From contig JAAYVF010000046.1 of NCBI GenBank assembly GCA_012517325.1, positions 1-64,000 of the forward strand: a DNA stretch of 64,000 bases, read 5' to 3'. Within the stretch, counting starts at the first letter, position 1. Every line of letters begins with the position of its first letter. The position numbers were made by a program, and so were the translations under genes. Of this stretch, positions 1 through 64,000 are shown one piece after another. This DNA is from Myxococcales bacterium. Its GTDB lineage: Bacteria; Lernaellota; Lernaellaia; Lernaellales; Lernaellaceae. The notes beneath the pieces are model-generated. The model searched no databases, was not told the DNA's origin, and worked only from the letters and a program-made list of their open reading frames with translations.

Positions 1-114
1 CAAAGCCCGATGCAAAACGGAAAATCGAAAGGGAACAACCAACTGGACGTGGGTCTATCAGGCCTCGGCTCCGAACTCTACGTAACCAAGGGGACATTTT
101 TGCTGCACAGTTGA
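1..114 (+). CDS. possible 3' end of an unidentified CDS (partial)
   Basis: One frame stays open from the first base to a TGA at 112-114, giving about 37 residues that end LLHS. I do not recognise the protein. The stop falls between two repeats resembling insertion-sequence ends, so this could be the tail of a transposase-type gene lying mostly outside the window. A short open frame at a window edge can also arise by chance. Confidence 0.2.
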   Translation, partial: QSPMQNGKSKGNNQLDVGLSGLGSELYVTKGTFLLHS

Positions 115-128
115 GGGGACATATTGCC
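88..128. repeat. two short direct repeats, possible insertion-sequence end
   Basis: AAGGGGACATTTTTGC (88-103) is followed 25 bp later by GAGGGGACATATTGCC (113-128). Spaced copies of a GGGGACAT-type motif are typical of the ends of IS21-like and some other insertion sequences. The other end and the transposase are not in the window, so the family assignment is an inference. From 129 to 240 I see no gene. Confidence 0.3.
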
Positions 129-240
129 TAAGTATAAACAAGGGTTTTTTAACCGTTCTTTTCATTCGTTCGGCGGGTCGGCAAACGGGCCGTCGTACCG
201 GCGTCCGGAGCGAGCGTAGATCAGTTATTTCCATACTTTA

Positions 241-426
241 TCATGAAAACACCCATTTAACGACCGCGCCGCCGATCGTCATCACTTGAAAGCCCAGCAC
301 GAACCACGTCAGGCGCTTGATCGACCGCAATTGCAGGTCGAAGTTCTCCCGCATCAACCCGCATTCGGCCTTCCGCACGTACAACCCGTTGTGATCGTGC
401 GACGACAACGTCTCTTTCATCGCCAT
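241..426 (-). CDS. small membrane protein, phage cluster (possible holin/haemolysin-like)
   Basis: A 61-residue product with a polar, charged N-terminal half and one hydrophobic segment at the C-terminus (around FVLGFQVMTIGGAVV). This layout resembles small phage membrane proteins of the XhlA or holin type, but no family can be assigned by eye. It is the last visible gene of the leftward cluster. A GGGGAG ribosome site lies 3 nt before the ATG at 426 and 9 nt before a second ATG at 420, so MKETLSS (start 420) may be the true N-terminus. A lysis role is suggested only by position and membrane topology. Confidence 0.5.
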   Translation of the reverse strand: MAMKETLSSHDHNGLYVRKAECGLMRENFDLQLRSIKRLTWFVLGFQVMTIGGAVVKWVFS

Positions 427-499
427 CCGCTCCCCTTCCCGCGCCCGGCGCGATGGTTTCGACCGCCCAAGAAGCAACCCGCTTACCCGTTGCGCCGCT

Positions 500-1111
500 T
501 CACGTCAGATCCTTCCACGGAAACAACGGACTGCATTCGACGTGAAAAATCGCCGAGGCGCGGTAGGACGGCTGATGGGCCGAATCGCGAAACGTCACCC
601 GCAACCGGCCGTTCAGCAGCGCAAACGAGTATTGAAAGACGCCGACCGACAAATCCAGGTTGTGCGCCGCGCCGCCGTCGCCAGTGTAAAACGTCGCCTC
701 GGACGACCGGTCGAAAAGCCGCGCCACATTCGCCCCGCCCGGTCCGTACCGGCCGATATCCGCCGCCGGCGCGCAATAATCCCAAACGACGATCCGCACG
801 AACCGTCCATTGACCCCATAATCCTGAAAGGACGCCGACACCGCGCCCACGTAATCGTCCGGATCGAACAACAAAACCGGTTGCTCATGGTAAAGGCACA
901 GCCAGGAGACGAACGCGGTGCCGCTATCCGGATGAATTCCGTGCGGCAGCCGTTCGGCTTGATAGGCGCCGGGAAGCGAAACCGCCTTGCTGGACTGCAG
1001 CAACCGGGCCGTCAGGTATTGCCGATTGTAATGCCGCGCCCGCACCGGCGCCCCGCTGCCGACCGTTCCCGAAAAAAAGCGGCAACCGTTCCGATCGTAA
1101 TAGAGCGTCAT
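500..1111 (-). CDS. phage-cluster protein, paralogue 3 of 3
   Basis: About 203 residues, function unknown. It is clearly related to the two genes just upstream (1145-1789 and 1830-2456). All three share an SLPG or ILPG turn near residues 40-50, an aromatic G-x-x-F/W strand, an F/V-D-x-x-DY-x-G motif near the middle, a PGG/PGM-type loop, and an ending with a CSP/SSP/CGP-like motif close to the C-terminus. Beta-rich composition and position downstream of the tail-tip genes suggest a minor tail or receptor-binding role (inference). The ATG at 1111 was chosen over a TTG at 1117 because AAAGGG lies 7 nt upstream of the ATG. Confidence 0.6.
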   Translation of the reverse strand: MTLYYDRNGCRFFSGTVGSGAPVRARHYNRQYLTARLLQSSKAVSLPGAYQAERLPHGIHPDSGTAFVSWLCLYHEQPVLLFDPDDYVGAVSASFQDYGVNGRFVRIVVWDYCAPAADIGRYGPGGANVARLFDRSSEATFYTGDGGAAHNLDLSVGVFQYSFALLNGRLRVTFRDSAHQPSYRASAIFHVECSPLFPWKDLT

Positions 1112-1144
1112 GCGCAAACCCTTTCCGTATCGCGCCGGGAGGCG

Positions 1145-1789
1145 TCAGAGGGACAATTCGGTCGGCAAGCGCGGCGAGCTTTCCACGCGGATGACCGCCA
1201 CCGCGCCGTCGTTGGCGTTTTTGCGGAAATCCAACAACAGACTGCCGCGATAATCACCGTTGCGCGGCACGTGAAAAATGAAATCGCACCCCTGCGCGGC
1301 GAGGACAATGACGTGCCGGCTGGACAACTCGTGATCCGACGAACCGTCCCCGATGTAGACGAATCCCTCGGCGGGAGTGAACCCAGGGGAGCCGACCTCG
1401 TGGTCGTTCGCGCCGCCGGGCATGAACGGCGGATAATTCTGGCCGTTCGCCAGCGCGCGGCACCACAATTTGACCCGCACCATACAGGCGAAAAATCCGC
1501 GCTCGCCGAAATCGGCGGCAAGCGCGCCCGCGTAATCGCGCCGATCCACCAGCACGCGCGTACCGACGCTCGTGCCGAACGCCTGCCAGGTCCAGAACAC
1601 CGCGCCGCTGTGGTGGACCATTTCGGTGAGGCACGGATGAATCCAATTGCCGGGCAGGCTGGCGGCTTTGACATTTCGCAGGAAGTGGCAATTGTCGGCC
1701 AAGGCGCTCAGATGTTGGAGCCGGATCCCCTGCCCGACCGCCACCTCGGTCTCGCGCAACCGCTGGCCTTCGTAATCGACGTATTCCAT
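1145..1789 (-). CDS. phage-cluster protein, paralogue 2 of 3
   Basis: A 214-residue protein of unknown function and the middle member of the tandem family. Shared landmarks are ASLPGNW near residue 45, V-D-RRDYAGAL near residue 83, MPGGANDHE near residue 123, and ESSPRLP near the end. No signal peptide or transmembrane segment is seen. It is preceded by an AGGTGA ribosome site and lies 40 bp after the previous paralogue, so all three are probably co-transcribed with the tail genes. An adhesin or decoration role is an inference from position. Confidence 0.6.
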   Translation of the reverse strand: MEYVDYEGQRLRETEVAVGQGIRLQHLSALADNCHFLRNVKAASLPGNWIHPCLTEMVHHSGAVFWTWQAFGTSVGTRVLVDRRDYAGALAADFGERGFFACMVRVKLWCRALANGQNYPPFMPGGANDHEVGSPGFTPAEGFVYIGDGSSDHELSSRHVIVLAAQGCDFIFHVPRNGDYRGSLLLDFRKNANDGAVAVIRVESSPRLPTELSL

Positions 1790-1829
1790 GGTTGATTCAC
1801 CTGCTTTCGCTAAACTCCAATCGACCCAC

Positions 1830-2456
1830 TTAGAAAGAAGGCGGCGCGAACACCGGCCCGCACTCGACGAGAAATTTGACCGCCGCGGCTAGCAAATCAT
1901 CGGCATCGGTCGTGTTGTCGGCAAAGGCGGCCCAAAGGCCGCCGCCGTCCGCCTTGCCGACGGAAAACGTGAAAACAAACCGCCCGTCCGCGAAGGAACA
2001 GCCGCGGCTAACCTGCTCGGCCGGTCCGTCGGGCGGCAAATAGAGGTGCGCCACTCCCGGCGCGCCGCTCAGGTGGTCGTCCTCCATTCCCGGCAAGTAC
2101 GAATAGATATCGCCTTTGAACAGCGCCCAGCAATGAATCGACACGATCCGCCCGATAAATCCGGAAGCGCAAAACAAGGGCGATAAAATCCCCTCATAAT
2201 CACGCGGGTCCACGATGCGGTGCGACGAACCAGGCTCGAACGGCAGCAACAACCAGAAACAGGCGCCCCCCTCCGCGACGGCTGTCGCAAAGCCGCGTGT
2301 GCAGTTGCCCGGCAGGATCGAACTCCGGGTGTTTTTTAAAAACGATGCCGCGTTCAGCAACCGGTTGTGCAAATACGCGTAAGTCGGTTTGGCGACCGCC
2401 GCCGGATCGGCCTGCCAGCTCAAGCCCTCGCCGTCCCGATACGGAGTCGAACTCAT
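1830..2456 (-). CDS. phage-cluster protein, paralogue 1 of 3
   Basis: A 208-residue protein starting MSSTPY. It is the first of three related genes and shares the LPGN turn, V-D-PRDYEGIL, LPGMEDDH and V-ECGP landmarks with its neighbours. The start is fixed by an ATGA overlap (2453-2456) with the stop of the upstream tail gene, which implies translational coupling. A longer upstream frame exists but lies inside that gene and was rejected. Function is unknown; a distal tail component is most likely from context. Confidence 0.6.
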   Translation of the reverse strand: MSSTPYRDGEGLSWQADPAAVAKPTYAYLHNRLLNAASFLKNTRSSILPGNCTRGFATAVAEGGACFWLLLPFEPGSSHRIVDPRDYEGILSPLFCASGFIGRIVSIHCWALFKGDIYSYLPGMEDDHLSGAPGVAHLYLPPDGPAEQVSRGCSFADGRFVFTFSVGKADGGGLWAAFADNTTDADDLLAAAVKFLVECGPVFAPPSF

Positions 2457-4300
2457 GTTTGCGTCCTCCACCGGCTGTAGTCGCTGATCCGGCCGCCGTC
2501 GTAAGGCGAACACCACCAGCCGTAAGCGATTTTGGTTTCCTCGGGAAGCGTTTCGTCGAAGTCCGGCAGCGTTTTGGTCGCCCAGACGCCGCCGTGAAAA
2601 TCGAGTTGGCGCCGGACGAGCTGCAACGTGACCGCGCCGCTCTCGAAATCGCGCTGGCTTTGCAGAAGGTAAAACAGCGATCGCGAAAAGCCGTCGCCCT
2701 GCCAGCTCACGCGCATGTTCGGCAACAGCGAAAGCCCGACGATCGGCAAGCGGACTTCGAGGAGCACCGCGGGTTTTTCGACGAGCGCCAGATAGCGGTC
2801 GGCAATCTCCAGCGCGTCGATCTCGCGCCAGATCCAATCGCTTTCGATTTGCAGCACCGCCGCGCCGATCCCCGTTTTGCCGCGCCGCAGACAGCGTTCG
2901 TAGCGGGCGGTCCGGGGATTGCGGCGGTACCGCAGTTCCACGCCGTCATAACGCCAGTTCGGCGGATCGAGGCGATGCCGTTGCGAATCCTGCACGACCA
3001 GGCTGTCCAAATCCGCCACCGTTTCGCTGTCGGGGTCTTCCCAGGCAAACAATTTGTACGGCGCGATTTCAAAACAATCGCCGCGCACCGCCAGAACCAG
3101 GCCTGCATCACGACACAGGTCGGCGATCCAATCGGTGATCAACCGGCGGCGACGATCCAGGAAAGCGCGAAAGCGAAACGGCGTCGTGACCTGGGAAAAG
3201 CTCGTGCCGATTTGCTCCGCGGCCACCCCGCCGTAACGGACCAACAGGTCGCGGACCAGATCGACAGGGTCCTCGAGCAGATAGCCGTCCGCCGCGTCCA
3301 GATTGCCCCGCGCCCGGATCACGAAAACCTGATCGCCGCGCTCCCAATGGTTGTTTTCCGGGTCCGCCTCGCCGTTCGACCGCAGGAGCGCAAACGCGCC
3401 GTTCGGCTGACCGTTGGCCGTTTCCGCCTTGGTCGGGAATTTTCCCCGCCAGGCCGGCGAACCGCGCAAAATGCCGCCGGGAGCCTGCCACTGGGCCACC
3501 TCGCCAAGCAGCCCGAGTTGCCCGCCGATGCCGGGATCGGCCAACCGGCAGCCCAACAATCGGTTGCCGGCGTCCATGGCGACCCGGCGATCCACCACCG
3601 CCGCGGGCAAGGCAAAGTAGCTGGGCCGGTCGCTCCAATCGCCGTAAAGAATCGGCACGGGTTCGCCGAGCAGGTTGGGATCGAGCAAATCCTGCTCGTG
3701 TTCGTCCGTCGCCTGATCGAAGGAACGAAACGGCACGAGACGATCGTGCCGCGCCAGGTAGGTTGTCGCCCGAAAACGGAAGACCTCGGCGGTGATCTCG
3801 ACGCCGTCCTGCAGCACCTGGCCCCGGAAAAGCAGCGAGTCCTCGTCGAGGGTGTCGCTCGTCGTGCGATACAGCCAGACCTCGACGGGCCGGAAGGATT
3901 CGCCCCCGGTCAAATTCGCGTGCAACAAAACGAGCAGTTCCTCGACTTGTTGCCGGCCCAGATGATGACGGGCGATTTCGAAACTGAAATCGGGCAGCAC
4001 CACCGAGGGCTGCACCCGATCGCCCACCGATTCGCGAATCATCGCCTGCGTGACAATCCGGCATTCGTAAACGCCGGCATCGCTTGCCGCCGGCCCCTGT
4101 CGGATGAACACCGACGACGGCCCCACGGCGAAACGACGCCAGGCCGTGGCCGGGTAATGAAAACCCAGCTTCACCAGGAAGCGTTCCCGCGAGACCTCCG
4201 TGATGTCGGCGCCGGCCAGCCGCGCCCATTGCTCCCCAGGCAGCAACGCCGGTTCCGCGGGCTCGGCCTCCACGTCAAAGAGCAACGGCCGCCATGCCAT
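2453..4300 (-). CDS. large phage tail protein (tail-tip/baseplate candidate)
   Basis: A 615-residue protein starting MAWRPLL, behind a strong AGGAGG site. It is beta-rich, with no signal peptide or transmembrane segment. I recognise no catalytic motif. Its place after the 1101-residue tail protein and a peptidase-like gene, and before three small paralogues, fits a tail-tip hub or host-specificity protein. The pairing of a tail-tip protein with a small peptidase recalls the L/K/J region of lambdoid phages, but no sequence match is claimed. It overlaps the upstream gene by 26 bp and the downstream gene by 4 bp. Confidence 0.6.
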   Translation of the reverse strand: MAWRPLLFDVEAEPAEPALLPGEQWARLAGADITEVSRERFLVKLGFHYPATAWRRFAVGPSSVFIRQGPAASDAGVYECRIVTQAMIRESVGDRVQPSVVLPDFSFEIARHHLGRQQVEELLVLLHANLTGGESFRPVEVWLYRTTSDTLDEDSLLFRGQVLQDGVEITAEVFRFRATTYLARHDRLVPFRSFDQATDEHEQDLLDPNLLGEPVPILYGDWSDRPSYFALPAAVVDRRVAMDAGNRLLGCRLADPGIGGQLGLLGEVAQWQAPGGILRGSPAWRGKFPTKAETANGQPNGAFALLRSNGEADPENNHWERGDQVFVIRARGNLDAADGYLLEDPVDLVRDLLVRYGGVAAEQIGTSFSQVTTPFRFRAFLDRRRRLITDWIADLCRDAGLVLAVRGDCFEIAPYKLFAWEDPDSETVADLDSLVVQDSQRHRLDPPNWRYDGVELRYRRNPRTARYERCLRRGKTGIGAAVLQIESDWIWREIDALEIADRYLALVEKPAVLLEVRLPIVGLSLLPNMRVSWQGDGFSRSLFYLLQSQRDFESGAVTLQLVRRQLDFHGGVWATKTLPDFDETLPEETKIAYGWWCSPYDGGRISDYSRWRTQT

Positions 4301-4676
4301 GCCTGACCCTCCTTTTCGCCGCCCCGGTCGAAACCGGCGCGGATCGCCCGGCCGCGCGCGACCTCGCCCGAACCGCCGCCAGGTATTCCAGCAAATCCGG
4401 CGATTCGAGCAGGGTCGCCAGCAACAGATTGGCGGTGCGGTCGACAACCGCATCGTCGTCGTGCAAATCCGTTTCGCCGGCGGCGTTCCAAATGCCGTGC
4501 AGCACCTCGTGCAGCAAGGTCGCCGCCAGACAGCAAAAACCCTGGCCGGTATCCAGTTCGATCCGGCCCTGGTCGTGGTCGGCCCGGCCGAGATAGCCGT
4601 CGAGGTTGGCCGACAACCGGACCTCGTAGACGAACGGCCCGATTTTGATCAACGCCGGCGGTCGCGGTTCAGTCAT
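4275..4676 (-). CDS. zincin-like metallopeptidase-fold protein in tail module
   Basis: A 133-residue protein with a clear HExxH zinc-peptidase motif, LLHEVLHGIW, with His56, Glu57 and His60. An acidic stretch (GETDLHDDD) follows 6-15 residues later and could supply a third ligand. The N-terminal half is a short beta region, like minimal zincins of the SprT/ImmA type. The gene sits between two tail genes. Possible roles are processing of a virion protein or local cell-wall attack during entry, but it could also be a structural relic. The motif is seen; the role is inferred. Confidence 0.65.
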   Translation of the reverse strand: MTEPRPPALIKIGPFVYEVRLSANLDGYLGRADHDQGRIELDTGQGFCCLAATLLHEVLHGIWNAAGETDLHDDDAVVDRTANLLLATLLESPDLLEYLAAVRARSRAAGRSAPVSTGAAKRRVRHGMAAVAL

Positions 4677-4697
4677 GATTCGCCTCGTCCGAAGGTT

Positions 4698-7600
4698 TCA
4701 TTCTCCGGCCTCCTCGATGCGCAGCACCGTCGTGCCGTAATCATCGCCGCGCATGCGCCAATTTTGCTGCTCGTCGCCGAAATAGCCGTACACGGCCAGG
4801 CAATCCTCGGTCGGCGCCGCTTCGCTCGACGACAGCGCCTCCACCGATTGCACTTGTTCCGGCTTCAACAAAACGAACACCGGATCGTGCCGGCCGGCCT
4901 GCCGGAAAGCCTGCAGCAGCGGTTCGCGCTGGTCGGGACGGAAATCCTCGAGCCGGATTTCGGCGGTGCGCACGTAGACCGGATTGGCGGCGTAGCGCGC
5001 GCCGGGTGCGGCGAACAGGCGGGCATATTCCTTGACGCCCCAGGAAAAGTCGGCGGCGAAGTTGTAGGCCGGTTGCACGAACCCCGCGCCCTCACCGATC
5101 GCCAGCAGGCGACCGAGCTGGAAAAACGCCGGGCAGCTGCCGAACCCTTCCGGGCCGAAGCTCATTTCCAGCGTCAGCCGGCTGACGTTTTTTCCCGCCA
5201 GATCGGCCACGAGCGTCGGCTGACCGGCCAATCGCGTCAGGTTGTACCGGCCGACCGATTCGACGCCGTTCGCCGATTCCGTGCAAATCAGGTTCAACCG
5301 CAATTCGCCGGACGATCGCGCGAAGGAATCGAAATTGTGCCCCAGCAAGGCCAGATACCGCAGCGGCACGAAGCGGCCGAAGTCCAAGGTGAGCGAGGCG
5401 AAGCCGGTTTGCGCGGACCGCCATTTGACGCCCAATCGCGGGTCCAGCACATTGGCCGCCGGATAATCCGTCTGCCCCCCGACATCGCTGACCGCGGCCG
5501 TGTCGCCGCTGAATTCGTAGGCCAGCACGAAGGACGCCGTGGGCGTCATGACGTCCGCCGTTTCCGGCGTATCGCAGTCCTGGAACCGGACGAGCAATTG
5601 ATACGGCCGGCCCTGGATCAGCCCATGCGAATACGGCACCACCTCTAGGGCGCGCGTCACGAACTGACCCGCCTGTCCCGGCGAGAGAACGAACGGATAA
5701 ATCTTGTCGTCCTCGTAGCGGATCAGCGGCGCGGTATGCTGGTCGTGGCCGATTTCCCGTATCTTGATCCAGCCGATTTGCCCGGTTGCCGCGCCGGATG
5801 CCGGCCCGGAATTGCCGATGATCGCCAGTTCGATGCCCCGGCGATAAACCGCCGGCTCGCCGTTATTCACGATCACGCTGCTGATGACCGGTTCGTCGAC
5901 ATAGGCGGTGATCACCGTCCCGGCCGATTCATGGCCCATCTGATCCAGGTGGGTAACCTTGTAGAGGTAGCACCCGTACGCTTCGAGCGTCTCGTCGAAA
6001 AACGCGTGATTGGCGCCGAACAAAACTTCCTTGCCGGCACCGCCGAAACCATCGCGGCGCAAGACGAGCCATTCCTCGGTATTATTGTCCGAGCCGATTT
6101 TGGCGGCCTGATAAAGCCGGCTGCCCAGGTAATCGGAATTGGTCGGCAACCGCCAGCCGAGCAGGATCCGTTGGCCGAATTCCTGAAAATAGACCTCGGT
6201 ATCATCCGGCGCTTCCTCGTCCGGATTGACGAAGCCGCCGCCGTCGGGCGTGCCGTAGGCATAGCCGTTCGCCGACGACAAACTTTGCACGCGCGGATCG
6301 ACCAGCGGCTGCACCGTGCCCGGATCGGCCGAAAACGCCACCGAATCGTTCGTCAAATCAATCTCGGTCAGACCGGCGGCCGTCCCGACCGCCACGCGGC
6401 CGTACCCCGCGATCTCCTCGATACCGTAAGTGTCCTGACGAAGGCCCGCCAAGGCCGTGCAGGACAAGGCGTCGACGGCGTTCACCCCGCCGGGCAGCAC
6501 ATTGAAATTCGCCTGATTCGCCGCATAGCCGCCGCGGCACCGGCCGTTGCTCTCGCCGAGGCCGGGCCGGCTTTCATCGGTCTGGCACGCCCACAGGCCC
6601 GAGCGAAAACCGGCGAACACCACGGTCGCGTCTTCCGTCGCCGTAGTTGCCAACGCCAAGGCGGTGATATTCGATCGGGGCATCCCCCGATAGGCCGTGT
6701 TGAATTCCTGATGATCGTCCAAAACATGAAACCGGCAATCCATGACCGCCGGACTGTCGTTGCGGACATAGAGGTTCAAGGCAAGAGGGCCGGCCGGCAA
6801 GCCGTCGAGGGTCGCCACCGTCTGTCCCGCGCCGTAACCGAAGCCGCCGCCGGAGAGCCGCAACGACGACGTTTCGGCCGCCGGTTCCATGGTGCGATCG
6901 AACCGCAGCCAATAACGATCAATCGGAAAGTCGATCGAACCGATTTCCACGCCGTTTTGCAGCGCCGACAACCGGTCCGTCACGACGCCGTTCACCATTT
7001 CGCGCCGCCGTTGCAGGGCGATCACCTGCTCGTCGCCGTGCGGAAAATGAATCTGCAGCGACACCTGGCCGACGTGATCGTTCGCGTCGACCGGCCAGGC
7101 GGTTTCGAGCGAAACGTAGGCCGTCAACTCCCCGGCGATGAGCGCGTTGCGGCGTAGAAACACATAGCCGGGAGTGCCGTCTTCCTCGGCGGCGGTTTGC
7201 ATCTGCAATTCGTAAATCCGGCAGGCGGACGCGCCGTGGCGATCGTCCAGCAGCCATCCCGCGGACAGTTCGCCGTCGGCGAAATCCTCGGACACGGTAC
7301 CGCAGACCGTGGCATCGGCGAGCCAGCCGTTTTTACCCGCGGACAGTTCGGTCCCGTCGTATTTGACGGCGACCGTGTTGCCGCAAACAAAATACAGCCG
7401 CGAACCCAGACCGGACACTTTCCGCGGCGACAGATGCCGCCACCAGGGCGCCGCCCGATGCGAAATGCCGGTTTCCAGATCGACGATTTCCGCCTGGTAA
7501 ATACCCGGCCGCCCGCTGACGCGGGAACAGACCGCCAGGAACCCCGCATGTTCGCCGCCATCTCCGGCCAGACCGTCGCCGTTGAAGCCGTAGATACCGG

Positions 7601-8003
7601 TCACTTCATCGGCCAGCAAAGCCGGCTGCGTCGTCAGCGACAGAAACGGCTCCCAGTCCGACGGCGTACTGTTCTCCTGCATCGTCCGCCAATTCAGGCG
7701 GTACACTCCCCGGCCTTCGTCGGCGAGATACAGGTAGCCGTTCAATTCCGTCGTTTGATGAAAGCCGCCGGCGTTCGGAGAAAAGGCATAGCCAAGCCGC
7801 CGATTCGCCGTCAGGTTGATGAGAACCACGTGAACGTCGGTCAGGTAGGCGGCCAGATATTCGCCGGTCATCAGGCGCCAGACCTGAACGTCCCGCACGA
7901 CATTGGACTCGGGGCCGTCGGTCACGTGCAAGAACGGATCGACCCAGGCCGGTTCGGCGGTTGTTCGATAACCGCGCGTCAGCACCCATCCATTGGTTTC
8001 CAC
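4698..8003 (-). CDS. giant tail-tip/tail-fibre protein with Fn3-like and discoidin-like regions
   Basis: At 1101 residues this is the largest product of the phage cluster. The N-terminal ~550 residues are beta-rich with repeated short strands and may form a propeller-like platform. A fibronectin-III-like stretch (IxLGWRLP...Y-x-V) begins near residue 600. A region near residues 830-960 (YPAANVLDPRLGVKW... L-x-LDFG) looks like an F5/8 type C (discoidin) carbohydrate-binding fold. The C-terminal ~120 residues resemble a tail-attachment domain. Host-surface recognition is the likely role. The GTG start at 8003 has AAAGGAG 7 nt upstream. Fold assignments are by eye. Confidence 0.65.
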   Translation of the reverse strand: METNGWVLTRGYRTTAEPAWVDPFLHVTDGPESNVVRDVQVWRLMTGEYLAAYLTDVHVVLINLTANRRLGYAFSPNAGGFHQTTELNGYLYLADEGRGVYRLNWRTMQENSTPSDWEPFLSLTTQPALLADEVTGIYGFNGDGLAGDGGEHAGFLAVCSRVSGRPGIYQAEIVDLETGISHRAAPWWRHLSPRKVSGLGSRLYFVCGNTVAVKYDGTELSAGKNGWLADATVCGTVSEDFADGELSAGWLLDDRHGASACRIYELQMQTAAEEDGTPGYVFLRRNALIAGELTAYVSLETAWPVDANDHVGQVSLQIHFPHGDEQVIALQRRREMVNGVVTDRLSALQNGVEIGSIDFPIDRYWLRFDRTMEPAAETSSLRLSGGGFGYGAGQTVATLDGLPAGPLALNLYVRNDSPAVMDCRFHVLDDHQEFNTAYRGMPRSNITALALATTATEDATVVFAGFRSGLWACQTDESRPGLGESNGRCRGGYAANQANFNVLPGGVNAVDALSCTALAGLRQDTYGIEEIAGYGRVAVGTAAGLTEIDLTNDSVAFSADPGTVQPLVDPRVQSLSSANGYAYGTPDGGGFVNPDEEAPDDTEVYFQEFGQRILLGWRLPTNSDYLGSRLYQAAKIGSDNNTEEWLVLRRDGFGGAGKEVLFGANHAFFDETLEAYGCYLYKVTHLDQMGHESAGTVITAYVDEPVISSVIVNNGEPAVYRRGIELAIIGNSGPASGAATGQIGWIKIREIGHDQHTAPLIRYEDDKIYPFVLSPGQAGQFVTRALEVVPYSHGLIQGRPYQLLVRFQDCDTPETADVMTPTASFVLAYEFSGDTAAVSDVGGQTDYPAANVLDPRLGVKWRSAQTGFASLTLDFGRFVPLRYLALLGHNFDSFARSSGELRLNLICTESANGVESVGRYNLTRLAGQPTLVADLAGKNVSRLTLEMSFGPEGFGSCPAFFQLGRLLAIGEGAGFVQPAYNFAADFSWGVKEYARLFAAPGARYAANPVYVRTAEIRLEDFRPDQREPLLQAFRQAGRHDPVFVLLKPEQVQSVEALSSSEAAPTEDCLAVYGYFGDEQQNWRMRGDDYGTTVLRIEEAGE

Positions 8004-8033
8004 GAAACCGCTCCTTTCACTCGAGTGGCGGGA

Positions 8034-9470
8034 TTACAGATACGCGTGGAACAGCTCGTAATTCGGTCCGGCTTCGTTCAACGTCAAAGCCGTTCCGGCC
8101 AGCGAAAGCGGGATCTCGGCATCCGCCGGCGCCTCGATTCCCGGCACGTCCAATTCGACCCGGGGCAGGTAGAACGCGTGGATCCGGCCGCCCTCCGTGC
8201 CGATTTGCAAAAGAATGCCGACCGATTCCTGCCGGGCCGCGGCGGCCCACGGCGCTTCGCCGGTTTTCAAAAAGCCGTCCAATTCCACTTTCACTTCGCG
8301 ATCGGTCGGATACAGGTAGCCGGTGGCGACGGCCGAACCGAAACTTTCGTTGCGCAGTTTGACGTTTTCGGTCAACGCGATCTTGGCGCGGGTCACCTCA
8401 AACACGCGGTCGTTCAACCGGACCTGGCCGAAAATCCCGGCGATCGCCGCGCAGCACGTCGTCAGGTCGGGGTAATAAGGGGTCAATGCGGTGCCGGCTG
8501 GATAATCCTTCGCCGTCGTTGACGCGACGCCGCGGATGACCGACAGGCCGGGGTCTTCCTCGCCTTCGCCCGGAGTGGTCCCGACGACCGTGACGATTTC
8601 CGGCGACAGACTCTGCGGGGCGACCTGATAAAACGCCGCGCCGTTTTTCAAGATCGCGGCGTGCAATTCCTCCACGGGAAAAATAGTCGCGTCGGCACCG
8701 ACATCCCGGGACAACGCCAGCGGACCGAACCGCGCCAGATCCTGGCCCAGGCCGGCCACTTCGATCAACGCCTCCTCGCCCGCCGACGCCGTAAAGGTCC
8801 AACTGTTCGGAATCGCGCCCGACACGCATTCGCCGTGGCGATCCAGCGCCCGATGCAGCGTGACGCTGCCCTGCGGGTTCGTCAGCAAAAAGTAGCACTG
8901 CGACGGTTCCAGCCGGGTTCCCGCCGCGGGCGCGGCCGGCAACGCCGGCTCCCAGGAAAGGCGAACACGATGATCCGTGGCGAACGATTGCACCTCGGAG
9001 ATCACCACCGCCTGGCGTCCGTCGGCCGTTTCGATGCCAATCAGGCTTCCCGGGGAAAACGAACCGTAACTGCCACTCGCCAACGCCACGTCGCAACCGG
9101 ACGTCGTGGGCGCCGTCGCGTTTTGTTCGCCACCGGCTAAGACCGTGGCCGCCGGCGTGGTCCGGATTTCGAAAGTCGCGCCGTACAGCGGATCCAGTTC
9201 CGAGGAAGCCGACGACCGGCTGCCGGCAGCCGCTGAGACCGGCGCATCCGCCAAGGTAATCGACCATTTGACTTCCCGTTTGCCGCGCAGACGCTCGCCA
9301 ACGCTGCGATGATTCTTCCGGTCGCGGCGAACCCGTCGTTCTTCGCTCAGATTGATCACGGCTTCGCGGGCCTGAAACGCGCCGGCCGTCGGCGGGCACG
9401 CCGCGCCGTAGCCGCCCGTTTCCGCGACGGCGAACATTCTTTGCCGATAGCCAAGGCTGTAATCGGACAT
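8034..9470 (-). CDS. phage major tail tube protein (long form)
   Basis: A 478-residue protein starting MSDYSLGYRQ. The C-terminal third has the pattern of phage tail tube proteins: a V-E-LDGFLKTGE segment, I-LLQIGT-x-GG-x-IHAFYLP, then VELDVPGIE and a final IPLSLAGTALTLNE strand. Tube proteins are usually 130-250 residues, so the ~250-residue N-terminal part is extra and may form outward-facing decoration. It is read between the connector gene and the giant tail-tip gene. The ATG was chosen over a much longer upstream frame that overlaps the connector gene. Confidence 0.6.
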   Translation of the reverse strand: MSDYSLGYRQRMFAVAETGGYGAACPPTAGAFQAREAVINLSEERRVRRDRKNHRSVGERLRGKREVKWSITLADAPVSAAAGSRSSASSELDPLYGATFEIRTTPAATVLAGGEQNATAPTTSGCDVALASGSYGSFSPGSLIGIETADGRQAVVISEVQSFATDHRVRLSWEPALPAAPAAGTRLEPSQCYFLLTNPQGSVTLHRALDRHGECVSGAIPNSWTFTASAGEEALIEVAGLGQDLARFGPLALSRDVGADATIFPVEELHAAILKNGAAFYQVAPQSLSPEIVTVVGTTPGEGEEDPGLSVIRGVASTTAKDYPAGTALTPYYPDLTTCCAAIAGIFGQVRLNDRVFEVTRAKIALTENVKLRNESFGSAVATGYLYPTDREVKVELDGFLKTGEAPWAAAARQESVGILLQIGTEGGRIHAFYLPRVELDVPGIEAPADAEIPLSLAGTALTLNEAGPNYELFHAYL

Positions 9471-9510
9471 TTCGCTTTCTCCTCTGAAATGGTCGGTCTG
9501 ATTGGTTCGT

Positions 9511-10197
9511 TCAACCGCGCTCGATCCGCAGCCCGCGCTCAAGGTAGGGCGCAACCAGCCAATAAGCGTCGACGCTCCACAGCATCCGCCCGGCCCGATC
9601 GCGGGCCGCAATCCCCTCGCCGAAACTCTCGACCCCGCGATGGACGGCGTCGGCCAGGTCGCGGTGCCGGCGAACCGCGCCGCGATCCACGGCCTGAAAC
9701 GCCAGAGCGCGGCGAACCGCGATCGGCAGCGGCGCCAACAACAACAGACTTTTTCCCGCCAGCGGGGTCCGAAATCCCTTGCCCAACCGCAACCGGCTCG
9801 CCGACCGGTCAAAGGCGAGAATCGCGGCGGCCCCGCGATACTCTTCGTCGTCGGTCGGACCGATCAAGTGCGCCGCCCCGCCAGCCATGTCGGTTGTCAG
9901 CAAGGAAGCCGCCGCGGCCAGGGGCAGGACGTTTTCGGTGCTGCCGCGTTCGGCGGTGACGGAAAATATGCCGCCCAGTTGATCGGTGGGCAGGGCCCAG
10001 GGCTGATCCTCGAAAATCGCCTTGCCCCGCCACGTCAGGGTTTGAACGTCCGGCGTGACGTCCAGAATCGCTTGTTCCTGTTCGGCCCCGGACAACTCGG
10101 CCCAGAGCGCCGCGCGTTGCGTGCCGGCCAACAGCCGCGTCGCTTCCGCCGCGTCGATCCAGGCGTTTTGCTCCTTGGCGCCCAAGATGCAGTTCAT
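9511..10197 (-). CDS. head-tail connector/adaptor protein
   Basis: A 228-residue protein. The first ~70 residues have the helical adaptor pattern of phage head completion proteins: NAWIDAAEATRLLAGTQRAALW, a QEQAILDVTPDVQTLTW stretch in which each protomer's helix packs, then a Trp-Ala-x-PTD turn. It directly follows the portal gene, the normal place for an adaptor. The C-terminal ~100 residues are extra. Start is ATG with AAGGAAGG upstream. The call rests on pattern plus position. Confidence 0.55.
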   Translation of the reverse strand: MNCILGAKEQNAWIDAAEATRLLAGTQRAALWAELSGAEQEQAILDVTPDVQTLTWRGKAIFEDQPWALPTDQLGGIFSVTAERGSTENVLPLAAAASLLTTDMAGGAAHLIGPTDDEEYRGAAAILAFDRSASRLRLGKGFRTPLAGKSLLLLAPLPIAVRRALAFQAVDRGAVRRHRDLADAVHRGVESFGEGIAARDRAGRMLWSVDAYWLVAPYLERGLRIERG

Positions 10198-10242
10198 TTC
10201 GCCTTCCTTTCGTGTGACGCGAATCCCACGTTTCGCGTCGCG

Positions 10243-11565
10243 TTACGAGGCCGCCCCGACAGTCCGCGCGATCCGCTCCTCGATCGTTTGCACCAGGTTT
10301 TTACCGGCGCCCGCTTCCACCAACTGACGCAGGCGCGACACGTCGGCGTCCAGATCCACCACTCCGAAATCGAGCGGCGGTTCGAGGCGACATTCCGCCG
10401 CGAGCGACTCATCGCCCAACCACCGTGCCGCCAGGCGGCAGGTCTTGAGCATGGCGCTCGCGGCGTTGCGCGCGACGTCCGACAGGGCCTGATTGGTGTC
10501 GAGAAAATCGAACGCCTTGCTGATGCCCGACTGCAGGCGGCCTTCGCGGACCGAGCCGCGCGACAGGTTCGCCAGCCGGTAGATTTCGTCGATCGCCCGG
10601 TCGATCTGCTCCATCAGCAACTGGGCCTGCGTGGCGTCCGGGCTGATGTACCGCGGCGCCGCGCGGCCTTCCGGATACAAAAAGATGCTGGCCGTGCCGA
10701 GGTGCGCGATATCGCCGTTCTCGGCGTATTCCTCCGCGCTGCCCTCCGCGACCAATTGCGAAAACGTCTGGCGGTAGAAAATTTCGGAAAGCAGGGAAGA
10801 CAGGTTTAGGATGTACGCTTGAATGGGTTCGAGATCCTGCCCCAGCCCCTCGCCGGTGAGCGGTTCGCCCGCATCGCGGAATTTCAGCGGCAGAATCGGC
10901 ACGAGGCCGGCCCGATTGGGCGTTTCGCCGCACGCCTGTCCCTTGCCGTCGAACAACAGGCAGGATGCCGGCGTCCAGAGGCGATACAGCACACCGCCAC
11001 GGTCGGCGATCTCTGCTCCCTCGAACCGGCGGCGGCTGACCCGTTCGCGCACCAGCGCCATGGTCAGATAGCCGTCGGCATCGGTTTCCCAGTCGCGCAA
11101 ATCGAGCGGATCGATGTAGTACAGGTACGGCCGCATTCCCATCGCCTGCCGCTCGGCCCAGTTGCGCGGCTCGTCATCGCCGGTGACCGCCGGTTCGTCC
11201 ACGCCGATCAGCACGAAACCGAGCGCGGCGCTGAGCGGCGTCATGGCGCGGAAGAAGTCGAGCAATCCCGTGCCGCGATGGTCGGCATCGGTCTGCAAAA
11301 ACTCGAGTCGGGCCGGCAGGCGCAGGGTCCAACGGGAGCGGAACAGATAATTGGCATAGGTATCGCAGATCGGCCGCAGATAATTGAGCAACGTGGCGCG
11401 CGCCAGGCGCCTGGTGAAATCGCGGTTGTTTTCCAGGCGGTGCGATTCCAGAGTCTGCCGCACGTAATCCTCGCCGCCGAAATACGCCGCCCGCCACCGC
11501 TGCCACCGCGCCGCCATGACCCGATAGGTCGGATGGACCGATTCGATCAGCTTTTGACCGGACAT
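10243..11565 (-). CDS. phage portal protein
   Basis: A 440-residue protein starting MSGQKLIESVHPTY, with GGAGG upstream. The N-terminal helical region (MAARWQRWRAAYFGG...NYLRPICDTYANYLF), the long central clip and wing region, and the C-terminal half with a DIAHLGTASIFLYPEG strand and long helices (MEQIDRAIDEIYRLANLSRGSVREGRLQSG) match SPP1-type or DUF4055-type portals. These form the dodecameric DNA gate of the capsid. Its place after the tape-measure and tail-terminator genes, not next to the terminase, is unusual. Confidence 0.8.
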   Translation of the reverse strand: MSGQKLIESVHPTYRVMAARWQRWRAAYFGGEDYVRQTLESHRLENNRDFTRRLARATLLNYLRPICDTYANYLFRSRWTLRLPARLEFLQTDADHRGTGLLDFFRAMTPLSAALGFVLIGVDEPAVTGDDEPRNWAERQAMGMRPYLYYIDPLDLRDWETDADGYLTMALVRERVSRRRFEGAEIADRGGVLYRLWTPASCLLFDGKGQACGETPNRAGLVPILPLKFRDAGEPLTGEGLGQDLEPIQAYILNLSSLLSEIFYRQTFSQLVAEGSAEEYAENGDIAHLGTASIFLYPEGRAAPRYISPDATQAQLLMEQIDRAIDEIYRLANLSRGSVREGRLQSGISKAFDFLDTNQALSDVARNAASAMLKTCRLAARWLGDESLAAECRLEPPLDFGVVDLDADVSRLRQLVEAGAGKNLVQTIEERIARTVGAAS

Positions 11566-11641
11566 GAAGGGCCTCCTTCGCCCGACCGCCAGAATGGCGG
11601 CCGCGCGAAACTGTTTTCGCTTCAATGGATGGGAAGTCGTC

Positions 11642-11799
11642 TAGCAGGGTGTTGAAAAACACCCTGCGCGCCTCATGGAGGAGGCGCCGTTTTAAAGCTG
11701 GGTTGCCGCAACCCCGCGAAAAACGAAGGAAAGCGGAAACCGCGCTTTTCGCTTTCCGCTGTTGAAAAAGTCCAGGAAGGCTTTTTCAACATCCTCCTA
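11642..11799. mobile_element. 158-bp MITE-like element with TA-flanked inverted ends
   Basis: The ends are TAGCAGGGTGTTGAAAAA (11642-11659) and, read on the other strand, TAGGAGGATGTTGAAAAA (11782-11799), matching at 16 of 18 positions. Each end also folds into its own hairpin: 10-bp arms at 11644-11653/11658-11667 and 11761-11770/11781-11790. No coding sequence lies inside. Both ends begin with TA, as expected for TA-target elements of the IS630/Tc1 type. The right-hand TA is part of the TAG stop of the upstream gene (11797-11799). No parent transposase is in the window. Confidence 0.6.
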
Positions 11800-12282
11800 C
11801 GAGTCGCCGTGATCGTAACGAACGCGCGCCGTGACCAGCCCCAGCGCCACGCCATACGGCTTGCGCCAGTTGGTTTCCAACCGTTGCCAATCCGGCCCGC
11901 GCCATTCCACCAGGTCGGCCCGGACGGTCTGCGCCAGCGCGGCGCGGGCGGCGGAAAAACCGGCGGCGAGCGCCCGCTCGACATCCGTCGCCAGATTCTC
12001 CGTCTGTTCCAGGGCCGAGGCGCGCCACGAATCGCGGGCATAGGCGATCAGGCGGTAAACGAACTCGCGTTCCTCGCGTCCCATCGCCGACTTTTCAGGC
12101 AAGGCGCGGCTCTCGCGCAATTCAAAGCACACGGCCGGAAAACTTTTCGCGGTCTCCGGCCAAACGAGGTGTGGATAAACGACCTGGACCGCCGACCGAT
12201 AAACCGGCGGCTGAATCCCGGCCAGCACGGCTTGGAATTGTTCGCGCAGGGCATGAACCAGGCTTGGCCTTTCCTCCGACAT
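11797..12282 (-). CDS. tail terminator/tail completion-like protein
   Basis: A 161-residue protein (MSEERPSLVHALREQF...). The pattern of a helical start, a VVYPHLVWPETAKSFPAVCFEL strand, a long helix (EQTENLATDVERALAAGF) and a closing strand pair (VALGLVTARVRYDH) fits phage tail terminator or minor tail proteins of the gpU/gp17 group, which cap the tail tube and bind the neck. It lies between the tape-measure and portal genes. Its TAG stop coincides with the end of the MITE-like element. Removing that element (keeping one TA) would recreate the same stop. Confidence 0.5.
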   Translation of the reverse strand: MSEERPSLVHALREQFQAVLAGIQPPVYRSAVQVVYPHLVWPETAKSFPAVCFELRESRALPEKSAMGREEREFVYRLIAYARDSWRASALEQTENLATDVERALAAGFSAARAALAQTVRADLVEWRGPDWQRLETNWRKPYGVALGLVTARVRYDHGDS

Positions 12283-12324
12283 CTTTCACCCCTTCCGATT
12301 CGCCGTCTCTCGACGGCCCGCGGC

Positions 12325-13206
12325 TTAAAAAATCCGCCGATTGCGCGCTTCCTCGCGCCGCAGGATTTCGATCAGCGGCTCGGCGATGGATTCGGCCAGC
12401 GCTCGCGGGTTGCGTTCGGCCGCGCCTTCCACGTTGATTTGAATCTGGAAGGTGTTGCCCGGCGCCGGCAGTTCGCCCGTTCGATTCAGTTCGTAAAGCG
12501 ATGTCGCGCCCAGACGACGCACGACTTCCCGCCGCAGCACGAATTCACCGGTCTGCAAAATCGCCGGGATTTCGTCCGATTTCAGTTCCCCGGCATGATG
12601 GCGCTCCCCCGCGACCGTTCCGCCGCCGTGGAAAATGAACGGCATCCCCTTCAGCAGGCTGCCGGCGCCCGCTCCCGCCCCCGAGGTCATCGCCATGATC
12701 GCGGCGTTGATGCCCTGGATGATCAGCATCTGGGCGGTGACCGAAATGACCTGCTTCAAGACGTTCTTCCAGGCGCGCTCCCAGTCGTAGGTGCCGTCGA
12801 CCAACTGGCCGGCGATCCCGTCGCCGATCGTCGAAATGGCGCCGCCGACGCCGGCCTGGATGACGTTGCGCAGCGCCAGCCACTGGCCGGTCAACTGTTC
12901 GGTCAACTCGCTCGCCCGCCGATAGTTGCGTTCCACTTCCTGCCAGTCGGTGTCGCCGACCGGCATCACGCCGGACACCGCGCCGGGCCAATTGGGCGCT
13001 GTCGCCTGGGCTTGTCCGCCCGCCGGAGCGCTCCCGCCCGAACCCGCCGGAAACAGGCTTTTAACTTCCAGAACCTGGGCGCGAATCGTTCCCAATTCCA
13101 GGTTCCGCAGCCGTTCGCCCAGCACCTGCGCCGCGCGTTGGCCCCAGGCCTTCGGATCGGCGCTCGCATCGGCCGGGAACATCCCGGCCGGAGTCGCATC
13201 GTTCAT
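12325..13206 (-). CDS. short phage tape-measure protein
   Basis: A 293-residue protein. The C-terminal ~130 residues have the hallmark of lambda-type tape-measure proteins: FHGGGTVAGE, then DEIPAILQTGEFVLRREVVRRLGA-x-SLYELN. The middle is helical with small residues (QAGVGGAISTIGDGIAGQLVDGTYDWERAWKNVLKQVISV...) and may insert in membranes. Tape-measure length sets tail length; siphophage versions are mostly 600-2000 residues, while gene transfer agents use much shorter ones. A short tail is therefore predicted. The start overlaps the upstream stop as ATGA (13203-13206). Confidence 0.7.
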   Translation of the reverse strand: MNDATPAGMFPADASADPKAWGQRAAQVLGERLRNLELGTIRAQVLEVKSLFPAGSGGSAPAGGQAQATAPNWPGAVSGVMPVGDTDWQEVERNYRRASELTEQLTGQWLALRNVIQAGVGGAISTIGDGIAGQLVDGTYDWERAWKNVLKQVISVTAQMLIIQGINAAIMAMTSGAGAGAGSLLKGMPFIFHGGGTVAGERHHAGELKSDEIPAILQTGEFVLRREVVRRLGATSLYELNRTGELPAPGNTFQIQINVEGAAERNPRALAESIAEPLIEILRREEARNRRIF

Positions 13207-15101
13207 GCTCGGTTCTCCGCTCTGGCGCATTCGCCGTTCCACCGGTCACGTATCCGCTTGACCCAATCGCCGACGTTTCCCCGGCGGGTCGCTTGCCCCG
13301 GATGAGTCCGATACCACAACACAACCTCGCGCAGATTGCGCATCGTCGCGCCGGCTCGCCACAGGCGCAGCCAGAGGTCCAAATCCTCCGCGACCGGCAG
13401 GCTGGTATCGTAACCGCCGACCTCGCGCCATTTTTCTTTGCGAATCAAAACCGTCGGATGATTGAGGAACCAATTGCCGCGCCGCACCGTTTCGTCGTCG
13501 ATCACCGGCGGATGCGCCGTCGCATCGCCGAACGAACGCCCGTCCCAATGCACCAGTTGCCCGCCCAGCACATCCACTTCGGGATGGTCGGCGAGATACA
13601 CCCACTGCCGCTCCAAGCGGTCGGCCGTCATCACGTCGTCGCCGTCCATGCGGGCGATCCATGCCGCGCGTCCGATTTCGATGCCGGCGTTGAGCGCCGC
13701 CGAGATGCCACGCGGCATCGGAAAGCGAATCAACCGCGCACGGGGATCGCCGGCGATTTCCGCCAGCACGCTCAACGTGGCCTCGTTCCGACTGCCGTCG
13801 TCCACGAGAATCAGCTCCCAACGAACCATCGTCTGCCGGCGCACCGACTCCCACATCTGCCGCAGGTAGTCCGCCGGGGTATCGCGCACCGGGCAGACAA
13901 TGGAAATCCAAGGCGGCAAAGCGGCCGCGAACGCCGCGTGTTGCGCCTCGGCATGCCACGCGCCGTCATGCCGTCGCACCGCCATTTCCCGCGCCCGTCG
14001 CCCCCAAAACTCCCGTGCCGCCGCCGAATCCAACGAACGCAAGGCGTCGAGCAATTGCCAGTCGGTCCGCCCGAGAATCGCCGCGCCGTCGCTCGTGAAC
14101 GGGATCCCGCCGACCGCCCGCGCCACGACCGGCAAACCCGACGCCATGGCTTCCACCAGCGCGTAACTGCCCGTTTCCTCCTCACTGGGCACCAGAACGG
14201 CGTCCAATCGCCGATATTCGCCGGGCATGTCCGCCGGCGATACATCGCCTTGAAATTCGACGAACGGCAGCGACCCGATCTCCCGGCGCACCCTTTCAAC
14301 CCATGGGTTCCAGCGCCCCTTTCCGATAAACCGCAACCGCCAGGCGCCAGGCGCCCAACCTTTCAACGCCGTCAGAAAACCAAGCGGTAATTTTTCCATG
14401 CTGAGCCGGCCGATCACCCCGGCGACCAGCGGCGGCTCTTGCCGGACGACGCCCGGCCGGAACCGTTGCAGATCGACTCCAAGCGGCAGGATGCGTAGCG
14501 CCGGCCAGCTATCGTGGGTCGCCCGCGAAGGCGAATTGGCGAACACCGCCACCGGCTCGCCCCACGCCGGCCGCAGTGACCGCAAAACGTATTCGCCGTG
14601 GATCACCCAAAAAAGCACGCCGCTCACGGGAACGTACCGGCCGTACTCGAATTGCGGGCCGTGATGAACGACCACCTCCGGCGCCAATCGCCGCAGCAAA
14701 TCCGCCGCCTGGCCGGCCGAAGCATCCGCGAACACCTCTGCGCCGGGGAACGCAAACACGCGCTCGCCGCCCGGTGCGATCACCACCGTCCGCCAATGGT
14801 GGCCGCAATGCCCGCACCATTCGTGAATCATTCGTTGCGCCCCGCCGACCGACAGCGGCCAGGGCATGACATGAGCAAGCAGCGGCTTGATTTCGCGCAA
14901 TGCGTCCGTCACCGCCGTCAAAACAGGCGCCGGGGGAGCGGGAAGAATCCGATTTCTTCCCGCGGGCCGGAAAAGCCGGTTCGCGGCGTCGCGGCTTTCT
15001 TGCCAGCCTTTGCGTAACAGCGCCGGCCGCCGCTCGCGCCACCAGCCCGCCGGCACTTGCGTCCGGCGGCCGCGCGCGTTGACAACCCAAACCGTATCCA
15101 T
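13203..15101 (-). CDS. bifunctional GT4-GT2 glycosyltransferase inside the virion gene operon
   Basis: A 632-residue protein with three parts. Residues 1-35 (WVVNARGRRTQVPAGWW...LLRKGW) resemble short phage proteins of the form 'R-x-RG-x-x-VP...LL-x-KGW'. Residues ~70-390 form a GT4 (GT-B) enzyme with GVIGRLSMEKLP and an E-x7-E type motif (EEETGSYALVEAMASGLPVVA, near 305-325). Residues ~397-600 form a GT2 (GT-A) enzyme with SIVCPVRD, ELILVDDGS and the metal-binding ARMDGDD. It lies between major capsid and tape measure, so glycosylation of virion proteins is the likely role (inference). ATG with GGGGGAGG upstream. Confidence 0.85.
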   Translation of the reverse strand: MDTVWVVNARGRRTQVPAGWWRERRPALLRKGWQESRDAANRLFRPAGRNRILPAPPAPVLTAVTDALREIKPLLAHVMPWPLSVGGAQRMIHEWCGHCGHHWRTVVIAPGGERVFAFPGAEVFADASAGQAADLLRRLAPEVVVHHGPQFEYGRYVPVSGVLFWVIHGEYVLRSLRPAWGEPVAVFANSPSRATHDSWPALRILPLGVDLQRFRPGVVRQEPPLVAGVIGRLSMEKLPLGFLTALKGWAPGAWRLRFIGKGRWNPWVERVRREIGSLPFVEFQGDVSPADMPGEYRRLDAVLVPSEEETGSYALVEAMASGLPVVARAVGGIPFTSDGAAILGRTDWQLLDALRSLDSAAAREFWGRRAREMAVRRHDGAWHAEAQHAAFAAALPPWISIVCPVRDTPADYLRQMWESVRRQTMVRWELILVDDGSRNEATLSVLAEIAGDPRARLIRFPMPRGISAALNAGIEIGRAAWIARMDGDDVMTADRLERQWVYLADHPEVDVLGGQLVHWDGRSFGDATAHPPVIDDETVRRGNWFLNHPTVLIRKEKWREVGGYDTSLPVAEDLDLWLRLWRAGATMRNLREVVLWYRTHPGQATRRGNVGDWVKRIRDRWNGECARAENRA

Positions 15102-15166
15102 GCCCTCCCCCGACGAAATATTTTCCGGCGACAGCGGTCAGGCCGTTGCCGCCGCCGACCCGTCCG

Positions 15167-16021
15167 CTATTCGCTGATCGAAAATTCGACGGCGAAGGAC
15201 GGCCGTTGCGCGGCCACGCCGTACGCCATGTCCGCCGTGGCCAGCGTGCCGAGCTTGTCCTGCAAGTAGGCGAACTGGACGCGCGGCCCCAGGGCCACCG
15301 CGTAGGTGAACGCGTTTTTCTGGAAGTACAGGTTGTGGTACGTGGTCACGCCGCTGTCGACCGTGGCCGGCACGTTGGTCGTCACGAAGATCTTCGCCCC
15401 GAGCAGCATGTTGAGCTGGCCCGAAACGATGCCGTCGGCCATCGGGTTGTAATCACGGCTGATCACCGGATCCAACGCCAGCAGCCGTTCCAGGGTCGCC
15501 GGGTGAATCACGAAGAAGCGCTCTTCCTCCGGCGCGTCGGCCTCGTTGAGCTGCCGCAGCATCCGCAACAGGTCGGCTTTCAGGTCGTCGCCGGTGTGGC
15601 CGCCCGCCTGCACCGCCCCCTGGGCTTCGCTGTAAAGGGTCAGCAGATCGGCGTCGAATTTCTTGGCGATCGCCGCCGCGCCCTCGACGCGGATGAACTC
15701 GTCGATCAGGTTGTATTTGGTCACCGCGGCGGCCGCGTCCTCGACCAGAATCGAGGCTTCGACGTGTTGGTCGATTTCCAGCGACACCGCATCACCGGCC
15801 GGCTGCTGCAGCGTGACATTTTGTTTCGGCTGCTTGGGATTGGCCGCCATGGCGCCGAGGCGCGGGATCTTCAACCGGTCGCCGCCTTGCAACTGGGCGC
15901 TGCGATCGACGGTGAGATCCGCCATCACCAGCTTGCATTTCACCGCGTCCAGCAGCGTCGGCGACCACAACTCGGGAATGTACAGTTCCGCTTCCGCGAT
16001 CGTGAACGGTTCGTTTGCCAT
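15167..16021 (-). CDS. phage major capsid protein
   Basis: A 284-residue protein with the layout of HK97-fold coat proteins: N-arm (ELYIPELWSPTLLDAVKCKLV), E-loop region with GGDRLKIPRLG, spine helix (YNLIDEFIRVEGAAAIAKKFDADLLTLY), and P- and A-domain strands (FFVIHPATLERLLAL, NMLLGAKIFVTTNVP, NAFTYAVALGPRVQFAYLQDKLGT). No propeptide is obvious. It follows the scaffold gene by 3 bp and is preceded by AAGGAG. It should be the shell subunit and the most abundant virion protein. Confidence 0.8.
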   Translation of the reverse strand: MANEPFTIAEAELYIPELWSPTLLDAVKCKLVMADLTVDRSAQLQGGDRLKIPRLGAMAANPKQPKQNVTLQQPAGDAVSLEIDQHVEASILVEDAAAAVTKYNLIDEFIRVEGAAAIAKKFDADLLTLYSEAQGAVQAGGHTGDDLKADLLRMLRQLNEADAPEEERFFVIHPATLERLLALDPVISRDYNPMADGIVSGQLNMLLGAKIFVTTNVPATVDSGVTTYHNLYFQKNAFTYAVALGPRVQFAYLQDKLGTLATADMAYGVAAQRPSFAVEFSISE

Positions 16022-16024
16022 TCG

Positions 16025-16747
16025 TCATTGCTCCTTTTGTTTCGCCAGCGGCGAATTGCGTCCGGCGCCCAGGTGCTCGAGCAAAGCCTGATGGGCTTGC
16101 CGGGCAAAACCGGGATCGGCCATGCGCTCGGCCAGTTTTCCCTGCCGTTTGGCCAAGGCCACCTGGGCGTAACTGACCGGGGGATTCGCCGTCTGGTCGC
16201 CGGAGAGCGGCGAACCGCCGCTGCCCGTGCCGCCGCCGGCCGGCGCGGAAAGAATGTCCGGCCGTTCGGCCAGCAGCGCGGTCACCGCATCCGCCAGCGG
16301 TTGTCCGTCGAATTGAAAACTGATTTCGTCGTTCTCGCCGGCAACCGGCTGGGCGCGCGACAACAGGTAATCGACCAGCAGATCGCGCGCGCCGCGCACC
16401 ACGTTCGCCGCGTCCAATCGCTCGGCGATCTGCCGCGTGGCCAACGTTTTGGCGTACCGGTTTTTCCAGCTGCCGACGTCCGCCGCCAAGCGGGCGTTTT
16501 CCTGGCGCAGTCCGTCCAATTCGGACCGGTTCACATCGGCGGCCTGCTGCCGCTCCCGCGCCGCCGCCAGTTCCTGTTCGAGCGCCGTCATTCGCGATTC
16601 CGCCTCGCCGCGGGTCTTGCGGTCGCGCGCCAGGCGCCGAATGACGATGTTCTCGATCTGTTCCTGCAATTCCGGGTACTGTTCCAGCAGTTCCGGCAAT
16701 CGCACCGGCCCGGGGCCGTAGTCCACCGTTTTCGGGTCGTCACCCAT
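16025..16747 (-). CDS. phage scaffold protein
   Basis: A 240-residue protein, highly charged, with a long coiled coil (about residues 20-110: LEQYPELQEQIENIVIRRLA... and a Glu/Arg/Gln-rich heptad region). It ends in a Gly/Ser/Ala-rich linker and a short basic helical tail (QGKLAERMADPGFARQAHQALLEHL). This composition and a position directly upstream of the major capsid gene are typical of head scaffolds, which template shell assembly and are then removed. No head protease gene is visible nearby. GGAGG lies before the ATG. Confidence 0.75.
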   Translation of the reverse strand: MGDDPKTVDYGPGPVRLPELLEQYPELQEQIENIVIRRLARDRKTRGEAESRMTALEQELAAARERQQAADVNRSELDGLRQENARLAADVGSWKNRYAKTLATRQIAERLDAANVVRGARDLLVDYLLSRAQPVAGENDEISFQFDGQPLADAVTALLAERPDILSAPAGGGTGSGGSPLSGDQTANPPVSYAQVALAKRQGKLAERMADPGFARQAHQALLEHLGAGRNSPLAKQKEQ

Positions 16748-16808
16748 CGAACACCTCCAAAAAATGTTGATTGTTTCCGTCGTCGCTCCGTGGCCCGGCC
16801 CCTGCCGC

Positions 16809-18035
16809 TCACCAAAACGCCGGCCGGTGCGCGGTCACGTGCAAGGCGTACCGCAGGGCGTCGCAGGTGTGATCGTTTTCCTTTAGCGGAGTTTCGCCGT
16901 CCGCGTCGGGATCCCACCGATAGTTGAGCAATTCCTCGATGACCGTCCGGCAGCGGCGATGGACGACCAGACCCGGCCGGCCGGCAATCGAGTGCAGCGC
17001 CTTGGCGACCGTTTGAATACCGCCCGCCAGATCGTTGTTCGCGGCCCGGGCCGGCAATCCCGCCTGGCGAAAATGGCGGATGTACGCCGGCGCCGAGGGG
17101 TCGCAGTAAAAAGTGCCCGCGCCTCGCCGCGCCGTCAGTTCCCGCGCCCACTTCGCCCAGCTCGTCTCGCCGGGCGACGCGATCAACACCTGCCGGGCGA
17201 CGACTTCCTCGACGACCATCCAACTTCCCAAGGCGTCGCGTTGCAGGCAGAGAATCGCGCCCGGATGGCGAAAACCCCAATCCACGCCGTAACGCGTCTC
17301 GACCGCCTCGTCCGGTTCCCGGTCCACGATGTGCAAGGCCGGATCAAATTCGCCGTAGATCTGGCCGACGAACGCGTCGAAGCTCGCCTCGTATTCGCGG
17401 CGGAAGTAAATCTCGGGCAGTTCCCGCGCCGCCTGCGCCACTTCCTGCGCCAAGCCGGGAATCAGCAGGTTGTCCAGCGTGCGCCAGGAATGAACGCTGA
17501 AATCCGGCTCGCCGGTCCAGGCTTTTTGCACGATGTAGCGATAAAACCAGTTGTGGCCGAGCGGCGTCGTCGAAAAGACGGCCCAGCCCCGACGGTCGAT
17601 CAGCCGGTGCCGCAAACCGCCCAGCCAAGCCTCTTCCTTGGCGCGCGCCGCCTCGTCGAGCCAAAGCCCGTCCAGGCCGGCCGCGACCAAAGCCTCGGGG
17701 CGCTCGGTGGTTTTGAATTCGATCAGGATATCGCCCTTGAGCCACAGTTCACGGTCGCCGGCGTGATACTCGCTGACCGGCGTTCCGCCCAGGCCGCCGA
17801 GCACGTCGAAAAGTTCATACGTCTGGACCTTGCCGATCGCATAGGTCGGCGCCGCGCACCAATAGTGCAATCGCCCGTTTTTCCGCAGGCGATCCAGATA
17901 TACCCGTTTGATGAATTCCCGCGCCGCCGCGTAGGTCTTGCCGCCGCGCACTCCGGCGGCCAGCGCCGCAAAACGCCGACTCTCGCGGTGAAAACGCAAT
18001 TGGTGCGGATGCGGTCGATATCCATCGAATAGCAT
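16809..18035 (-). CDS. terL: terminase large subunit
   Basis: A 408-residue packaging motor. The N-terminal ATPase has a Walker A-like GVRGGKT (residues 28-34) and Walker B LWLDEA (Asp126, Glu127), followed by a coupling motif (VFSTTPLGHNWFY). The C-terminal RNase H-like nuclease has YGVDWGF, FYCDPS and a final DHTCDALRYAL acidic site. The length is normal. The ATG at 18035 was chosen because Walker A then sits ~30 residues in; the longer frame runs back into the chaperone gene. No convincing small subunit was found. Confidence 0.9.
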   Translation of the reverse strand: MLFDGYRPHPHQLRFHRESRRFAALAAGVRGGKTYAAAREFIKRVYLDRLRKNGRLHYWCAAPTYAIGKVQTYELFDVLGGLGGTPVSEYHAGDRELWLKGDILIEFKTTERPEALVAAGLDGLWLDEAARAKEEAWLGGLRHRLIDRRGWAVFSTTPLGHNWFYRYIVQKAWTGEPDFSVHSWRTLDNLLIPGLAQEVAQAARELPEIYFRREYEASFDAFVGQIYGEFDPALHIVDREPDEAVETRYGVDWGFRHPGAILCLQRDALGSWMVVEEVVARQVLIASPGETSWAKWARELTARRGAGTFYCDPSAPAYIRHFRQAGLPARAANNDLAGGIQTVAKALHSIAGRPGLVVHRRCRTVIEELLNYRWDPDADGETPLKENDHTCDALRYALHVTAHRPAFW

Positions 18036-18091
18036 GAGTTCCCATTCATTCCGCCGTGGATCTGTTGATCGGTTTTCGCGCCGGCCCTGCG

Positions 18092-18424
18092 TCAGTGTTC
18101 GTCTTCGGCCGTCTGGTTGACCGAAAGTTCCGCGTCCAATAAATCGAACGCCTGCAGGAGACGCGCGTCCTGGTCGAGGGTGCCGCCCGCCCGCGGCAGT
18201 AAACTGTGTTCGCGATAGCGCCGGTAATGCTTGATCGCCAGAATCGTTTCGCGTTCGATGAGCCGCCAGGGGCAGCGGTTCACGATCTGGCCGCCGAAAG
18301 TGTCGCGGTACGGCCGTTTGCCTTCGCCGTTGCAATTGCGCAGTTCGCGCAGCTTTGTGTTGCATTGGCGGCAGGAAATTCCGCGCGACTTTTTATCCTG
18401 GAAAAATCGCGCGGCGAAAATCAG
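18092..18424 (-). CDS. tail assembly chaperone, -1 frame extension (T-like part of G-T fusion)
   Basis: This frame is open from 18424 to a stop at 18092 and adds 110 residues when ribosomes shift -1 at the end of the upstream gene. It lacks an ATG; only a GTG at 18283 lies inside it, too late for the conserved-looking part. The protein starts LIFAARFFQDKKSRG and has a Cys-rich segment (SCRQCNTKLRELRNCNG ... NRCPWRLI), which may bind zinc, then a helical tail. In lambda and many siphophages the G-T fusion helps load the tape-measure protein. The fusion would be about 244 residues. Confidence 0.7.
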   Translation of the reverse strand: MIFAARFFQDKKSRGISCRQCNTKLRELRNCNGEGKRPYRDTFGGQIVNRCPWRLIERETILAIKHYRRYREHSLLPRAGGTLDQDARLLQAFDLLDAELSVNQTAEDEH

Positions 18425-18430
18425 TTTTTT
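18381..18430 (-). promoter_or_regulatory. programmed -1 ribosomal frameshift signal
   Basis: On the minus strand the heptamer A AAA AAC (18430-18424) sits in frame just before the TGA at 18423-18421. After a 9-nt spacer comes a stem-loop: CCGCGCGA at 18414-18407 pairs with TCGCGCGG at 18388-18381, extended by TTTTT (18406-18402) pairing with AAAAA (18394-18390) with one bulged G. Slippery heptamer, spacer and stem match the standard -1 frameshift design, and the -1 frame then stays open for 110 codons. Confidence 0.8.
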
Positions 18431-18825
18431 ATTTCGCCCTCGTTGAGCAGGCTGATTTCGCGTACCGCGTTCAGGATTTCCCGGTAAAGCCCGCGGAACC
18501 GCAACGGCAGTTGATCGCGGACCGCCAAATAATCCGCGCCGTTTTTCACGGCTTTTTGCCCGACCCAGAGGTTTTCGATTTTCAGCACGTGGGCGCCGAA
18601 GATCGCCGCGTCGATCGTCGGGTTGGCGTCAACGGTAACCTGTCCCGTGGCGGGATCGTAGCGGGTTTTGAATTCGTCGTATTTTTCCGCTTCGCCTTCG
18701 GTCAAGGGCCGCAGATGAAAGATGAGCGACGGATAGGACGGATCCTTGGCGGCTTTGTCCCGTTCGCCATCGAAAAGCGGGAGGTATTTTTTCACGACGG
18801 TGCCGATCAACGGTTCGATGTTCAT
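18421..18825 (-). CDS. phage tail assembly chaperone (gpG-like)
   Basis: A 134-residue protein (MNIEPLIG...). It has the pattern of tail assembly chaperones: a strand with LIFHLRPLTEGEAEKY near residues 34-50, a central variable part, a helix-rich IFGAHVLKIENL...YLAVRDQLPLRFRGLYREILNAV, and the typical ending LNEGEIKN. These proteins bind tape-measure protein during tail assembly and usually carry a frameshift site at their end, as here. TAGGAG lies 8 nt before the ATG at 18825. It is placed before terL rather than before the tape-measure gene, an unusual position. Confidence 0.7.
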   Translation of the reverse strand: MNIEPLIGTVVKKYLPLFDGERDKAAKDPSYPSLIFHLRPLTEGEAEKYDEFKTRYDPATGQVTVDANPTIDAAIFGAHVLKIENLWVGQKAVKNGADYLAVRDQLPLRFRGLYREILNAVREISLLNEGEIKN

Positions 18826-18836
18826 CGTTTTGGCTC

Positions 18837-19034
18837 CTAATTGACGGTAAGATCGTTCAGCAGCGCCTCGTAAGCGGCGAACAATTTTGTTTTGCGATCC
18901 GGGATCAGCCAATCGCTCGTGCCGTCCTGCCAGCGCACCCGTACCCGCTCGCCTTCGATTTCGACGATCCGCCCCCAGAGTCCGAAATCGCGGTCGTGCA
19001 ACAAATCGCCGGATAAATAGTGATATCGAATCAT
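18837..19034 (-). CDS. small phage protein, unknown function
   Basis: A 65-residue protein starting MIRYHYLSGDLLHDRDFGLWGRIVEI. Its core (GRIVEIEGERVRVRWQDGTSDWLIP) is a compact beta-barrel-like pattern, similar to SH3-like or KOW-like folds found in small nucleic-acid-binding proteins. No catalytic motif is visible. A GGAG site precedes the ATG. It is co-directional with the chaperone gene 12 bp downstream and belongs to the leftward operon started by the promoter at 19.4 kb. Confidence 0.55.
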   Translation of the reverse strand: MIRYHYLSGDLLHDRDFGLWGRIVEIEGERVRVRWQDGTSDWLIPDRKTKLFAAYEALLNDLTVN

Positions 19035-19062
19035 CGTCTCTCCGCTCCAGGGCCGTTTCCGA

Positions 19063-19296
19063 TCAACCGGCACCGGTGTTGGTTTTCCCGTCGGTCGGCA
19101 GCAATGCGGCCGGAATATTGATAATCGGCGCGGTTTGCTTTCCGGCTTTCTGCCAATTGTATTCGTAGACTTTCAACAAATGACTGACCAGGTAGCCGAT
19201 CGCATTGGCTGCCGGCGCTTGGATTTCGCCGTTTTTCAAGCGTTCCAGCGTTTCGATCAGGATCGGCGCCAAATCCTCCGGTCCGGATATCTCCAT
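19063..19296 (-). CDS. small phage protein, unknown function (first gene of structural operon)
   Basis: A 77-residue helical protein starting MEISGPEDLAPILIETLERLKNGEIQ, followed by a long helix (ANAIGYLVSHLLKVYEYNWQKAG) and a Pro-rich end. Small helical genes in this place can be terminase small subunits, but no DNA-binding motif is evident, so the role is left open. It is the first gene after the TTGACA-N17-TATAAA promoter. A longer frame starting at 19356 adds an Arg-rich stretch and was judged less likely. Confidence 0.5.
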   Translation of the reverse strand: MEISGPEDLAPILIETLERLKNGEIQAPAANAIGYLVSHLLKVYEYNWQKAGKQTAPIINIPAALLPTDGKTNTGAG

Positions 19297-19409
19297 TCTA
19301 TTCCGCCTATCGCGCGAACGCCTGAGCACCCGGCGTACCCGGTTTTTGCCGATCAACGCATTAGTGATATTGGATATTCGGTCGCATCGACCACTTCGAG
19401 GTTACCTTT

Positions 19410-19438
19410 TTTATATCATGTTTGTCTCACCTTGTCAA
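19410..19438 (-). promoter_or_regulatory. strong sigma-70-type promoter for the structural operon
   Basis: On the minus strand TTGACA (19438-19433) is followed by a 17-bp spacer and TATAAA (19415-19410), predicting a start near 19403. That is about 107 nt before the first structural-operon start codon. It lies just downstream of the gene for a helix-turn-helix-type regulator, so it may be the late promoter. A short inverted repeat, GGTCG-ATG-CGACC, follows the predicted start and could be a control site (inference). Confidence 0.65.
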
Positions 19439-19453
19439 TTTAATTTATCAACA

Positions 19454-19807
19454 TTAGAAAAATATTCCGCGCTTGCGGAATTCCTCGCGCAATCGCCATT
19501 CGATTTGCCGCACTTGCCGATAAGCGGTCGCCCGACTGCAGGTCAGAATGTGCTGCATTGTTGATATTTCCTCCCCTTTGCGAGCGAGGAGGAAACCAAC
19601 ATAAGCCTGGCGTTCGAGCGGCAACAGCGCCCCCTCCAATACCTGACCAATCGCCACCAGGCCGAGTCCCTCGCTCTCCGCCTGATCGTTCCGGTGATTA
19701 CCCCGGTGATCGACCCGACCGCCCAACGCCGCCGTTTTGTTCGGCCATCCCGAACCGCAATATCCGCTTTGTCGCAACAGGTATTCCAAAATCTTGCCGC
19801 GATTCAT
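19454..19807 (-). CDS. putative phage late-gene regulator with helix-turn-helix
   Basis: A 117-residue protein. The C-terminal ~60 residues (LLPLERQAYVGFLLARKGEEISTMQHILTCSRATAYRQVRQIEWRLREEF) have the pattern of an HTH like those of sigma-factor region 4 or of phage ArpU/RinA activators, with TCSRATAYRQV as the likely recognition helix. The N-terminal half is polar and may be flexible. It lies directly upstream of the promoter at 19410-19438, which it could control. The start is ATG with GGAG upstream. The activator role is an inference. Confidence 0.55.
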   Translation of the reverse strand: MNRGKILEYLLRQSGYCGSGWPNKTAALGGRVDHRGNHRNDQAESEGLGLVAIGQVLEGALLPLERQAYVGFLLARKGEEISTMQHILTCSRATAYRQVRQIEWRLREEFRKRGIFF

Positions 19808-19829
19808 GACTCCGAGTCCCCTTTATTGA

Positions 19830-20015
19830 TTAATTCCCCTCCCCCGACCGGGTAAACAGCGAAATTTTCAAAACCGACAACAACCCTTGCGCTTTGCTTT
19901 TTACCGTCTGATCCAAAGCCTCGCTGTTGACCATTGCCGTCAAGACCTCGATTAGAAACGCGATTTCGGAGGTTGGCAGGGCAATCTTCTTTGGTAAAAA
20001 CGAATCAGTCGTCAA
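19830..20015 (-). CDS. small hypothetical protein, early phage region
   Basis: A 61-residue product, largely helical (SEIAFLIEVLTAMVNSEALDQTVKSKAQGLLSVLKISLF), with no recognisable family. The start is a TTG at 20015 backed by an AAAGGAGG site 7 nt upstream, stronger than most sites around it. It is the first gene after the leftward operator-promoter at 20.46 kb, separated by a leader of about 440 nt. Confidence 0.5.
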   Translation of the reverse strand: MTTDSFLPKKIALPTSEIAFLIEVLTAMVNSEALDQTVKSKAQGLLSVLKISLFTRSGEGN

Positions 20016-20450
20016 AACCGCCTCCTTTCACGATTCAGTGAACCGCCCAATCATTCGTTTCTTTCAGAAAAATCGTCGCTTTTTACACACCGCTTGCTCA
20101 AACGGGTGACCTTGTGTAAGTTACAATCGTCAAATCGGATACAAATTCGGACGGCGCACAATGCTGACGATGAATGGATCGAACGTCCTGAATATCAATG
20201 CGATACGGCTGATATCCCAATTCCGCGAATTTGTTTGGGCGAAAATTCACTTTTCGTTGAAATTTCGATTGAAACTCGATCAGACTGAGAAATTCTTTGC
20301 TCGCGGCCGGCCTGGCCAAAAACAACTGTCTCCTCCCAAGCGAGGGAATCCAAAACTGTCGAGATGGGCCGAAAGAGGCGCATTTCCGCACCTGCGGCCG
20401 CGACATTTCCGACAAATGGCGATTTTTCGCCTGACAATAAAGAAAAGGAC
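20016..20450. other. AT-richer untranslated leader, no confident gene
   Basis: This stretch between the leftward promoter and the first early gene is visibly richer in A+T than its surroundings. Several frames of 60-134 codons cross it on both strands, but they overlap one another, lack good ribosome sites and resemble nothing I know. A spaced inverted repeat, TTACACA (20092-20098) and TGTGTAA (20112-20118), could be a hairpin or a protein site. It may hold a long mRNA leader, an antisense RNA or a decayed gene. Confidence 0.35.
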
Positions 20451-20458
20451 GTTGACTT

Positions 20459-20487
20459 ATTATCGTACTATAGTACGATTTTGTCAA
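20459..20487 (-). promoter_or_regulatory. leftward early promoter with 18-bp palindromic operator
   Basis: On the minus strand TTGACA (20487-20482), a 17-bp spacer and GATAAT (20464-20459) form a near-consensus promoter. The perfect palindrome ATCGTACTATAGTACGAT (20462-20479) fills the spacer and touches the -10 element, exactly where a repressor would block RNA polymerase. It is about 45 bp from the start of the divergent repressor gene, so it is the natural operator of that repressor (inference). Confidence 0.75.
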
Positions 20488-20520
20488 GCAAAATATACCC
20501 AATTAATATTTATTAATTAA

Positions 20521-21132
20521 TTGAACGGAATCATGGAAAACATTTTATCGCGAATCACCGAATTAATTGATCGTTTCGCCAACGGTCACATTGCGCAATT
20601 CGCCCGGTTGACCGGACTGAAGGATGCGGCGATCCGCGCCTGGTTCAACCGGCGCGACGCCAATTTGACCGCCACCAGTATCTTACGGATTTGTCGCGCC
20701 ACCGGGGTCAGCGCCGATTGGCTTTTATTCGGCAAACCGCCTTCCGCCGATTCGCCAACCAAACCCGCCTTACGCCCCTGGCACGTCCCTTCGCGCAACG
20801 ACTCCGCCTCATCGAATCGGCAAACCGAAATACCGCGGCTTCTCCAATCGGCCGATTCCCACGGCTTCATCCTGACCGTTCCCGACGATTATCAGCGCAT
20901 GATGCCGTTCATTCAGCCCGGTTCTTTCCTGCTGGTCATTCCAGACTCGCCGTCTCAGGCCGGACAGGTCCTGTACGTGCAGAACCGCGACCAGACGCTG
21001 GTCGGCCGCTTTCAACCGCTGGCCGGCGGAAAACGCCTGCTATCCTTCGACAACCCGGAATACCCGCCGCAGCCGTTGGAAAGACGATGTCTGGTTCTCG
21101 GCATCGTCAAAGAAGTGAGTCGGCGTCTGTAA
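20521..21132 (+). CDS. phage CI/LexA-like repressor with degenerate S24 domain
   Basis: About 200 residues. The N-terminal ~65 residues form an HTH (FARLTGLKDAAIRAWFNRRDANLTATSILRICRATGVSADWLLFG) typical of phage repressors. The C-terminal half follows the S24/LexA fold (VPDDYQRMMPFIQPGSFLLVI...GQVLYVQN...TLVGRFQPL...NPEYPP). Where LexA has G-D-S-M-x-P the sequence reads Y-Q-R-M-M-P, so the catalytic Ser appears to be Arg (codon 20896-20898). The Lys expected near LVGRF is Gly (21004-21006). Self-cleavage is therefore unlikely. An ATG at 20533 (MENIL) is the better start than the TTG at 20521. Confidence 0.75.
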   Translation: MNGIMENILSRITELIDRFANGHIAQFARLTGLKDAAIRAWFNRRDANLTATSILRICRATGVSADWLLFGKPPSADSPTKPALRPWHVPSRNDSASSNRQTEIPRLLQSADSHGFILTVPDDYQRMMPFIQPGSFLLVIPDSPSQAGQVLYVQNRDQTLVGRFQPLAGGKRLLSFDNPEYPPQPLERRCLVLGIVKEVSRRL

Positions 21133-21254
21133 AATTCTTCCGGACGCGAACCGGCCCCAACACCCCTGCGAATCGGTCACCCGGTGGCGATAACCCAGGT
21201 GTGCTCCGATACAATTCTGCTATACTGCGCAAAAATACCGTAAAGGATCCGGCC

Positions 21255-22031
21255 ATGACCCACTGGGCTGAAATATCCCGTCGTTTTCAAGACGAACTGC
21301 TGCTGCCGTTGAAACCGCTCGCCCTCTACTATGCCGCCGAGAAACCGGCGGACGCTCTCGGTTACGAAGGTATCGGCCGCGGCAAATGCATCGTCTCGCT
21401 GGTTTACCGCGCCGCCCGTAAAAATTGCGCCGCCGCCTTCGACCTTGCCAATCATGGTTGTCCCGGCGCGGGTTTGTATCTGGGCTATCGGAAGATGTCC
21501 GAGCGACCCGACCTGCATTATTTCCTTTCCTGCGGCATCGCAGGCAAAATGGAAGGCGAGCGGTACATCAAAACGCCCGAACTGGCCCGCGTTCGCCTGG
21601 ACGGAATGCCGTCCTTCGCCGCACCGGCGCCCTATTGCATCTTTCAGCCGCTCGAGCAAATTCCCGCCGGAACGGAACCCCTGGCGGTGATTTTTCTGGT
21701 GCCGCCCGACATTCTATCGGCCCTGGTCATCCTGGCCGATTTCGCCAATCCCGAGAACGAATCGAATACGGCGGTTCACTTCGCCTCCGGCTGCGGCCAT
21801 CTGGTCGCCTGGCCAATCGCCGAAGCCGCGCGGCCGCATCCGCGAGCGGTCTTGGGAATGTTCGACATCTCCGCCCGGCCGACCGTTCCGCCGGAAGTCC
21901 TGAGCTACACGATCCCGGCCGCTCTTCTGCGGGAGATGGCCGCCAATCTCGACGAGAGCTTTTTGACCACCGACTCCTGGAAAATCGTCAAACGGCGGCT
22001 GGCGCGTCAGGAAAAAACCGCGGAACTTTGA
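21255..22031 (+). CDS. DUF169 family protein
   Basis: A 258-residue soluble protein starting MTHWAEISRRFQDEL. It has the DUF169 (COG2043) layout: an N-terminal segment with PLALYYA, a central Cys-Pro region (ANHGCPGAGLYLGYRKM), PL-x-x-IPAGTEPLAVIFLVPPDILSALVILADFA, and a conserved Gly-Cys-Gly stretch (ASGCGHLVAWPI). The family is widespread in anaerobes and of unknown function; its conserved cysteines suggest a metal or cofactor site. A long in-frame extension upstream overlaps the repressor gene and was rejected. It is the first gene clearly outside the phage cluster. Confidence 0.7.
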   Translation: MTHWAEISRRFQDELLLPLKPLALYYAAEKPADALGYEGIGRGKCIVSLVYRAARKNCAAAFDLANHGCPGAGLYLGYRKMSERPDLHYFLSCGIAGKMEGERYIKTPELARVRLDGMPSFAAPAPYCIFQPLEQIPAGTEPLAVIFLVPPDILSALVILADFANPENESNTAVHFASGCGHLVAWPIAEAARPHPRAVLGMFDISARPTVPPEVLSYTIPAALLREMAANLDESFLTTDSWKIVKRRLARQEKTAEL

Positions 22032-22055
22032 TTCGTCCACTGCCTGGAGATTGAA

Positions 22056-23306
22056 ATGCTGCGCGAGATTCCCAGCCGGACGAAAATATTCATCATGGTG
22101 ACTTCCATCGCCTTGCTCGTCCTGGTGAACGGTATCTATTCCATCTATCAAATCGAGCAGATCAAAACCGAGTTCCAACTCGTCGCCGACAACGATCTGC
22201 CGATGTCCACGGTGATCACGCAGATCACGCTCACCAACTTGGAATCGTCGCTGCTGCTGGAAAAGGCGCACGGCCTTTCCTTTAGCCTGACTCCCGGCGA
22301 CGAGCATCAATTGCTGGCGCAGCTCCGCGAGGATTTGAAGCAGTCCGGCAAGGCTTTCCGCTTTACCGTCAATTCCAGCCGCAATCGCCTGAAGCGCTCG
22401 ATTCTGACGGTGGAAAGCTACCGCGGCAGCCGCCGGCACTCGCGCCTGTTGACCCTGTTGAACGTCCTGGAAAAGAAGCATTTGCAATTCGAGCAGGAAG
22501 CCGGAAGGATGATCGACGCCATCGACCGCGACGACCGACCGGAGACCGAAAAGCGCTATGCGCTGGCGACCGCCGAAAAGAACGAGCTGCAGAAAGCCCT
22601 GACCCACATGTTGTCGGAAATCGAAAGTCTGACCACGGTTTCTTCGGTCAGCGTGTTACGCAACGAAAGCGACATGATCCGCAACAAGGCCCTGGCCACC
22701 TTGCTCACCTTCGTCATCGGTTTGTGGATGGTGATGCAAATCAACCGGATCATCCTGGAAAGAGACCGGGCGCAGTCCAAGCTGGAATTCCTGGCGATTC
22801 ACGACCCGCTGACCGGCCTGTACAATCGCCGGCATTTCATTTCCCGGCTGGCCGAAATGCTCAACGGCTCGCTGCGTTACGGTTACGACGTCAGCCTCTG
22901 CCTCTGTGACCTCGATCATTTTAAAAAAATCAACGATACCTACGGCCACGTCGTCGGCGACGAAGTGTTGCGGCGTTTTGCGCAAATCATTTCGCTGCAA
23001 ATCCGCCGGGAAGACATTGCCGGCCGCTACGGGGGCGACGAATTCGTCATCCTGTTCCCGAACACCGATGCCGGTTCCGCGCAACTGGTGCTGGAGCGCA
23101 TTCGCGAACAATTCGCCCAGGAAGTGTTCAACCTTCCCGACGGCCGGACCTGCTCCCTTTCCGCGACGTTCGGCGTCGCTGACTTCGACCGGCAAATCCC
23201 CGAACCGAGCCTGATGATCGAATCCGCCGACCTGGCCCTGTATGAAGCCAAAAAGCTGGGCCGGAACCGGGTTGTCGCCCAATCGAATTCGTTCAGCCTC
23301 GGGTAA
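22056..23306 (+). CDS. membrane-bound diguanylate cyclase (GGDEF)
   Basis: A 416-residue protein that makes cyclic di-GMP from two GTP. Transmembrane helix 1 is at about residues 11-28 (IFIMVTSIALLVLVNGIY). A ~185-residue periplasmic helical sensor like a four-helix bundle follows, then helix 2 near 212-228 (ALATLLTFVIGLWMVMQ). The GGDEF domain starts at LEFLAIHDPLTGLYNRRHF. The active-site GGDEF (residues 326-330) is intact. RRED (317-320) is the RxxD inhibitory site, so product feedback is expected. GGAG lies before the ATG. Confidence 0.93.
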   Translation: MLREIPSRTKIFIMVTSIALLVLVNGIYSIYQIEQIKTEFQLVADNDLPMSTVITQITLTNLESSLLLEKAHGLSFSLTPGDEHQLLAQLREDLKQSGKAFRFTVNSSRNRLKRSILTVESYRGSRRHSRLLTLLNVLEKKHLQFEQEAGRMIDAIDRDDRPETEKRYALATAEKNELQKALTHMLSEIESLTTVSSVSVLRNESDMIRNKALATLLTFVIGLWMVMQINRIILERDRAQSKLEFLAIHDPLTGLYNRRHFISRLAEMLNGSLRYGYDVSLCLCDLDHFKKINDTYGHVVGDEVLRRFAQIISLQIRREDIAGRYGGDEFVILFPNTDAGSAQLVLERIREQFAQEVFNLPDGRTCSLSATFGVADFDRQIPEPSLMIESADLALYEAKKLGRNRVVAQSNSFSLG

Positions 23307-23381
23307 TGCGGCGCGGCGGTTCTGGCTTTTACCGCCCCGGCATGCTAATTTTTTACTCAAGCAGTCAGGAAAGGAACGCGC

Positions 23382-24530
23382 ATGCGGTTCGTGTCGGGAG
23401 CGGCGGATTGCGCCTTGATCATTCCGACCCGCGATCGGGCCCTGCGCCTGCTTGATACGCTATCGCGCATCGCCGCGACCGACGGACCCGCCGTCGAAAT
23501 CATCGTGATCGACAACGCCAGCGTCGACGGCACGCCCCAGCGGCTGGCCGCCGATTATCCTCAGGTCAAGGTGATCACCCAATCGAAAAACCACGGCACG
23601 GCCGGCCGCAACGACGGCGTCCGTCATGCCGAATCGCCCATTATCGTCCTGCTCGACGACGACAGCGGCCCGGCGCCCGGCACGCTGGAAAAACTGATCG
23701 CGGCCTTGCGCGACCCATCGCTCGGCATCGCCGCCTGCCCGGTCCGCCTGCCGAACGGCGTCTGGGAAGAAGGCGGCAGCCGGCACGTTCATATCGGTTG
23801 CGGGGCGGCCATGCGGCGCCGCATCTTTCTGGACCTGGGCGGGTATCCGAACGAATACGAAACCTACGTCGAGGAATACGATCTGGCCTATCGGGTGCTC
23901 GCCGCCGATCTGCGGGTGGAATACCTGGATGGCGCGGCCGTCTGGCATGAGCCCGCGGCGCGAGCCTCCTACGATTACATGGTCGAAAAGCTGACCGCCA
24001 ACAACGCCTATCTGGCGACCCGGTTCTATCCCTGGGACGAAGCGGTGTCGTTCATCGCCTGGACCGTATATCGCTACAGTGTTTTTGCCGCGAAGCGCGA
24101 GGCGCAGACCGGATTTCGGCGGGCCATGGAATCCTTGCCGGAAAAAATTCTGCGGGGACAAGCCCAGCCGCATCCTTTGCCGGAGCGGGCCTTGGATTTC
24201 ATCCTGCCGCACCGCGACACCGCGCGGGCTTTTTACGAATTGCATACCGCCGGTACGACGCAAATCGCCTTCCTGCGCGCCGGCAAGGAAATTCCCGGCT
24301 TGATTCGCGCCGCCCGCAATGCCGGATTGAAGGTCGAGGCGATCTACGAACCGGACGACGGTCTATTCGGAGGGGTCGACCAGCTTTTCAACGTACCGAT
24401 CCGGCCATTTTCAGAAGTCACCCCACAAATGAACGCGCGCCTGGTCATCGGCGGCACCAGCCCCGGATTTATTCGCAATACGCTCGAATTGGCCGCCAAA
24501 CACCGGCTTCCGGCCCCGGCTGTCCCCTAA
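23382..24530 (+). CDS. family 2 glycosyltransferase with extra C-terminal domain
   Basis: A 382-residue protein. Residues ~9-210 are a GT2 (GT-A) domain: ALIIPTRDRALRLLDTL, EIIVIDNASVDGT, the DDD metal site (VLLDDDSGP), GCGAAMRRRIFLDLGGYPNEYETYVEEYDLAYRV with its E-x-D base region, and a HEPAARASY end. The last ~110 residues (from about DTARAFYELHTAGTTQIAFLRAG) form a separate alpha/beta domain with a Rossmann-like look; its role is unknown. The sugar and acceptor cannot be told. A surface polysaccharide role is likely. Confidence 0.8.
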   Translation: MRFVSGAADCALIIPTRDRALRLLDTLSRIAATDGPAVEIIVIDNASVDGTPQRLAADYPQVKVITQSKNHGTAGRNDGVRHAESPIIVLLDDDSGPAPGTLEKLIAALRDPSLGIAACPVRLPNGVWEEGGSRHVHIGCGAAMRRRIFLDLGGYPNEYETYVEEYDLAYRVLAADLRVEYLDGAAVWHEPAARASYDYMVEKLTANNAYLATRFYPWDEAVSFIAWTVYRYSVFAAKREAQTGFRRAMESLPEKILRGQAQPHPLPERALDFILPHRDTARAFYELHTAGTTQIAFLRAGKEIPGLIRAARNAGLKVEAIYEPDDGLFGGVDQLFNVPIRPFSEVTPQMNARLVIGGTSPGFIRNTLELAAKHRLPAPAVP

Positions 24531-24691
24531 ATTTCTTTTCATTTCATAGAGTTCTACCATTGAAATTGTTAAAATAAATACGTTCATTTTCCTTGGATTT
24601 CCTCGCTCAGGCGTGTTATGTTTTTTTCAGTAACATCTAAGGTTTCTACAGCGTCGCGATCAGCCGGACCGTTTGGGAGCGGGGGGCGGCC
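24531..24691. other. intergenic region, no gene seen
   Basis: This AT-rich gap separates the glycosyltransferase from the hybrid kinase. It contains T-rich runs but no convincing hairpin terminator or consensus promoter. A rich GGGAGCGGGGGG stretch just before 24692 is the likely ribosome site of the next gene. Confidence 0.4.
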
Positions 24692-27600
24692 ATGAAAGCG
24701 ATGTCCGAGTTGTTGATCAGCCATGAAAATTGGCTGATCGAGCACATCATTCAATACGCCAAGCAGCAACATTATTTTTCCTCTATGCCCAGCCTTCCTA
24801 TGGCCTGGCGGCAATTGGTGCAAAGCATCACCGGCGCCATTCTGGAGGCAGTCGCGCTTTCGGAAGAAGCGCCCGAATTCGGCCCCGACCAATCGAACAA
24901 CCAGGGAATCGCCGCGATCGGCATTCGCGAAGCGCGAAAGCATCGCGAACGGGGCGTGGAATTGCGTATGTTTCTCGGGATGTTCATGTACGTCCGGCAA
25001 AGCTACCTGGATCTGATGCGCCAGGCCGATTTTCCCCGGGAAACGGAAGAGCGGTATCGCTATTTCGTGAAGCGTTGCTTCGATCACATCGAATTGGGAT
25101 TCGTTTCCGAATGGGTACAGCATTCGGAGGAAGAAAAACTGCGCGAGCTGCAAACCGTCAACCGGCAACTGGCCGGCGAAAAAAGCAAGTACTCGGCCTT
25201 ATTCGAAAGCCTGCCCCACCCGATTCTGCTGATCGACGCCGGAAATCGGATCGAAAGCCTGAATCAAGCCGCGACCGAGTTGATCAAATACGCCGCCTTG
25301 CCGGTCAAAGAAAAAAAACGACGCGAGCGCACCCGGGCGGCCGGCCCGAAAAATGAATCGCCGGAGCCGGTTGAAAGATCTACGATCGGCCGGGGAGTCG
25401 GCGAGCTCTGGCCGTGGCTGCGCCCGCTGGTGGATGAATTCCGGCAAAGCGAGCGCGACACCGGCATGTCGACCGTTTCGGTTCTCCTCGGCCGGCAACA
25501 ACATTACTTTTCGGTGATCCTGACGCGCTCCAAGGACCTGCATGGCGATCAGGCCAATTGTATCGCCATTTTGTTCGACATCACCCAATTGCAGGAAACG
25601 GAAAACGCGCTCCGCGAATCGGAACATCTCTATCGTGCCCTTTTCGACAACGCCGGCGACGCCATTTTCTTTTACGACCTGGCGGGACAAATCCTGGAAG
25701 TCAACCGCGTCGCCTGCGAGCGTTTGGGTTACCCGCGGGAGGAATTGCTGCGCCTGAACATCGCCGACCTCAACGCGTCCGCTTTCGCCACGGAAATACC
25801 GGAGCGCCTGGAACTGGTCCGCCAGACCGGCACGGCCGTTTTCGTCACCGAACATCGGTGCCGCGACGGGCGGGCGATCGCCGTCGAAGTCAATGCCCAA
25901 CTATTCGACTATCACGGGCAGCCCGCCGTCCTCAGCATCGCCCGCGACATCACCGACCGCAAGAAAAACGAACAGGCGTTCCGGGAAAGCGAGGAGCGCT
26001 ACCGCCAGCTCGTCGAGTACAGCACCGACGTGATCTACCGCACCGACGCCGACGGCCGGTTTACCTACGTCAATCCGATGACCGAGCGGCTGTTCGGTTT
26101 CGACAAATCCGAGATACTCGGCCGCGGCTATCTGACTTTGGTCCATCCGGACGAGAAAGAAAAAGTCCGGGATTTTTACCTGCGCCAGGGCCGCGAAAAA
26201 ATCACCAACACCTATTTTGAATTTTCTTGCCTGACGAAAAACGGCCGGCGAATCTGGATCGCCCAAAACGTCCAATTGCTGCTCAACGAAGGGCGGCGAA
26301 CCGGATTCCAGGCGATCGCCCGCGACATTTCCGCGCGAAAAGAGCAGGAAACCGAGGTGTTGCACGCCAAGGAAACGGCGGAATCGGCCAGCCGCGCCAA
26401 GAGCGAATTTTTAGCCAACATGAGCCACGAATTGCGCACGCCGCTCAACTCGATCATCGGTTTTTCGGAAATCATGGAAGCCGAAATGGGCGGGAAATTG
26501 TCGGAAAAACAACGCTGGTATTCCCACAACATCAAAAAAGCCGGGCAACATTTGCTGCGGTTGATCGACGATATTCTCGACCTCTCGAAGGTCGAGGCCG
26601 GCAAAATGGAACTACAACGCGGCGTCGTCAGCCTTGCCGAGCTGATGGAAAGCGCCATGGTCATGTTCCGCGAACGTGTGCTGAAACATCACATTACCCT
26701 CAATCTGGATTTCCAGCCGGAGATCGTCGCCCTGCGGATTTTCGCCGACGAAAGAAAGATCAAACAAATTCTGTACAACCTGCTCTCCAACGCGGTGAAA
26801 TTCACCCCGGACGGCGGCGAAATCACCTTGCGCGCCGCACAGCGGGGCACGGACCTGATCGTCAGCGTGATCGATACCGGCATCGGCATCCGGCGCGAGG
26901 ATCAGGCGCGGATTTTCGAGGAATTCGAACAGGTCAAAAACGCCACGGTTCGCGATCAACGCGGCACGGGATTGGGCCTGGCGGTGACCAAAAAGCTGGT
27001 CGAACTGCACGGCGGCCAGATTCAAGTCAGCAGCGACGGCGAAGGCAAGGGAAGCATTTTCACGTTCTCGATACCTTTGCTGCCGCCGCCGGTCGTCAAG
27101 CTGGACGAGATCGAGGAGGTCGTTCTGGAGCCGGCGACCTACGAACTGTCGCCCGAGGCGGCCGACGGTTCGCGCCCCCTGATTCTCGTCGTCGAGGACA
27201 ACCGTCCGGCGAGCGATCTGCTGGCCGAATATCTCGAGGATGCCGGCTACGCCGTGGCCCGTGCCTTCGACGGCAACCAGGCGCTCGAACTGGCCCGCCG
27301 GCTACGGCCGATGGCGATCACGCTGGATATTTTTCTGCCCAACAAGGACGGCCTGCAGGTGCTGGCCAAGCTCAAATCGTTGCCCGAGGTCAAGGACATT
27401 CCGGTGGTCATCGTTTCGATTTCCGAGCGGCAGCAGCGCGCTTATACCCTGGGCGCCATCGATTGGCTGGTCAAACCGGTCGATCGCGAACAGTTCGTCC
27501 GGATCATCAACAGTTTTCGCGAAGGACGCCATCGCAAGAATCAATCCCTGTTGATCATCGATCACAACCCGCAAATCGTGAATCACATCGTCAGTCTGTT

Positions 27601-27916
27601 GCAACCGTATCGGATGCAGATCATCCATGCCGCGGACGGCGGCACCGGCATCCGGCTGGCTAGGGAAAGGCATCCCGATTTCATCATCATGGAATTGGCG
27701 CCACCCATGATGAAAGGATTGGAAATCGCCGGACAATTAAGAGATGATGAGAACACCAAAGAGATACCGGTCATGATTTACACGATGGAGGAATTGACCG
27801 TCGCGGACAAGCGCCGGATCAGCCGCCACGTTCAGAACATCAGCACCAAGGCCGGGCGGGACCGTTTGTTGGATGAATTGGATAAAATCAGCGAGATAAA
27901 AAAAGCGAGAGTGTGA
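24692..27916 (+). CDS. hybrid histidine kinase: RsbRD-like N-terminus, three PAS, HisKA-HATPase, two receivers
   Basis: A 1074-residue cytoplasmic kinase. Residues ~5-150 resemble the RsbR_N/RsbRD four-helix sensor (LISHENWLIEHIIQYA...GIREARKHRERGVELRMFLGMFMYVRQSYLDLM). PAS domains start near 165, 312 and 433. HisKA carries SHELRTPLNSIIGF with phospho-acceptor His579. HATPase has NLLSNAVKFTPDGGE and GTGLGLAV. Receiver 1 has acceptor Asp879 (LDIFLP). Receiver 2 (from about residue 950) has Glu1001 (IIMELAPP) where Asp is expected and IDHN in place of the acidic pair, so it should not be phosphorylated normally. It is followed 22 bp later by a stand-alone receiver. Confidence 0.9.
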   Translation: MKAMSELLISHENWLIEHIIQYAKQQHYFSSMPSLPMAWRQLVQSITGAILEAVALSEEAPEFGPDQSNNQGIAAIGIREARKHRERGVELRMFLGMFMYVRQSYLDLMRQADFPRETEERYRYFVKRCFDHIELGFVSEWVQHSEEEKLRELQTVNRQLAGEKSKYSALFESLPHPILLIDAGNRIESLNQAATELIKYAALPVKEKKRRERTRAAGPKNESPEPVERSTIGRGVGELWPWLRPLVDEFRQSERDTGMSTVSVLLGRQQHYFSVILTRSKDLHGDQANCIAILFDITQLQETENALRESEHLYRALFDNAGDAIFFYDLAGQILEVNRVACERLGYPREELLRLNIADLNASAFATEIPERLELVRQTGTAVFVTEHRCRDGRAIAVEVNAQLFDYHGQPAVLSIARDITDRKKNEQAFRESEERYRQLVEYSTDVIYRTDADGRFTYVNPMTERLFGFDKSEILGRGYLTLVHPDEKEKVRDFYLRQGREKITNTYFEFSCLTKNGRRIWIAQNVQLLLNEGRRTGFQAIARDISARKEQETEVLHAKETAESASRAKSEFLANMSHELRTPLNSIIGFSEIMEAEMGGKLSEKQRWYSHNIKKAGQHLLRLIDDILDLSKVEAGKMELQRGVVSLAELMESAMVMFRERVLKHHITLNLDFQPEIVALRIFADERKIKQILYNLLSNAVKFTPDGGEITLRAAQRGTDLIVSVIDTGIGIRREDQARIFEEFEQVKNATVRDQRGTGLGLAVTKKLVELHGGQIQVSSDGEGKGSIFTFSIPLLPPPVVKLDEIEEVVLEPATYELSPEAADGSRPLILVVEDNRPASDLLAEYLEDAGYAVARAFDGNQALELARRLRPMAITLDIFLPNKDGLQVLAKLKSLPEVKDIPVVIVSISERQQRAYTLGAIDWLVKPVDREQFVRIINSFREGRHRKNQSLLIIDHNPQIVNHIVSLLQPYRMQIIHAADGGTGIRLARERHPDFIIMELAPPMMKGLEIAGQLRDDENTKEIPVMIYTMEELTVADKRRISRHVQNISTKAGRDRLLDELDKISEIKKARV

Positions 27917-27938
27917 TACCGCCGGGGGGGAAGCCGCC

Positions 27939-28310
27939 ATGCCGGGCAAACAAGTTTTACTCATCGAAGACAACGAACTCAACATGCTGCTGGCAACCGA
28001 ATTATTGCAGTTTGCCGGATTTGCCGTGCTCCAAGCCGGAACGGCCGAGGAAGGGATTCGGCTGGCGAAGCAAAACCGGCCGGATTTGATTCTGATGGAC
28101 ATCGCCCTGCCGGGAATGGACGGTCTTTCCGCGACGCGCGTTTTGAAGGCAGAGCCCGAGACCAACCACATCCCGATCGTGGCCATGACCGCGCATGCCA
28201 TGCTCGGCGATAAGGAGAAGGCCCTGGCCGCCGGGTGCAACGGGTACATCACCAAACCCATCGACGCCCTGGAATTCGCCAATACGGTGGCCCGGTACAT
28301 TCTGGCTTGA
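27939..28310 (+). CDS. single-domain response regulator
   Basis: A 123-residue receiver-only protein of the CheY/DivK type. It has the acidic pair in LLIEDNE (Glu10, Asp11), phospho-acceptor Asp54 (LILMDIALPGMDG), the conserved Thr/Ala switch (VAMTAHA) and Lys106 (YITKP). There is no output domain. It lies 22 bp after the hybrid kinase and is probably its partner, passing phosphate or acting by protein contact. Confidence 0.9.
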   Translation: MPGKQVLLIEDNELNMLLATELLQFAGFAVLQAGTAEEGIRLAKQNRPDLILMDIALPGMDGLSATRVLKAEPETNHIPIVAMTAHAMLGDKEKALAAGCNGYITKPIDALEFANTVARYILA

Positions 28311-28362
28311 GCCGACCGCTTCCGATCCGGCCGCGAATGGAGTATGTTGAACGCGGAAGGGT

Positions 28363-29034
28363 ATGCCGATGGCCAAGCGATCGATTGCCGGTTGGATAGT
28401 GATTGTCTGCTGTTTCTTCCTTGGACAGCCGTTTTTCGCGTTTGCGCAGGACGACGATTCCCCCGAGCCGCTGGCGACCGAGCAGGACGCGCAATTCACC
28501 CTGAGCAATCCGGTACTGGTCAATTCCCCGTGGGCGGTCGATTCGTTCGCCCAACACGGCGGCAACGTGCAGTGGTCGGCTTTCCAAGGCACCTTCCTGA
28601 CCGGCGAACACGACCTGCTGCTGACCGGCGGTCTGACCAGTTGGCAGGATCGGCTCAACTTCGGCGGCGATCTGAGCACCGGGCAATTCAGTTCGACTCT
28701 GGCTTATCGCTACAACGGGATTCTCGGCGGGATCGTCCGGCCGGTGGCGCGTTTCACCGCCGGCGCCGGCCAATGGTACGATCAGGTCAACGGCCCCGGC
28801 TTTCTGGGTTATGGCGACGGTTGGACGGCCTTTGCGCGCCCGGAAGCGGGGTTGGAATTCGTCTATTCCGGCTATGGCCTCGGCGTAACCGTAAGTTACG
28901 TCAAAACCTACGACACCTACCAACTCATCATGATGCACGACGACAAATACACCGGTGGGCCGTTCGCGCCGCAACCGGGGCACAACAATCTCGATCAGTG
29001 GCTGCTGAACATTTACCCGATCATCGAAAAGTAG
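28363..29034 (+). CDS. secreted protein of unknown function (outer-membrane type)
   Basis: A 223-residue protein with a clear signal peptide (MPMAKRSIAGWIVIVCCFFLGQPFFAFAQ, cleavage likely after AFA). The mature part is rich in Gly, aromatic residues and alternating strands (GEHDLLLTGGLTSW, FSSTLAYRYNGILGGIVRPVARFTAG, LEFVYSGYGLGVTVSYVKTY). This suggests a small beta-barrel or beta-sandwich at the cell surface. No family is recognised. MAKRS at 28369 is an alternative start. It converges with gmhA with only 2 bp between stops. Confidence 0.65.
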   Translation: MPMAKRSIAGWIVIVCCFFLGQPFFAFAQDDDSPEPLATEQDAQFTLSNPVLVNSPWAVDSFAQHGGNVQWSAFQGTFLTGEHDLLLTGGLTSWQDRLNFGGDLSTGQFSSTLAYRYNGILGGIVRPVARFTAGAGQWYDQVNGPGFLGYGDGWTAFARPEAGLEFVYSGYGLGVTVSYVKTYDTYQLIMMHDDKYTGGPFAPQPGHNNLDQWLLNIYPIIEK

Positions 29035-29036
29035 AA

Positions 29037-29606
29037 TCAGCCGCGCCGCGCGAAGTTTTCTTCCAATAGCGCGCAGACGGCGTGCATGATCGCCGTATGC
29101 ACTTCCTGCACCAGGTAGGTTTCCTTGACGCCGACCACGAGCGGCAGGTCGCAAAGTTCCGCGAGGCGGCCGCCGTCGCGGCCCAACAGGCCGATGACTT
29201 TCAGGCCCTTGGCTTTGGCGACGCGCGCCCCGGCCAGCACGTTCGGTGAATTGCCGCTGGTCGAGATCGCCCAGGCGATATCGCCCGGCTTGGCCAGCGC
29301 CTCGATCTGCCGGGCGAAGATTTCCTCGTAGCCGTAGTCGTTGGCGATGCAGGTGACGACCGAAGGATCGGTCGAAAGCGCGACGGCGGCCAAGGGCGCC
29401 CGATTGTCCCGAAACCGACCGACCAATTCGCCGGCCAGGTGCTGGGCATCCGCGGCGCTGCCGCCGTTGCCGAAAGCCAGCACCTTGCCTCCGCCGGTGA
29501 GCGCGGTTTCCAGCCAGGCCGCCGCCTGCAAAATCCGGGCTTCGTTCGCGGCAAAGAAGCGGATTCGCAAATCCGCGCCTTGATGGGCATAGGTCAACAG
29601 GTCCAT
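29037..29606 (-). CDS. gmhA: D-sedoheptulose 7-phosphate isomerase
   Basis: A 189-residue SIS-fold isomerase that converts sedoheptulose 7-phosphate to D-glycero-D-manno-heptose 7-phosphate, the first step of ADP-heptose synthesis for LPS. Key motifs are GGKVLAFGNGGSAADAQHLAGELVGRF, LSTDPSVVTCIANDYGYEEIFARQ, ISTSGNSPNVL and ETYLVQEVHTAIMHAVC with the catalytic Glu/His pair. Length is standard. It is the last gene of the leftward run that includes thrS and prfA. A kinase-phosphatase fusion at 38.7-40.7 kb may serve later steps. Confidence 0.9.
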   Translation of the reverse strand: MDLLTYAHQGADLRIRFFAANEARILQAAAWLETALTGGGKVLAFGNGGSAADAQHLAGELVGRFRDNRAPLAAVALSTDPSVVTCIANDYGYEEIFARQIEALAKPGDIAWAISTSGNSPNVLAGARVAKAKGLKVIGLLGRDGGRLAELCDLPLVVGVKETYLVQEVHTAIMHAVCALLEENFARRG

Positions 29607-29635
29607 CGCCGTCGCGCCTCCCGCTTTCGCCTGCC

Positions 29636-31423
29636 TTACAATTTATCCAGCGGATTGAGCGGCCGCGAATTGCGGCGCAAGCGGATTTCGTCGTCCAGCC
29701 AGGCGGCGAACTCGCGGAACGGCAGGGTCTGCTGTTCCTTGATGCCGTACCGGCGATGGGTGACCGCTTCCGCCTCTTTTTCACGCGCCCCGAGCACCAG
29801 CACGTTCGGCACTTTTTCGGTGGCGGCGTTGCGGATTTTTTTATTGAACGAGTCGCTCGAATCGTCGACCTGCACGCGCACCAGGCGTTCGTGCAGTTCG
29901 GCTTCCAGCCGATGGGCGTACTCGTACAAATCCGGCGCCACGGGCACCAGCCGCACCTGCACCGGCGCCAGCCAGGTGGGGAAGGCGCCGCCGTAATGCT
30001 CGATCAAAAAGCTGATGAACCGCTCGTGCGTGCCCAACGGCGCGCGGTGGATGATATAGGGGCGTTTTTCCTGGCCGTCGCGGTCGACGTACTTCAGATC
30101 GAATCGGAAGGCGCTGGTGAAATCGAGTTGGTTGGTCGAAGCCGTTTCCTCGCGGCCGATCACGTTGCTGACCTGGAAATCGACCTTCGGACCGTAGAAA
30201 GCCGCTTCGCCGGCCACTTCCTCGTAGGGCAGACCGATCTGCTTGAGCATTTCCCGCATGATGGCGATGGTCCGTTCCCACAATTCGATGTTGTCGACGA
30301 ACTTGTCCTTGTTGATGTCGTGGATCGACAGCCGCACCCAATAGTTGTCCATGCCGAACAAGTTGTAATAGTACTTGTGCAGCTCCATGACCTTGATCAG
30401 TTCCTCGAGCAGTCTTTCCTCGTCGACGTACAGGTGCGCGTCGTTCATCGTCATGCCGCGCACCCGCAGCAGTCCCGCCAGCTCGCCGGATTTTTCAAAC
30501 CGGTAAACACTGCCGTATTCCGTCAACCGCAGCGGCAGGTCGCGATACGAGCGAGCCACCTGCCGATAGATCATGTGATGGTGCGGACAGTTCATCGGCT
30601 TCATGTAGTATTCTTCGTCGTCGAGGATCATCGGCGGGTACATCGAGTCTTTGTAGTGCGCCAGGTGCCCCGACGTCCGGTACAACGCGGCGTTGGCCAG
30701 GTGCGGGGTGTTGACGAAGCTGTAGCCCTGCTTGAATTCCGCCTCGTACGCCAATTTCTCCAGTTCGCGCCGCAGGATGCCGCCGTTCGGCAGCCAGAGC
30801 GGCAAGCCTTTGCCCACTTCCTCGGCGATGGTGTAGATCTGCAGTTCCTTGCCCAGTTTGCGGTGATCCCGTTCCTGGGCGAGCGCCCGCCGCTTCTTGA
30901 ACAGTTCCAGTTCCTCGCGGGTTTCAAAGGCCAACCCGTAGATGCGGGTCATCATGATGTTGTTTTCGTCGCCCCGCCAATAAGCGCCGGCGATCGTATC
31001 GAGTTCGAAGGACTGCGGATCGATCTGGTTCGTGTTTTCGACGTGCGGGCCCTCGCACATATCGGTGAACGCGCCCGACTGGTAGAAGCTGATGGCTTCG
31101 CCCGCGGCGATGTACTCGCGGCACATTTCCACCTTGTACGGTTCGTTGCCGCTCTCCAGTTTTTGCAGGGCTTCCTCGCCGGGCAGCTCAAAGCGTTGGA
31201 AGGCGATGTTCTGCTTCACCAGGTGCTTCATCTTCTTTTCGATCTTCGGCAGTTCCTCCGCGGTGATCGGCTCGGGAAAGACGAAATCGTAATAAAAACC
31301 GGTATCGACCGGCGGGCCGATGCCGAGTCGGGCCTGCGGATAGAGTTCCTTCACCGCGGTGGCCAGCACGTGGGAGAGGCTGTGACGAATGCGATACAGT
31401 TTTTCGTTGGTTTCTTTTTTCAC
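29636..31423 (-). CDS. thrS: threonyl-tRNA synthetase, lacking the N-terminal TGS domain
   Basis: A 595-residue synthetase that charges tRNA-Thr. It begins at the editing domain (HSLSHVLATAV, and MCEGPHVENT), then the class II core with motif 1 region, MNCPHHHMIY (Cys zinc ligand), LRLTEYGSVYRFEKSGELAGLLRVRG-x-TMNDAH, and GTHERFISFLIEHYGG, then the anticodon-binding domain. Most bacterial enzymes have ~640 residues with a ~60-residue TGS domain first. Here the GTG start, with AAGGAG 7 nt upstream, leaves no room for it. Only 68 bp separate it from prfA. Confidence 0.92.
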   Translation of the reverse strand: MKKETNEKLYRIRHSLSHVLATAVKELYPQARLGIGPPVDTGFYYDFVFPEPITAEELPKIEKKMKHLVKQNIAFQRFELPGEEALQKLESGNEPYKVEMCREYIAAGEAISFYQSGAFTDMCEGPHVENTNQIDPQSFELDTIAGAYWRGDENNIMMTRIYGLAFETREELELFKKRRALAQERDHRKLGKELQIYTIAEEVGKGLPLWLPNGGILRRELEKLAYEAEFKQGYSFVNTPHLANAALYRTSGHLAHYKDSMYPPMILDDEEYYMKPMNCPHHHMIYRQVARSYRDLPLRLTEYGSVYRFEKSGELAGLLRVRGMTMNDAHLYVDEERLLEELIKVMELHKYYYNLFGMDNYWVRLSIHDINKDKFVDNIELWERTIAIMREMLKQIGLPYEEVAGEAAFYGPKVDFQVSNVIGREETASTNQLDFTSAFRFDLKYVDRDGQEKRPYIIHRAPLGTHERFISFLIEHYGGAFPTWLAPVQVRLVPVAPDLYEYAHRLEAELHERLVRVQVDDSSDSFNKKIRNAATEKVPNVLVLGAREKEAEAVTHRRYGIKEQQTLPFREFAAWLDDEIRLRRNSRPLNPLDKL

Positions 31424-31491
31424 GACGAATCTCCTTCTATCCCCATACCTCGGGGTTGAAGGTCACTATACCTTTTTTAGTGCGGTCGCTG

Positions 31492-32565
31492 TCAAGCTTT
31501 TGCGGCGCCTTTGAGCGCTTCGGCTTGGAAGTGGGCGATCAACGGATCGATCACGGGATTCAGACTGCCTTCCATGATGCGATCGAGATTGTAGAGGGTC
31601 AGGTTGATGCGGTGATCGGTCAGGCGGTTCTGCGGAAAATTGTACGTGCGGATGCGCTCGGAGCGATCGCCGCTACCGACCTGCGAGCGGCGCTCGGCGG
31701 ACATTTTCGCGTCCTGTTCGGCGCGCATTTTATCGAGCAGGCGCGCCTTCAGAATCATCAGGGCCTTCGCCTTGTTTTTATGCTGCGATTTTTCGTCCTG
31801 GCAGATGACGACCAGCCCGGTCGGCAGGTGCGTCACGCGCACCGCGCTGTCGGTGGTGTTGACGCTCTGTCCGCCCGGCCCCCCGGCCCGCATGACGTCG
31901 ATGCGCAAATCCTTTTCCGGCACGGAGACTTCCACCTCGTCCGGCTCCGGCAAAACCGCCACCGTGACCGCGCTGGTGTGAATGCGCCCCTGCGCCTCGG
32001 TTTCCGGCACGCGCTGCACGCGGTGTACGCCCGATTCGAACTTCAGGCGGCTGTACACTTTTTCGCCGCTGACCTGGCAGATGATTTCCTTGATGCCACC
32101 CAGGCCGGTGGCGTGCGACGACAGCTCTTCGATTTTCCAGCCCTGCTCTTCCGCGTAACGGCTGTAGAGGCGGAAGAGTTCCCCGGCAAAGAGCGCCGCT
32201 TCCTCGCCGCCCGTGCCGGCGCGGATTTCCAGCAGGATGTTCTTTTCGTCGTACGGGTCTTTGGGCAGCAGGAGAATTTTCAGGTCGGCGGTGAGTTTCT
32301 CGACTTCCTGTTCGAGCGGTTCCAACTCTGATTTTGCCATTTCGCGCAACTCCTCGTCCGTTTCCTGTTCGAGGATTTCGCGCGCGCCCGCGAGATTCGC
32401 GGTGGTTTTTTTATAGAGGCGGTAAACCGTGACGATTTTTTCGAGTTCGACCCGTTCTTTGTTGAGCTGCGCGTACTTGGCTTGATTGCCGTAGACTTCC
32501 GGGTCGGCGACCAGCCGGTTGAGTTCCTCGTAGCGTTCCTCAACCTCGTTCAATTTAGTGAACAT
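31492..32565 (-). CDS. prfA: peptide chain release factor 1
   Basis: A 357-residue class I release factor for UAA and UAG stops. It has the GGQ peptidyl-hydrolysis motif in [25 protein letters not shown] and the RF1-type [21 protein letters not shown] segment. Length is normal. RF2 would carry an SPF motif and a frameshifted start, neither of which is seen. Its usual partner prmC is not adjacent; instead a DUF1385 gene precedes it and thrS follows. Confidence 0.95.
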
Positions 32566-32602
32566 CGGGTTCGTCCCTCATTCCGGCCGGCCGGCCGGCC
32601 GG

Positions 32603-33733
32603 CTATTGGATTTCGCACGAACCGCCGCGGAAAAACAATTCGGGCGTTCCGAGATCGGCGACCGCCGCGGAAAAATCGTCAAAAACGATTTCGCTGCTCT
32701 CGCCCACCGGCGCGCCGTCCTGCAGTTGCTTTTCGCGCCAGAGGCATTTTTTCAGGCTGAGAATCGAAATTTCCAGCATGTCGTCGGTCGGCCGGCGGGT
32801 GGTGATTTTCTGCGTCATCAGTCCGGGCCAGACGGCGGCGTGGAGCAGCGGATTGCGCGGGTACTTGGCCGCCAGCCGGATCAACTCGTAGGAAACGCCG
32901 GAGATCGGCAAGAGGAGCGGCAGCTTGATGGCGATGTACACCAAATGGCGAACGATCTTGGGCAACTCCGCCAATTTCGGCATGAACGGGAAGAGCAGCG
33001 AAAACAGCAGAATGCTCGACAAGAGCACGACGATCAGGAAGCTGGTGCCGCAGCGCGGATGCAGCGTCGATTGCGGCCGCACGTTCGCCAGCGTCAATTC
33101 CTGGCCCTGGTCGAAGGTCGCGATCGCCATGTGTTCGGCGCCGTGGTACATGAACGTGCGGCGGATGTCCTTGAGAAAGCTGATGCCCCAGATGTAGAGC
33201 AGAAAGACCGCCATTTTGATTACGCCGTCCACGAGGTGGAACGAGACCATATCGACGGTCAGTTCCCGGCCCAGCAGGACGCCCAGGTAAACCGTCGCCA
33301 AATGCGGCAGCACGACGAACATCGCCATGGCCATGGCCAGCGAAAACGTCACGGTCAGGGCGATCGACAGATTGCTGAGCGGTTTTTCGGGTTCCGGCGC
33401 GGCTTTCTCGGCGGGCGGCTCCGCCGCGCCGGCGGCCGCGGTTTTCTTTTGCTGCTCCTTGAGCTCTTCGCCCTCGGCGTAGATTTTCGCGGAGAAACTC
33501 AGCGCGCCGATGCCGTTCCACATCGATTCGATCATCACGATCGCGCCGCGCAGAAACGGCTTGCGCAGAAACTTCCAGCGGTCCCACAGGCTGATCCAGC
33601 GGTCTTCCTTGAGAACGATCCGGCCGTCCTCGCGGCGGCAGACCACCGCCATGCTGTTGGGCGAACGCATCATGATGCCTTCCAACAGCGCTTGTCCGCC
33701 CGCGCGCATCGGCTCCGGTTGCTTGGCTCCCAT
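32603..33733 (-). CDS. DUF1385 membrane protein
   Basis: A 376-residue membrane protein. It starts with the DUF1385 signature GGQALLEGIMMRSPNSMAVVCR and has RTFMYHGAEHMAIATFDQG, a conserved His/Glu-rich segment, then LHPRCGTSFLIVVLLSSILLF. About four to five hydrophobic helices are visible (near residues 125-150, 165-190, 235-260 and 270-300), plus an Ala/Pro/Glu-rich linker near 95-120. The function is unknown. The gene is often next to rpmE and prfA in bacteria, as here, which suggests a link to translation or growth control. Confidence 0.85.
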   Translation of the reverse strand: MGAKQPEPMRAGGQALLEGIMMRSPNSMAVVCRREDGRIVLKEDRWISLWDRWKFLRKPFLRGAIVMIESMWNGIGALSFSAKIYAEGEELKEQQKKTAAAGAAEPPAEKAAPEPEKPLSNLSIALTVTFSLAMAMAMFVVLPHLATVYLGVLLGRELTVDMVSFHLVDGVIKMAVFLLYIWGISFLKDIRRTFMYHGAEHMAIATFDQGQELTLANVRPQSTLHPRCGTSFLIVVLLSSILLFSLLFPFMPKLAELPKIVRHLVYIAIKLPLLLPISGVSYELIRLAAKYPRNPLLHAAVWPGLMTQKITTRRPTDDMLEISILSLKKCLWREKQLQDGAPVGESSEIVFDDFSAAVADLGTPELFFRGGSCEIQ

Positions 33734-33756
33734 GTCGGCCGCTCCCTACGCTGATT

Positions 33757-33792
33757 AAACAAAACCCGCGTGCCGCACAAACCGGCACGCGG
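33757..33792 (-). terminator. intrinsic terminator after rpmE
   Basis: On the minus strand CCGCGTGCCG pairs with CGGCACGCGG (33766-33775 and 33783-33792, 7-nt loop), followed by GTTTTGTTT. It lies between the rpmE stop and the DUF1385 start, so some reading may stop here while the rest continues. Confidence 0.65.
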
Positions 33793-33810
33793 ATCGATGA
33801 AGTCGCGACG

Positions 33811-34032
33811 CTATTGATTTTGGGACTTGTACGAGTCCTTGTACTTCTGCTTGAACCGTTCGACGCGGCCGGCGGTATCGATCAGCTTCTGCTTGCCGGT
33901 GAAAAACGGATGGCACATGTTGCAGATGTCGATGTTCAGCTCGGGGCCGCGGGTCGAATTGGTGATGAATTCGTTGCCGCAGGCGCACTTCACCTTGGTT
34001 TCCGTGTATTTCGGATGAATACCCTCTTTCAT
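33811..34032 (-). CDS. rpmE: 50S ribosomal protein L31 (zinc-binding type)
   Basis: A 73-residue protein ([22 protein letters not shown]...[15 protein letters not shown]). The two Cys pairs mark the zinc-containing C+ form. L31 bridges the ribosomal subunits. AAGGAG precedes the ATG. It sits between rho and DUF1385, flanked by terminators on both sides. Confidence 0.95.
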
Positions 34033-34122
34033 GATCTCTCTCCTTCCAGCCGGCGCCGGCGTTGTACGGCGCACGAACGAAGCAGCCCTATATCATGTTT
34101 TGTCCGGGTTTTGCAACCCCGT

Positions 34123-34149
34123 TGAAAAAGCCCCGGCGTGGGCCGGGGC
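34123..34149 (-). terminator. intrinsic terminator after rho
   Basis: On the minus strand GCCCCGGC-CCAC-GCCGGGGC (34149-34130) is a perfect 8-bp GC stem with a 4-nt loop, followed by TTTTTC. It lies 36 bp after the rho stop and separates rho from rpmE. Confidence 0.85.
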
Positions 34150-34185
34150 GGGAAAATCCTTTTTGCCGGGAGGACTTACACCGGG

Positions 34186-35571
<1,386 letters not shown>

Positions 35572-35791
35572 TGGTCACTCCGTTTGCTGTTACCTGCGAA
35601 TACTCGGCGAAAGCTTTCACCGGCATCGCCGCGATCAATGGTAATTGGCCTGGGTATTCAAGACCAAATTATTGAAGCCTTTGCTTGAAGCTGATGCCTA
35701 GGAGCGAATCAACCGTTTTTTCTGTTTCGCTTATCAATCAATCAGGGGTTCAAGCTTAATCGGAAAAGCACACTTCAGGCTTGTATGGCGA

Positions 35792-35821
35792 ATTATTGTA
35801 ATCGCTCGCGGATTTTGTCAA
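35792..35821 (-). promoter_or_regulatory. putative rho promoter
   Basis: On the minus strand TTGACA (35821-35816), an 18-bp spacer and AATAAT (35797-35792) resemble a sigma-70 promoter with a start near 35785. The stretch 35572-35785 would then be a non-coding leader; I see no gene in it. Confidence 0.5.
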
Positions 35822-35840
35822 GCACTTTTTCGTAGTGCCG

Positions 35841-36605
35841 TCAAGAGTTGCGAAGCACGGCGGAAAGTTGCCGTCCGGCGCGTCCGCCCGACCGCCGGTG
35901 CGAAAAAAACCTTTCATCTTCGGTAGTTGGACCGACTATCTCCACCGCCTCGGACTCCAAGCCCGCGCCAAGCAGATCGTTTAGCGCCATCAGGCGCAAA
36001 TCGAGATGCGGTTTTCGGCGCCTGTCCGGCCAGATCACCCCGCCCAATTCGGGTCGTTCGCGGAGAAATTCGGCGGCCAGCGCGCGATCCACTTCATAGG
36101 CTCGCGGACCGATCGCCGGGCCGATCGCCGCCACGATGTCCCGCGGTTGGTAACGGAAAGCGCCGGTAAACCGTTCGATCGCCCGGCCGATCAACCCGGC
36201 CCGCAACCCGCGCCAACCGGCATGAATGACCCCGATCGCGCCACCGTCCCGCGAACCGAAAAGAATCGGCACGCAATCGGCGGTCAAAACGCCGATCGCC
36301 AGGCCGACCTCGTCGGTAATCACCGCGTCGCCTGGCTCGCCGCGCACCACGCCCGCCACCGGATGACGCACGCGACACACTTGGTCGCCGTGAATCTGCT
36401 GCGGCAGATACAGGCCGACTGCCCGCAGATCGGCCAGCACGCGCCGCTCGTTTTCGGCCAGGGCCGCTGGGGAGTCGCCCACCTGAGCGCCCAGATTCAG
36501 CGACGACAATTCACCCGAGCTGGCGCCGCCCACGCGGCCGTAAAACACGCCGGTCAAGCCGGCGGCTTCCAGCAAGGCGCTTTTCCATGACAACAATTCA
36601 GTCAT
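35841..36605 (-). CDS. pgeF: purine nucleoside phosphorylase/multicopper-fold protein (YfiH/PgeF family)
   Basis: A 254-residue protein of the DUF152 'laccase-domain' family, shown elsewhere to act on purine nucleosides and, as PgeF, to edit peptidoglycan precursors. The zinc-site residues are present in QQIHGDQV (His), LTADCVPILF (Cys) and IHAGWRG (His). The later IGPxIGPxxYEV motif is kept but without the paired Cys often seen there (RAYEV). The start overlaps the rluD stop by 8 bp, so the two are co-translated. Confidence 0.85.
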   Translation of the reverse strand: MTELLSWKSALLEAAGLTGVFYGRVGGASSGELSSLNLGAQVGDSPAALAENERRVLADLRAVGLYLPQQIHGDQVCRVRHPVAGVVRGEPGDAVITDEVGLAIGVLTADCVPILFGSRDGGAIGVIHAGWRGLRAGLIGRAIERFTGAFRYQPRDIVAAIGPAIGPRAYEVDRALAAEFLRERPELGGVIWPDRRRKPHLDLRLMALNDLLGAGLESEAVEIVGPTTEDERFFSHRRSGGRAGRQLSAVLRNS

Positions 36606-37554
36606 GTGGATATCCCATCAGATTCAACAACGGCTGCAAATCCATGGGGACCGGCGCGGTGAACGCCAGCCGCGCTCCGGTCGCCGGATGGTCGAATTCC
36701 AGGTGGCGCGCGTGCAGCGCCGGTCGTTGCAGAGCCCGGCACGCCGCCCGCAAATCCTCGTCGGCGATGTGTTTGACGACGCGCCCACCACCGTAGGTTT
36801 CGTCGCCGGCCAGCGGCCAGCCGCTTTCGGAACAATGCACGCGGATTTGGTGCGTGCGCCCAGTCAACAGGGTGCAGGTGAGCAGACTGACGCCGCCCCG
36901 GCTCGCCTCGACCCGGTACAGGGTCGTCGCCGGACGCGCCTTCGCCGTGCGGCTGCTGATCTTTTTTCGTTCGGTGACGTGACGGCCGATCGCCAGATCG
37001 ATCCGCCCTTCTTTCGTTTTAGGTTCGCCGATGACGACCGCCAGGTATTTTTTCGTAACCGTGCGGCCGGCGAACTGCCGTTGCAGTGAATGCGTGGCGG
37101 GGCCGGTTTTGCCGATCACCAGCAGACCGCTGGTGCCTTTGTCGAGCCGGTGCACGATGCCCGGCCGGTCGTCCACCTTTTGATCGGCCAGTTCGGGAAC
37201 GTGAAACAGCAAGGCGTTCACCAGGGTGCCGTCCGGATTTCCCGCCGCCGGATGCACTACCATGCCGGCCGCCTTGTTCACCACCAGCAGATGTTCGTCC
37301 TCGTAAACGATATCGAGGGCCAGTTCCTGCGGCACCAGATCCATGGTCGGTCGCGGCGCGATCGCCGCCTCGATCCATTGCCCCTCGCGTAGCGCGGCGG
37401 CGGGTTTGGCGGCGTGGCCGTCGACGGTCACGCACCCATCCTTGATCAACTGCGCCGCGCGGCTGCGCGACAGCTCGGGCAACAGCAGCGCCAGGGCGTT
37501 GTCCAGGCGCCGGCCGGCCAGCGCGGCGGTCACGGCGAAACGGTGCGTTTCCAT
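36598..37554 (-). CDS. rluD: 23S rRNA pseudouridine synthase RluD
   Basis: A 318-residue RluA-family enzyme. It has an N-terminal S4 domain (RRLDNALALLLPELSRSRAAQLIKDGCVTVDG), then YEDEHLLVVNKAAGMVVHP, the catalytic HRLDKGTSGLLVIGKT with its Asp, KKYLAVV, and the LLTGRTHQIRVH motif. These modify 23S rRNA positions near 1911-1917 in E. coli RluD; the specificity here is inferred from the S4 domain and neighbouring pgeF, a widespread pairing. Confidence 0.92.
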   Translation of the reverse strand: METHRFAVTAALAGRRLDNALALLLPELSRSRAAQLIKDGCVTVDGHAAKPAAALREGQWIEAAIAPRPTMDLVPQELALDIVYEDEHLLVVNKAAGMVVHPAAGNPDGTLVNALLFHVPELADQKVDDRPGIVHRLDKGTSGLLVIGKTGPATHSLQRQFAGRTVTKKYLAVVIGEPKTKEGRIDLAIGRHVTERKKISSRTAKARPATTLYRVEASRGGVSLLTCTLLTGRTHQIRVHCSESGWPLAGDETYGGGRVVKHIADEDLRAACRALQRPALHARHLEFDHPATGARLAFTAPVPMDLQPLLNLMGYPHD

Positions 37555-37627
37555 GCGGGCTATTGTATAGGATGAAGTCGGCTTCGCGCCAAGCGGGATT
37601 TCCCGCCGGATGAAAAAACGCGGGCCG

Positions 37628-38737
37628 CTACTCGCCGGCGGCGTTCAACCCTTGCATCAGCGCCAGCAGAAAATCGCGGTTGTCGGCCTGGGCATAGCGC
37701 ATTTCCCCGCCCAGGCGCGAAAAACTCTTGTTGTATCGCAGGTAATAGTCCGGATTGTTTTCCGGCGGTTCGCCTTGCGACCAATCCCAGCGCGAAGGCG
37801 CCAGATCGACCACCGCGATGAAGTGATCGCCGAACGGCGCGCTGGTCTGCCGGGCCAAGTTGTAGGCCATCGACATCGACTTTTCGAAAATCATCGGGCT
37901 CATTACCGCGCTGCCGATCGACAGGTAGACGCCGCCGTCGATCCGGCCGACCGCCGCGGCGAAGGTCAAGAAATCGCGCTGCGCCGTCCGGCCGATCGCG
38001 GCGCCCAGATTCGCCGGATGGTTGTAGATAATGTCGTGACCGATCATCGGATGGCCGGTGAACGGAATCCCCGCCGCGAAGGCCTTGGCCTGCACGCTCC
38101 AGGAACGGAAGGGATGCGGAATCTCCCAGCGGCCCGGCGCGAGATCGAGCCGGCGCACGATTTGCAGCAAATCCAGCGCCGCCGCCGCCCGCTCCGGATC
38201 GTCCAGCAGCCGGGCCCGCGCTTCCGTTGCCAACTGTTCGGCGGCCGGAACCGACAGGCCTTCGTGGTGGATCAGCGCGCCGACCGATTCGCCGTAGCCC
38301 ATGCCCTCGTAAGCGCCGACCGCCAGCGCCAGGTTCAGATACAGACCCGTTTCGCGCCAGTTGCCGAATTCGCCGCGCGACACGCCGCCGCGCACGTCCT
38401 CGCTGGTCGCGCCCTGGAAAGCGATTTCCCAATCGTGAATGACGCCGGCCCCGTTCGTGGCCAGGTGCGTGACCCAGCGCCGCTCCAGCAATTCGTTGAG
38501 CACCGGCGCCAGGCCGTTTTTAATCGTATGCGCGCCGAACGACAGCATCACCGGCCGGCCGTTCGCCAGGGCCCGGCGAATGCGCGTTACCGACTCGCCG
38601 ACCAATTCACGCGCGACAGGCGACAGCTCGGGCGGCCGATCGAGCGTGACGGCGTCGCGGGGGATGAGTACCTTGTTGCGCCGCTCGGCGAGCGGTTTCA
38701 TTTTCACCAGCGAGCGATCGAATTGCGGGTACGGCAC
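37628..38737 (-). CDS. deoxyhypusine synthase-like protein
   Basis: A 369-residue protein with clear DHS-family landmarks: LSFGAHTIKNGLAPVLNELLERRWVTHLATNGAGVIHDWEIAFQGATSEDV, SRGEFGNWRETGLYLN, then GHPMIGHDIIYNHP-x-NLGAAIGRTAQRDF. True deoxyhypusine synthase modifies eIF5A in eukaryotes and archaea, which bacteria lack. Bacterial relatives include homospermidine synthases, and others have no known role. The usual NAD-site and Lys regions cannot be checked by eye. GTG start with GGAGAAAG upstream. It ends 73 bp before rluD. Confidence 0.65.
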   Translation of the reverse strand: MPYPQFDRSLVKMKPLAERRNKVLIPRDAVTLDRPPELSPVARELVGESVTRIRRALANGRPVMLSFGAHTIKNGLAPVLNELLERRWVTHLATNGAGVIHDWEIAFQGATSEDVRGGVSRGEFGNWRETGLYLNLALAVGAYEGMGYGESVGALIHHEGLSVPAAEQLATEARARLLDDPERAAAALDLLQIVRRLDLAPGRWEIPHPFRSWSVQAKAFAAGIPFTGHPMIGHDIIYNHPANLGAAIGRTAQRDFLTFAAAVGRIDGGVYLSIGSAVMSPMIFEKSMSMAYNLARQTSAPFGDHFIAVVDLAPSRWDWSQGEPPENNPDYYLRYNKSFSRLGGEMRYAQADNRDFLLALMQGLNAAGE

Positions 38738-38748
38738 GTTCTTTCTCC

Positions 38749-40671
38749 TTACTCCGCCACGTTGAGAAATCGGAGCAGCGCGGGCAGTTGCGAATAATCG
38801 GGAATGATCAGGTCGGCCCCGGCCCGCACCAGGCGGGCTCGTTTCGCCTCGTTCAGGCCGAAGCGCCGCAGTTCGTCGGTGGCGACGCCGATCGCGTAAC
38901 CCCCGCGCTTGTGGGTTTCACGGATTTCCACCGGCCCGTCGCCGATCGCCACCAGCCCCGCCGGATCGCCGATTTCGCCGAGGATCCGTTCGATGACCAA
39001 CCGCTTGGCCTCGTGACGCACGTCGCCGACCGCGCCGTAGATCGCGCCCGCGAACAAGCCGGCGTAACCCAACGCTTCGGCCTCCGCGACGACGTCCTGT
39101 TCGTCCGTACCGCTGGCCAGGTAGAGCCGGACGCCGGCGCGGCGCAAGGCCTCCAGCAGGCGGACGGCGTTTTTCACCGTGTAGTCGGCCAGCGAAAGCT
39201 CCGCCGCGTCGAACTTGGCGATGCGCCGCCGCACCACCGCCAGCAGCGCGTCGTTGTAGATTTTCTTGTAGCCGTGTTCGTCGAGCACGTCGGCTTCCGG
39301 CACGCAGCCGAATTCGCGCACCATGCGCGCCAGGCCCTGCATCTGGGCCAGCGTCTGGATGCCGGTCGATTTGTCGATGAAATCGCGGACGCGGTCGACG
39401 ACCCGATGATAGAGCGAATCGTCGGCCGATTCGTAACGCGGGCCGAGAATCGCCCGGATCATCATCGGCTCCATGATCCGTTCCCAACCTTCGCGCAAGG
39501 TCGAGATCGTGCCGTCGTGGTCGAAGATCACATGCGTGACACGCGCCGGGGGCCGGCGGTCGCCGACCACCTCGAATTCCGTCCCCGGCAGATAGCGAAC
39601 CCGCCGGATGTCCTCCGCCAGTTCGGGCCGATAAACGTAGTCGGGATCGGCGCCGGCCGCCAGAATTTCCGCCGGCGTCGCCGTGCCGGTCTGCCGCCAC
39701 TTCTGCACGGTGACCGACGCCACGAGGTTGCCGAAGGTCGCCGCCTCGAGCACCGTCGCGCCAGCCGCCGTCGCGGCGGCCACGCCGGCCAGCAGCGAAT
39801 CGCCAGCGCCGACCGGGTCCACCTTCCCGAAAATCTGAATGCCGGGAATTTCGCCGAGCCCGGTTTCGTCGCCGACCACCAGGCCGCGCGGCCCGCGCGT
39901 GACGAACACCGGCCGGCGATGCCGCGCGAACAACTCGCCCGCCGCGCGTTTCGTGTCCTCGAGCCGAATCCGCGCTCCCTCCGGATACGCCGCGCCGATC
40001 AAGTGCGCCGCCTCGCGATCGTTGATCTTCAGCCACGCGTCCGGGTAGGCCTCGCTGTGATGCCGGCTGTCGACGATGAACCGTTTGTCGGGCCGCGCCC
40101 GCATCAACGCGGCGAGTTCGCGCCGCAGGCGTTCGGTATGGATCCCCTGCGCGACCTGCTCGTTGACCACCACCAGATCGAGTTCGTCCAGGCGGGCGGC
40201 GAGCGCCGCGATCAGCCGGGCGGCGGTCTCGTCCGGCAGCCGGTTGAAGTTGCCGAAATCCAGGCGGTTGGTTTCCTCGTCGTTGCGGTGCGGCTTGATG
40301 TAGGCCGGTGTGGCCCACTGCCGCGCTTCCTCGAGCAAACCGTCCGTGACGGTGCCGGCTTCGGCGAGCAGCCGGCGCAATTCGCGGCCCCACGGGTCCG
40401 CGCCGCCGACGCCGAAGGCTTCGATGCGCCGGCAGCCGATGGCCCGCAAGTTGTTGACCACGTTGCCTGCGCCGCCCAATTCGCAGCGCTGTTCGGCCAC
40501 GGGTTGCGTGGGCAGACCCGTTTCCAGGGAAAGCTCCGCCGCGCTCGGATCGAGAAACCAATACACGTCCAGGCAGAAATCGCCGAGAACGCCCAGGCGC
40601 GTCCGCTCGATCCGCGCCAACAGCTCTTGCAACCTCGGCAAGGCCAGCCCCGCGAATGATGGTTCGGTCAT
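38749..40671 (-). CDS. PfkB-type sugar kinase (RfaE/HldA-like) fused to a HAD phosphatase
   Basis: A 640-residue fusion. Residues ~20-340 form a ribokinase-fold kinase most like the heptose 7-phosphate kinase domain: LGVLGDFCLDVYWFLD, CELGGAGNVVNNLRAIG, VTRGPRGLVV and the catalytic DPVGAGDSLLAG. Residues ~375-640 form a HAD hydrolase with FDHDGTIST (nucleophile Asp), LYLASGTDE, a Lys in the KRLVIERIL region, and AIGDGPVEIRE. Canonical HldE instead joins the kinase to a nucleotidyltransferase. The HAD part has a large cap, unlike GmhB. A role in heptose synthesis with gmhA is plausible but unproven. Confidence 0.8.
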   Translation of the reverse strand: MTEPSFAGLALPRLQELLARIERTRLGVLGDFCLDVYWFLDPSAAELSLETGLPTQPVAEQRCELGGAGNVVNNLRAIGCRRIEAFGVGGADPWGRELRRLLAEAGTVTDGLLEEARQWATPAYIKPHRNDEETNRLDFGNFNRLPDETAARLIAALAARLDELDLVVVNEQVAQGIHTERLRRELAALMRARPDKRFIVDSRHHSEAYPDAWLKINDREAAHLIGAAYPEGARIRLEDTKRAAGELFARHRRPVFVTRGPRGLVVGDETGLGEIPGIQIFGKVDPVGAGDSLLAGVAAATAAGATVLEAATFGNLVASVTVQKWRQTGTATPAEILAAGADPDYVYRPELAEDIRRVRYLPGTEFEVVGDRRPPARVTHVIFDHDGTISTLREGWERIMEPMMIRAILGPRYESADDSLYHRVVDRVRDFIDKSTGIQTLAQMQGLARMVREFGCVPEADVLDEHGYKKIYNDALLAVVRRRIAKFDAAELSLADYTVKNAVRLLEALRRAGVRLYLASGTDEQDVVAEAEALGYAGLFAGAIYGAVGDVRHEAKRLVIERILGEIGDPAGLVAIGDGPVEIRETHKRGGYAIGVATDELRRFGLNEAKRARLVRAGADLIIPDYSQLPALLRFLNVAE

Positions 40672-40720
40672 CGCCGCTCCGGCAAAGGTGTGTAATGGAT
40701 ACTTACGGCAGACGCGGGCG

Positions 40721-40747
40721 AAAAAAAAGGCCGGTATGACACCGGCC
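40721..40747 (-). terminator. intrinsic terminator after tRNA
   Basis: On the minus strand GGCCGGT-GTCAT-ACCGGCC (40747-40729) is followed by eight T residues (40728-40721). It lies 7 nt after the tRNA CCA end and ends the tRNA transcript. Confidence 0.9.
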
Positions 40748-40754
40748 GGAAATT

Positions 40755-40831
40755 TGGTGGTAGAGGAGGGATTCGAACCCTCGACCTAGCGGTTATGAGC
40801 CGCTCGCTCTAACCAGCTGGGCTACTCTACC
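40755..40831 (-). tRNA. tRNA with CAT anticodon (elongator Met, or Ile2)
   Basis: A 77-nt cloverleaf with encoded CCA. The acceptor GGTAGAG pairs with CTCTACC, the anticodon stem AGCGG/CCGCT holds loop CTCATAA with CAT at 40797-40795, and the T arm is GAGGG-TTCGAAT-CCCTC. G1-C72 pairing excludes the initiator. Elongator Met and lysidine-type Ile2 both read CAT and cannot be separated safely by eye. The D stem has a C12-A23 mismatch. Confidence 0.9.
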
Positions 40832-40843
40832 AAGAGAACGAAG

Positions 40844-40871
40844 ATTGTATTGACCGGCTTTCGCTTGTCAA
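40844..40871 (-). promoter_or_regulatory. promoter of the tRNA gene
   Basis: On the minus strand TTGACA (40871-40866), a 16-bp spacer and TACAAT (40849-40844) lie 12 nt before the tRNA 5' end. This is a typical sigma-70 arrangement for a stable RNA gene. Confidence 0.7.
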
Positions 40872-40919
40872 GGGTATGGACGGCCGGATATTTTGCCTTC
40901 GGGCGACGATCGCCGACGG

Positions 40920-42350
<1,431 letters not shown>

Positions 42351-42490
42351 CAACCACTACCTTCCGTCTCGGCGAATCGAATGCACAAGATCCGTCGAGC
42401 GCTCTCCGTCTCATATGATTAAAGTCGGCAGCACCCGGGAAGGGATAAAGCAAAGTCGAGTGCGTGCCTGCAATAATAAATGCGCGGATT

Positions 42491-42517
42491 TGCGACAAAG
42501 GCGCGCCTTTTGTCGCA
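42491..42517. promoter_or_regulatory. inverted repeat, likely enhancer site for the sigma-54 activator
   Basis: The arms TGCGACAAA and TTTGTCGCA flank a GGCGCGCC centre with one unpaired base. The centre lies about 113 bp upstream of the start predicted from the sigma-54 promoter, and about 155 bp before the divergent activator gene. Enhancer sites for NtrC-type proteins are normally inverted repeats 80-200 bp upstream, so this fits (inference). Confidence 0.6.
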
Positions 42518-42590
42518 CCAGCGCCCGCCGGCCGCGCGTGCGAAACCCCCGCAAAATAAAATAGTTCATTATTATCAATTACTTACGAAT

Positions 42591-42606
42591 TGGCATGCCA
42601 CTTGCT
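42591..42606 (+). promoter_or_regulatory. sigma-54 (-24/-12) promoter
   Basis: TTGGCATGCCACTTGCT matches the sigma-54 consensus YTGGCACGNNNNTTGCW except for a T after TGGCA, with GG at 42592-42593 and GC at 42604-42605 exactly 12 bp apart. Transcription should start near 42617, 22 nt before the STAS gene, whose AGGAGG ribosome site lies at 42628-42633. Confidence 0.8.
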
Positions 42607-42638
42607 AATTATTTTGGCGTATGCACTAGGAGGTCGCC

Positions 42639-43028
42639 ATGAAGTACACAACCCAGGAAAACCCAGACAACATACTGATCATTCGGATGATCGAAAGAGA
42701 TCTCTTCACCCACCAACCCGAATGTTTCGAGAAGGAAATATTGGCTCTGATCAAGATCGCCGAAGGGCGGCTGGTGTTCAACTTTTCGCAGCTCAATTCG
42801 TTCGATTCCAACCTGCTGCGGGTGCTCACCTCCGCCTTGAAAGAATCGCTCAAGTACCCCTGCGGCGATATCAAATTGGTCGGCCTGAATTCCATCATGC
42901 GGCACATCCTCCACCTCAGCCATCTGGACTGTGTGTTCTGTCATTACGAGAGCGAGGCCGACGCCGTCACGGCTTTCCAATCGCCGGCCATCTCCGAAAT
43001 CCTGCACCGCCATTCGATCGATAACTGA
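42639..43028 (+). CDS. STAS-domain protein (anti-sigma factor antagonist-like)
   Basis: A 129-residue protein with a STAS-like alpha/beta layout: ILIIRMIERDLFT, a helix, GRLVFNFSQLNSFDSNLLRVLTSALKE, DIKLVGLNSIMRHILHLSHLDCVF, and an acidic end helix (YESEADAVTAF). Ser57 in FDSNLL is at the usual phosphorylation site of SpoIIAA-type antagonists. No matching anti-sigma kinase is adjacent. It is the first gene after the sigma-54 promoter and 95 bp before the radical SAM genes, so it may be their regulator. The STAS call is by pattern. Confidence 0.7.
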   Translation: MKYTTQENPDNILIIRMIERDLFTHQPECFEKEILALIKIAEGRLVFNFSQLNSFDSNLLRVLTSALKESLKYPCGDIKLVGLNSIMRHILHLSHLDCVFCHYESEADAVTAFQSPAISEILHRHSIDN

Positions 43029-43122
43029 GCCTCGAGCTCATTGGAGGAGCCGTTGTTCATTGGTCGTTTCTTTCCTTTGGCCCCGCCGGACTTTGCGCTA
43101 TGATGAACAATTCGAGAACGAA

Positions 43123-44550
43123 ATGAAGATCCTGTTTTTACAAAACATCTGGCGGGAATATTTCGGCGTCATGCACCTGGGCGCCGCGCTGCGCGCCGCC
43201 GGCCATCAGGTTTTCGTGCGCATCGAACCGACTCCGGACGGGGTGCGGCGCGCCGTCGCGGAAGTGCGCCCGCGGGTCGTCGGATTTTCCTTCACCCACT
43301 GCGAGCAGCAATACGCCCTGACGGCGGCGGCGGCAGTCAAACGAGCCGATCCTTCGATCGTGACGCTCGCGGGCGGCCCGCATCCGAGCCTGCATCCCGA
43401 ATTGGCGCGGCGACCCGAAATCGATTACCTGTGCCGCGGCGAAGGCGAGGCGACGATCGTCGAACTGGCCGCGCGGCTGGAACGCGGCGCCGCGGCGGAC
43501 GACCTGCCGAACCTGGCTTTTGGACGCGACGGCGCTCTGGTGGCCAATCCGGTCCGGCCGCTGCTGGAAGAATTGGACGAACTGCCGCTGCCCTGGCGCG
43601 AGGGCTATTACCGCTATTCTTTTCTGCGCGACAACCCGGTCAAATATTTTTTCACCGGCCGCGGGTGCCCGTTTCATTGCTCGTTCTGTTTCAACGCGGC
43701 GTTCGCGAACCTCTATCCCAACAAGGCGCGTTACGTCCGGCATTACGGGGTCAACCGGGTGCTGATGGAACTGCATGAGGTCAAGGCCCATTGGCCGATG
43801 AAGCTGGTGCGGTTCGAGGACGACATTTTCACCCTCGACAAAGAGCGGCTGTTCGCCATTCTCGACCGCTATGCACGCGAAATCCGTCTGCCGTACCTGG
43901 TTTATCTGCGAGCCGGCGAAAGCGAGGCGGTGATCCGCCGACTGGCGGAAACGGGTTGCCGGACGGTGCTGTTCGGCGTGGAAACCGGCGACGAAAACCG
44001 CCGTAACGACCTGCTGGACAAGCGCGTGTCCAACCGGCAAATCATCGAAACCGCCGAGCTGTTGCGGCGCTACAACCTGCACTTCTTCACCTCCAACATC
44101 CTCGCGCTGCCCGGCGAAACCTGGGAGAACGCGCTGGAAACCGTGCGGCTCAATCAGCGGATTCGCGTCCGCGATGCCTGGTGCAGCGTTTTTCAACCGT
44201 ACGCCGGGCTGCCGGTCACCGAACGGGCGATCGCCGACGGACGGCTCGATCGCGTCGACGACGCAATGGTCGGCTTCAACACCTTCGCCGACAATGCGCT
44301 GCGCAATCCGGATGGCCGCCGCATTTTCAATCTGCACAAATTTTTCTATCCCCTGGCGCGCTGGCCGTGGCTGGAAAAAATCGTCCTGCCCCTCACGCGG
44401 CTGCCCGCCAACCGGCTGTTTCACTATTTATTCGTCGTTTTTTACGTTTACAGTTACCGCCAGCACACCGGCGTTTCCTGGCGGCGAATCGCGCGCGAAG
44501 GCGTTCACTGGTTCCGGCAATTTCTTTCGACGATGGGCCCGGAGAAATGA
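43123..44550 (+). CDS. B12-binding-type radical SAM protein
   Basis: A 475-residue enzyme. Residues ~1-130 follow the cobalamin-binding Rossmann pattern (ILFLQNIWREYFGVMHLGAALRAAGHQVFV, VVGFSFTHCEQQYALTAAAAVKR, TLAGGPHPSLHPE), although the DxHxxG motif is not seen, so the domain may not bind B12. The radical SAM core has GCPFHCSFCFN with Cys182, Cys186 and Cys189 for the 4Fe-4S cluster, and RFEDDIFTLDKERL, a feature of B12-radical SAM methylthio- or Elp3-like folds. The last ~100 residues are basic and aromatic. It ends in an ATGA overlap with the next gene. Confidence 0.85.
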   Translation: MKILFLQNIWREYFGVMHLGAALRAAGHQVFVRIEPTPDGVRRAVAEVRPRVVGFSFTHCEQQYALTAAAAVKRADPSIVTLAGGPHPSLHPELARRPEIDYLCRGEGEATIVELAARLERGAAADDLPNLAFGRDGALVANPVRPLLEELDELPLPWREGYYRYSFLRDNPVKYFFTGRGCPFHCSFCFNAAFANLYPNKARYVRHYGVNRVLMELHEVKAHWPMKLVRFEDDIFTLDKERLFAILDRYAREIRLPYLVYLRAGESEAVIRRLAETGCRTVLFGVETGDENRRNDLLDKRVSNRQIIETAELLRRYNLHFFTSNILALPGETWENALETVRLNQRIRVRDAWCSVFQPYAGLPVTERAIADGRLDRVDDAMVGFNTFADNALRNPDGRRIFNLHKFFYPLARWPWLEKIVLPLTRLPANRLFHYLFVVFYVYSYRQHTGVSWRRIAREGVHWFRQFLSTMGPEK

Positions 44551-46415
44551 GCGACTTTTTCGAAGACAGCCCCCTTTGCCGGCGGCAACGCGAAGCCGAT
44601 CCGCCCTTGCCGCGCGTCGTGCAACTGGAACTCACCGCCGACTGCAATCTGCGCTGCCGCTTTTGCCCGTTGCAAAGCGAACCGCGCGAACGGCGCGCCG
44701 AAGCCCGCCGCATCGAACCGGACGATCTGCGGACGCATCTGAAAACGCTGCTCGAAAACGCCTACGAGGCGGAGTTGACCGGCTTCGGCGAAATCTTCTG
44801 TCACCCGCGTTTGCTGGACATCCTCCGGCAATTGAAAAGCCACCGGCTGACGATCAACGCCACCAGCAACGGGACCTTGTGGACCGCGGAGATCCTGGAA
44901 GCGCTGGTCGGCGAAGAGCTGCTCGATTTGATTTGCGTTTCGCTGGATGCCGGTTATCCCGAGACCTACGCCCGGTTGCGGGTGGGCGGCGATATGGAAA
45001 AGGTTTTAGGCAACCTGCTTCTACTCGATAAGATCAAGCGCTGGCTGGGCCGGGACAAGCCGCGCCTGCACCTCAGCTTCATTTCCACGCGTGAAAATCT
45101 GAACGAGCTGCCCCTGGTGATCGGGCTGGCCAAACGGGTCGGCGCCGAGAAGGTGATCGTGCAAGGCTTGTACGAAAACGAATCGATGACCGGGCAGAGC
45201 ACCGCCGGCGCCGACGAGGAACAGCCGGTCTTCGCCACCGCCGCCGCCGTGGCGCGCGCCAACGAAGTCCGGCTCGAATTCTGGTATCAAAGCCAGGCCG
45301 CGCGACCGCTGGCCGGCGCCGCTGAAAAAGTGCAGATCACCGCGCCGCCCGCCGCCCGTCGCCCGCTCGTCAAACAGTGCGGTTACCCGTGGGAGCGGGT
45401 TTTCGTGAAATCCGACCTGACCGTTCAAGCCTGCGCGACGGTTTGGGAAAAGCTGATCATGGGCAACTTGCGGGAATCGACCATCGAGGAAATCTGGCGC
45501 GGACCCCGCTACCGCGAATTGCGCGGGCGGCTGGGCGGCACGGCGACGCCCGCGGAATGCCGGCCCTGCCCGACCAAACCGTGGCGCGTGCCCCGGTATG
45601 ACTTCGAAATTTCCGAACACCTCGAATTCGGCGATCCGACGCCGAGCCAACTCGGCACGGGATTCTACGAGCCGGAGACCGACGAAACCGGCGGCGCCTT
45701 TCGCTGGTCGAGCGGCGCCTGTTCGTTTTTCCTGCGCAACACCAACCGTCCTTTTCTGGAACTGCGTCTCGCCGCCCATCCCCAGGCGCCGGATCTGCCC
45801 TTTGTCTTGCGCGTCAACGGGGTCGCGATCGATCTCTTTACGCCGCGCGAACTGATCGATCTGCCGACGCGCTTCGCGTTGCCGCCGTTTTCCGAAGAGA
45901 TCCTGACGATTGGCATCGAGCCGGCGGCGGTCTACACGCCGGACCAGTTGGGCGTCGGCGGCTCGCGCCGGCCGCTCGGCCTGCTGTACTATAGCGCCGC
46001 TCTGACCGGCGACCCGGACCTTTGCCGATCGAGGATATCGACAACCGACGACCAACTCGCGCGCGGTTTCTTTCCGCCGGAAACGGCGCTGGGCGCGGGC
46101 GCGCGTTGGACCGGCGGGCGGTTCTCCTTCGTTCTGCCGCGCGCCGGCAACGAGTTGCGCCTCGGCGTCCAGACCGTGGCCGCGACCGCCGGAAGCGCCC
46201 TGACGGTTTTCGACAACGGGGAATCGTGCGGTCGTTTCACGCTGCCGGAAAAGCCCGGCCCGCACGAACTGCGCGTCCCCCTCGCCGCGCCGGTCCTCTG
46301 GCATGCCGTTCAAGTCGTCTGCGAAAAAACGTGGCAGCCCGGCGAGCGCGATCGGCGGCGCCTGGGCGTGCTGTTTCGCGGCGCGTCGCTCCGGCGCCGG
46401 CGGTGGCGGCGATGA
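44547..46415 (+). CDS. radical SAM/SPASM-like enzyme with two C-terminal beta-sandwich domains
   Basis: A 622-residue protein. The radical SAM core starts VVQLELTADCNLRCRFCPL with Cys33, Cys37 and Cys40, then ELTGFGEIFCHPRLL and LICVSLDAGYPETYARLRVGG. A SPASM-like Cys region follows (KQCGYPWERVFVKSDLTVQACATVWE...ECRPCP), which should hold an auxiliary cluster. After about residue 365 come two related domains, each starting GF-x-x-PE...FRW/ARW and ending in a D-RRRLGVL or RRPLGLLYY motif. Such domains may bind carbohydrate or lipid surfaces. Coupled by ATGA to both neighbours. Confidence 0.8.
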   Translation: MSDFFEDSPLCRRQREADPPLPRVVQLELTADCNLRCRFCPLQSEPRERRAEARRIEPDDLRTHLKTLLENAYEAELTGFGEIFCHPRLLDILRQLKSHRLTINATSNGTLWTAEILEALVGEELLDLICVSLDAGYPETYARLRVGGDMEKVLGNLLLLDKIKRWLGRDKPRLHLSFISTRENLNELPLVIGLAKRVGAEKVIVQGLYENESMTGQSTAGADEEQPVFATAAAVARANEVRLEFWYQSQAARPLAGAAEKVQITAPPAARRPLVKQCGYPWERVFVKSDLTVQACATVWEKLIMGNLRESTIEEIWRGPRYRELRGRLGGTATPAECRPCPTKPWRVPRYDFEISEHLEFGDPTPSQLGTGFYEPETDETGGAFRWSSGACSFFLRNTNRPFLELRLAAHPQAPDLPFVLRVNGVAIDLFTPRELIDLPTRFALPPFSEEILTIGIEPAAVYTPDQLGVGGSRRPLGLLYYSAALTGDPDLCRSRISTTDDQLARGFFPPETALGAGARWTGGRFSFVLPRAGNELRLGVQTVAATAGSALTVFDNGESCGRFTLPEKPGPHELRVPLAAPVLWHAVQVVCEKTWQPGERDRRRLGVLFRGASLRRRRWRR

Positions 46416-48232
46416 CGACGGATTTTCTGGAGCGGCACCCGCTCTGGCTGGAGCACCACGGCGCGTCCGATCTGCCGTTTCCCGATACGGTGCAGCTCGA
46501 GTTGACGGCGGCCTGCGATCTGCGCTGCGTCATGTGCCCGTTGCCGCACGAAAACCGGCACGGCACCGGACGCGAGACCATCGAACCGGCCGACCTGGAA
46601 CGTCTGCGACAGCCGCTGGCCGCGGCCTCCGGCGTCGAACTGACCGGTTTCGGCGAAATGCTGTGCCACCCGCGCCTGCTCGCTTGCCTGCGCTGGTTGC
46701 GAGCGCGCAAGCTGGCCGTACACGCGACCACCAACGGTAGCCGTCTGACGAGGGAGATCGTCGACGCCTTGACGGCCGAACACCTGCTCGACGTTCTGTG
46801 CGTCAGCGTGGACGCGGCCACCGCGCCTACCTACGAACGGATCCGCCGCGGCGGCAATTTCGCCGTCCTGCTCGCCAACCTGGATTACCTGGCAAAGCGC
46901 CGCACGCCGGCCAACCCGCGTTTCTGGTTGAGTTTCGCGGCGCTGCGCGACAACCTCGACGAATTGCCGCGCTTCATCCGCCTGGCTGCGGATCTTGGCG
47001 CCGAGCGGGTCATCGTCCAACACGTTTTCACGGGCCCGCATTGCGCCGGCGCCGGCTTGTCGCTCACCGACGACCTGGTCATCGCCCGGCTGGAGGAAGC
47101 CCGCCAAACCGCGGCGACGCAGCGGATCGAGCTCGACTTGCGCAATCCGCCGCGCCAAGGCGGCGACGGTTATCGGCCGGGCCTGATCAAGGATTGCGCT
47201 TTTCCCTGGCGCCATACGTTTCTCAAGGCCAACGGCCGCGCCGCCGCGTGCGCCATGGTGTGGGAGGATTTGGACTTCGCCGACTGGCGCGACACCGACT
47301 TCGCCACGATCTGGCGCGGCGACGCCTACCGGCGTTTCCGCCTCGCCATGGCCGCCGGCGACCCGCCACTACCGTGCCGGCGTTGCCGCTATTTCGGCTG
47401 GCGCGAACCGTTGCCGCTCAAGGAATGCGGTCCCTCGCTGACCATGGACCCGCGCGAAAGCGGCCTTTTGGGTTGGGGTTGGCATCCGGCCGAAGCGGAC
47501 GCCGCCGGGCGATCGTTCCGCTGGTCGCGCGGCCGCGGCGCGTTTTTTCTGCGGCCCGGAAACGGCGTCATCCTGGAAATCGACGCCATTACCCACCCGC
47601 AGGCACCGCATTTCACCGGCGCGATCAAAGTCGGCGATCGCACCTTCCCGTTCGACCGCCACGATTTCTGGGGCCGGCCGTTGCGCCTGCCGCTTGGACC
47701 ACCGGACTCGGACCTGGTCCGCATCGAGTGGGAATTGACGGACACCTGGAATCCGCTCGACCTGGGAATCGCCGGCCCGCGGCGCCTCGGTCTGCTGGTT
47801 TACGGCGCGCGCGCGACCGTCGAACCGTCAACGCTTCGTTCGATCGCGAACGTGGCTTCGTCGAGCGGGCAGCTTTGCCAAGGCTGGTTGGATCTGGAAA
47901 CATCGGCCGGGCGACCGGCCCGCTGGATCCGCGAGCGGGCGGATTTGCTGCTCGCCCCCGCGGCCGGCCGCCTGTTCGTGGACGCGCTGACGCCGGCCGG
48001 TTTGTCCCCGCGGCGGCTTGCGGTCGTGCTCGACGGCGACGCGCTGGGCGCCCAGCCGGTGCCCGGCGACGGGCGCTGGCATCGACTGACCTATCCGGTC
48101 GCGAAAAACATCACCGGCGAAGCGGCGATCGTTGTGCTGACGGTGGAAGGGGCAAGCCCGGCCGACGGCGACGACTTGCCGCATCCCCGGCGGTTCGGCG
48201 TTCAGGTGGCGGAAATCGGGTTGGCGGACTAG
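46412..48232 (+). CDS. radical SAM/SPASM-like enzyme, paralogue of the preceding gene
   Basis: A 606-residue protein with the same plan as its neighbour. The core is VQLELTAACDLRCVMCPLPHENRHG with Cys35, Cys39 and Cys42, then ELTGFGEMLCHPRLLACL and LCVSVDAATAPTYERIRRGGN. The second Cys set is KDCAFPWRHTFLKANGRAAACAMVWEDL...LPCRRC. Two C-terminal beta-sandwich-like domains follow (GWHPAEADAAGRSFRW... and GWLDLETSAGRPARW...), each ending PRRLGLLVYG or PRRFGVQVAE. Overlap ATGA with the gene before it; its end overlaps the convergent thioredoxin gene by 4 bp. Confidence 0.8.
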   Translation: MTTDFLERHPLWLEHHGASDLPFPDTVQLELTAACDLRCVMCPLPHENRHGTGRETIEPADLERLRQPLAAASGVELTGFGEMLCHPRLLACLRWLRARKLAVHATTNGSRLTREIVDALTAEHLLDVLCVSVDAATAPTYERIRRGGNFAVLLANLDYLAKRRTPANPRFWLSFAALRDNLDELPRFIRLAADLGAERVIVQHVFTGPHCAGAGLSLTDDLVIARLEEARQTAATQRIELDLRNPPRQGGDGYRPGLIKDCAFPWRHTFLKANGRAAACAMVWEDLDFADWRDTDFATIWRGDAYRRFRLAMAAGDPPLPCRRCRYFGWREPLPLKECGPSLTMDPRESGLLGWGWHPAEADAAGRSFRWSRGRGAFFLRPGNGVILEIDAITHPQAPHFTGAIKVGDRTFPFDRHDFWGRPLRLPLGPPDSDLVRIEWELTDTWNPLDLGIAGPRRLGLLVYGARATVEPSTLRSIANVASSSGQLCQGWLDLETSAGRPARWIRERADLLLAPAAGRLFVDALTPAGLSPRRLAVVLDGDALGAQPVPGDGRWHRLTYPVAKNITGEAAIVVLTVEGASPADGDDLPHPRRFGVQVAEIGLAD

Positions 48233-48840
48233 TCGGCCGGTTTTTCGGCCAGCAACTCGTTGACCATGGAATAGAAGTGTTTGTCGTCCCAGTTGCGCGG
48301 GCCGATGAAACCCTGCCGGATGATCCCCCGCCGGTCGATCAGGTAAGTGGTCGGAAATCCGGTGATCTGGTAAGCCAGCGCCGTTTTTTGGGACGGATCG
48401 TGGAAGATCGAAAAAGTGAGCGGTTCGACCGCGCGCGATTTATTGAAGTCTTCGACGAATTTCTTTACTTCCTTGGTTTCCGACTCGTCGCACGACACGG
48501 CCACGACGCGAAAATCGGGATTGCCGTCGAATTTCTTGGCCAGGTCCTGGATGCTAGGCAATTCCTGGACGCACGGTTTGCACCAAGTCGCCCAGAAGTT
48601 CAGGAAAACGACCTTGCCCTTGAGATCGGCCAGCGAGAGCTTGGCGCCGTCCAGGCCGGTGACCTGAAAATCGGGAGCCACCGAATTTTTACCGGTGACG
48701 CTTTTACCGCAACCGTAGCCGCCGCCGAACACGGCCTTGAGCATGAACAGCGCCAACACCGCGAAGACCAGCAAGTAGAGCCGAAAATCCGCGTACCAGG
48801 GCGTCGTCGCGCCAGCCGATTTATTTCGTTGCTCGTTCAT
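48229..48840 (-). CDS. TlpA/ResA-like membrane-anchored thioredoxin
   Basis: A 203-residue protein. One membrane helix near residues 20-40 (FRLYLLVFAVLALFMLKAVFG) is followed by a periplasmic thioredoxin fold with APDFQVTGLDGAKLSLADLKGKVVFLNFWATWCKPCVQELPSI. The redox motif is WCKPC. The cis-Pro is in GFPTTYLID. Such proteins reduce disulfides for cytochrome c maturation or other exported proteins. The ATG at 48840 was preferred over 48858. It is separated from rplQ by a terminator. Confidence 0.9.
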   Translation of the reverse strand: MNEQRNKSAGATTPWYADFRLYLLVFAVLALFMLKAVFGGGYGCGKSVTGKNSVAPDFQVTGLDGAKLSLADLKGKVVFLNFWATWCKPCVQELPSIQDLAKKFDGNPDFRVVAVSCDESETKEVKKFVEDFNKSRAVEPLTFSIFHDPSQKTALAYQITGFPTTYLIDRRGIIRQGFIGPRNWDDKHFYSMVNELLAEKPAD

Positions 48841-48858
48841 GATCGTGCCTTTCGCCAA

Positions 48859-48892
48859 TAAAAACAGGGCAGAGATTGAAAGATCCCTGCCC
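48859..48892 (-). terminator. intrinsic terminator of the ribosomal protein supercluster
   Basis: On the minus strand GGGCAGGGAT (48892-48883) pairs with ATCTCTGCCC (48876-48867), one G-U pair, 6-nt loop, then TGTTTTTATT. It lies 33 bp after the rplQ stop and ends the long leftward operon. Confidence 0.85.
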
Positions 48893-48924
48893 CGCTATTC
48901 TATCACGAACCCACGCAACAATCG

Positions 48925-49524
48925 CTATTCGGTTTTTTCTTCCTTCTCGGCCGGCGCTTCTTCCGGCGCGGAAGCTTCCACGGCCGCCGGTTCGGCGGTT
49001 TCCGCGGCTACCGCTTCCTCGGCCGGGGCTTTTTCGGCCTTGGCCTTGCCGCGGCGCGCGGCGGGCTTGGCCTTGGGTTTGGCCTTCTTTTTGGCCGCGC
49101 CCTTCTTTTCGGCTTCGCCTTCCTCGGCGGCACCCAGCAATTCGATGAGGCTCACCGCGGCGCCGTCGCCCCGCCGATAACCCACCTTGATGATACGGGT
49201 GTAACCGCCGGGCCGTTCGGCAAAGCGTTCGGCCAGTTCCTCGAACAACTTCTTGACGGCCGCGCTTTCGCGAATGAACGACAACGCCTGGCGGCGCAGA
49301 TGCAACTGCCTCACCGCGGCGTGCGGGTCGCCGGCCAGGCCGAAGGCCCGGGCGCGTTTGCCGAGGGTAATCATCCGCTCGACATAGCGACGCAGTTCTT
49401 TCGCTTTTTCGTCCGTCGTCTTGATCCGCTCGTGAAGAATCAGACTGGTCGTCATGTTGCGCCACATCGCCGTGCGATGGGCCGACGTCCGGCTGAATTT
49501 ACGTCCGCGTTTGAGGTGACGCAT
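48925..49524 (-). CDS. rplQ: 50S ribosomal protein L17 with long C-terminal tail
   Basis: A 199-residue protein. Residues 1-125 are standard L17 ([24 protein letters not shown]...). L17 usually ends near 120-130 residues. Here a ~70-residue low-complexity tail follows, Lys/Ala-rich then Glu/Ala/Pro-rich and probably disordered. Last gene of the alpha operon, 21 bp after rpoA. Confidence 0.95.
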
Positions 49525-49545
49525 CGTTCCCCTTCCTCGTTATCG

Positions 49546-50544
49546 CTATTCCGCCTGTTTTTCGTCGGGTTCTTCCGGATATTGCCAGCTCGGGATTTTC
49601 ATCCCCAGGGCCAAACCCATCTCCGACAAAATTTCCTTGATTTCGTTGAGCGACTTCCGGCCGAAGTTCTTCGTCTTGAGCATTTCGGCTTCGGTCTTCT
49701 GCACCAACTCGCCGATGTAGCGGATGTTGGCGTTTTTCAGACAATTGGCGCTGCGCACCGACAGCTCCAGTTCCTCGACCGAACGATTGAGATTTTCGTT
49801 CAGCGATTCGTCTTCTTCCTCGATGATTTCCTCGTAGACTTCTTCTTCCTCGTCGAAGTTGATGAAGACGGAGAACTGTTCCTTGAGCACCTTGGCCGCC
49901 ACGGCGATGGCGTCTTCCGGTTTGATCGAGCCGTCGGTCCAGATTTCGAGGATCAACCGGTCGTAGTCCGTGCGCCGGCCGACGCGCGCGTTGGTCACCT
50001 GATAGTTGCAACGGACGATCGGGCTGAAGTTCGCATCCAGCATGATCGTGCCGATGGGCACTTCTTCCTCGACCAGGTATTCGGTCGGCACGTAGCCGCG
50101 ACCGGCGCGCACTTCCAGTTCCATGTTGAGCACCGCGCCCTTGGAGAGGGTCGCGATGATCTGGTTGGCGTTAAGCACCTGGACGTTGGGATCGCCGCTG
50201 ATATCGCCGGCGGTGACTTTTTTCTCGCCTTTGACGTTGAGCCGCAGCTTCCGGGTTTCCGGCGTGGGCATCGCCAGGCGGACCTGCTTGAGGTTAAGGC
50301 AGATGTCGGTGATGTCTTCCTTGATGCCCGGCAGCGTCGTGAATTCGTGCGCCGCGCCCTCGATCTGCACGGAGGTGATGGCGCAGCCTTGCAACGTGGA
50401 GAGCAGCACGCGCCGCAACGCGTTGCCCAGAGTGGTGCCGAAGCCCCGCTCCAGCGGCTCGACGATGAACCGGCCATAATTCGCGACTACGCCTTCGCCG
50501 ACGATCCGTTTCGGACGGATGAGATCACGCCACACATGGTACAT
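49546..50544 (-). CDS. rpoA: RNA polymerase alpha subunit
   Basis: A 332-residue subunit. The N-terminal assembly domain is recognised by [57 protein letters not shown]. An acidic linker ([17 protein letters not shown]) joins the C-terminal DNA-binding domain ([53 protein letters not shown]). Length is typical. GGGAG precedes the ATG. Confidence 0.97.
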
Positions 50545-50580
50545 TGTATCAACTCCCAGTTCGGGTTGATGATTCCGGTG

Positions 50581-51210
50581 TTATTTCGAATACAATTCGA
50601 CGATCAGCTTTTCGTTGATCGTGCCGCCGATTTCCTCGCGGCTCGGAATCGACTTGATCTCGCCCTCGAACGCTTCGGGACGGATTTCCAGCCAGTTCGG
50701 GATCGGACGGCGAGGCAGCGCGGACAACGCTTCGGCGATATGCGGGATCTTCCGGCTACCTTCGCGCACTGCAACCACATCGCCCGGTTTGACGACATAG
50801 CTGGGAATGTTGACTTTGCGACCGTTGACTTGGAAATGGCCGTGGCGAACCAGCGACCGCGCCTGGCGGCGGCTGGCGGCGAAGCCCATGCGGTACACCG
50901 TGTTGTCCAGGCGCCGTTCGAGCAAGCCCAGCAGGTTGTCGCCGGTGATGCCCTTCATCCGTTCGGCGCGCTGGAAATGCAATTGAAATTGACGCTCCAC
51001 CAGGCCGTAAATCCGCTTGGCCTTTTGTTTTTCACGCAACTGGGTGCCGTAATCGCTGGTCTTGCCGCGGCGTTGCCAATGCACGCCCGGGATCTGTTCC
51101 TTGCGCCGTTCGAAGGCGCATTTATCGGTAAAGCAGCGTTCACCCTTCAACATCAGCTTCTCGCCTTCGCGGCGGCAGAGACGGCAAGCAGGTCCGGTAT
51201 ATCTTGACAA
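50581..51210 (-). CDS. rpsD: 30S ribosomal protein S4 (zinc-binding type)
   Basis: A 209-residue protein ([22 protein letters not shown]...TDKCAF) with the Cys set of the zinc-containing S4 form, and an S4 RNA-binding domain near residues 98-160 ([34 protein letters not shown]). S4 starts 30S assembly and in many bacteria represses its operon. The start is TTG at 51210 with AAGGAGG 6 nt upstream. Confidence 0.96.
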
Positions 51211-51221
51211 GGTCGTCCTCC

Positions 51222-51611
51222 TTAAACGCGCCGACGCTTCGGGGGCCGGCAGCCGTTGTGGGGTATCGGGGTCACGTCGCGAATCAGCATGACTTTGAAG
51301 CCGCTGTTCAGCAGACTACGCAGGGCGGCTTCGCGGCCGGGCCCCGGCCCCTTGACGAGGATGGCGAGTTGTTGGACGCCGTGCTCGATGGCGCGTTTCG
51401 CCACGTCCTCGGCGGCCATCTGGGCGGAATACGGCGTGCCTTTGCGGCTTCCCTTGAAGCCCTGCGAACCGCTGCTGGCCCAGGCCAACGTATTGCCGGA
51501 CGGATCGGTGATCGTCACCACGGTGTTATTAAACGTGCTCTTGATGTGCGCGACGCCTTGCGGCACGTTTTTCTTCAGCTTCTTTTTCGCTCCGCGCTTG
51601 GGAGATGCCAT
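51222..51611 (-). CDS. rpsK: 30S ribosomal protein S11
   Basis: A 129-residue protein with the S11 core [62 protein letters not shown] and a basic end ([15 protein letters not shown]). It forms the mRNA exit side of the 30S platform. Standard length and place between rpsM and rpsD. Confidence 0.97.
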
Positions 51612-51628
51612 CGAAAACCCTCCAGAAA

Positions 51629-51994
51629 TTACTTCTTCTTACCTAACGCACGGCGCGGCCCTTTGCGCGTGCGGGCGTTGGTGTGCGTGCGCTGGCCGCG
51701 CACCGGCAGACCACGGCGGTGACGCAGGCCGCGGTAGGTGCCCAGGTCCATATGCCGCTTGACGTTCATCTGAACGTCCTTGCGCAAATCGCCTTCCACC
51801 TTCAACTTGGAATCGATGATGCGACGGATCTGCGCGACTTGCGCGTCGGACAACTTACCGGCGCGGATCGATTCGTCGATTCCGGCTTCCTCAAGGATCC
51901 GTTCCGCGGTCGTCCGGCCAATGCCGTAAATGTACGTCAACGCAATGACGACCCGTTTTTCGTTGGGGATGTCGACACCCGCTATACGTGGCAC
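51629..51994 (-). CDS. rpsM: 30S ribosomal protein S13
   Basis: A 121-residue protein ([25 protein letters not shown]...) ending in the basic [33 protein letters not shown] tail that reaches the P-site tRNA. The start is GTG with AGGAGG upstream. First gene after rpmJ, the start of the alpha operon. Confidence 0.97.
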
Positions 51995-52007
51995 AGCAAA
52001 CCTCCTG

Positions 52008-52121
52008 CTATCCTTGGCGCTGCTTATGCTTGGGATTTTCGCAAATCACCCGCAATACGCCCTTGCGCTTGACGATCTTGCATTTGTTGCAACGTTTTCT
52101 CACCGAAGCCTGAACTTTCAT
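52008..52121 (-). CDS. rpmJ: 50S ribosomal protein L36
   Basis: A 37-residue protein ([20 protein letters not shown]...) with CNKC and a later Cys-Glu-Asn-Pro-Lys-His, the zinc ligands of the C+ L36 form. It lies between infA and rpsM, its usual place. The ATG at 52121 follows GGAGT. Confidence 0.95.
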
Positions 52122-52176
52122 CACCTTACTCCTCAACGGCCACCCGCCGCCGGCGGCGCCGCAACGTCGATCTCAC

Positions 52177-52395
52177 CTATTTGGCCCGGTACGTGATGCG
52201 GCCCCGGCTCAAATCGTACGGGGAAAGCTCCACCGTCACCTTGTCTCCCGGTAAAATCTTGATGTAGTGCATCCGCATTTTACCGGAAATGTGGGCGAGC
52301 ACCTGATGGCCGTTTTCCAGCTCGACCCGAAACATCGCGTTCGGGAGGGGTTCAATAACCCGGCCTTCTACTTCGATCGCGCCATCTTTCGCCAT
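52177..52395 (-). CDS. infA: translation initiation factor IF-1
   Basis: A 72-residue OB-fold protein ([70 protein letters not shown]). It blocks the A site during initiation. Length and order (map-infA-rpmJ) are standard. Confidence 0.97.
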
Positions 52396-52403
52396 GCGGT
52401 TCC

Positions 52404-53183
52404 TTACAACTCCAGTTGAGATAAAATCTCGGGCCCATTTTCGGTAATTAATACCGAATGTTCAAAATGGGCCGCAAGGCTACCATCTTCCGTTACCGCC
52501 GTCCACCCGTCATCCAACACCACTACCGACCAATCGCCGGCGGTGACCATCGGTTCCAAAGCCAGGACCATGCCGGCTTTCAGCCGCGGACCGGCGCCAC
52601 GCCGACCGTAATTCGGCACTTGGGGCGGCTCGTGCGGCGCCTCACCGATTCCGTGGCCGACGAAATCCCGGACCACGGAAAATCCGTGCGTTTCCACGTG
52701 CGCCTGAACGGCGGCCGAAATATCGCCCACCCGGTTGCCGACGTGCGCTTCGGCGATCCCCTGGTAGAGGGACTCTTCCGTGACGCGCATCAACGACAGC
52801 GCCTGGTCGGTCATCCGACCGATGCCGAAGCTGATTGCCGCATCGCCATACATACCCTCGAAAACCACCCCGTAATCGATGCTGACCAGATCGCCTTCCT
52901 TCAAGATCCGTTTCGCGGATGGAATTCCGTGAACGATCTCCTCGTTGAGCGAAATGCACAGGCTGCGCGGGTAACCGTACAAACCCAAAAAGGCCGGTTT
53001 CACCTGGTGCCGCTTGCACAAGTCCACCGATTGCCGGTCGAGATCCAACGTGCTCATGCCGGCGGCGGCGCCGTCCCGCAAAGCCACCAGAATCTCCGCC
53101 ACGATGCGGTTGGCCTTGCGCAGGCGCCGCACCTGGTCGGGGGTCTTGAGAGTAATGACCTGACTATTCAAAGACCGCCGCAA
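52404..53183 (-). CDS. map: methionine aminopeptidase type I
   Basis: A ~255-residue enzyme that removes the N-terminal Met. The metal ligands and signature regions are visible: [19 protein letters not shown] (two Asp), [20 protein letters not shown] (His), ALEPMV (Glu) and the final [20 protein letters not shown] (Glu). No ATG begins the frame: TTG at 53183 or TTG at 53171 (NSQVITL) is the start, both overlapping the end of adk. Position between adk and infA is standard. Confidence 0.95.
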
Positions 53184-53808
53184 TCCGCTTGCCGATTTCG
53201 TCGACAGCGCCTACTCCGTCGATCGAACGGAGCAGGTTTTTCTTTTCGTAATAGACGATCAGCGGCGCGGTCTGGCTGTGATAGGTCGCCAGCCGCTGGC
53301 GAATCGTCTCTTCCTTGTCGTCATCGCGAATGATCAGGGGCTGGTGCCCGCAACGATCGCACACGCCCGCCACTTTGGGGGGCATGGTTTTGACGTGATA
53401 CATCGCCCCGCAATTGGTGCAGGTCAGCCGGCCGGTCAGCCGGGCGACCAGCGCCTCGTCGGGAACGACGATGCTGATCACGTGATCGAGCTTCTCGCCG
53501 CGTTCCGCGAGCATCTTGTCCAGCGCCTCGGCCTGGGCCACGGTGCGCGGGAACCCGTCGAACAAATAGCCGTTGCGGCAATCGGCCGCTTGAATCCGGT
53601 CGCGGATGATGCCGACGATGATCTCGTCCGGGACCAGCTTGCCGGCGTCCATGAAGGATTTGGCCTGTTTGCCCATTTCGGTTCCGGCTTTCACCGCGGC
53701 GCGCAAGATGTCGCCGGTGGAAATCTGCGGGATGCCGAACCGAGTCGTCAACGCCTTGGCCTGGGTGCCTTTGCCGCCTCCCGGCGGACCGAGTAAAATC
53801 ATCCGCAT
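53164..53808 (-). CDS. adk: adenylate kinase (zinc-LID form)
   Basis: A 214-residue enzyme balancing ATP, ADP and AMP. It has the P-loop LLGPPGGGKGTQA, the AMP-site TGDILRAAV, DGFPRTVAQAEAL, and a LID carrying CTNCGAMYH...CDRCG, four Cys for structural zinc. Length is typical of the long bacterial form. It lies 5 bp after secY and overlaps map. Confidence 0.97.
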   Translation of the reverse strand: MRMILLGPPGGGKGTQAKALTTRFGIPQISTGDILRAAVKAGTEMGKQAKSFMDAGKLVPDEIIVGIIRDRIQAADCRNGYLFDGFPRTVAQAEALDKMLAERGEKLDHVISIVVPDEALVARLTGRLTCTNCGAMYHVKTMPPKVAGVCDRCGHQPLIIRDDDKEETIRQRLATYHSQTAPLIVYYEKKNLLRSIDGVGAVDEIGKRIAAVFE

Positions 53809-53813
53809 CGGAA

Positions 53814-55121
53814 TTATCCTCTCCGTCCCTTGAATTTGCCCTTACCGCCCAGGAAACCTTCGTAATGCCGAGTCAGCATGTGCGACTCGATCTGCTGAAT
53901 GGTATCCAGGGCCACGCCGACGACGATCAGCAGCGAGGTGCCGCCGAAATAAAACGGCACGTTGAACTGCGCGATCAGGATCGTCGGCAACACGCAAATC
54001 GCGGAGATGTACAGGGAGCCGCCGAAGGTGATCCGGGTCAGAATCCGATCGATGTAATCGGCGGTCGGTTTGCCCGGCCGGCGGCCCGGAATGTACGCCC
54101 CGCTCTTCTTCAGGTTATCGGCCACGTCCACCGGGTTGAAGGTAACCGCGGTGTAGAAGTAGCAGAAGAAGATGATCAAGCCGACGTAGATGAGGTTGTA
54201 GAGCAACGCGGCCGGCTGCAACAGTTCGTGCAGTTTGACCAGCCACGGATTGTCGAAGAACTGCAGGATCGTCGACGGGAACATCAGGATCGAGCTGGCG
54301 AAGATCGGCGGAATGACGCCGGCGGTGTTGATGCGCAAGGGCAAAAACGTGCTCGCGCCGCCGTAGATTTTGCGTCCGACCACCCGCTTGGCGTGCTGGA
54401 TCGGAATTTTGCGCTGGGCGCGCTCGACGTAAATGATGAAGCCCATGACGGCGACCATCACGACGATGATCGGCACCATCTTCAGAACGCCGCGGCTTTC
54501 TTCCCAGGCCTGCTGGCCGAGGCGGACGATCGCCACGGGCAGGCGCGCGATGATGCCGCCGAAGATGATCAGACTGATACCGTTGCCAATGCCGCGTTCA
54601 CTGATTTGCTCGCCGAGCCACATGATGAACGCGGTGCCCGACGTCATGGTGATCATCGTCATCAGCCGGAACGCGAGGCCCGGATTGGTGACCGCGCCGG
54701 CGCCCAGCATGCCGTTTTCCATCGCGTAGGCGATCATATAGCCTTGGAAGAGCGAGAGAACGACCGTGCCGTACCGCGTATATTGGGTAATCTTGCGCCG
54801 GCCCAGCTCGCCTTCCTTGCTCAGGCGTTCCAGGTAGGGAATCACCACGGTGAGCAATTGCAGAATGATCGATGCCGAAATGTACGGCATGATGCCGAGG
54901 GAGAAGATGGAACCGTGTTCCATGGCTCCCCCGGAGAACATCGAGAACATGCCGAAAATCGTGCCTTGCCGTTCGGCGAACCAACGCGAGATCGCCGCCC
55001 CGTCGATACCGGGAGTCGGCACCATGCACCCGATACGGTACACGGCCAGCATCGCGAAGGAGAACAGCACGCGCCGTTTCAGCTCCGGGATTTTGAAAAT
55101 ATTGGAGAAAGCGCCTAACAC
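53814..55121 (-). CDS. secY: protein translocase subunit SecY
   Basis: A 435-residue, ten-helix membrane channel for protein export. Recognised by LKRRVLFSFAMLAVYRIGCMVPTPGID, the plug region (FGMFSMFSGGAMEHGSIFSLGIMPYISASIILQLLT), and LPLRINTAGVIPPIFASS-x-L. The GTG start at 55121 has GAGGAG upstream. Last large gene of the spc operon, after rplO. Confidence 0.97.
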   Translation of the reverse strand: MLGAFSNIFKIPELKRRVLFSFAMLAVYRIGCMVPTPGIDGAAISRWFAERQGTIFGMFSMFSGGAMEHGSIFSLGIMPYISASIILQLLTVVIPYLERLSKEGELGRRKITQYTRYGTVVLSLFQGYMIAYAMENGMLGAGAVTNPGLAFRLMTMITMTSGTAFIMWLGEQISERGIGNGISLIIFGGIIARLPVAIVRLGQQAWEESRGVLKMVPIIVVMVAVMGFIIYVERAQRKIPIQHAKRVVGRKIYGGASTFLPLRINTAGVIPPIFASSILMFPSTILQFFDNPWLVKLHELLQPAALLYNLIYVGLIIFFCYFYTAVTFNPVDVADNLKKSGAYIPGRRPGKPTADYIDRILTRITFGGSLYISAICVLPTILIAQFNVPFYFGGTSLLIVVGVALDTIQQIESHMLTRHYEGFLGGKGKFKGRRG

Positions 55122-55139
55122 CGAATTCTCCTCAATCCA

Positions 55140-55595
55140 TTACTGGAGTTGTTCGAAAGTGCCCCCGGCCGCCCGGATTTTCTCTACGGCTTCTTTCGAG
55201 GCTTTATGCGCTTTGACGGTCAACGCCATGGTGATTTCGCCGTCCGACAAAATCTTGATCCCGTCTTTTGCGATTTTTTTCACGAGCTGCCGCTGCTGCA
55301 CACTTTCCGGATCCACCACCTCGCCGGCCTGGAACTTCTCCACCAGCTCGCGCAGGTGCAGGATCGTGTATTCCTTCCGGTAAATGTTGCGGAAGCCGCG
55401 CTTCGGCAAGCGGCGGATCAAGGGCATCTGGCCGCCTTCGAACGACGGGCCCTTGGGGCCGCCGGAGCGGGCGTTCTGACCCTTGTTGCCTTTACCGGCG
55501 GTTTTGCCCAAACCCGACGCCTCGCCGCGGCCGCGACGCTTGGTGTTTTTCGTCGCCCCGGCGGGGGGATGCAGGTTGCTCAGGTTGGTCGTCAT
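55140..55595 (-). CDS. rplO: 50S ribosomal protein L15
   Basis: A 151-residue protein (MTTNLSNLHPPAGATKNTKRRGRGEASGLGKTAGKGNKGQNARSGG...) with the Gly/Lys-rich N-terminal extension of L15. The start at 55595 is set by the ATGA overlap with the rpmD stop. Confidence 0.95.
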   Translation of the reverse strand: MTTNLSNLHPPAGATKNTKRRGRGEASGLGKTAGKGNKGQNARSGGPKGPSFEGGQMPLIRRLPKRGFRNIYRKEYTILHLRELVEKFQAGEVVDPESVQQRQLVKKIAKDGIKILSDGEITMALTVKAHKASKEAVEKIRAAGGTFEQLQ

Positions 55596-55780
55596 GCCGA
55601 CACCTCCTCCACTTTCAGCAAGTGGATGATTTTCTTCACCATGCCGCGGACGCAAGGATTGTCCGGCAGTTCCACGGTCCGGTGCATTTTGCCCAGGCCG
55701 AGGGTCCGCAGGATGACCCGCTGCTTTGGCGGACAGGCGATGCCGCTGCCGGTTTGCGTAATGCGAAGTTTGCCGCTCAT
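55592..55780 (-). CDS. rpmD: 50S ribosomal protein L30
   Basis: A 62-residue protein (SGKLRITQTGSGIACPPKQRVILRTLGLGKMHRTVELPDNPCVRGMVKKIIHLLKVEE), the bacterial L30 fold. ATGA overlap with rplO downstream. Confidence 0.95.
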   Translation of the reverse strand: MSGKLRITQTGSGIACPPKQRVILRTLGLGKMHRTVELPDNPCVRGMVKKIIHLLKVEEVSA

Positions 55781-55793
55781 CGAGGCTCTCCTG

Positions 55794-56312
55794 CTATTCC
55801 GTCTTGGGTTCGTCGTCCAGGCTCGCGCGGGAACGCATGTACTCTTGGGGCCAGCGCAGGCGCTGCAGCCCGTCGATCGTGGCCTTGACCACGTTGTGGG
55901 CGTTCCGCGAGCCGAGACTCTTGGTCAAAATGTTCGAGACGCCCGCCGCCTCGAGCACGGCGCGCACCGCACCACCGGCGATCACGCCGGTGCCTTCGCC
56001 GGCCGGCTTGAGCAGCACGTGCGCGGCGGAGAAGTCACCGACCACCGGGAAGGGGATGGTTCCGCCGTCCACGATGGGGACGCGGAACATCGACTTCTTG
56101 GCCCGGTCGATGCCTTTGCGGATCGCTTCGGGCACTTCCGCCGCCTTGCCGATCGCCACGCCGACCCGGCCCTTGCCGTCGCCGACGACGACCAAGGCCG
56201 AGAAGTGGAAGCGCCGGCCGCCTTTGACGACTTTCGCCACGCGGCTGATGTGCACCACCTTATCAATAAATTCTTGCTCTTCTTCGCGGAACGGACGATT
56301 GAATTCGGGCAT
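55794..56312 (-). CDS. rpsE: 30S ribosomal protein S5
   Basis: A 172-residue protein. It has the double-stranded RNA-binding N-domain ([51 protein letters not shown]) and the C-domain with [31 protein letters not shown]. It shapes the mRNA entry and decoding fidelity. Confidence 0.97.
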
Positions 56313-56323
56313 TCGCGCTCTCC

Positions 56324-56692
56324 CTAGAACTCCAGGCCGGCCTCGCGGGCCGCATCGGCTACCGCTTTGATCCGTCCGTGGTACAAAAAGCCATTGCGAT
56401 CAAACACGACGGCCTTGTGTTGTTGCGTCAGCAACCGTTCGGCAATGAGTTTACCCACCGTTTTGGCCTGACCGACCTTGCCCTTTTCATCGGCGGGCTT
56501 GGCGTAACCCTTGTCCAGGCTGCTGGCCTGGGCGATGGTGGCGCCGGTGGAGTCGTCGATGGCCTGGACGTAAATGTGTTTATTGGAACGGAACACGCAA
56601 AGGCGCGGCCGTTCGGTCGTTCCGCGCACCTTCCGCCGAACCCGGCGTTGACGTTGCTCGCGCGGCGTCAGATTTTCCTTCTTATAGGACAC
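56324..56692 (-). CDS. rplR: 50S ribosomal protein L18
   Basis: A 122-residue 5S-rRNA-binding protein ([47 protein letters not shown]...). A GTG at 56692 with AAGGAG upstream is the start; the longer frame to 56809 overlaps rplF and was rejected. Confidence 0.95.
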
Positions 56693-56711
56693 GACGCGTC
56701 TCCTTCTATCC

Positions 56712-57248
56712 TTAACCGGAGGTCTTGCCTTCCTTACGACGAAGCACTTCTTCCGTATATTTGATGCCCTTGCCTTGATAAGGTTCGGGCGGGCGCACCT
56801 TGCGCACAATGGCGGCGAATTCGCCCACCTGTTGCTTGTCGCTGCTCTGCAACACGATGTGGGTGTTTTTGTCGACCCGCACGGTGATGCCCTTGGGGAT
56901 CGCGACTTCGACGGGGTTGGTGAAGCCGACCGTCAGGGCCAACTGGTCCCCTTTGACCTCGGCGCGCCAACCGACGCCGTTGATATCCAGTTCGCGGGTA
57001 TAGCCCTGGGTCACCCCGACGACCATGTTGTTGATCAGGGTACGAGTCAGGCCCTGCATGCTCGATCCTTGGCGGCCTTCGTCGACGCGCTGCACGAGCA
57101 AGTGGCCGTTCTCTTCCGCCACGCGGACCTCCGGCCGGTGTTCGTAGGTCAAACTGCCGTTCGGCCCGTTGACCACGACCCGGTTGCCGGTGATCTGCAC
57201 CTTCACCCCTTTGGGGATCGGGATTGGTAATTTGCCGATTCGACTCAT
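56712..57248 (-). CDS. rplF: 50S ribosomal protein L6
   Basis: A 178-residue protein ([33 protein letters not shown]...) with the duplicated L6 fold and the ending [25 protein letters not shown]. It sits near the factor-binding site of the 50S subunit. Confidence 0.97.
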
Positions 57249-57274
57249 CGTCGTCGCTCCAGTGTGCTAAGGCG

Positions 57275-57673
57275 TTACCAAACTTCCAGCAGCAGCTCGC
57301 CGCCGACGTTCAGTTCTTTCGCTTTTTTGCCGGTCATCAAGCCTTGGCTGGTGGTCAAAATGGACACTCCCATGCCGCCCAGCACCGCCTGCACGTCCTG
57401 GCTGCCGACGTAGCGTCGCAGGCCCGGTTTGCTCAGCCGGCGGATCTGGGTGATGCTCGGGGAGCCATTTTCCCGATAACGCAAATAGATTTTCAACATG
57501 CCCTGCTGACCTTCCGGGGTCACGCGAAACGCTTTGATGTAGCCTTCTTCCTTCAAGATCTTGGCGATGGCTTCCTTGATCTTGGAATTGGGCATCTCCA
57601 CCAAATCGTGACGAGCCCGGTTCGCATTACGAATGCGAGTCAACATATCGGCTACGGGATCAGTCATCACCAT
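57275..57673 (-). CDS. rpsH: 30S ribosomal protein S8
   Basis: A 132-residue protein ([43 protein letters not shown]...) ending [32 protein letters not shown]8 binds the central 16S domain and in E. coli represses the spc operon. Confidence 0.97.
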
Positions 57674-57688
57674 CGTCGGTCTCCTTGT

Positions 57689-57874
57689 CTACCAGCTCGC
57701 CTTGACGACGCCCGGTAGTTCGCCCTGTAACGCCAACTTCCGCAAGCACAGGCGGCACATGGCGAACTTACGATAATAAGCCCGCGACCGGCCGCACAGC
57801 GGGCAGCGGTGATACGCGCGTACCTTGAATTTCTGCGGGTTGGTGGCGCGAATACGAATCGATTTCTTGGCCAC
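57689..57874 (-). CDS. rpsZ: 30S ribosomal protein S14, type Z (zinc-binding)
   Basis: A 61-residue short S14 ([60 protein letters not shown]). CPLC and CRLC give a zinc ribbon. Located between rplE and rpsH as usual. Confidence 0.96.
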
Positions 57875-57884
57875 GGCCTTCTCC

Positions 57885-58430
57885 TTATCGGTTCCGGAAC
57901 GGCACGCCCATCAGCTTCAACAGGGCGTAACCTTCCTCGTCGGTCTTCGCGGTGGTGACGATCGTAATGTTCAATCCCCGGATCTTGTCGATCTTGTCGT
58001 AGTTGATCTCGGGGAAGATGATCTGTTCGCGAACGCCCAGCGTGTAGTTGCCGCGGCCGTCGAAGGCCTTGTCGGGCACGCCGCGGAAGTCGCGGACGCG
58101 GGGCAGCGCGATACTGACGAGCCGATCGAAGAATTCGTACATCCGATCGCCGCGCAGGGTGACGCGCACGCCGATGTTCATGCCCTCGCGCAACTTGAAG
58201 TTCGCGATGCTTTTGCGGGCCTTGGTGATGACGGCCTTCTGACCGCTGATCGCCGTCAGTTCTTCCATCGCCGTGTCCAGAACCTTGACGTTCTGGATCG
58301 CCTCGCCCAGGCCCATGTTGAGGATGATCTTATCCAGGCGGGGCACCGCCTCGAGATTCTTGTAACCGAACTGTTTGACGAGTTCGGGGATCACCGTCTG
58401 CGTGTAAATGTCTCTTTGCCTAGCCGCCAT
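57885..58430 (-). CDS. rplE: 50S ribosomal protein L5
   Basis: A 181-residue 5S-rRNA-binding protein. Landmarks are [80 protein letters not shown] (with SGQ in place of TGQ) and [23 protein letters not shown]. Standard length. Confidence 0.97.
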
Positions 58431-58444
58431 GGTTCACTCCCGCT

Positions 58445-58807
58445 CTAGTCCAGGTGCTCGCCGCAATGCCGGCAGACGCGCACTTTGGTCTTGTCCTGCA
58501 ACAACTCCATGCGAACCCGGGTCGGCTTGTTGCACTTGGGGCAGACCAGCATCACGTTGGCGATGTGGATCGGCGCCTCGCGCTCGACGATGCCGCCCTG
58601 CTGATTGGTTTTGCTCGGCCGGGTGTGGCGCTTGATGACGTTCAGGCGCTCGACCACGACGCGATTTTCCTCGGGCAACACTTTGAGCACCTTGCCGCGC
58701 TTCGCCGCGTTGTCCATATTGCCGCGTTCCTTGCCGGCAATGACATGCACGGTGTCGCCTTTTTTAATGCGGAGCTTGTTGCGCTCTTTCTCTTTGGCTT
58801 GTGCCAT
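58445..58807 (-). CDS. rplX: 50S ribosomal protein L24 with C-terminal Cys pairs
   Basis: A 120-residue protein. The KOW motif region is [19 protein letters not shown], followed by [50 protein letters not shown]. Two Cys pairs, CPKC and CRHC, near the C-terminus suggest a zinc site, seen in some but not all bacterial L24 proteins. Confidence 0.95.
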
Positions 58808-58816
58808 TGCCGTCTC

Positions 58817-59185
58817 CTACAGAACTTCCGGAGCCAGGCTGATGATCCGGTTGAAGCCTTTGGTCCGCAGTTCGCGTGCCACCGGGCCGAAGATGCGGTT
58901 GCCGATGGGTTCCTTCTGCTTATTGATCAGCACGGCGCTGTTTTCGTCGAAGCGGATGTAGGTGCCGTCGGGACGCGCGACCCGCCGCCGGGTACGAACG
59001 ATCACCGCCTGCAGCACATCGCCCTTCTTCACCTTGGCGGTCGCGATCGCTTCTTTGACCGAGACGACGACGACGTCGCCGACCCGGGCGTATTTGCGCT
59101 TCGAACCGCCCAGCACCTTAATCGCTTCCAGCTTGCGAGCGCCGGAATTGTCCGCCACGTTCAGGGTGGTGTTCATTTGGATCAT
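58817..59185 (-). CDS. rplN: 50S ribosomal protein L14
   Basis: A 122-residue protein ([46 protein letters not shown]...) ending [25 protein letters not shown]. Length and sequence are standard. First gene of the spc section. Confidence 0.97.
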
Positions 59186-59201
59186 GGTGAGGCCCTCCGC
59201 C

Positions 59202-59468
59202 TTAATCCGCCCGTTTGACGATTTTCACCAGGCGCCAGCGTTTGTTCGCCGACATCGGGCGACTTTCGACGATTTGTACGGTATCGCCCATTTTGGCCTG
59301 GTCGAGTTCGTCGTGCGCCATGAATTTCTTGCTGCGACGGATATACTTCTTGTATTTCTCGTGCTGGAAGAAACGGTCGACCAGCACGGTAATGGTCTTG
59401 GTCGCTTTGTCCGAGACCACCACACCCTGCAGCACCCGGCGATTTCCCCGTTCGTTTGTCTTAGGCAT
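59202..59468 (-). CDS. rpsQ: 30S ribosomal protein S17
   Basis: An 88-residue OB-fold protein ([54 protein letters not shown]...). The ATG at 59468 overlaps the rpmC stop by 8 bp; the longer frame was rejected. Confidence 0.95.
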
Positions 59469-59667
59469 TCTTCTTCCCCTGCAAATCCAGCTCCCGGCGC
59501 ACGGTCTTGATCCGCGCGACATCGCGTTTCACCTGGGTCAGGCGCGATGAATTCTCCAACTGCCCCGTAAACATCTGAAAACGCAAGTTGAACAATTCCT
59601 GGATCAGATCCTGTTCCTTGGTCGCCAGTTCTTCCGGCGACAGCTCGCGCAAATCCTTAACCTTCAT
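59461..59667 (-). CDS. rpmC: 50S ribosomal protein L29
   Basis: A 68-residue helical protein ([60 protein letters not shown]), near the peptide exit tunnel. Overlaps rplP upstream by 11 bp and rpsQ by 8 bp. Confidence 0.96.
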
Positions 59668-60079
59668 GGTGCCCCTCCCGCATGACGAAACGGGTCTTGA
59701 TCGGCAACTTGTGGGCGGCCAGGCGGAACGCTTCCTTCGCGGTTTCCTCGGTCACCCCTTCCATCTCGTACAGGATCCGGCCCGGCATGATGACCGCGAC
59801 CCAGTATTCCGGAGCGCCCTTGCCCTTGCCCATGCGGGTTTCCGCCGGCTTCTTGGTCATCGGCTTGTCCGGGAACAAACGGATCCAAATCCGACCGCCG
59901 CGTTTGATGAACCGGGTCATCGCGATACGAGCCGCCTCGATCTGGCGGGCCGTCAACCGACCGCGGTCCAACGCCTGCAGGCCGTACTCACCGAAGTTCA
60001 AGCGATTGCCCCGATAGGCTTCGCCTCTCATGTTGCCCTTTTGCTGCTTGCGGTACTTAGTCCGGCTGGGCATCAACAT
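59657..60079 (-). CDS. rplP: 50S ribosomal protein L16
   Basis: A 140-residue protein ([73 protein letters not shown]...). It positions tRNA near the peptidyl transferase centre. Standard length and order. Confidence 0.97.
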
Positions 60080-60097
60080 GGCGCATACTCCTCATAC

Positions 60098-60730
60098 TCA
60101 CGAGGTGACGACGTCACCGTGATAAATCCATACCTTCACGCCGATGATGCCGTAGGTGGTTTTGGCTTCGGCGAATCCGTAATCGATGTCGGCCCGCAGG
60201 GTGTGTAGCGGCACCCGGCCTTCGCGATACCATTCGTAGCGGCTCATTTCAGCCCCGCCCAACCGGCCGGAGGTGGAAACGCGGATGCCCTTGACGCCCA
60301 TCTTCATCGCGTTGCCCACGGCCTTTTTCATCGCGCGGCGGAAGGCGATGCGCCGCACGAGCTGGTTGGCGACGTTCTCGGCCACGAGTTGGGCGTCGAC
60401 GTCGGCGCGGCGGATCTCCTGGATCTTGATGTAGATCTCCTTGCCGAACATCTGCTGCAAATCCTTGCGCAGCACTTCCACCTCGGCGCCCTTCTTGCCG
60501 ATGATCACGCCCGGGCGCGCGGTGTGGATCGTCACGTCGACCTTGTTGGCACGGCGTTCGATTTCCACCTTGCTGATCGCCGCGTGGCCCAATTTTTCTT
60601 TAATATATTTGCGCAGCCGCAGATCCTCGTGCAGGTACTCGGCGTAGCGGTGGCTTTCCGCGTACCAACGGCTGTTCCAGTCTTTGGTGATCCCGAGTCT
60701 GAAACCGATCGGATGGGTCTTCTGTCCCAC
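60098..60730 (-). CDS. rpsC: 30S ribosomal protein S3
   Basis: A 210-residue protein ([25 protein letters not shown]...). It has the KH domain with the GKKGAEVE loop and the C-terminal [14 protein letters not shown]-type region ([35 protein letters not shown]). It lines the mRNA entry tunnel. Confidence 0.97.
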
Positions 60731-60742
60731 GACGCACCTCGT

Positions 60743-61096
60743 TTAACGTTGATCCAGAATGACGGTTACATGGCTCATCCGCCGCAACTTCTTGTCGACC
60801 CGGCCGCGCGCGCGCAGCCGGATGCGCTTCAAGGTCGGGCCGCCGTCGACGATGACGTTTTTCACGTACAGCGCATCGACGTTGACGCCTTCCTTTTGCT
60901 GGGCGTTGGCCAGGGCCGAGGCCATGATTTTGTAAATTTCCGGGGCGCAGCTATGGCGCTTCGAAAATTTCAACAGTTGCAGCGCGACGCCAACCGGTTT
61001 GCCCTTGACCTGCGCCGCCACCACGCGTCCCTTGAAGGGAGAGAACCGCAAAAAGCGGCCCTTGGCGCGAATTTCGTTGGTTTCCATCTTGCTCAC
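60743..61096 (-). CDS. rplV: 50S ribosomal protein L22
   Basis: A 117-residue protein (METNEIRAKGRFLRFSPFKGRVVAAQVKGKPVGVALQLLKFSKRHSC...) with the long beta-hairpin of L22 (ADALYVKNVIVDGGPTLKRIRLRARGRVDKKLRRMSH). GTG at 61096 or ATG at 61087 is the start; AAAGGAG lies 4 nt before the GTG. Confidence 0.95.
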   Translation of the reverse strand: MSKMETNEIRAKGRFLRFSPFKGRVVAAQVKGKPVGVALQLLKFSKRHSCAPEIYKIMASALANAQQKEGVNVDALYVKNVIVDGGPTLKRIRLRARGRVDKKLRRMSHVTVILDQR

Positions 61097-61105
61097 TCCG
61101 CTCCT

Positions 61106-61378
61106 TTACTTCGCCTTGCGGTCACCGGAGTGTCCGTGGAACGTCCGGGTCGGCGAAAATTCGCCCAACTTGTGTCCGACCATGTTTTCCGTGACGTACA
61201 CCGGAATGAACTTTTTGCCGTTGTGGACGGCGAAGGTCAGACCCACCATATCCGGAGTAATGGTGGAACGCCGCGACCAGGTTTTGATCACCTGCTTCGA
61301 GCCGGTCGTCCGGGCCCGATCCACCTTTTCCATCACGTGGTAATCCACAAACGGTCCTTTTTTCACGCTGCGGGGCAT
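61106..61378 (-). CDS. rpsS: 30S ribosomal protein S19
   Basis: A 90-residue protein ([80 protein letters not shown]). ATG at 61378 with AAGGAGG upstream. Confidence 0.97.
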
Positions 61379-61393
61379 GCGCAAGCCTCCTTA

Positions 61394-62212
61394 CTACTTC
61401 CGACGCTTGACGATGTACTTACTGGTCGACTTGTTTTTCCGAGTCTTATAACCCTTGGTCGGCACGCCCCATGGGGTCACCGGGTGGTTGCCCTTGCCGC
61501 GGCCTTCGCCGCCGCCGTGAGGATGGTCGACCGGGTTCATCGCCACGCCGCGTACGTGGGGGCGTTTGCCGATCCAGCGCTTGCGGCCCGCCTTGCCGGT
61601 CGTCAGGTTGCTGTGATCGATGTTGCCCAACTGACCGATCGTGGCGTAACAATTTTCGTGGATCCGCCGCATTTCGCCGCTGGGCATTTTCAGCAGTACG
61701 TACTGCCCTTCCTTGGACAGCACCTGGGCGTAGGAGCCGGCGGAGCGCACCATCTGGCCGCCCTTGCCGATTTTCATTTCCACGTTGTGGACCCAGGAAC
61801 CGTCGGGCACGTTCTTCAAGGGAAGCGCGTTGCCCGGCTTGATGTCGGCGTGTTCGCTGGCGACGACTTGGTCACCGACCTTCAATCCTTGCGGATGGAG
61901 GATGTAGCGTTTTTCGCCGTCTTTGTATTGCAGCAGGCAGATGTTGGCGCTGCGGTTCGGATCGTATTCGATGGAGACGACCTGGGCCGCGATGTCGCGC
62001 TTGTCGCGTTTCCAATCGATGAGGCGATACTTGCGCTTGTGACCGCCGCCGCGCCACCAGATCGTGATGTGGCCGTGATTGTTCCGGCCGCCGCTTTTCT
62101 TCAGCGACTCCACCAGGCTGCGTTCGGGCTCGGTGCGCGTAATCTCGTCGAACGAGGAGGTCGCCAGGTAACGGCGTCCCGGACTGGTCGGTTTATACCG
62201 CTTGATACCCAT
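61394..62212 (-). CDS. rplB: 50S ribosomal protein L2
   Basis: A 272-residue protein ([21 protein letters not shown]...). Landmarks are [30 protein letters not shown] and the C-terminal [19 protein letters not shown] near the peptidyl transferase centre with its conserved His. The start is set by the N-terminal match; the longer frame runs into rplW. Confidence 0.97.
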
Positions 62213-62223
62213 TTCCCTACTCC

Positions 62224-62514
62224 TTACACGCCTTCGAAGAAGTCGATGGTGTCGCCTTCGCGCAGGGTGACAAACGCTTTCTTCCACTTCGGGGTGTAGC
62301 CGATGTGGCGGCCCAACCGCTTGCGTTTGCCGTTCACCAACTGCGTGCGCACGGCGTTGACTTTGACGTCGAACAGCTCTTCCACGGCACGGGCGATTTC
62401 CACTTTGTTCGCGTGGACCGCCACTTCGAAGACGAGCTGATTATCCGCTTCCTTGGCGACATTGGCCTTTTCGGTGACCACCGGCCGCTTGATGATTTTG
62501 TATGATTCTTTCAT
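62224..62514 (-). CDS. rplW: 50S ribosomal protein L23
   Basis: A 96-residue exit-tunnel protein ([60 protein letters not shown]...). It is the docking site for trigger factor and SRP. ATGA overlap with rplD. Confidence 0.97.
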
Positions 62515-63134
62515 TGCGCCAGCGCTCCTTCGATTTTCGCCAAGGCGCCCTTGGTCAGAATGAGGTGTTCGAAGTGGAGCAGGTCGTAGACGTTGAGGCC
62601 ATCGACCCGCAGCACCTTGACCCGCGGAATATTCCGCGCGCTCTTCTCGACCACCTCGTCCTTTTGTTCGATGACGAACAAACCGCTCGTCACGCCCAGG
62701 GTGTTCATGAGCTCGGCGAAGCGGCGGGTTTTGATTTCCGGCATCGACAGATCGTCGAGCACCAGCAGCTTGCCTTCCGCCAGTTTCATCGACAGCGCGC
62801 TCTTCACGGCCGCCCGCCGGACCTTCTTCGGAACCCGGTAGCTGTAATCGCGCGGCAGGGGGCCGAAGATGGTGCCGCCGCCGACCCGGGTCGGGCTGCG
62901 CCGACCGCCGGTCCGCGCGCGGCCGGTGCCCTTTTGGCGATACAGTTTGATTCCCGAATAGGCCACTTCGCCACGGGTTTTGGTGCTGACCGTTCCCTGG
63001 CGGCGCATAGCGGTTTGTTGGCGGACCACTTCCCAGAAGAGATGGTCTTTTACCTCGTTGTTGAACACGCTATCGGGCAGATCGACCTGGTCGACCTTTT
63101 GATTCTGCATGTTGAGGACGTCACATTTAGGCAT
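62511..63134 (-). CDS. rplD: 50S ribosomal protein L4
   Basis: A 207-residue protein with the extended loop ([64 protein letters not shown]) that lines the exit tunnel. In E. coli L4 also represses the S10 operon. Confidence 0.97.
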
Positions 63135-63147
63135 CTGTCCGCCCCTC

Positions 63148-63789
63148 CTACGCCTTGACGCTTGGATTCACCGCGACGAGGCCATTTTTCGCGCCGGGGA
63201 TCGCGCCCACGATGAAGATCAGGTTCTTTTCGGCATCCACTTGATAGACGCGCAGTCGCTGGGTGGTGACGCGCTTGTTGCCGAGGTGGCCGGCCATGCG
63301 GCGGCCCTTCGGGACGCGGCCGGGATATTCACTGGCGCCGATCGAACCGGGTTCGCGATGGTTCTTGGAGCCGTGAGTCATATCGCCGCGGGAGAAGTGG
63401 TGCATATGGACCGTACCGGCAAACCCCCGGCCGATACTGCGCCCCGTCACATCGACGATGTCGCCGGCGTTGAATTGGGTGACCGTAATCGCCTGGCCGA
63501 CGGTGAAGGCGTTCGGGTCGGCGACCCGGAATTCGCGCACCACCTTGAAGCCGGTCTTGGTTTTTTCGCCCAAGACGCGTTTGAACAAACCGGCTTCGGG
63601 CTTGGTCAATTTACGGATGTCTTTTTCTTGAAAGCCGACGCTGATCGCGTTGTAGCCATCGGTTTTCACGGTTTTGATCTTCAGCACGACGCACGGGCCG
63701 GCTTCGATAACCGTCAGGGGATGGCGAACCCCGGCGTCGTCAAACACCTGGGTCATGCCCTTTTTGATCCCCAAGATCCCGGTTGCCAT
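63148..63789 (-). CDS. rplC: 50S ribosomal protein L3
   Basis: A 213-residue protein (MATGILGIKKGMTQVFDDAGVRHPLTVIEAGPCVVLKIKTVKTDGYNAISVGF...) with the tip loop HHFSRGDMTHGSKNHREPGSIGASEYPGRVPKGRRMAGHLGNKRVT. Standard for the S10 operon. Confidence 0.97.
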   Translation of the reverse strand: MATGILGIKKGMTQVFDDAGVRHPLTVIEAGPCVVLKIKTVKTDGYNAISVGFQEKDIRKLTKPEAGLFKRVLGEKTKTGFKVVREFRVADPNAFTVGQAITVTQFNAGDIVDVTGRSIGRGFAGTVHMHHFSRGDMTHGSKNHREPGSIGASEYPGRVPKGRRMAGHLGNKRVTTQRLRVYQVDAEKNLIFIVGAIPGAKNGLVAVNPSVKA

Positions 63790-63802
63790 CGGTTCTCTCC
63801 CG

Positions 63803-64000
63803 TCAGATCAGTTTGATGTCGACGTCGACGCCCGCGGACAATTCGACCTTGTTCATCGCGTCCATCGTCTGTTGATTGGTGTCGAAGATTTCGATCAACC
63901 GCTTGTGCGTGCGCACCTCGAATTGTTCACGGCTCTTTTTATCGACGTGCGGAGAGCGCAACACGCAAAAACGCTCAATGCGGGTCGGTAAGGGAATGGG
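63803..64000 (-). CDS. rpsJ: 30S ribosomal protein S10 (partial, start outside window)
   Basis: The last 65 residues are visible ([65 protein letters not shown]), the conserved C-terminal two thirds of S10. It is also NusE, a transcription antitermination partner. The start lies beyond the right window edge. Confidence 0.95.

Follow-up and report, generated by a model that had tools for sequence, protein, structure and literature searches.

Glycosylation of the capsid has been established for a few mycobacteriophages, and we know of no route by which the phage enzymes that carry it out find their virion substrate. The 64,000-nucleotide stretch of DNA analysed here (the window) offers a possible entry to this problem, as a prophage within it encodes a chain of two glycosyltransferases (GTs) preceded by a short segment that a preliminary description had read as a docking tag. 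What does this enzyme modify, and could its N-terminal segment bring it there?

A two-enzyme glycosyltransferase inside a virion operon

The open reading frame agrees to the nucleotide with the one proposed earlier; it opens with ATG, encodes 632 aa and lies on the minus strand, which had been left unstated. Its layout is as follows.

13203..15101, minus strand: whole gene, N-terminal capsid-adjacent-type module, GT4 and GT2 (632 aa)
14982..15101, minus strand: N-terminal module, residues 1-40 (predicted beta-hairpin and helix; likeness to post-capsid short proteins)
14892..14981, minus strand: Pro/Ala-rich linker, residues 41-70 (from sequence and alignment)
13932..14888, minus strand: GT4 enzyme (GT-B fold), residues 72-390 (E-x7-E at 309-317)
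13227..13913, minus strand: GT2 enzyme (GT-A fold), residues 397-625 (DDGS 434, DGDD 486, EDLDLW 572)

Both halves of the GT4-GT2 pair that had been read from the sequence were recovered by Pfam. We assigned a domain to GT4 if PF13692 or PF00534 (Pfam GT1/GT4 clan) scored above its gathering threshold and E-x7-E was present; PF13692 matches residues 227-336 (E 9e-16; 58.8 bits against a cut-off of 27), with ETGSYALVE at 309. Assignment to GT2 required PF00535 above its gathering score, a DXD-type motif and a catalytic Asp, and PF00535 matches residues 400-518 (E 5e-24; 85.4 bits against a cut-off of 23.3), with DGDD at 486 and EDLDLW at 572. The catalytic motifs of both domains (E-x7-E, DDGS, DGDD, ED) are intact, and alignment shows that they are also kept in the relatives described below. 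A strong Shine-Dalgarno-like GGGGGAGG precedes the ATG, so the N-terminal segment, about 38 residues followed by the Pro/Ala-rich linker up to about residue 70, is very probably translated. No hydrophobic stretch of the membrane-anchor type was found in the 632-aa protein (Kyte-Doolittle 19-residue maximum 1.39).

Pfam and PHROG matches place the gene among virion genes, as had been proposed.

10243..11565, minus strand: portal protein (phrog_145)
12325..13206, minus strand: short tape-measure-like protein, 293 aa (phrog_24, E 1e-12); its start overlaps the GT stop
15167..16021, minus strand: major capsid protein (phrog_267, E 1e-41; PF19821), directly upstream of the GT gene
16025..16747, minus strand: head scaffolding protein (Pfam/PHROG matches)
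16809..18032, minus strand: terminase large subunit (Pfam/PHROG matches)
20521..21132, plus strand: S24/CI-type repressor bounding the prophage

Along the minus strand the order is terminase, scaffold, capsid, GT, tape-measure-like protein, tail terminator (a weak match), portal, a connector-like ORF (named from its position alone) and tail proteins. The GT gene is therefore situated inside a phage virion operon, the setting of the Che8/Corndog type, and its GC content (66%) is similar to that of the virion genes around it. The earlier placement between the capsid and tape-measure genes holds as regards the capsid gene upstream and the ATGA overlap with the gene downstream (13206-13203); the tape-measure label is weaker, the product having 293 aa and matching tape-measure profiles in their C-terminal part only.

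The capsid gene as the constant neighbour

We searched for the portal gene in 7 genomes of the same bacterial class and 53 others; it occurs once in each of five of the seven and is absent from all 53. The element, which spans about 20 kb, encodes virion proteins, an endolysin and a repressor and is likewise present in one copy in these five, occupies positions 1-21132 of the window, and its counterpart in genome G001 lies at about 39300-59330 of contig C42 (L198, L020).

The nearest relatives of the GT sit in related prophages of this class. In three of the five element-bearing genomes (G000, which is that of the window, G001 and G004), the GT gene or its start lies directly 3' of the capsid gene. 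The G001 gene encodes a GT4-GT2 protein, 40% identical, with the capsid gene upstream and the portal gene downstream. In G004, a GT that begins in a similar way stands behind the capsid gene before the contig ends, and another contig opens with the GT2 part of a GT relative followed by a connector-like gene; we infer that these two pieces are one gene. The gene upstream of the operon-borne GT is always the capsid gene, whereas the downstream gene differs in each of the three genomes (tape-measure-like in G000, portal in G001, connector-like in G004). Between G000 and G001, identity is 62% for portal and terminase, 29% for the capsid proteins and 40% for the GTs.

The other two genomes depart from this arrangement. 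In G002, the capsid gene has no GT next to it. In G005, a connector-like gene comes straight after the capsid gene, and the GT relative is found on a different contig in chromosomal surroundings (L021:8008-9957, outside the prophage and adjoining a HAD hydrolase gene). The element can thus do without the GT. If translated from an upstream GTG, the G005 relative might regain a segment similar to the N-terminal module. Such patchy presence, with no GT next to the capsid gene of G002 or G005, would suit a moron, carried as cargo or passenger without a part in the virion, or an enzyme that modifies phage DNA bases. We think this very improbable, given that the GT gene overlaps the next gene in G001 and G004 as it does through ATGA in G000, that three copies retain the N-terminal module and that none of the genes examined was recognised as coding for a base-modifying enzyme.

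The worry that homologues might lie in host polysaccharide loci largely falls away, as the G001 relative and the G004 start adjoin capsid genes and the context is chromosomal only in G005. That chromosomal relative, together with a weak match of the GT2 half to GtrB-like O-antigen conversion PHROG families (E 5e-6), nevertheless speaks for the main rival explanation, in which the enzyme glycosylates lipopolysaccharide or another envelope glycan and serves lysogenic conversion or superinfection exclusion. O-antigen enzymes of the GtrB type have C-terminal membrane helices and a GtrA flippase as neighbour; the window protein has no membrane segments, no GtrA/GtrC-like neighbour was recognised, and the genes around it are virion genes. 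That its gene adjoins the capsid gene instead of lying at one end of the prophage, and that this linkage is conserved, also argue against modification of the host surface, which we consider unlikely.

Beyond this bacterial class, single-protein scans yielded no close viral-contig relatives of the GT or of the capsid protein, and inspection of 160 viral loci around homologous capsid genes revealed no relative of the window GT. The closest viral relative of the GT pair is a 1032-aa GT4-GT2 protein (L106:9992-13090) located behind tail-fibre genes, with an extra C-terminal part that reads like a third GT. GTs at the tail-fibre end of this viral contig, and the glycosylation of tail tube subunits that mycobacteriophages also display (PMC12619734), are what one would expect if a tail or baseplate protein were the acceptor and the N-terminal segment a stabilising extension without a docking role. 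This we judge rather improbable: across three prophages the GT keeps the capsid gene as its neighbour but no particular tail gene, and the relatives proposed for the N-terminal segment are themselves capsid-adjacent.

Likeness of the N-terminal segment to short post-capsid proteins

The N-terminal segment is not merely part of the GT4 fold, a doubt raised in the preliminary description. The homologous GT of L106 begins at the equivalent of residue ~70, which makes residues 1-70 extra to that fold, and the segment recurs in G001 and G004.

Stand-alone counterparts were sought in viral loci whose capsid genes are related to that of the window. In 62 of 74 Dubu-type loci, the first gene past the homologous capsid gene encodes a short protein with the pattern V-x-G-P-N-G-x4-V-P-x4-A-x2-L-V; this pattern directly follows the capsid gene in 0 of 71 loci of the other type. 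These proteins, of the actinophage type (Streptomyces phage Dubu gp7 and its relatives, near DUF7302, phrog_3101 and phrog_748/2322/6587), share with the window segment the post-capsid position, the predicted hairpin-helix plan and a V-x-G-P-N-G...V-P pattern, but unlike the window protein they stand alone and have no enzyme domains.

Comparing the three GT segments with 24 stand-alone post-capsid proteins, hhalign gave a score of 16.1 over 36/38 columns, a score reached by none of 300 column shuffles, 300 background N-termini and eight operon controls. The corresponding E of 0.0018 is the figure for one comparison, with the 24 proteins picked by eye. HMMER returned E values of 6 and 18 for the segment against the stand-alone family in ~2,600 sequences, which are not significant, and hmmscan and hmmsearch behaved likewise. 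The pairwise sequence match of the segment to the Dubu-type short proteins was not significant either, and short-query tblastn with the segment and with Dubu gp7 gave nothing usable. PHROG families 3101 and 38361 were empty as entries to stand-alone relatives, and when GT N-termini from viral and bacterial loci were scanned with a regular expression, no second fused case emerged.

AlphaFold predicts a beta-hairpin and helix for the GT segment (E3-7, E13-17, H18-30; low confidence, pLDDT about 50-60 within the full protein) and a corresponding arrangement for a stand-alone protein (E2-5, E11-14, H16-23; pLDDT 84-90). The two models were built from independent alignments, and their topologies agree. 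The resemblance to short capsid-adjacent proteins noticed earlier holds in position and in the predicted hairpin-helix plan; in sequence it is modest, seen by hhalign and with no significant HMMER match. As the E value is that of a single comparison, the 24 proteins were chosen by eye and HMMER is silent, we regard the link between residues 1-38 and the stand-alone proteins as suggestive, not proven.

Some stand-alone proteins continue beyond this N-terminal part into C-terminal regions of varied kind, among them basic tails and an Lsr2 DNA-binding domain, which makes the segment look like a portable module. Proteins with this module and different C-terminal parts lie right behind capsid genes at L331:5840-6175 and in L343, L363 and L335; the short protein of L331 ends in an Lsr2 domain (E 8.5e-12). 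In the other group of related viral loci (L210-L289), the first ORF behind the capsid gene specifies a small zinc-ribbon-like protein with four cysteines in 26 of 71 cases.

Comparison with known glycosyltransferases

Chondroitin synthase (PDB 2z86/2z87), a two-domain GT polymerase, makes a polysaccharide and has two GT-A domains. The window protein resembles it in carrying two glycosyltransferases per chain, and its GT2 half matches residues 373-560 of the synthase chain (E 7e-9), but it combines a GT-B (GT4) with a GT-A (GT2) enzyme and is encoded in a virion operon.

Closer in setting are the mycobacteriophages. Glycosyltransferases are described as needed for capsid glycosylation in Che8 and Corndog (PMC12363180), and the capsid of Rita is reported to be glycosylated (PMC11256854). 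The Rita/Che8-type capsid protein is homologous to that of the window and belongs to the same capsid family. As here, the enzymes Che8 gp110, Corndog gp38 and Firecracker gp35-36 are phage-encoded; the Corndogvirus genes adjoin the capsid gene within the virion operon, as the window GT does, those of Firecracker lie between portal and capsid, and those of Rita, unlike the window GT, lie at the far end of the genome. The mycobacteriophage GTs are separate, smaller enzymes in which no GT4 half and no such N-terminal module were recognised. When the GT protein was searched by tblastn against 50,697 phage records, no mycobacteriophage was returned, so homology to the Che8, Rita and Corndog enzymes was not detected, and no Pfam GT occurs among 63 proteins neighbouring related capsid genes. 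These two results make the arrangement look like an independent recruitment.

A model for the two-enzyme glycosyltransferase

Taken together, the intact motifs, the constant capsid neighbour, the lack of a membrane stretch, the virion-like GC content, the likeness of the module and the mycobacteriophage precedents lead us to favour, with confidence only a little past the midpoint, a virion glycosyltransferase that most likely acts on the capsid, its N-terminal module helping it to dock. The protein would be a late, soluble, bifunctional enzyme of a tailed prophage, in which GT4 and GT2, as a tethered pair, probably add two successive sugars, of presumed order and nature, to a virion protein of the same operon. 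The major capsid protein is the likeliest substrate or docking partner. The N-terminal module most likely represents a recruited version of the short protein whose gene comes immediately after the capsid gene in other phages, and would bring the enzyme to the capsid protein or the procapsid.

Enzymes that glycosylate phage capsids are already known; the new part is the fused two-enzyme chain with a capsid-adjacent module. Its greatest value lies in connecting an enzyme, in a way that can be tested, with a portable module of the capsid-adjacent kind: if the connection is true, it would supply a docking mechanism open to direct test, a tag with which enzymes could be steered to phage shells, and a clue to what the short capsid-adjacent proteins, a common but unexplained family, do. 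A broader and, in our view, unlikely extension is that the small post-capsid module is a general capsid-binding adaptor that carries cargo (basic tails, Lsr2 or the two-enzyme GT) onto or into the head, in which case the GT would act while attached to the shell as it assembles, or would even end up packaged inside the head.

The element that carries the operon

No integrase or replication gene was found in the ~20-kb element, which is possibly a degenerate prophage or a gene-transfer-agent-like element. The gene-transfer-agent reading was set aside: the flanking genes differ and the capsid protein of G002 clusters with capsid proteins from a different host family, and a mobile prophage therefore fits better. 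Tail and portal genes have been strongly reshuffled between G000 and G001. Just outside the prophage, on the plus strand of the window at 23382-24530, lies an ORF that, judged by eye, resembles a GT2 glycosyltransferase.

Follow-up and report, generated by a model that had tools for sequence, protein, structure and literature searches.

A 64,000-nt stretch of DNA from a bacterium that GTDB places in Lernaellota (contig JAAYVF010000046.1, positions 1 to 64,000; hereafter, the window) carries a two-frame tail assembly chaperone cassette that is real and under selection. The cassette is very probably a lambda-type G/GT gene of a siphovirus-like element, in which a minority of ribosomes would slip by −1 on the heptamer A AAA AAC and produce the fusion protein GT. 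The frameshifted chaperone is a known phage device; its variant with a four-cysteine (Cys4) T domain is uncatalogued in the libraries that we searched. We hold the frameshift reading with high confidence.

Layout of the cassette

The features of the cassette, all on the minus strand, are collected in Table 1, with window positions as coordinates. The zero-frame open reading frame (ORF) of the G part closes with GAA ATA AAA AAC TGA, which bears out a first-pass annotation, made from the sequence alone, that had this frame ending in ATA AAA AAC TGA with the heptamer inside. The same annotation described a 13-bp stem-loop with one bulged G, 9 nt past the heptamer, and proposed folding the region 18381-18430. 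RNAfold recovered a stem-loop at 18381-18414 with the 13 pairs and the 9-nt spacer as described, but it paired the supposedly bulged G as a U-G wobble, leaving no bulge. The predicted structure has a free energy of −20.4 kcal/mol (z = −3.1), and 1 of 200 shuffled sequences was equally stable. The string AAAAAAC occurs 18 times in the window against 12.9 expected and is not rare in itself; because it is common, the evidence for the cassette lies in conservation. We rejected a chance heptamer on its in-phase conservation across relatives, which is beyond chance, and not on its mere occurrence.

In the −1 frame the translation reads KKLIFAARFFQDKKSRGISCRQCNTKLRELRNCNGEG...NRCPWRL...LLPRAGGTLDQDARLLQAFDLLD... 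as far as 18092, a stretch of 110 codons including the stop when counted from 18421. This frame is already open 205 nt ahead of the heptamer's end, and the T part contains SCRQC...NC...NRCPW. The only ATG, GTG or TTG codons in the T frame of the window are a GTG at 18283 and a TTG at 18139, neither with a Shine-Dalgarno sequence. Three of the four cysteines already lie upstream of the GTG, the first start codon in the frame, and no ATG, GTG or TTG that could begin an intact T was found in the window's −1 frame. The start-codon listing thus agrees with the earlier description of 110 open codons with no good start of their own, and the GTG-started ORF that ordinary gene callers were expected to report does exist mechanically.

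Table 1. Positions in the window of the cassette features and of two neighbouring genes
Feature	Position	Strand	Basis
G part, zero-frame tail assembly chaperone, 134 aa, ATG start	18421..18825	-	ORF list; relatives' G parts match phrog_344
Stop codon TGA of the G part	18421-18423	-	
Shine-Dalgarno AGGAG of the G part, 8 nt upstream of the ATG	18834..18838	-	read from sequence
Slippery heptamer A AAA AAC, in phase, TGA immediately after	18424..18430	-	sequence; kept in 6/6 phylum homologues and most viral ones
9-nt spacer between heptamer and stem-loop, TGATTTTCG	18415-18423	-	
Stem-loop, 13 pairs including one U-G wobble	18381..18414	-	RNAfold
T part, −1 frame, KKLIFAARFF...AEDEH, stop at 18092-18094	18092..18430	-	translation; homologous to relatives' T parts
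Four Cys codons, CxxC...C...CP (18371-18373, 18362-18364, 18332-18334, 18272-18274)	18272..18373	-	invariant in family alignments
GTG-started fragment, possible gene-caller product, judged not a gene	18092..18283	-	begins after three of four conserved Cys; without Shine-Dalgarno
terL, large terminase subunit, the gene that follows the cassette; start placed near 18036-18050 rather than at the ATG at 18365	16809..~18050	-	phrog_2, E 2.6e-43; homologue starts
Tape measure protein, 305 aa, ~5 kb downstream of the cassette	12325..13242	-	phrog_24, E 1.5e-12; homologues adjoin the cassette in relatives

Conservation of the heptamer in the phylum

Our phylum sample comprised seven genomes, including that of the window, six of which hold exactly one copy of T. 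Loss of the heptamer in close relatives and a separate conserved start for the downstream frame had been named as observations that would speak against frameshifting, and neither was found: A AAA AAC is present in phase in all six phylum homologues, with T in the −1 frame each time, and no T start is conserved among the homologues. When the conceptual fusion was searched against near and distant genomes, homologues came back in two pieces and two frames, and in none of them did G and T share a single frame. The zero-frame TGA stands directly after the heptamer in four of the genomes (G000 to G003), one codon later in G004 and several codons later in G005.

In the six genomes the heptamer takes its first A from the codons ATA, GAA, CGA, CGA, AGA and AGA (Ile, Glu or Arg); the amino acid before AAA AAC varies and the final A of its codon is constant. 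Among these codons, ATA makes up ~1% of the Ile codons in the window's genes, and AGA and CGA account for 0-9% of the relatives' Arg codons. From each genome's own codon usage, the joint probability of the six heptamer-supplying codons is ~1e-12, a figure to be taken as a guide for sequences that are related and not fully independent. Farther afield, A AAA AAC is kept in both copies of the distant genome G233 and in G342, and A-rich variants take its place in G293 and G032.

RNA structure downstream of the slip site

Strong stem-loops begin 4-9 nt past the slip in G000 to G004, and G005 has no clear stem. With a null in which the −1 peptide was recoded by random synonymous codons, the structure was significant across the phylum (Fisher p 0.007), and the window alone gave p 0.17. 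For 20 viral loci of the family described below, a synonymous null with codons weighted by base composition gave a combined p of 4e-12. The viral stem pairs codons of a conserved AVEV motif with codons of a DFNC motif that holds the first Cys. This helix was 76.6% paired versus 30-49% when slid, and at four pairs both sides had changed (compensatory). RNAalifold found only 4 pairs in the viral set because some members use another stem, and the named 13-bp helix fared better on this set than the RNAalifold prediction.

Identity of the G part

The first-pass annotation had suggested a search against phage chaperone profiles, and this succeeded only through relatives. Direct family searches with the window's G and T matched no library family, but the G parts of two close relatives (G002, G004) and of the distant G233 matched phrog_344, a tail assembly chaperone family, over most of their length with weak E-values of 0.004-0.015. 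The G of one viral homologue matched phrog_313. In a profile comparison, the viral G group, which included G233, joined that of the window with 98% probability. The relatives' PHROG matches, the adjacent tape-measure gene in five of six genomes and the surrounding head and tail genes give good support to reading the cassette as a lambda-type G/GT tail assembly chaperone. The programmed −1 frameshift that had been proposed for this chaperone likewise has strong comparative support, given a heptamer that is kept, a T that is always in −1 and without a conserved start, and RNA structure above synonymous nulls.

A Cys4 T domain in phages and viral contigs

The Cys4 T domain occurs widely, and the libraries that we searched do not catalogue it. 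Searches that started from distant homologues found it in the cultured phages Alteromonas P24, Agrobacterium JP1, Rhodobacter RcZahn and RcTiptonus, and Rhizobium L338C, and an IMG/VR scan with a P24-type query retrieved 31 loci. The viral family was reached only with such distant homologues; window proteins or the phylum alignment, used as queries on viral and genome contigs, confirmed no relative, and a 13-sequence alignment was too diverse for scanning. The SCRQC...NC...NRCPW pattern that had been singled out as new is present and uncatalogued in Pfam and PHROGs, but it is not peculiar to this locus, as the cultured phages and ~30 IMG/VR contigs share the Cys4 T. No convincing match to the T queries was found in Pfam or PHROGs, the window's T had none in NCBIfam, and no description of a Cys4 T domain was found in the searchable literature, a scope outside which most subscription papers fall.

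An in-phase A AAA AAC was present in 25 of about 26-28 viral loci analysed, with T in −1 and the zero-frame stop usually immediate. At several viral loci the −1 frame opens only 0-3 codons ahead of the slip, and most viral homologues have no start codon ahead of the first Cys. Of the cultured phages, P24, JP1 and RcZahn have A AAA AAC in phase and L338C has G GGA AAC; no in-phase heptamer was found in the last 60 nt of the annotated G of RcTiptonus, which also has the Cys4 T. The tape measure gene lies next to T in P24, JP1, RcZahn and RcTiptonus, and one small gene intervenes in L338C. At the RcZahn locus (L036 2821-2842), the in-phase heptamer with T in −1 is accompanied by a TAATG overlap.

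All four cysteines of CxxC...C...C are invariant in three T alignments, including the 13-sequence set and a 21-sequence set. Judging purely from this conservation, the four cysteines probably hold a single zinc ion around which the T domain folds. Comparison of the domain with the PDB gave no sequence or fold match. AlphaFold reached a pLDDT of 47 from the single sequence and 70.6 in a 21-sequence run; the latter model has low confidence around the cysteines and gave no significant fold match. The T domains of G233 (L031, L033) and G342 (L032) have an extra insert with further cysteines and a CxxCxGxG-like motif that resembles a DnaJ-type zinc module.

Gene order and the surrounding element

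Besides terL and the tape measure gene, the window encodes a scaffold, a major capsid protein, a portal, a possible tail terminator, a CI-like repressor and tail proteins, among them one encoded at 8034-9500. The cassette stands directly before the tape-measure gene in G002, G003, G004 and G005 and directly after it in G001. In the window genome it does not adjoin that gene and lacks the upstream position typical of G/GT genes, a positional difference that does not imply exclusion from the class. The cassette's place before terL, instead of before the tape-measure gene, had been put forward as new. Although terL is indeed the next gene here, this arrangement occurs only in this genome and the order differs in the relatives, so the position before terL is a local rearrangement. 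Like T, terL is found in six of the seven phylum genomes; the flanks are not syntenic.

The element, prophage-like in character, is a compact siphovirus-type gene set, possibly gene-transfer-agent-like. It spans window positions 1-21132, and its counterpart in G001 (~20 kb) spans L015 2328-20000 with L073 1-2334. No integrase, replication or lysis genes were recognised in the element, the integrase having been sought by reading the ORFs of the ~20 kb of G001; the contig end, at window position 1, lies inside the element. Likened by gene content alone, RcGTA-type gene transfer agents share the compact head-tail cluster, the short tape measure and the single copy per genome, whereas the window element has a CI-like repressor. 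A bolder composite reading would have a gene-transfer-agent-like particle descending vertically through the candidate phylum, with a zinc-clamped, uncatalogued class of T and with the stimulatory stem and the start of the metal site encoded in overlapping nucleotides; we regard this as a speculative and rather unlikely combination.

Several further arrangements were observed. A two-domain glycosyltransferase lies inside the structural cluster (window 13203-15101) and is also present in G001 and partly in G004. In G005, terL is more than 30 kb from the tail genes and on the opposite strand (L019, contig C23 2-14 kb; C23:48653-49900), and in G004 the structural genes are spread over three contigs (C133, C159, C212). 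G002 has a complete tape-measure copy with three partial ones ahead of it (L016 12650-19424), and the first partial copy ends after ~50 codons of similarity, perhaps through insertion.

Proposed mechanism and alternatives

In the lambda model, G attaches to the tape measure protein, and GT, the less abundant product, brings in tube subunits via T (PMC5009743). By analogy, most ribosomes would end at the TGA (18421-18423) and yield G, and a minority, stalled by the stem-loop, would slip back 1 nt on A AAA AAC and add ~110 further residues to give GT. The proportion of G to GT that the slip sets would then matter for tail assembly, with G coating the tape measure protein and T recruiting the tail-tube subunit. 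The sequence itself provides the elements, their conservation and the lack of a T start; the slippage, its efficiency and the resulting ratio, and the binding partners are inferred. Several observations count against this reading: the window's own G and T match no library family directly, the PHROG matches of the relatives are weak, the cassette of this genome does not adjoin the tape measure gene, the window stem alone reached only p 0.17, G005 has no clear stem, and in E. coli A_AAA_AAC shifts much less readily than A_AAA_AAG (PMC5009743). A_AAA_AAC is used by the haloarchaeal virus HCTV-2 (PMC5009743).

It is improbable that the fusion arises by transcriptional slippage, with the polymerase slipping on the A run and transcripts of altered A number being translated normally. 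RNA hairpins can stimulate polymerase slippage too (PMC5009743), and the run of six A extends to ten in the distant homologue G032. However, six A is short beside documented bacterial runs of about nine (PMC5009743), and in nearly all homologues a C closes the run so that it fits the X XXY YYZ phase exactly, often with the stop next, neither of which polymerase slippage needs. Slightly less probable again is a separate T protein whose translation begins at a start of its own, as it might through coupling or reinitiation once the G stop is reached. In RcZahn, a T-frame ATG does overlap the G stop (TAATG) and T is annotated as a separate gene, but this phage still keeps the in-phase heptamer, most viral homologues have no start before the first Cys, and the first T-frame start in the window lies past three of the four conserved cysteines. 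A decayed gene, in which a single ancestral ORF was broken by a frameshift mutation and the second half yields nothing, would fit the rearranged and scattered gene sets of the relatives and the partial tape-measure copies of G002 but is highly improbable, since dozens of diverse genomes show an identical split at this heptamer, with both halves open and conserved. Both the independent T gene and the pseudogene were thus considered and rejected, and we favour a ribosomal −1 slip on A AAA AAC.

Comparison with known systems and meaning

The cassette resembles lambda G/GT in its short zero-frame chaperone, the −1 heptamer at the 3' end, a T present only in −1 and the tail-gene context (PMC5009743). 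It differs in the Cys4 T domain, which is absent from the description of lambda, and in terL as the next gene, a feature of the window. The lambda slip site is G GGA AAG, unlike A AAA AAC. P24, JP1, RcZahn, L338C and the IMG/VR contigs differ from the window in having the tape measure right after T or past one small gene and in using another stem register, and their records are not annotated as a frameshift pair. The T half also resembles the 'pre-TMP frameshift protein' of Rhodococcus phage ReqiDocB7. In ReqiDocB7 and Perlina, both Rhodococcus phages, the proteins before the tape measure are annotated as frameshift products and match the C-terminal half of T at 37-43% over ~40 aa, but they are without the cysteine half.

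Gene callers overlook T, which has left this half of the G/GT chaperones poorly catalogued. A simple rule, A AAA AAC followed by a stop, with CxxC...C...CP in the −1 frame and usually just before the tape measure gene, finds unannotated frameshift chaperones in cultured phages. It picks out RcZahn, where clear evidence of frameshift sequences was absent according to the authors who described the phage (PMC8601537). The conserved cysteines of the T domain may point to a metal-dependent step in tail assembly.
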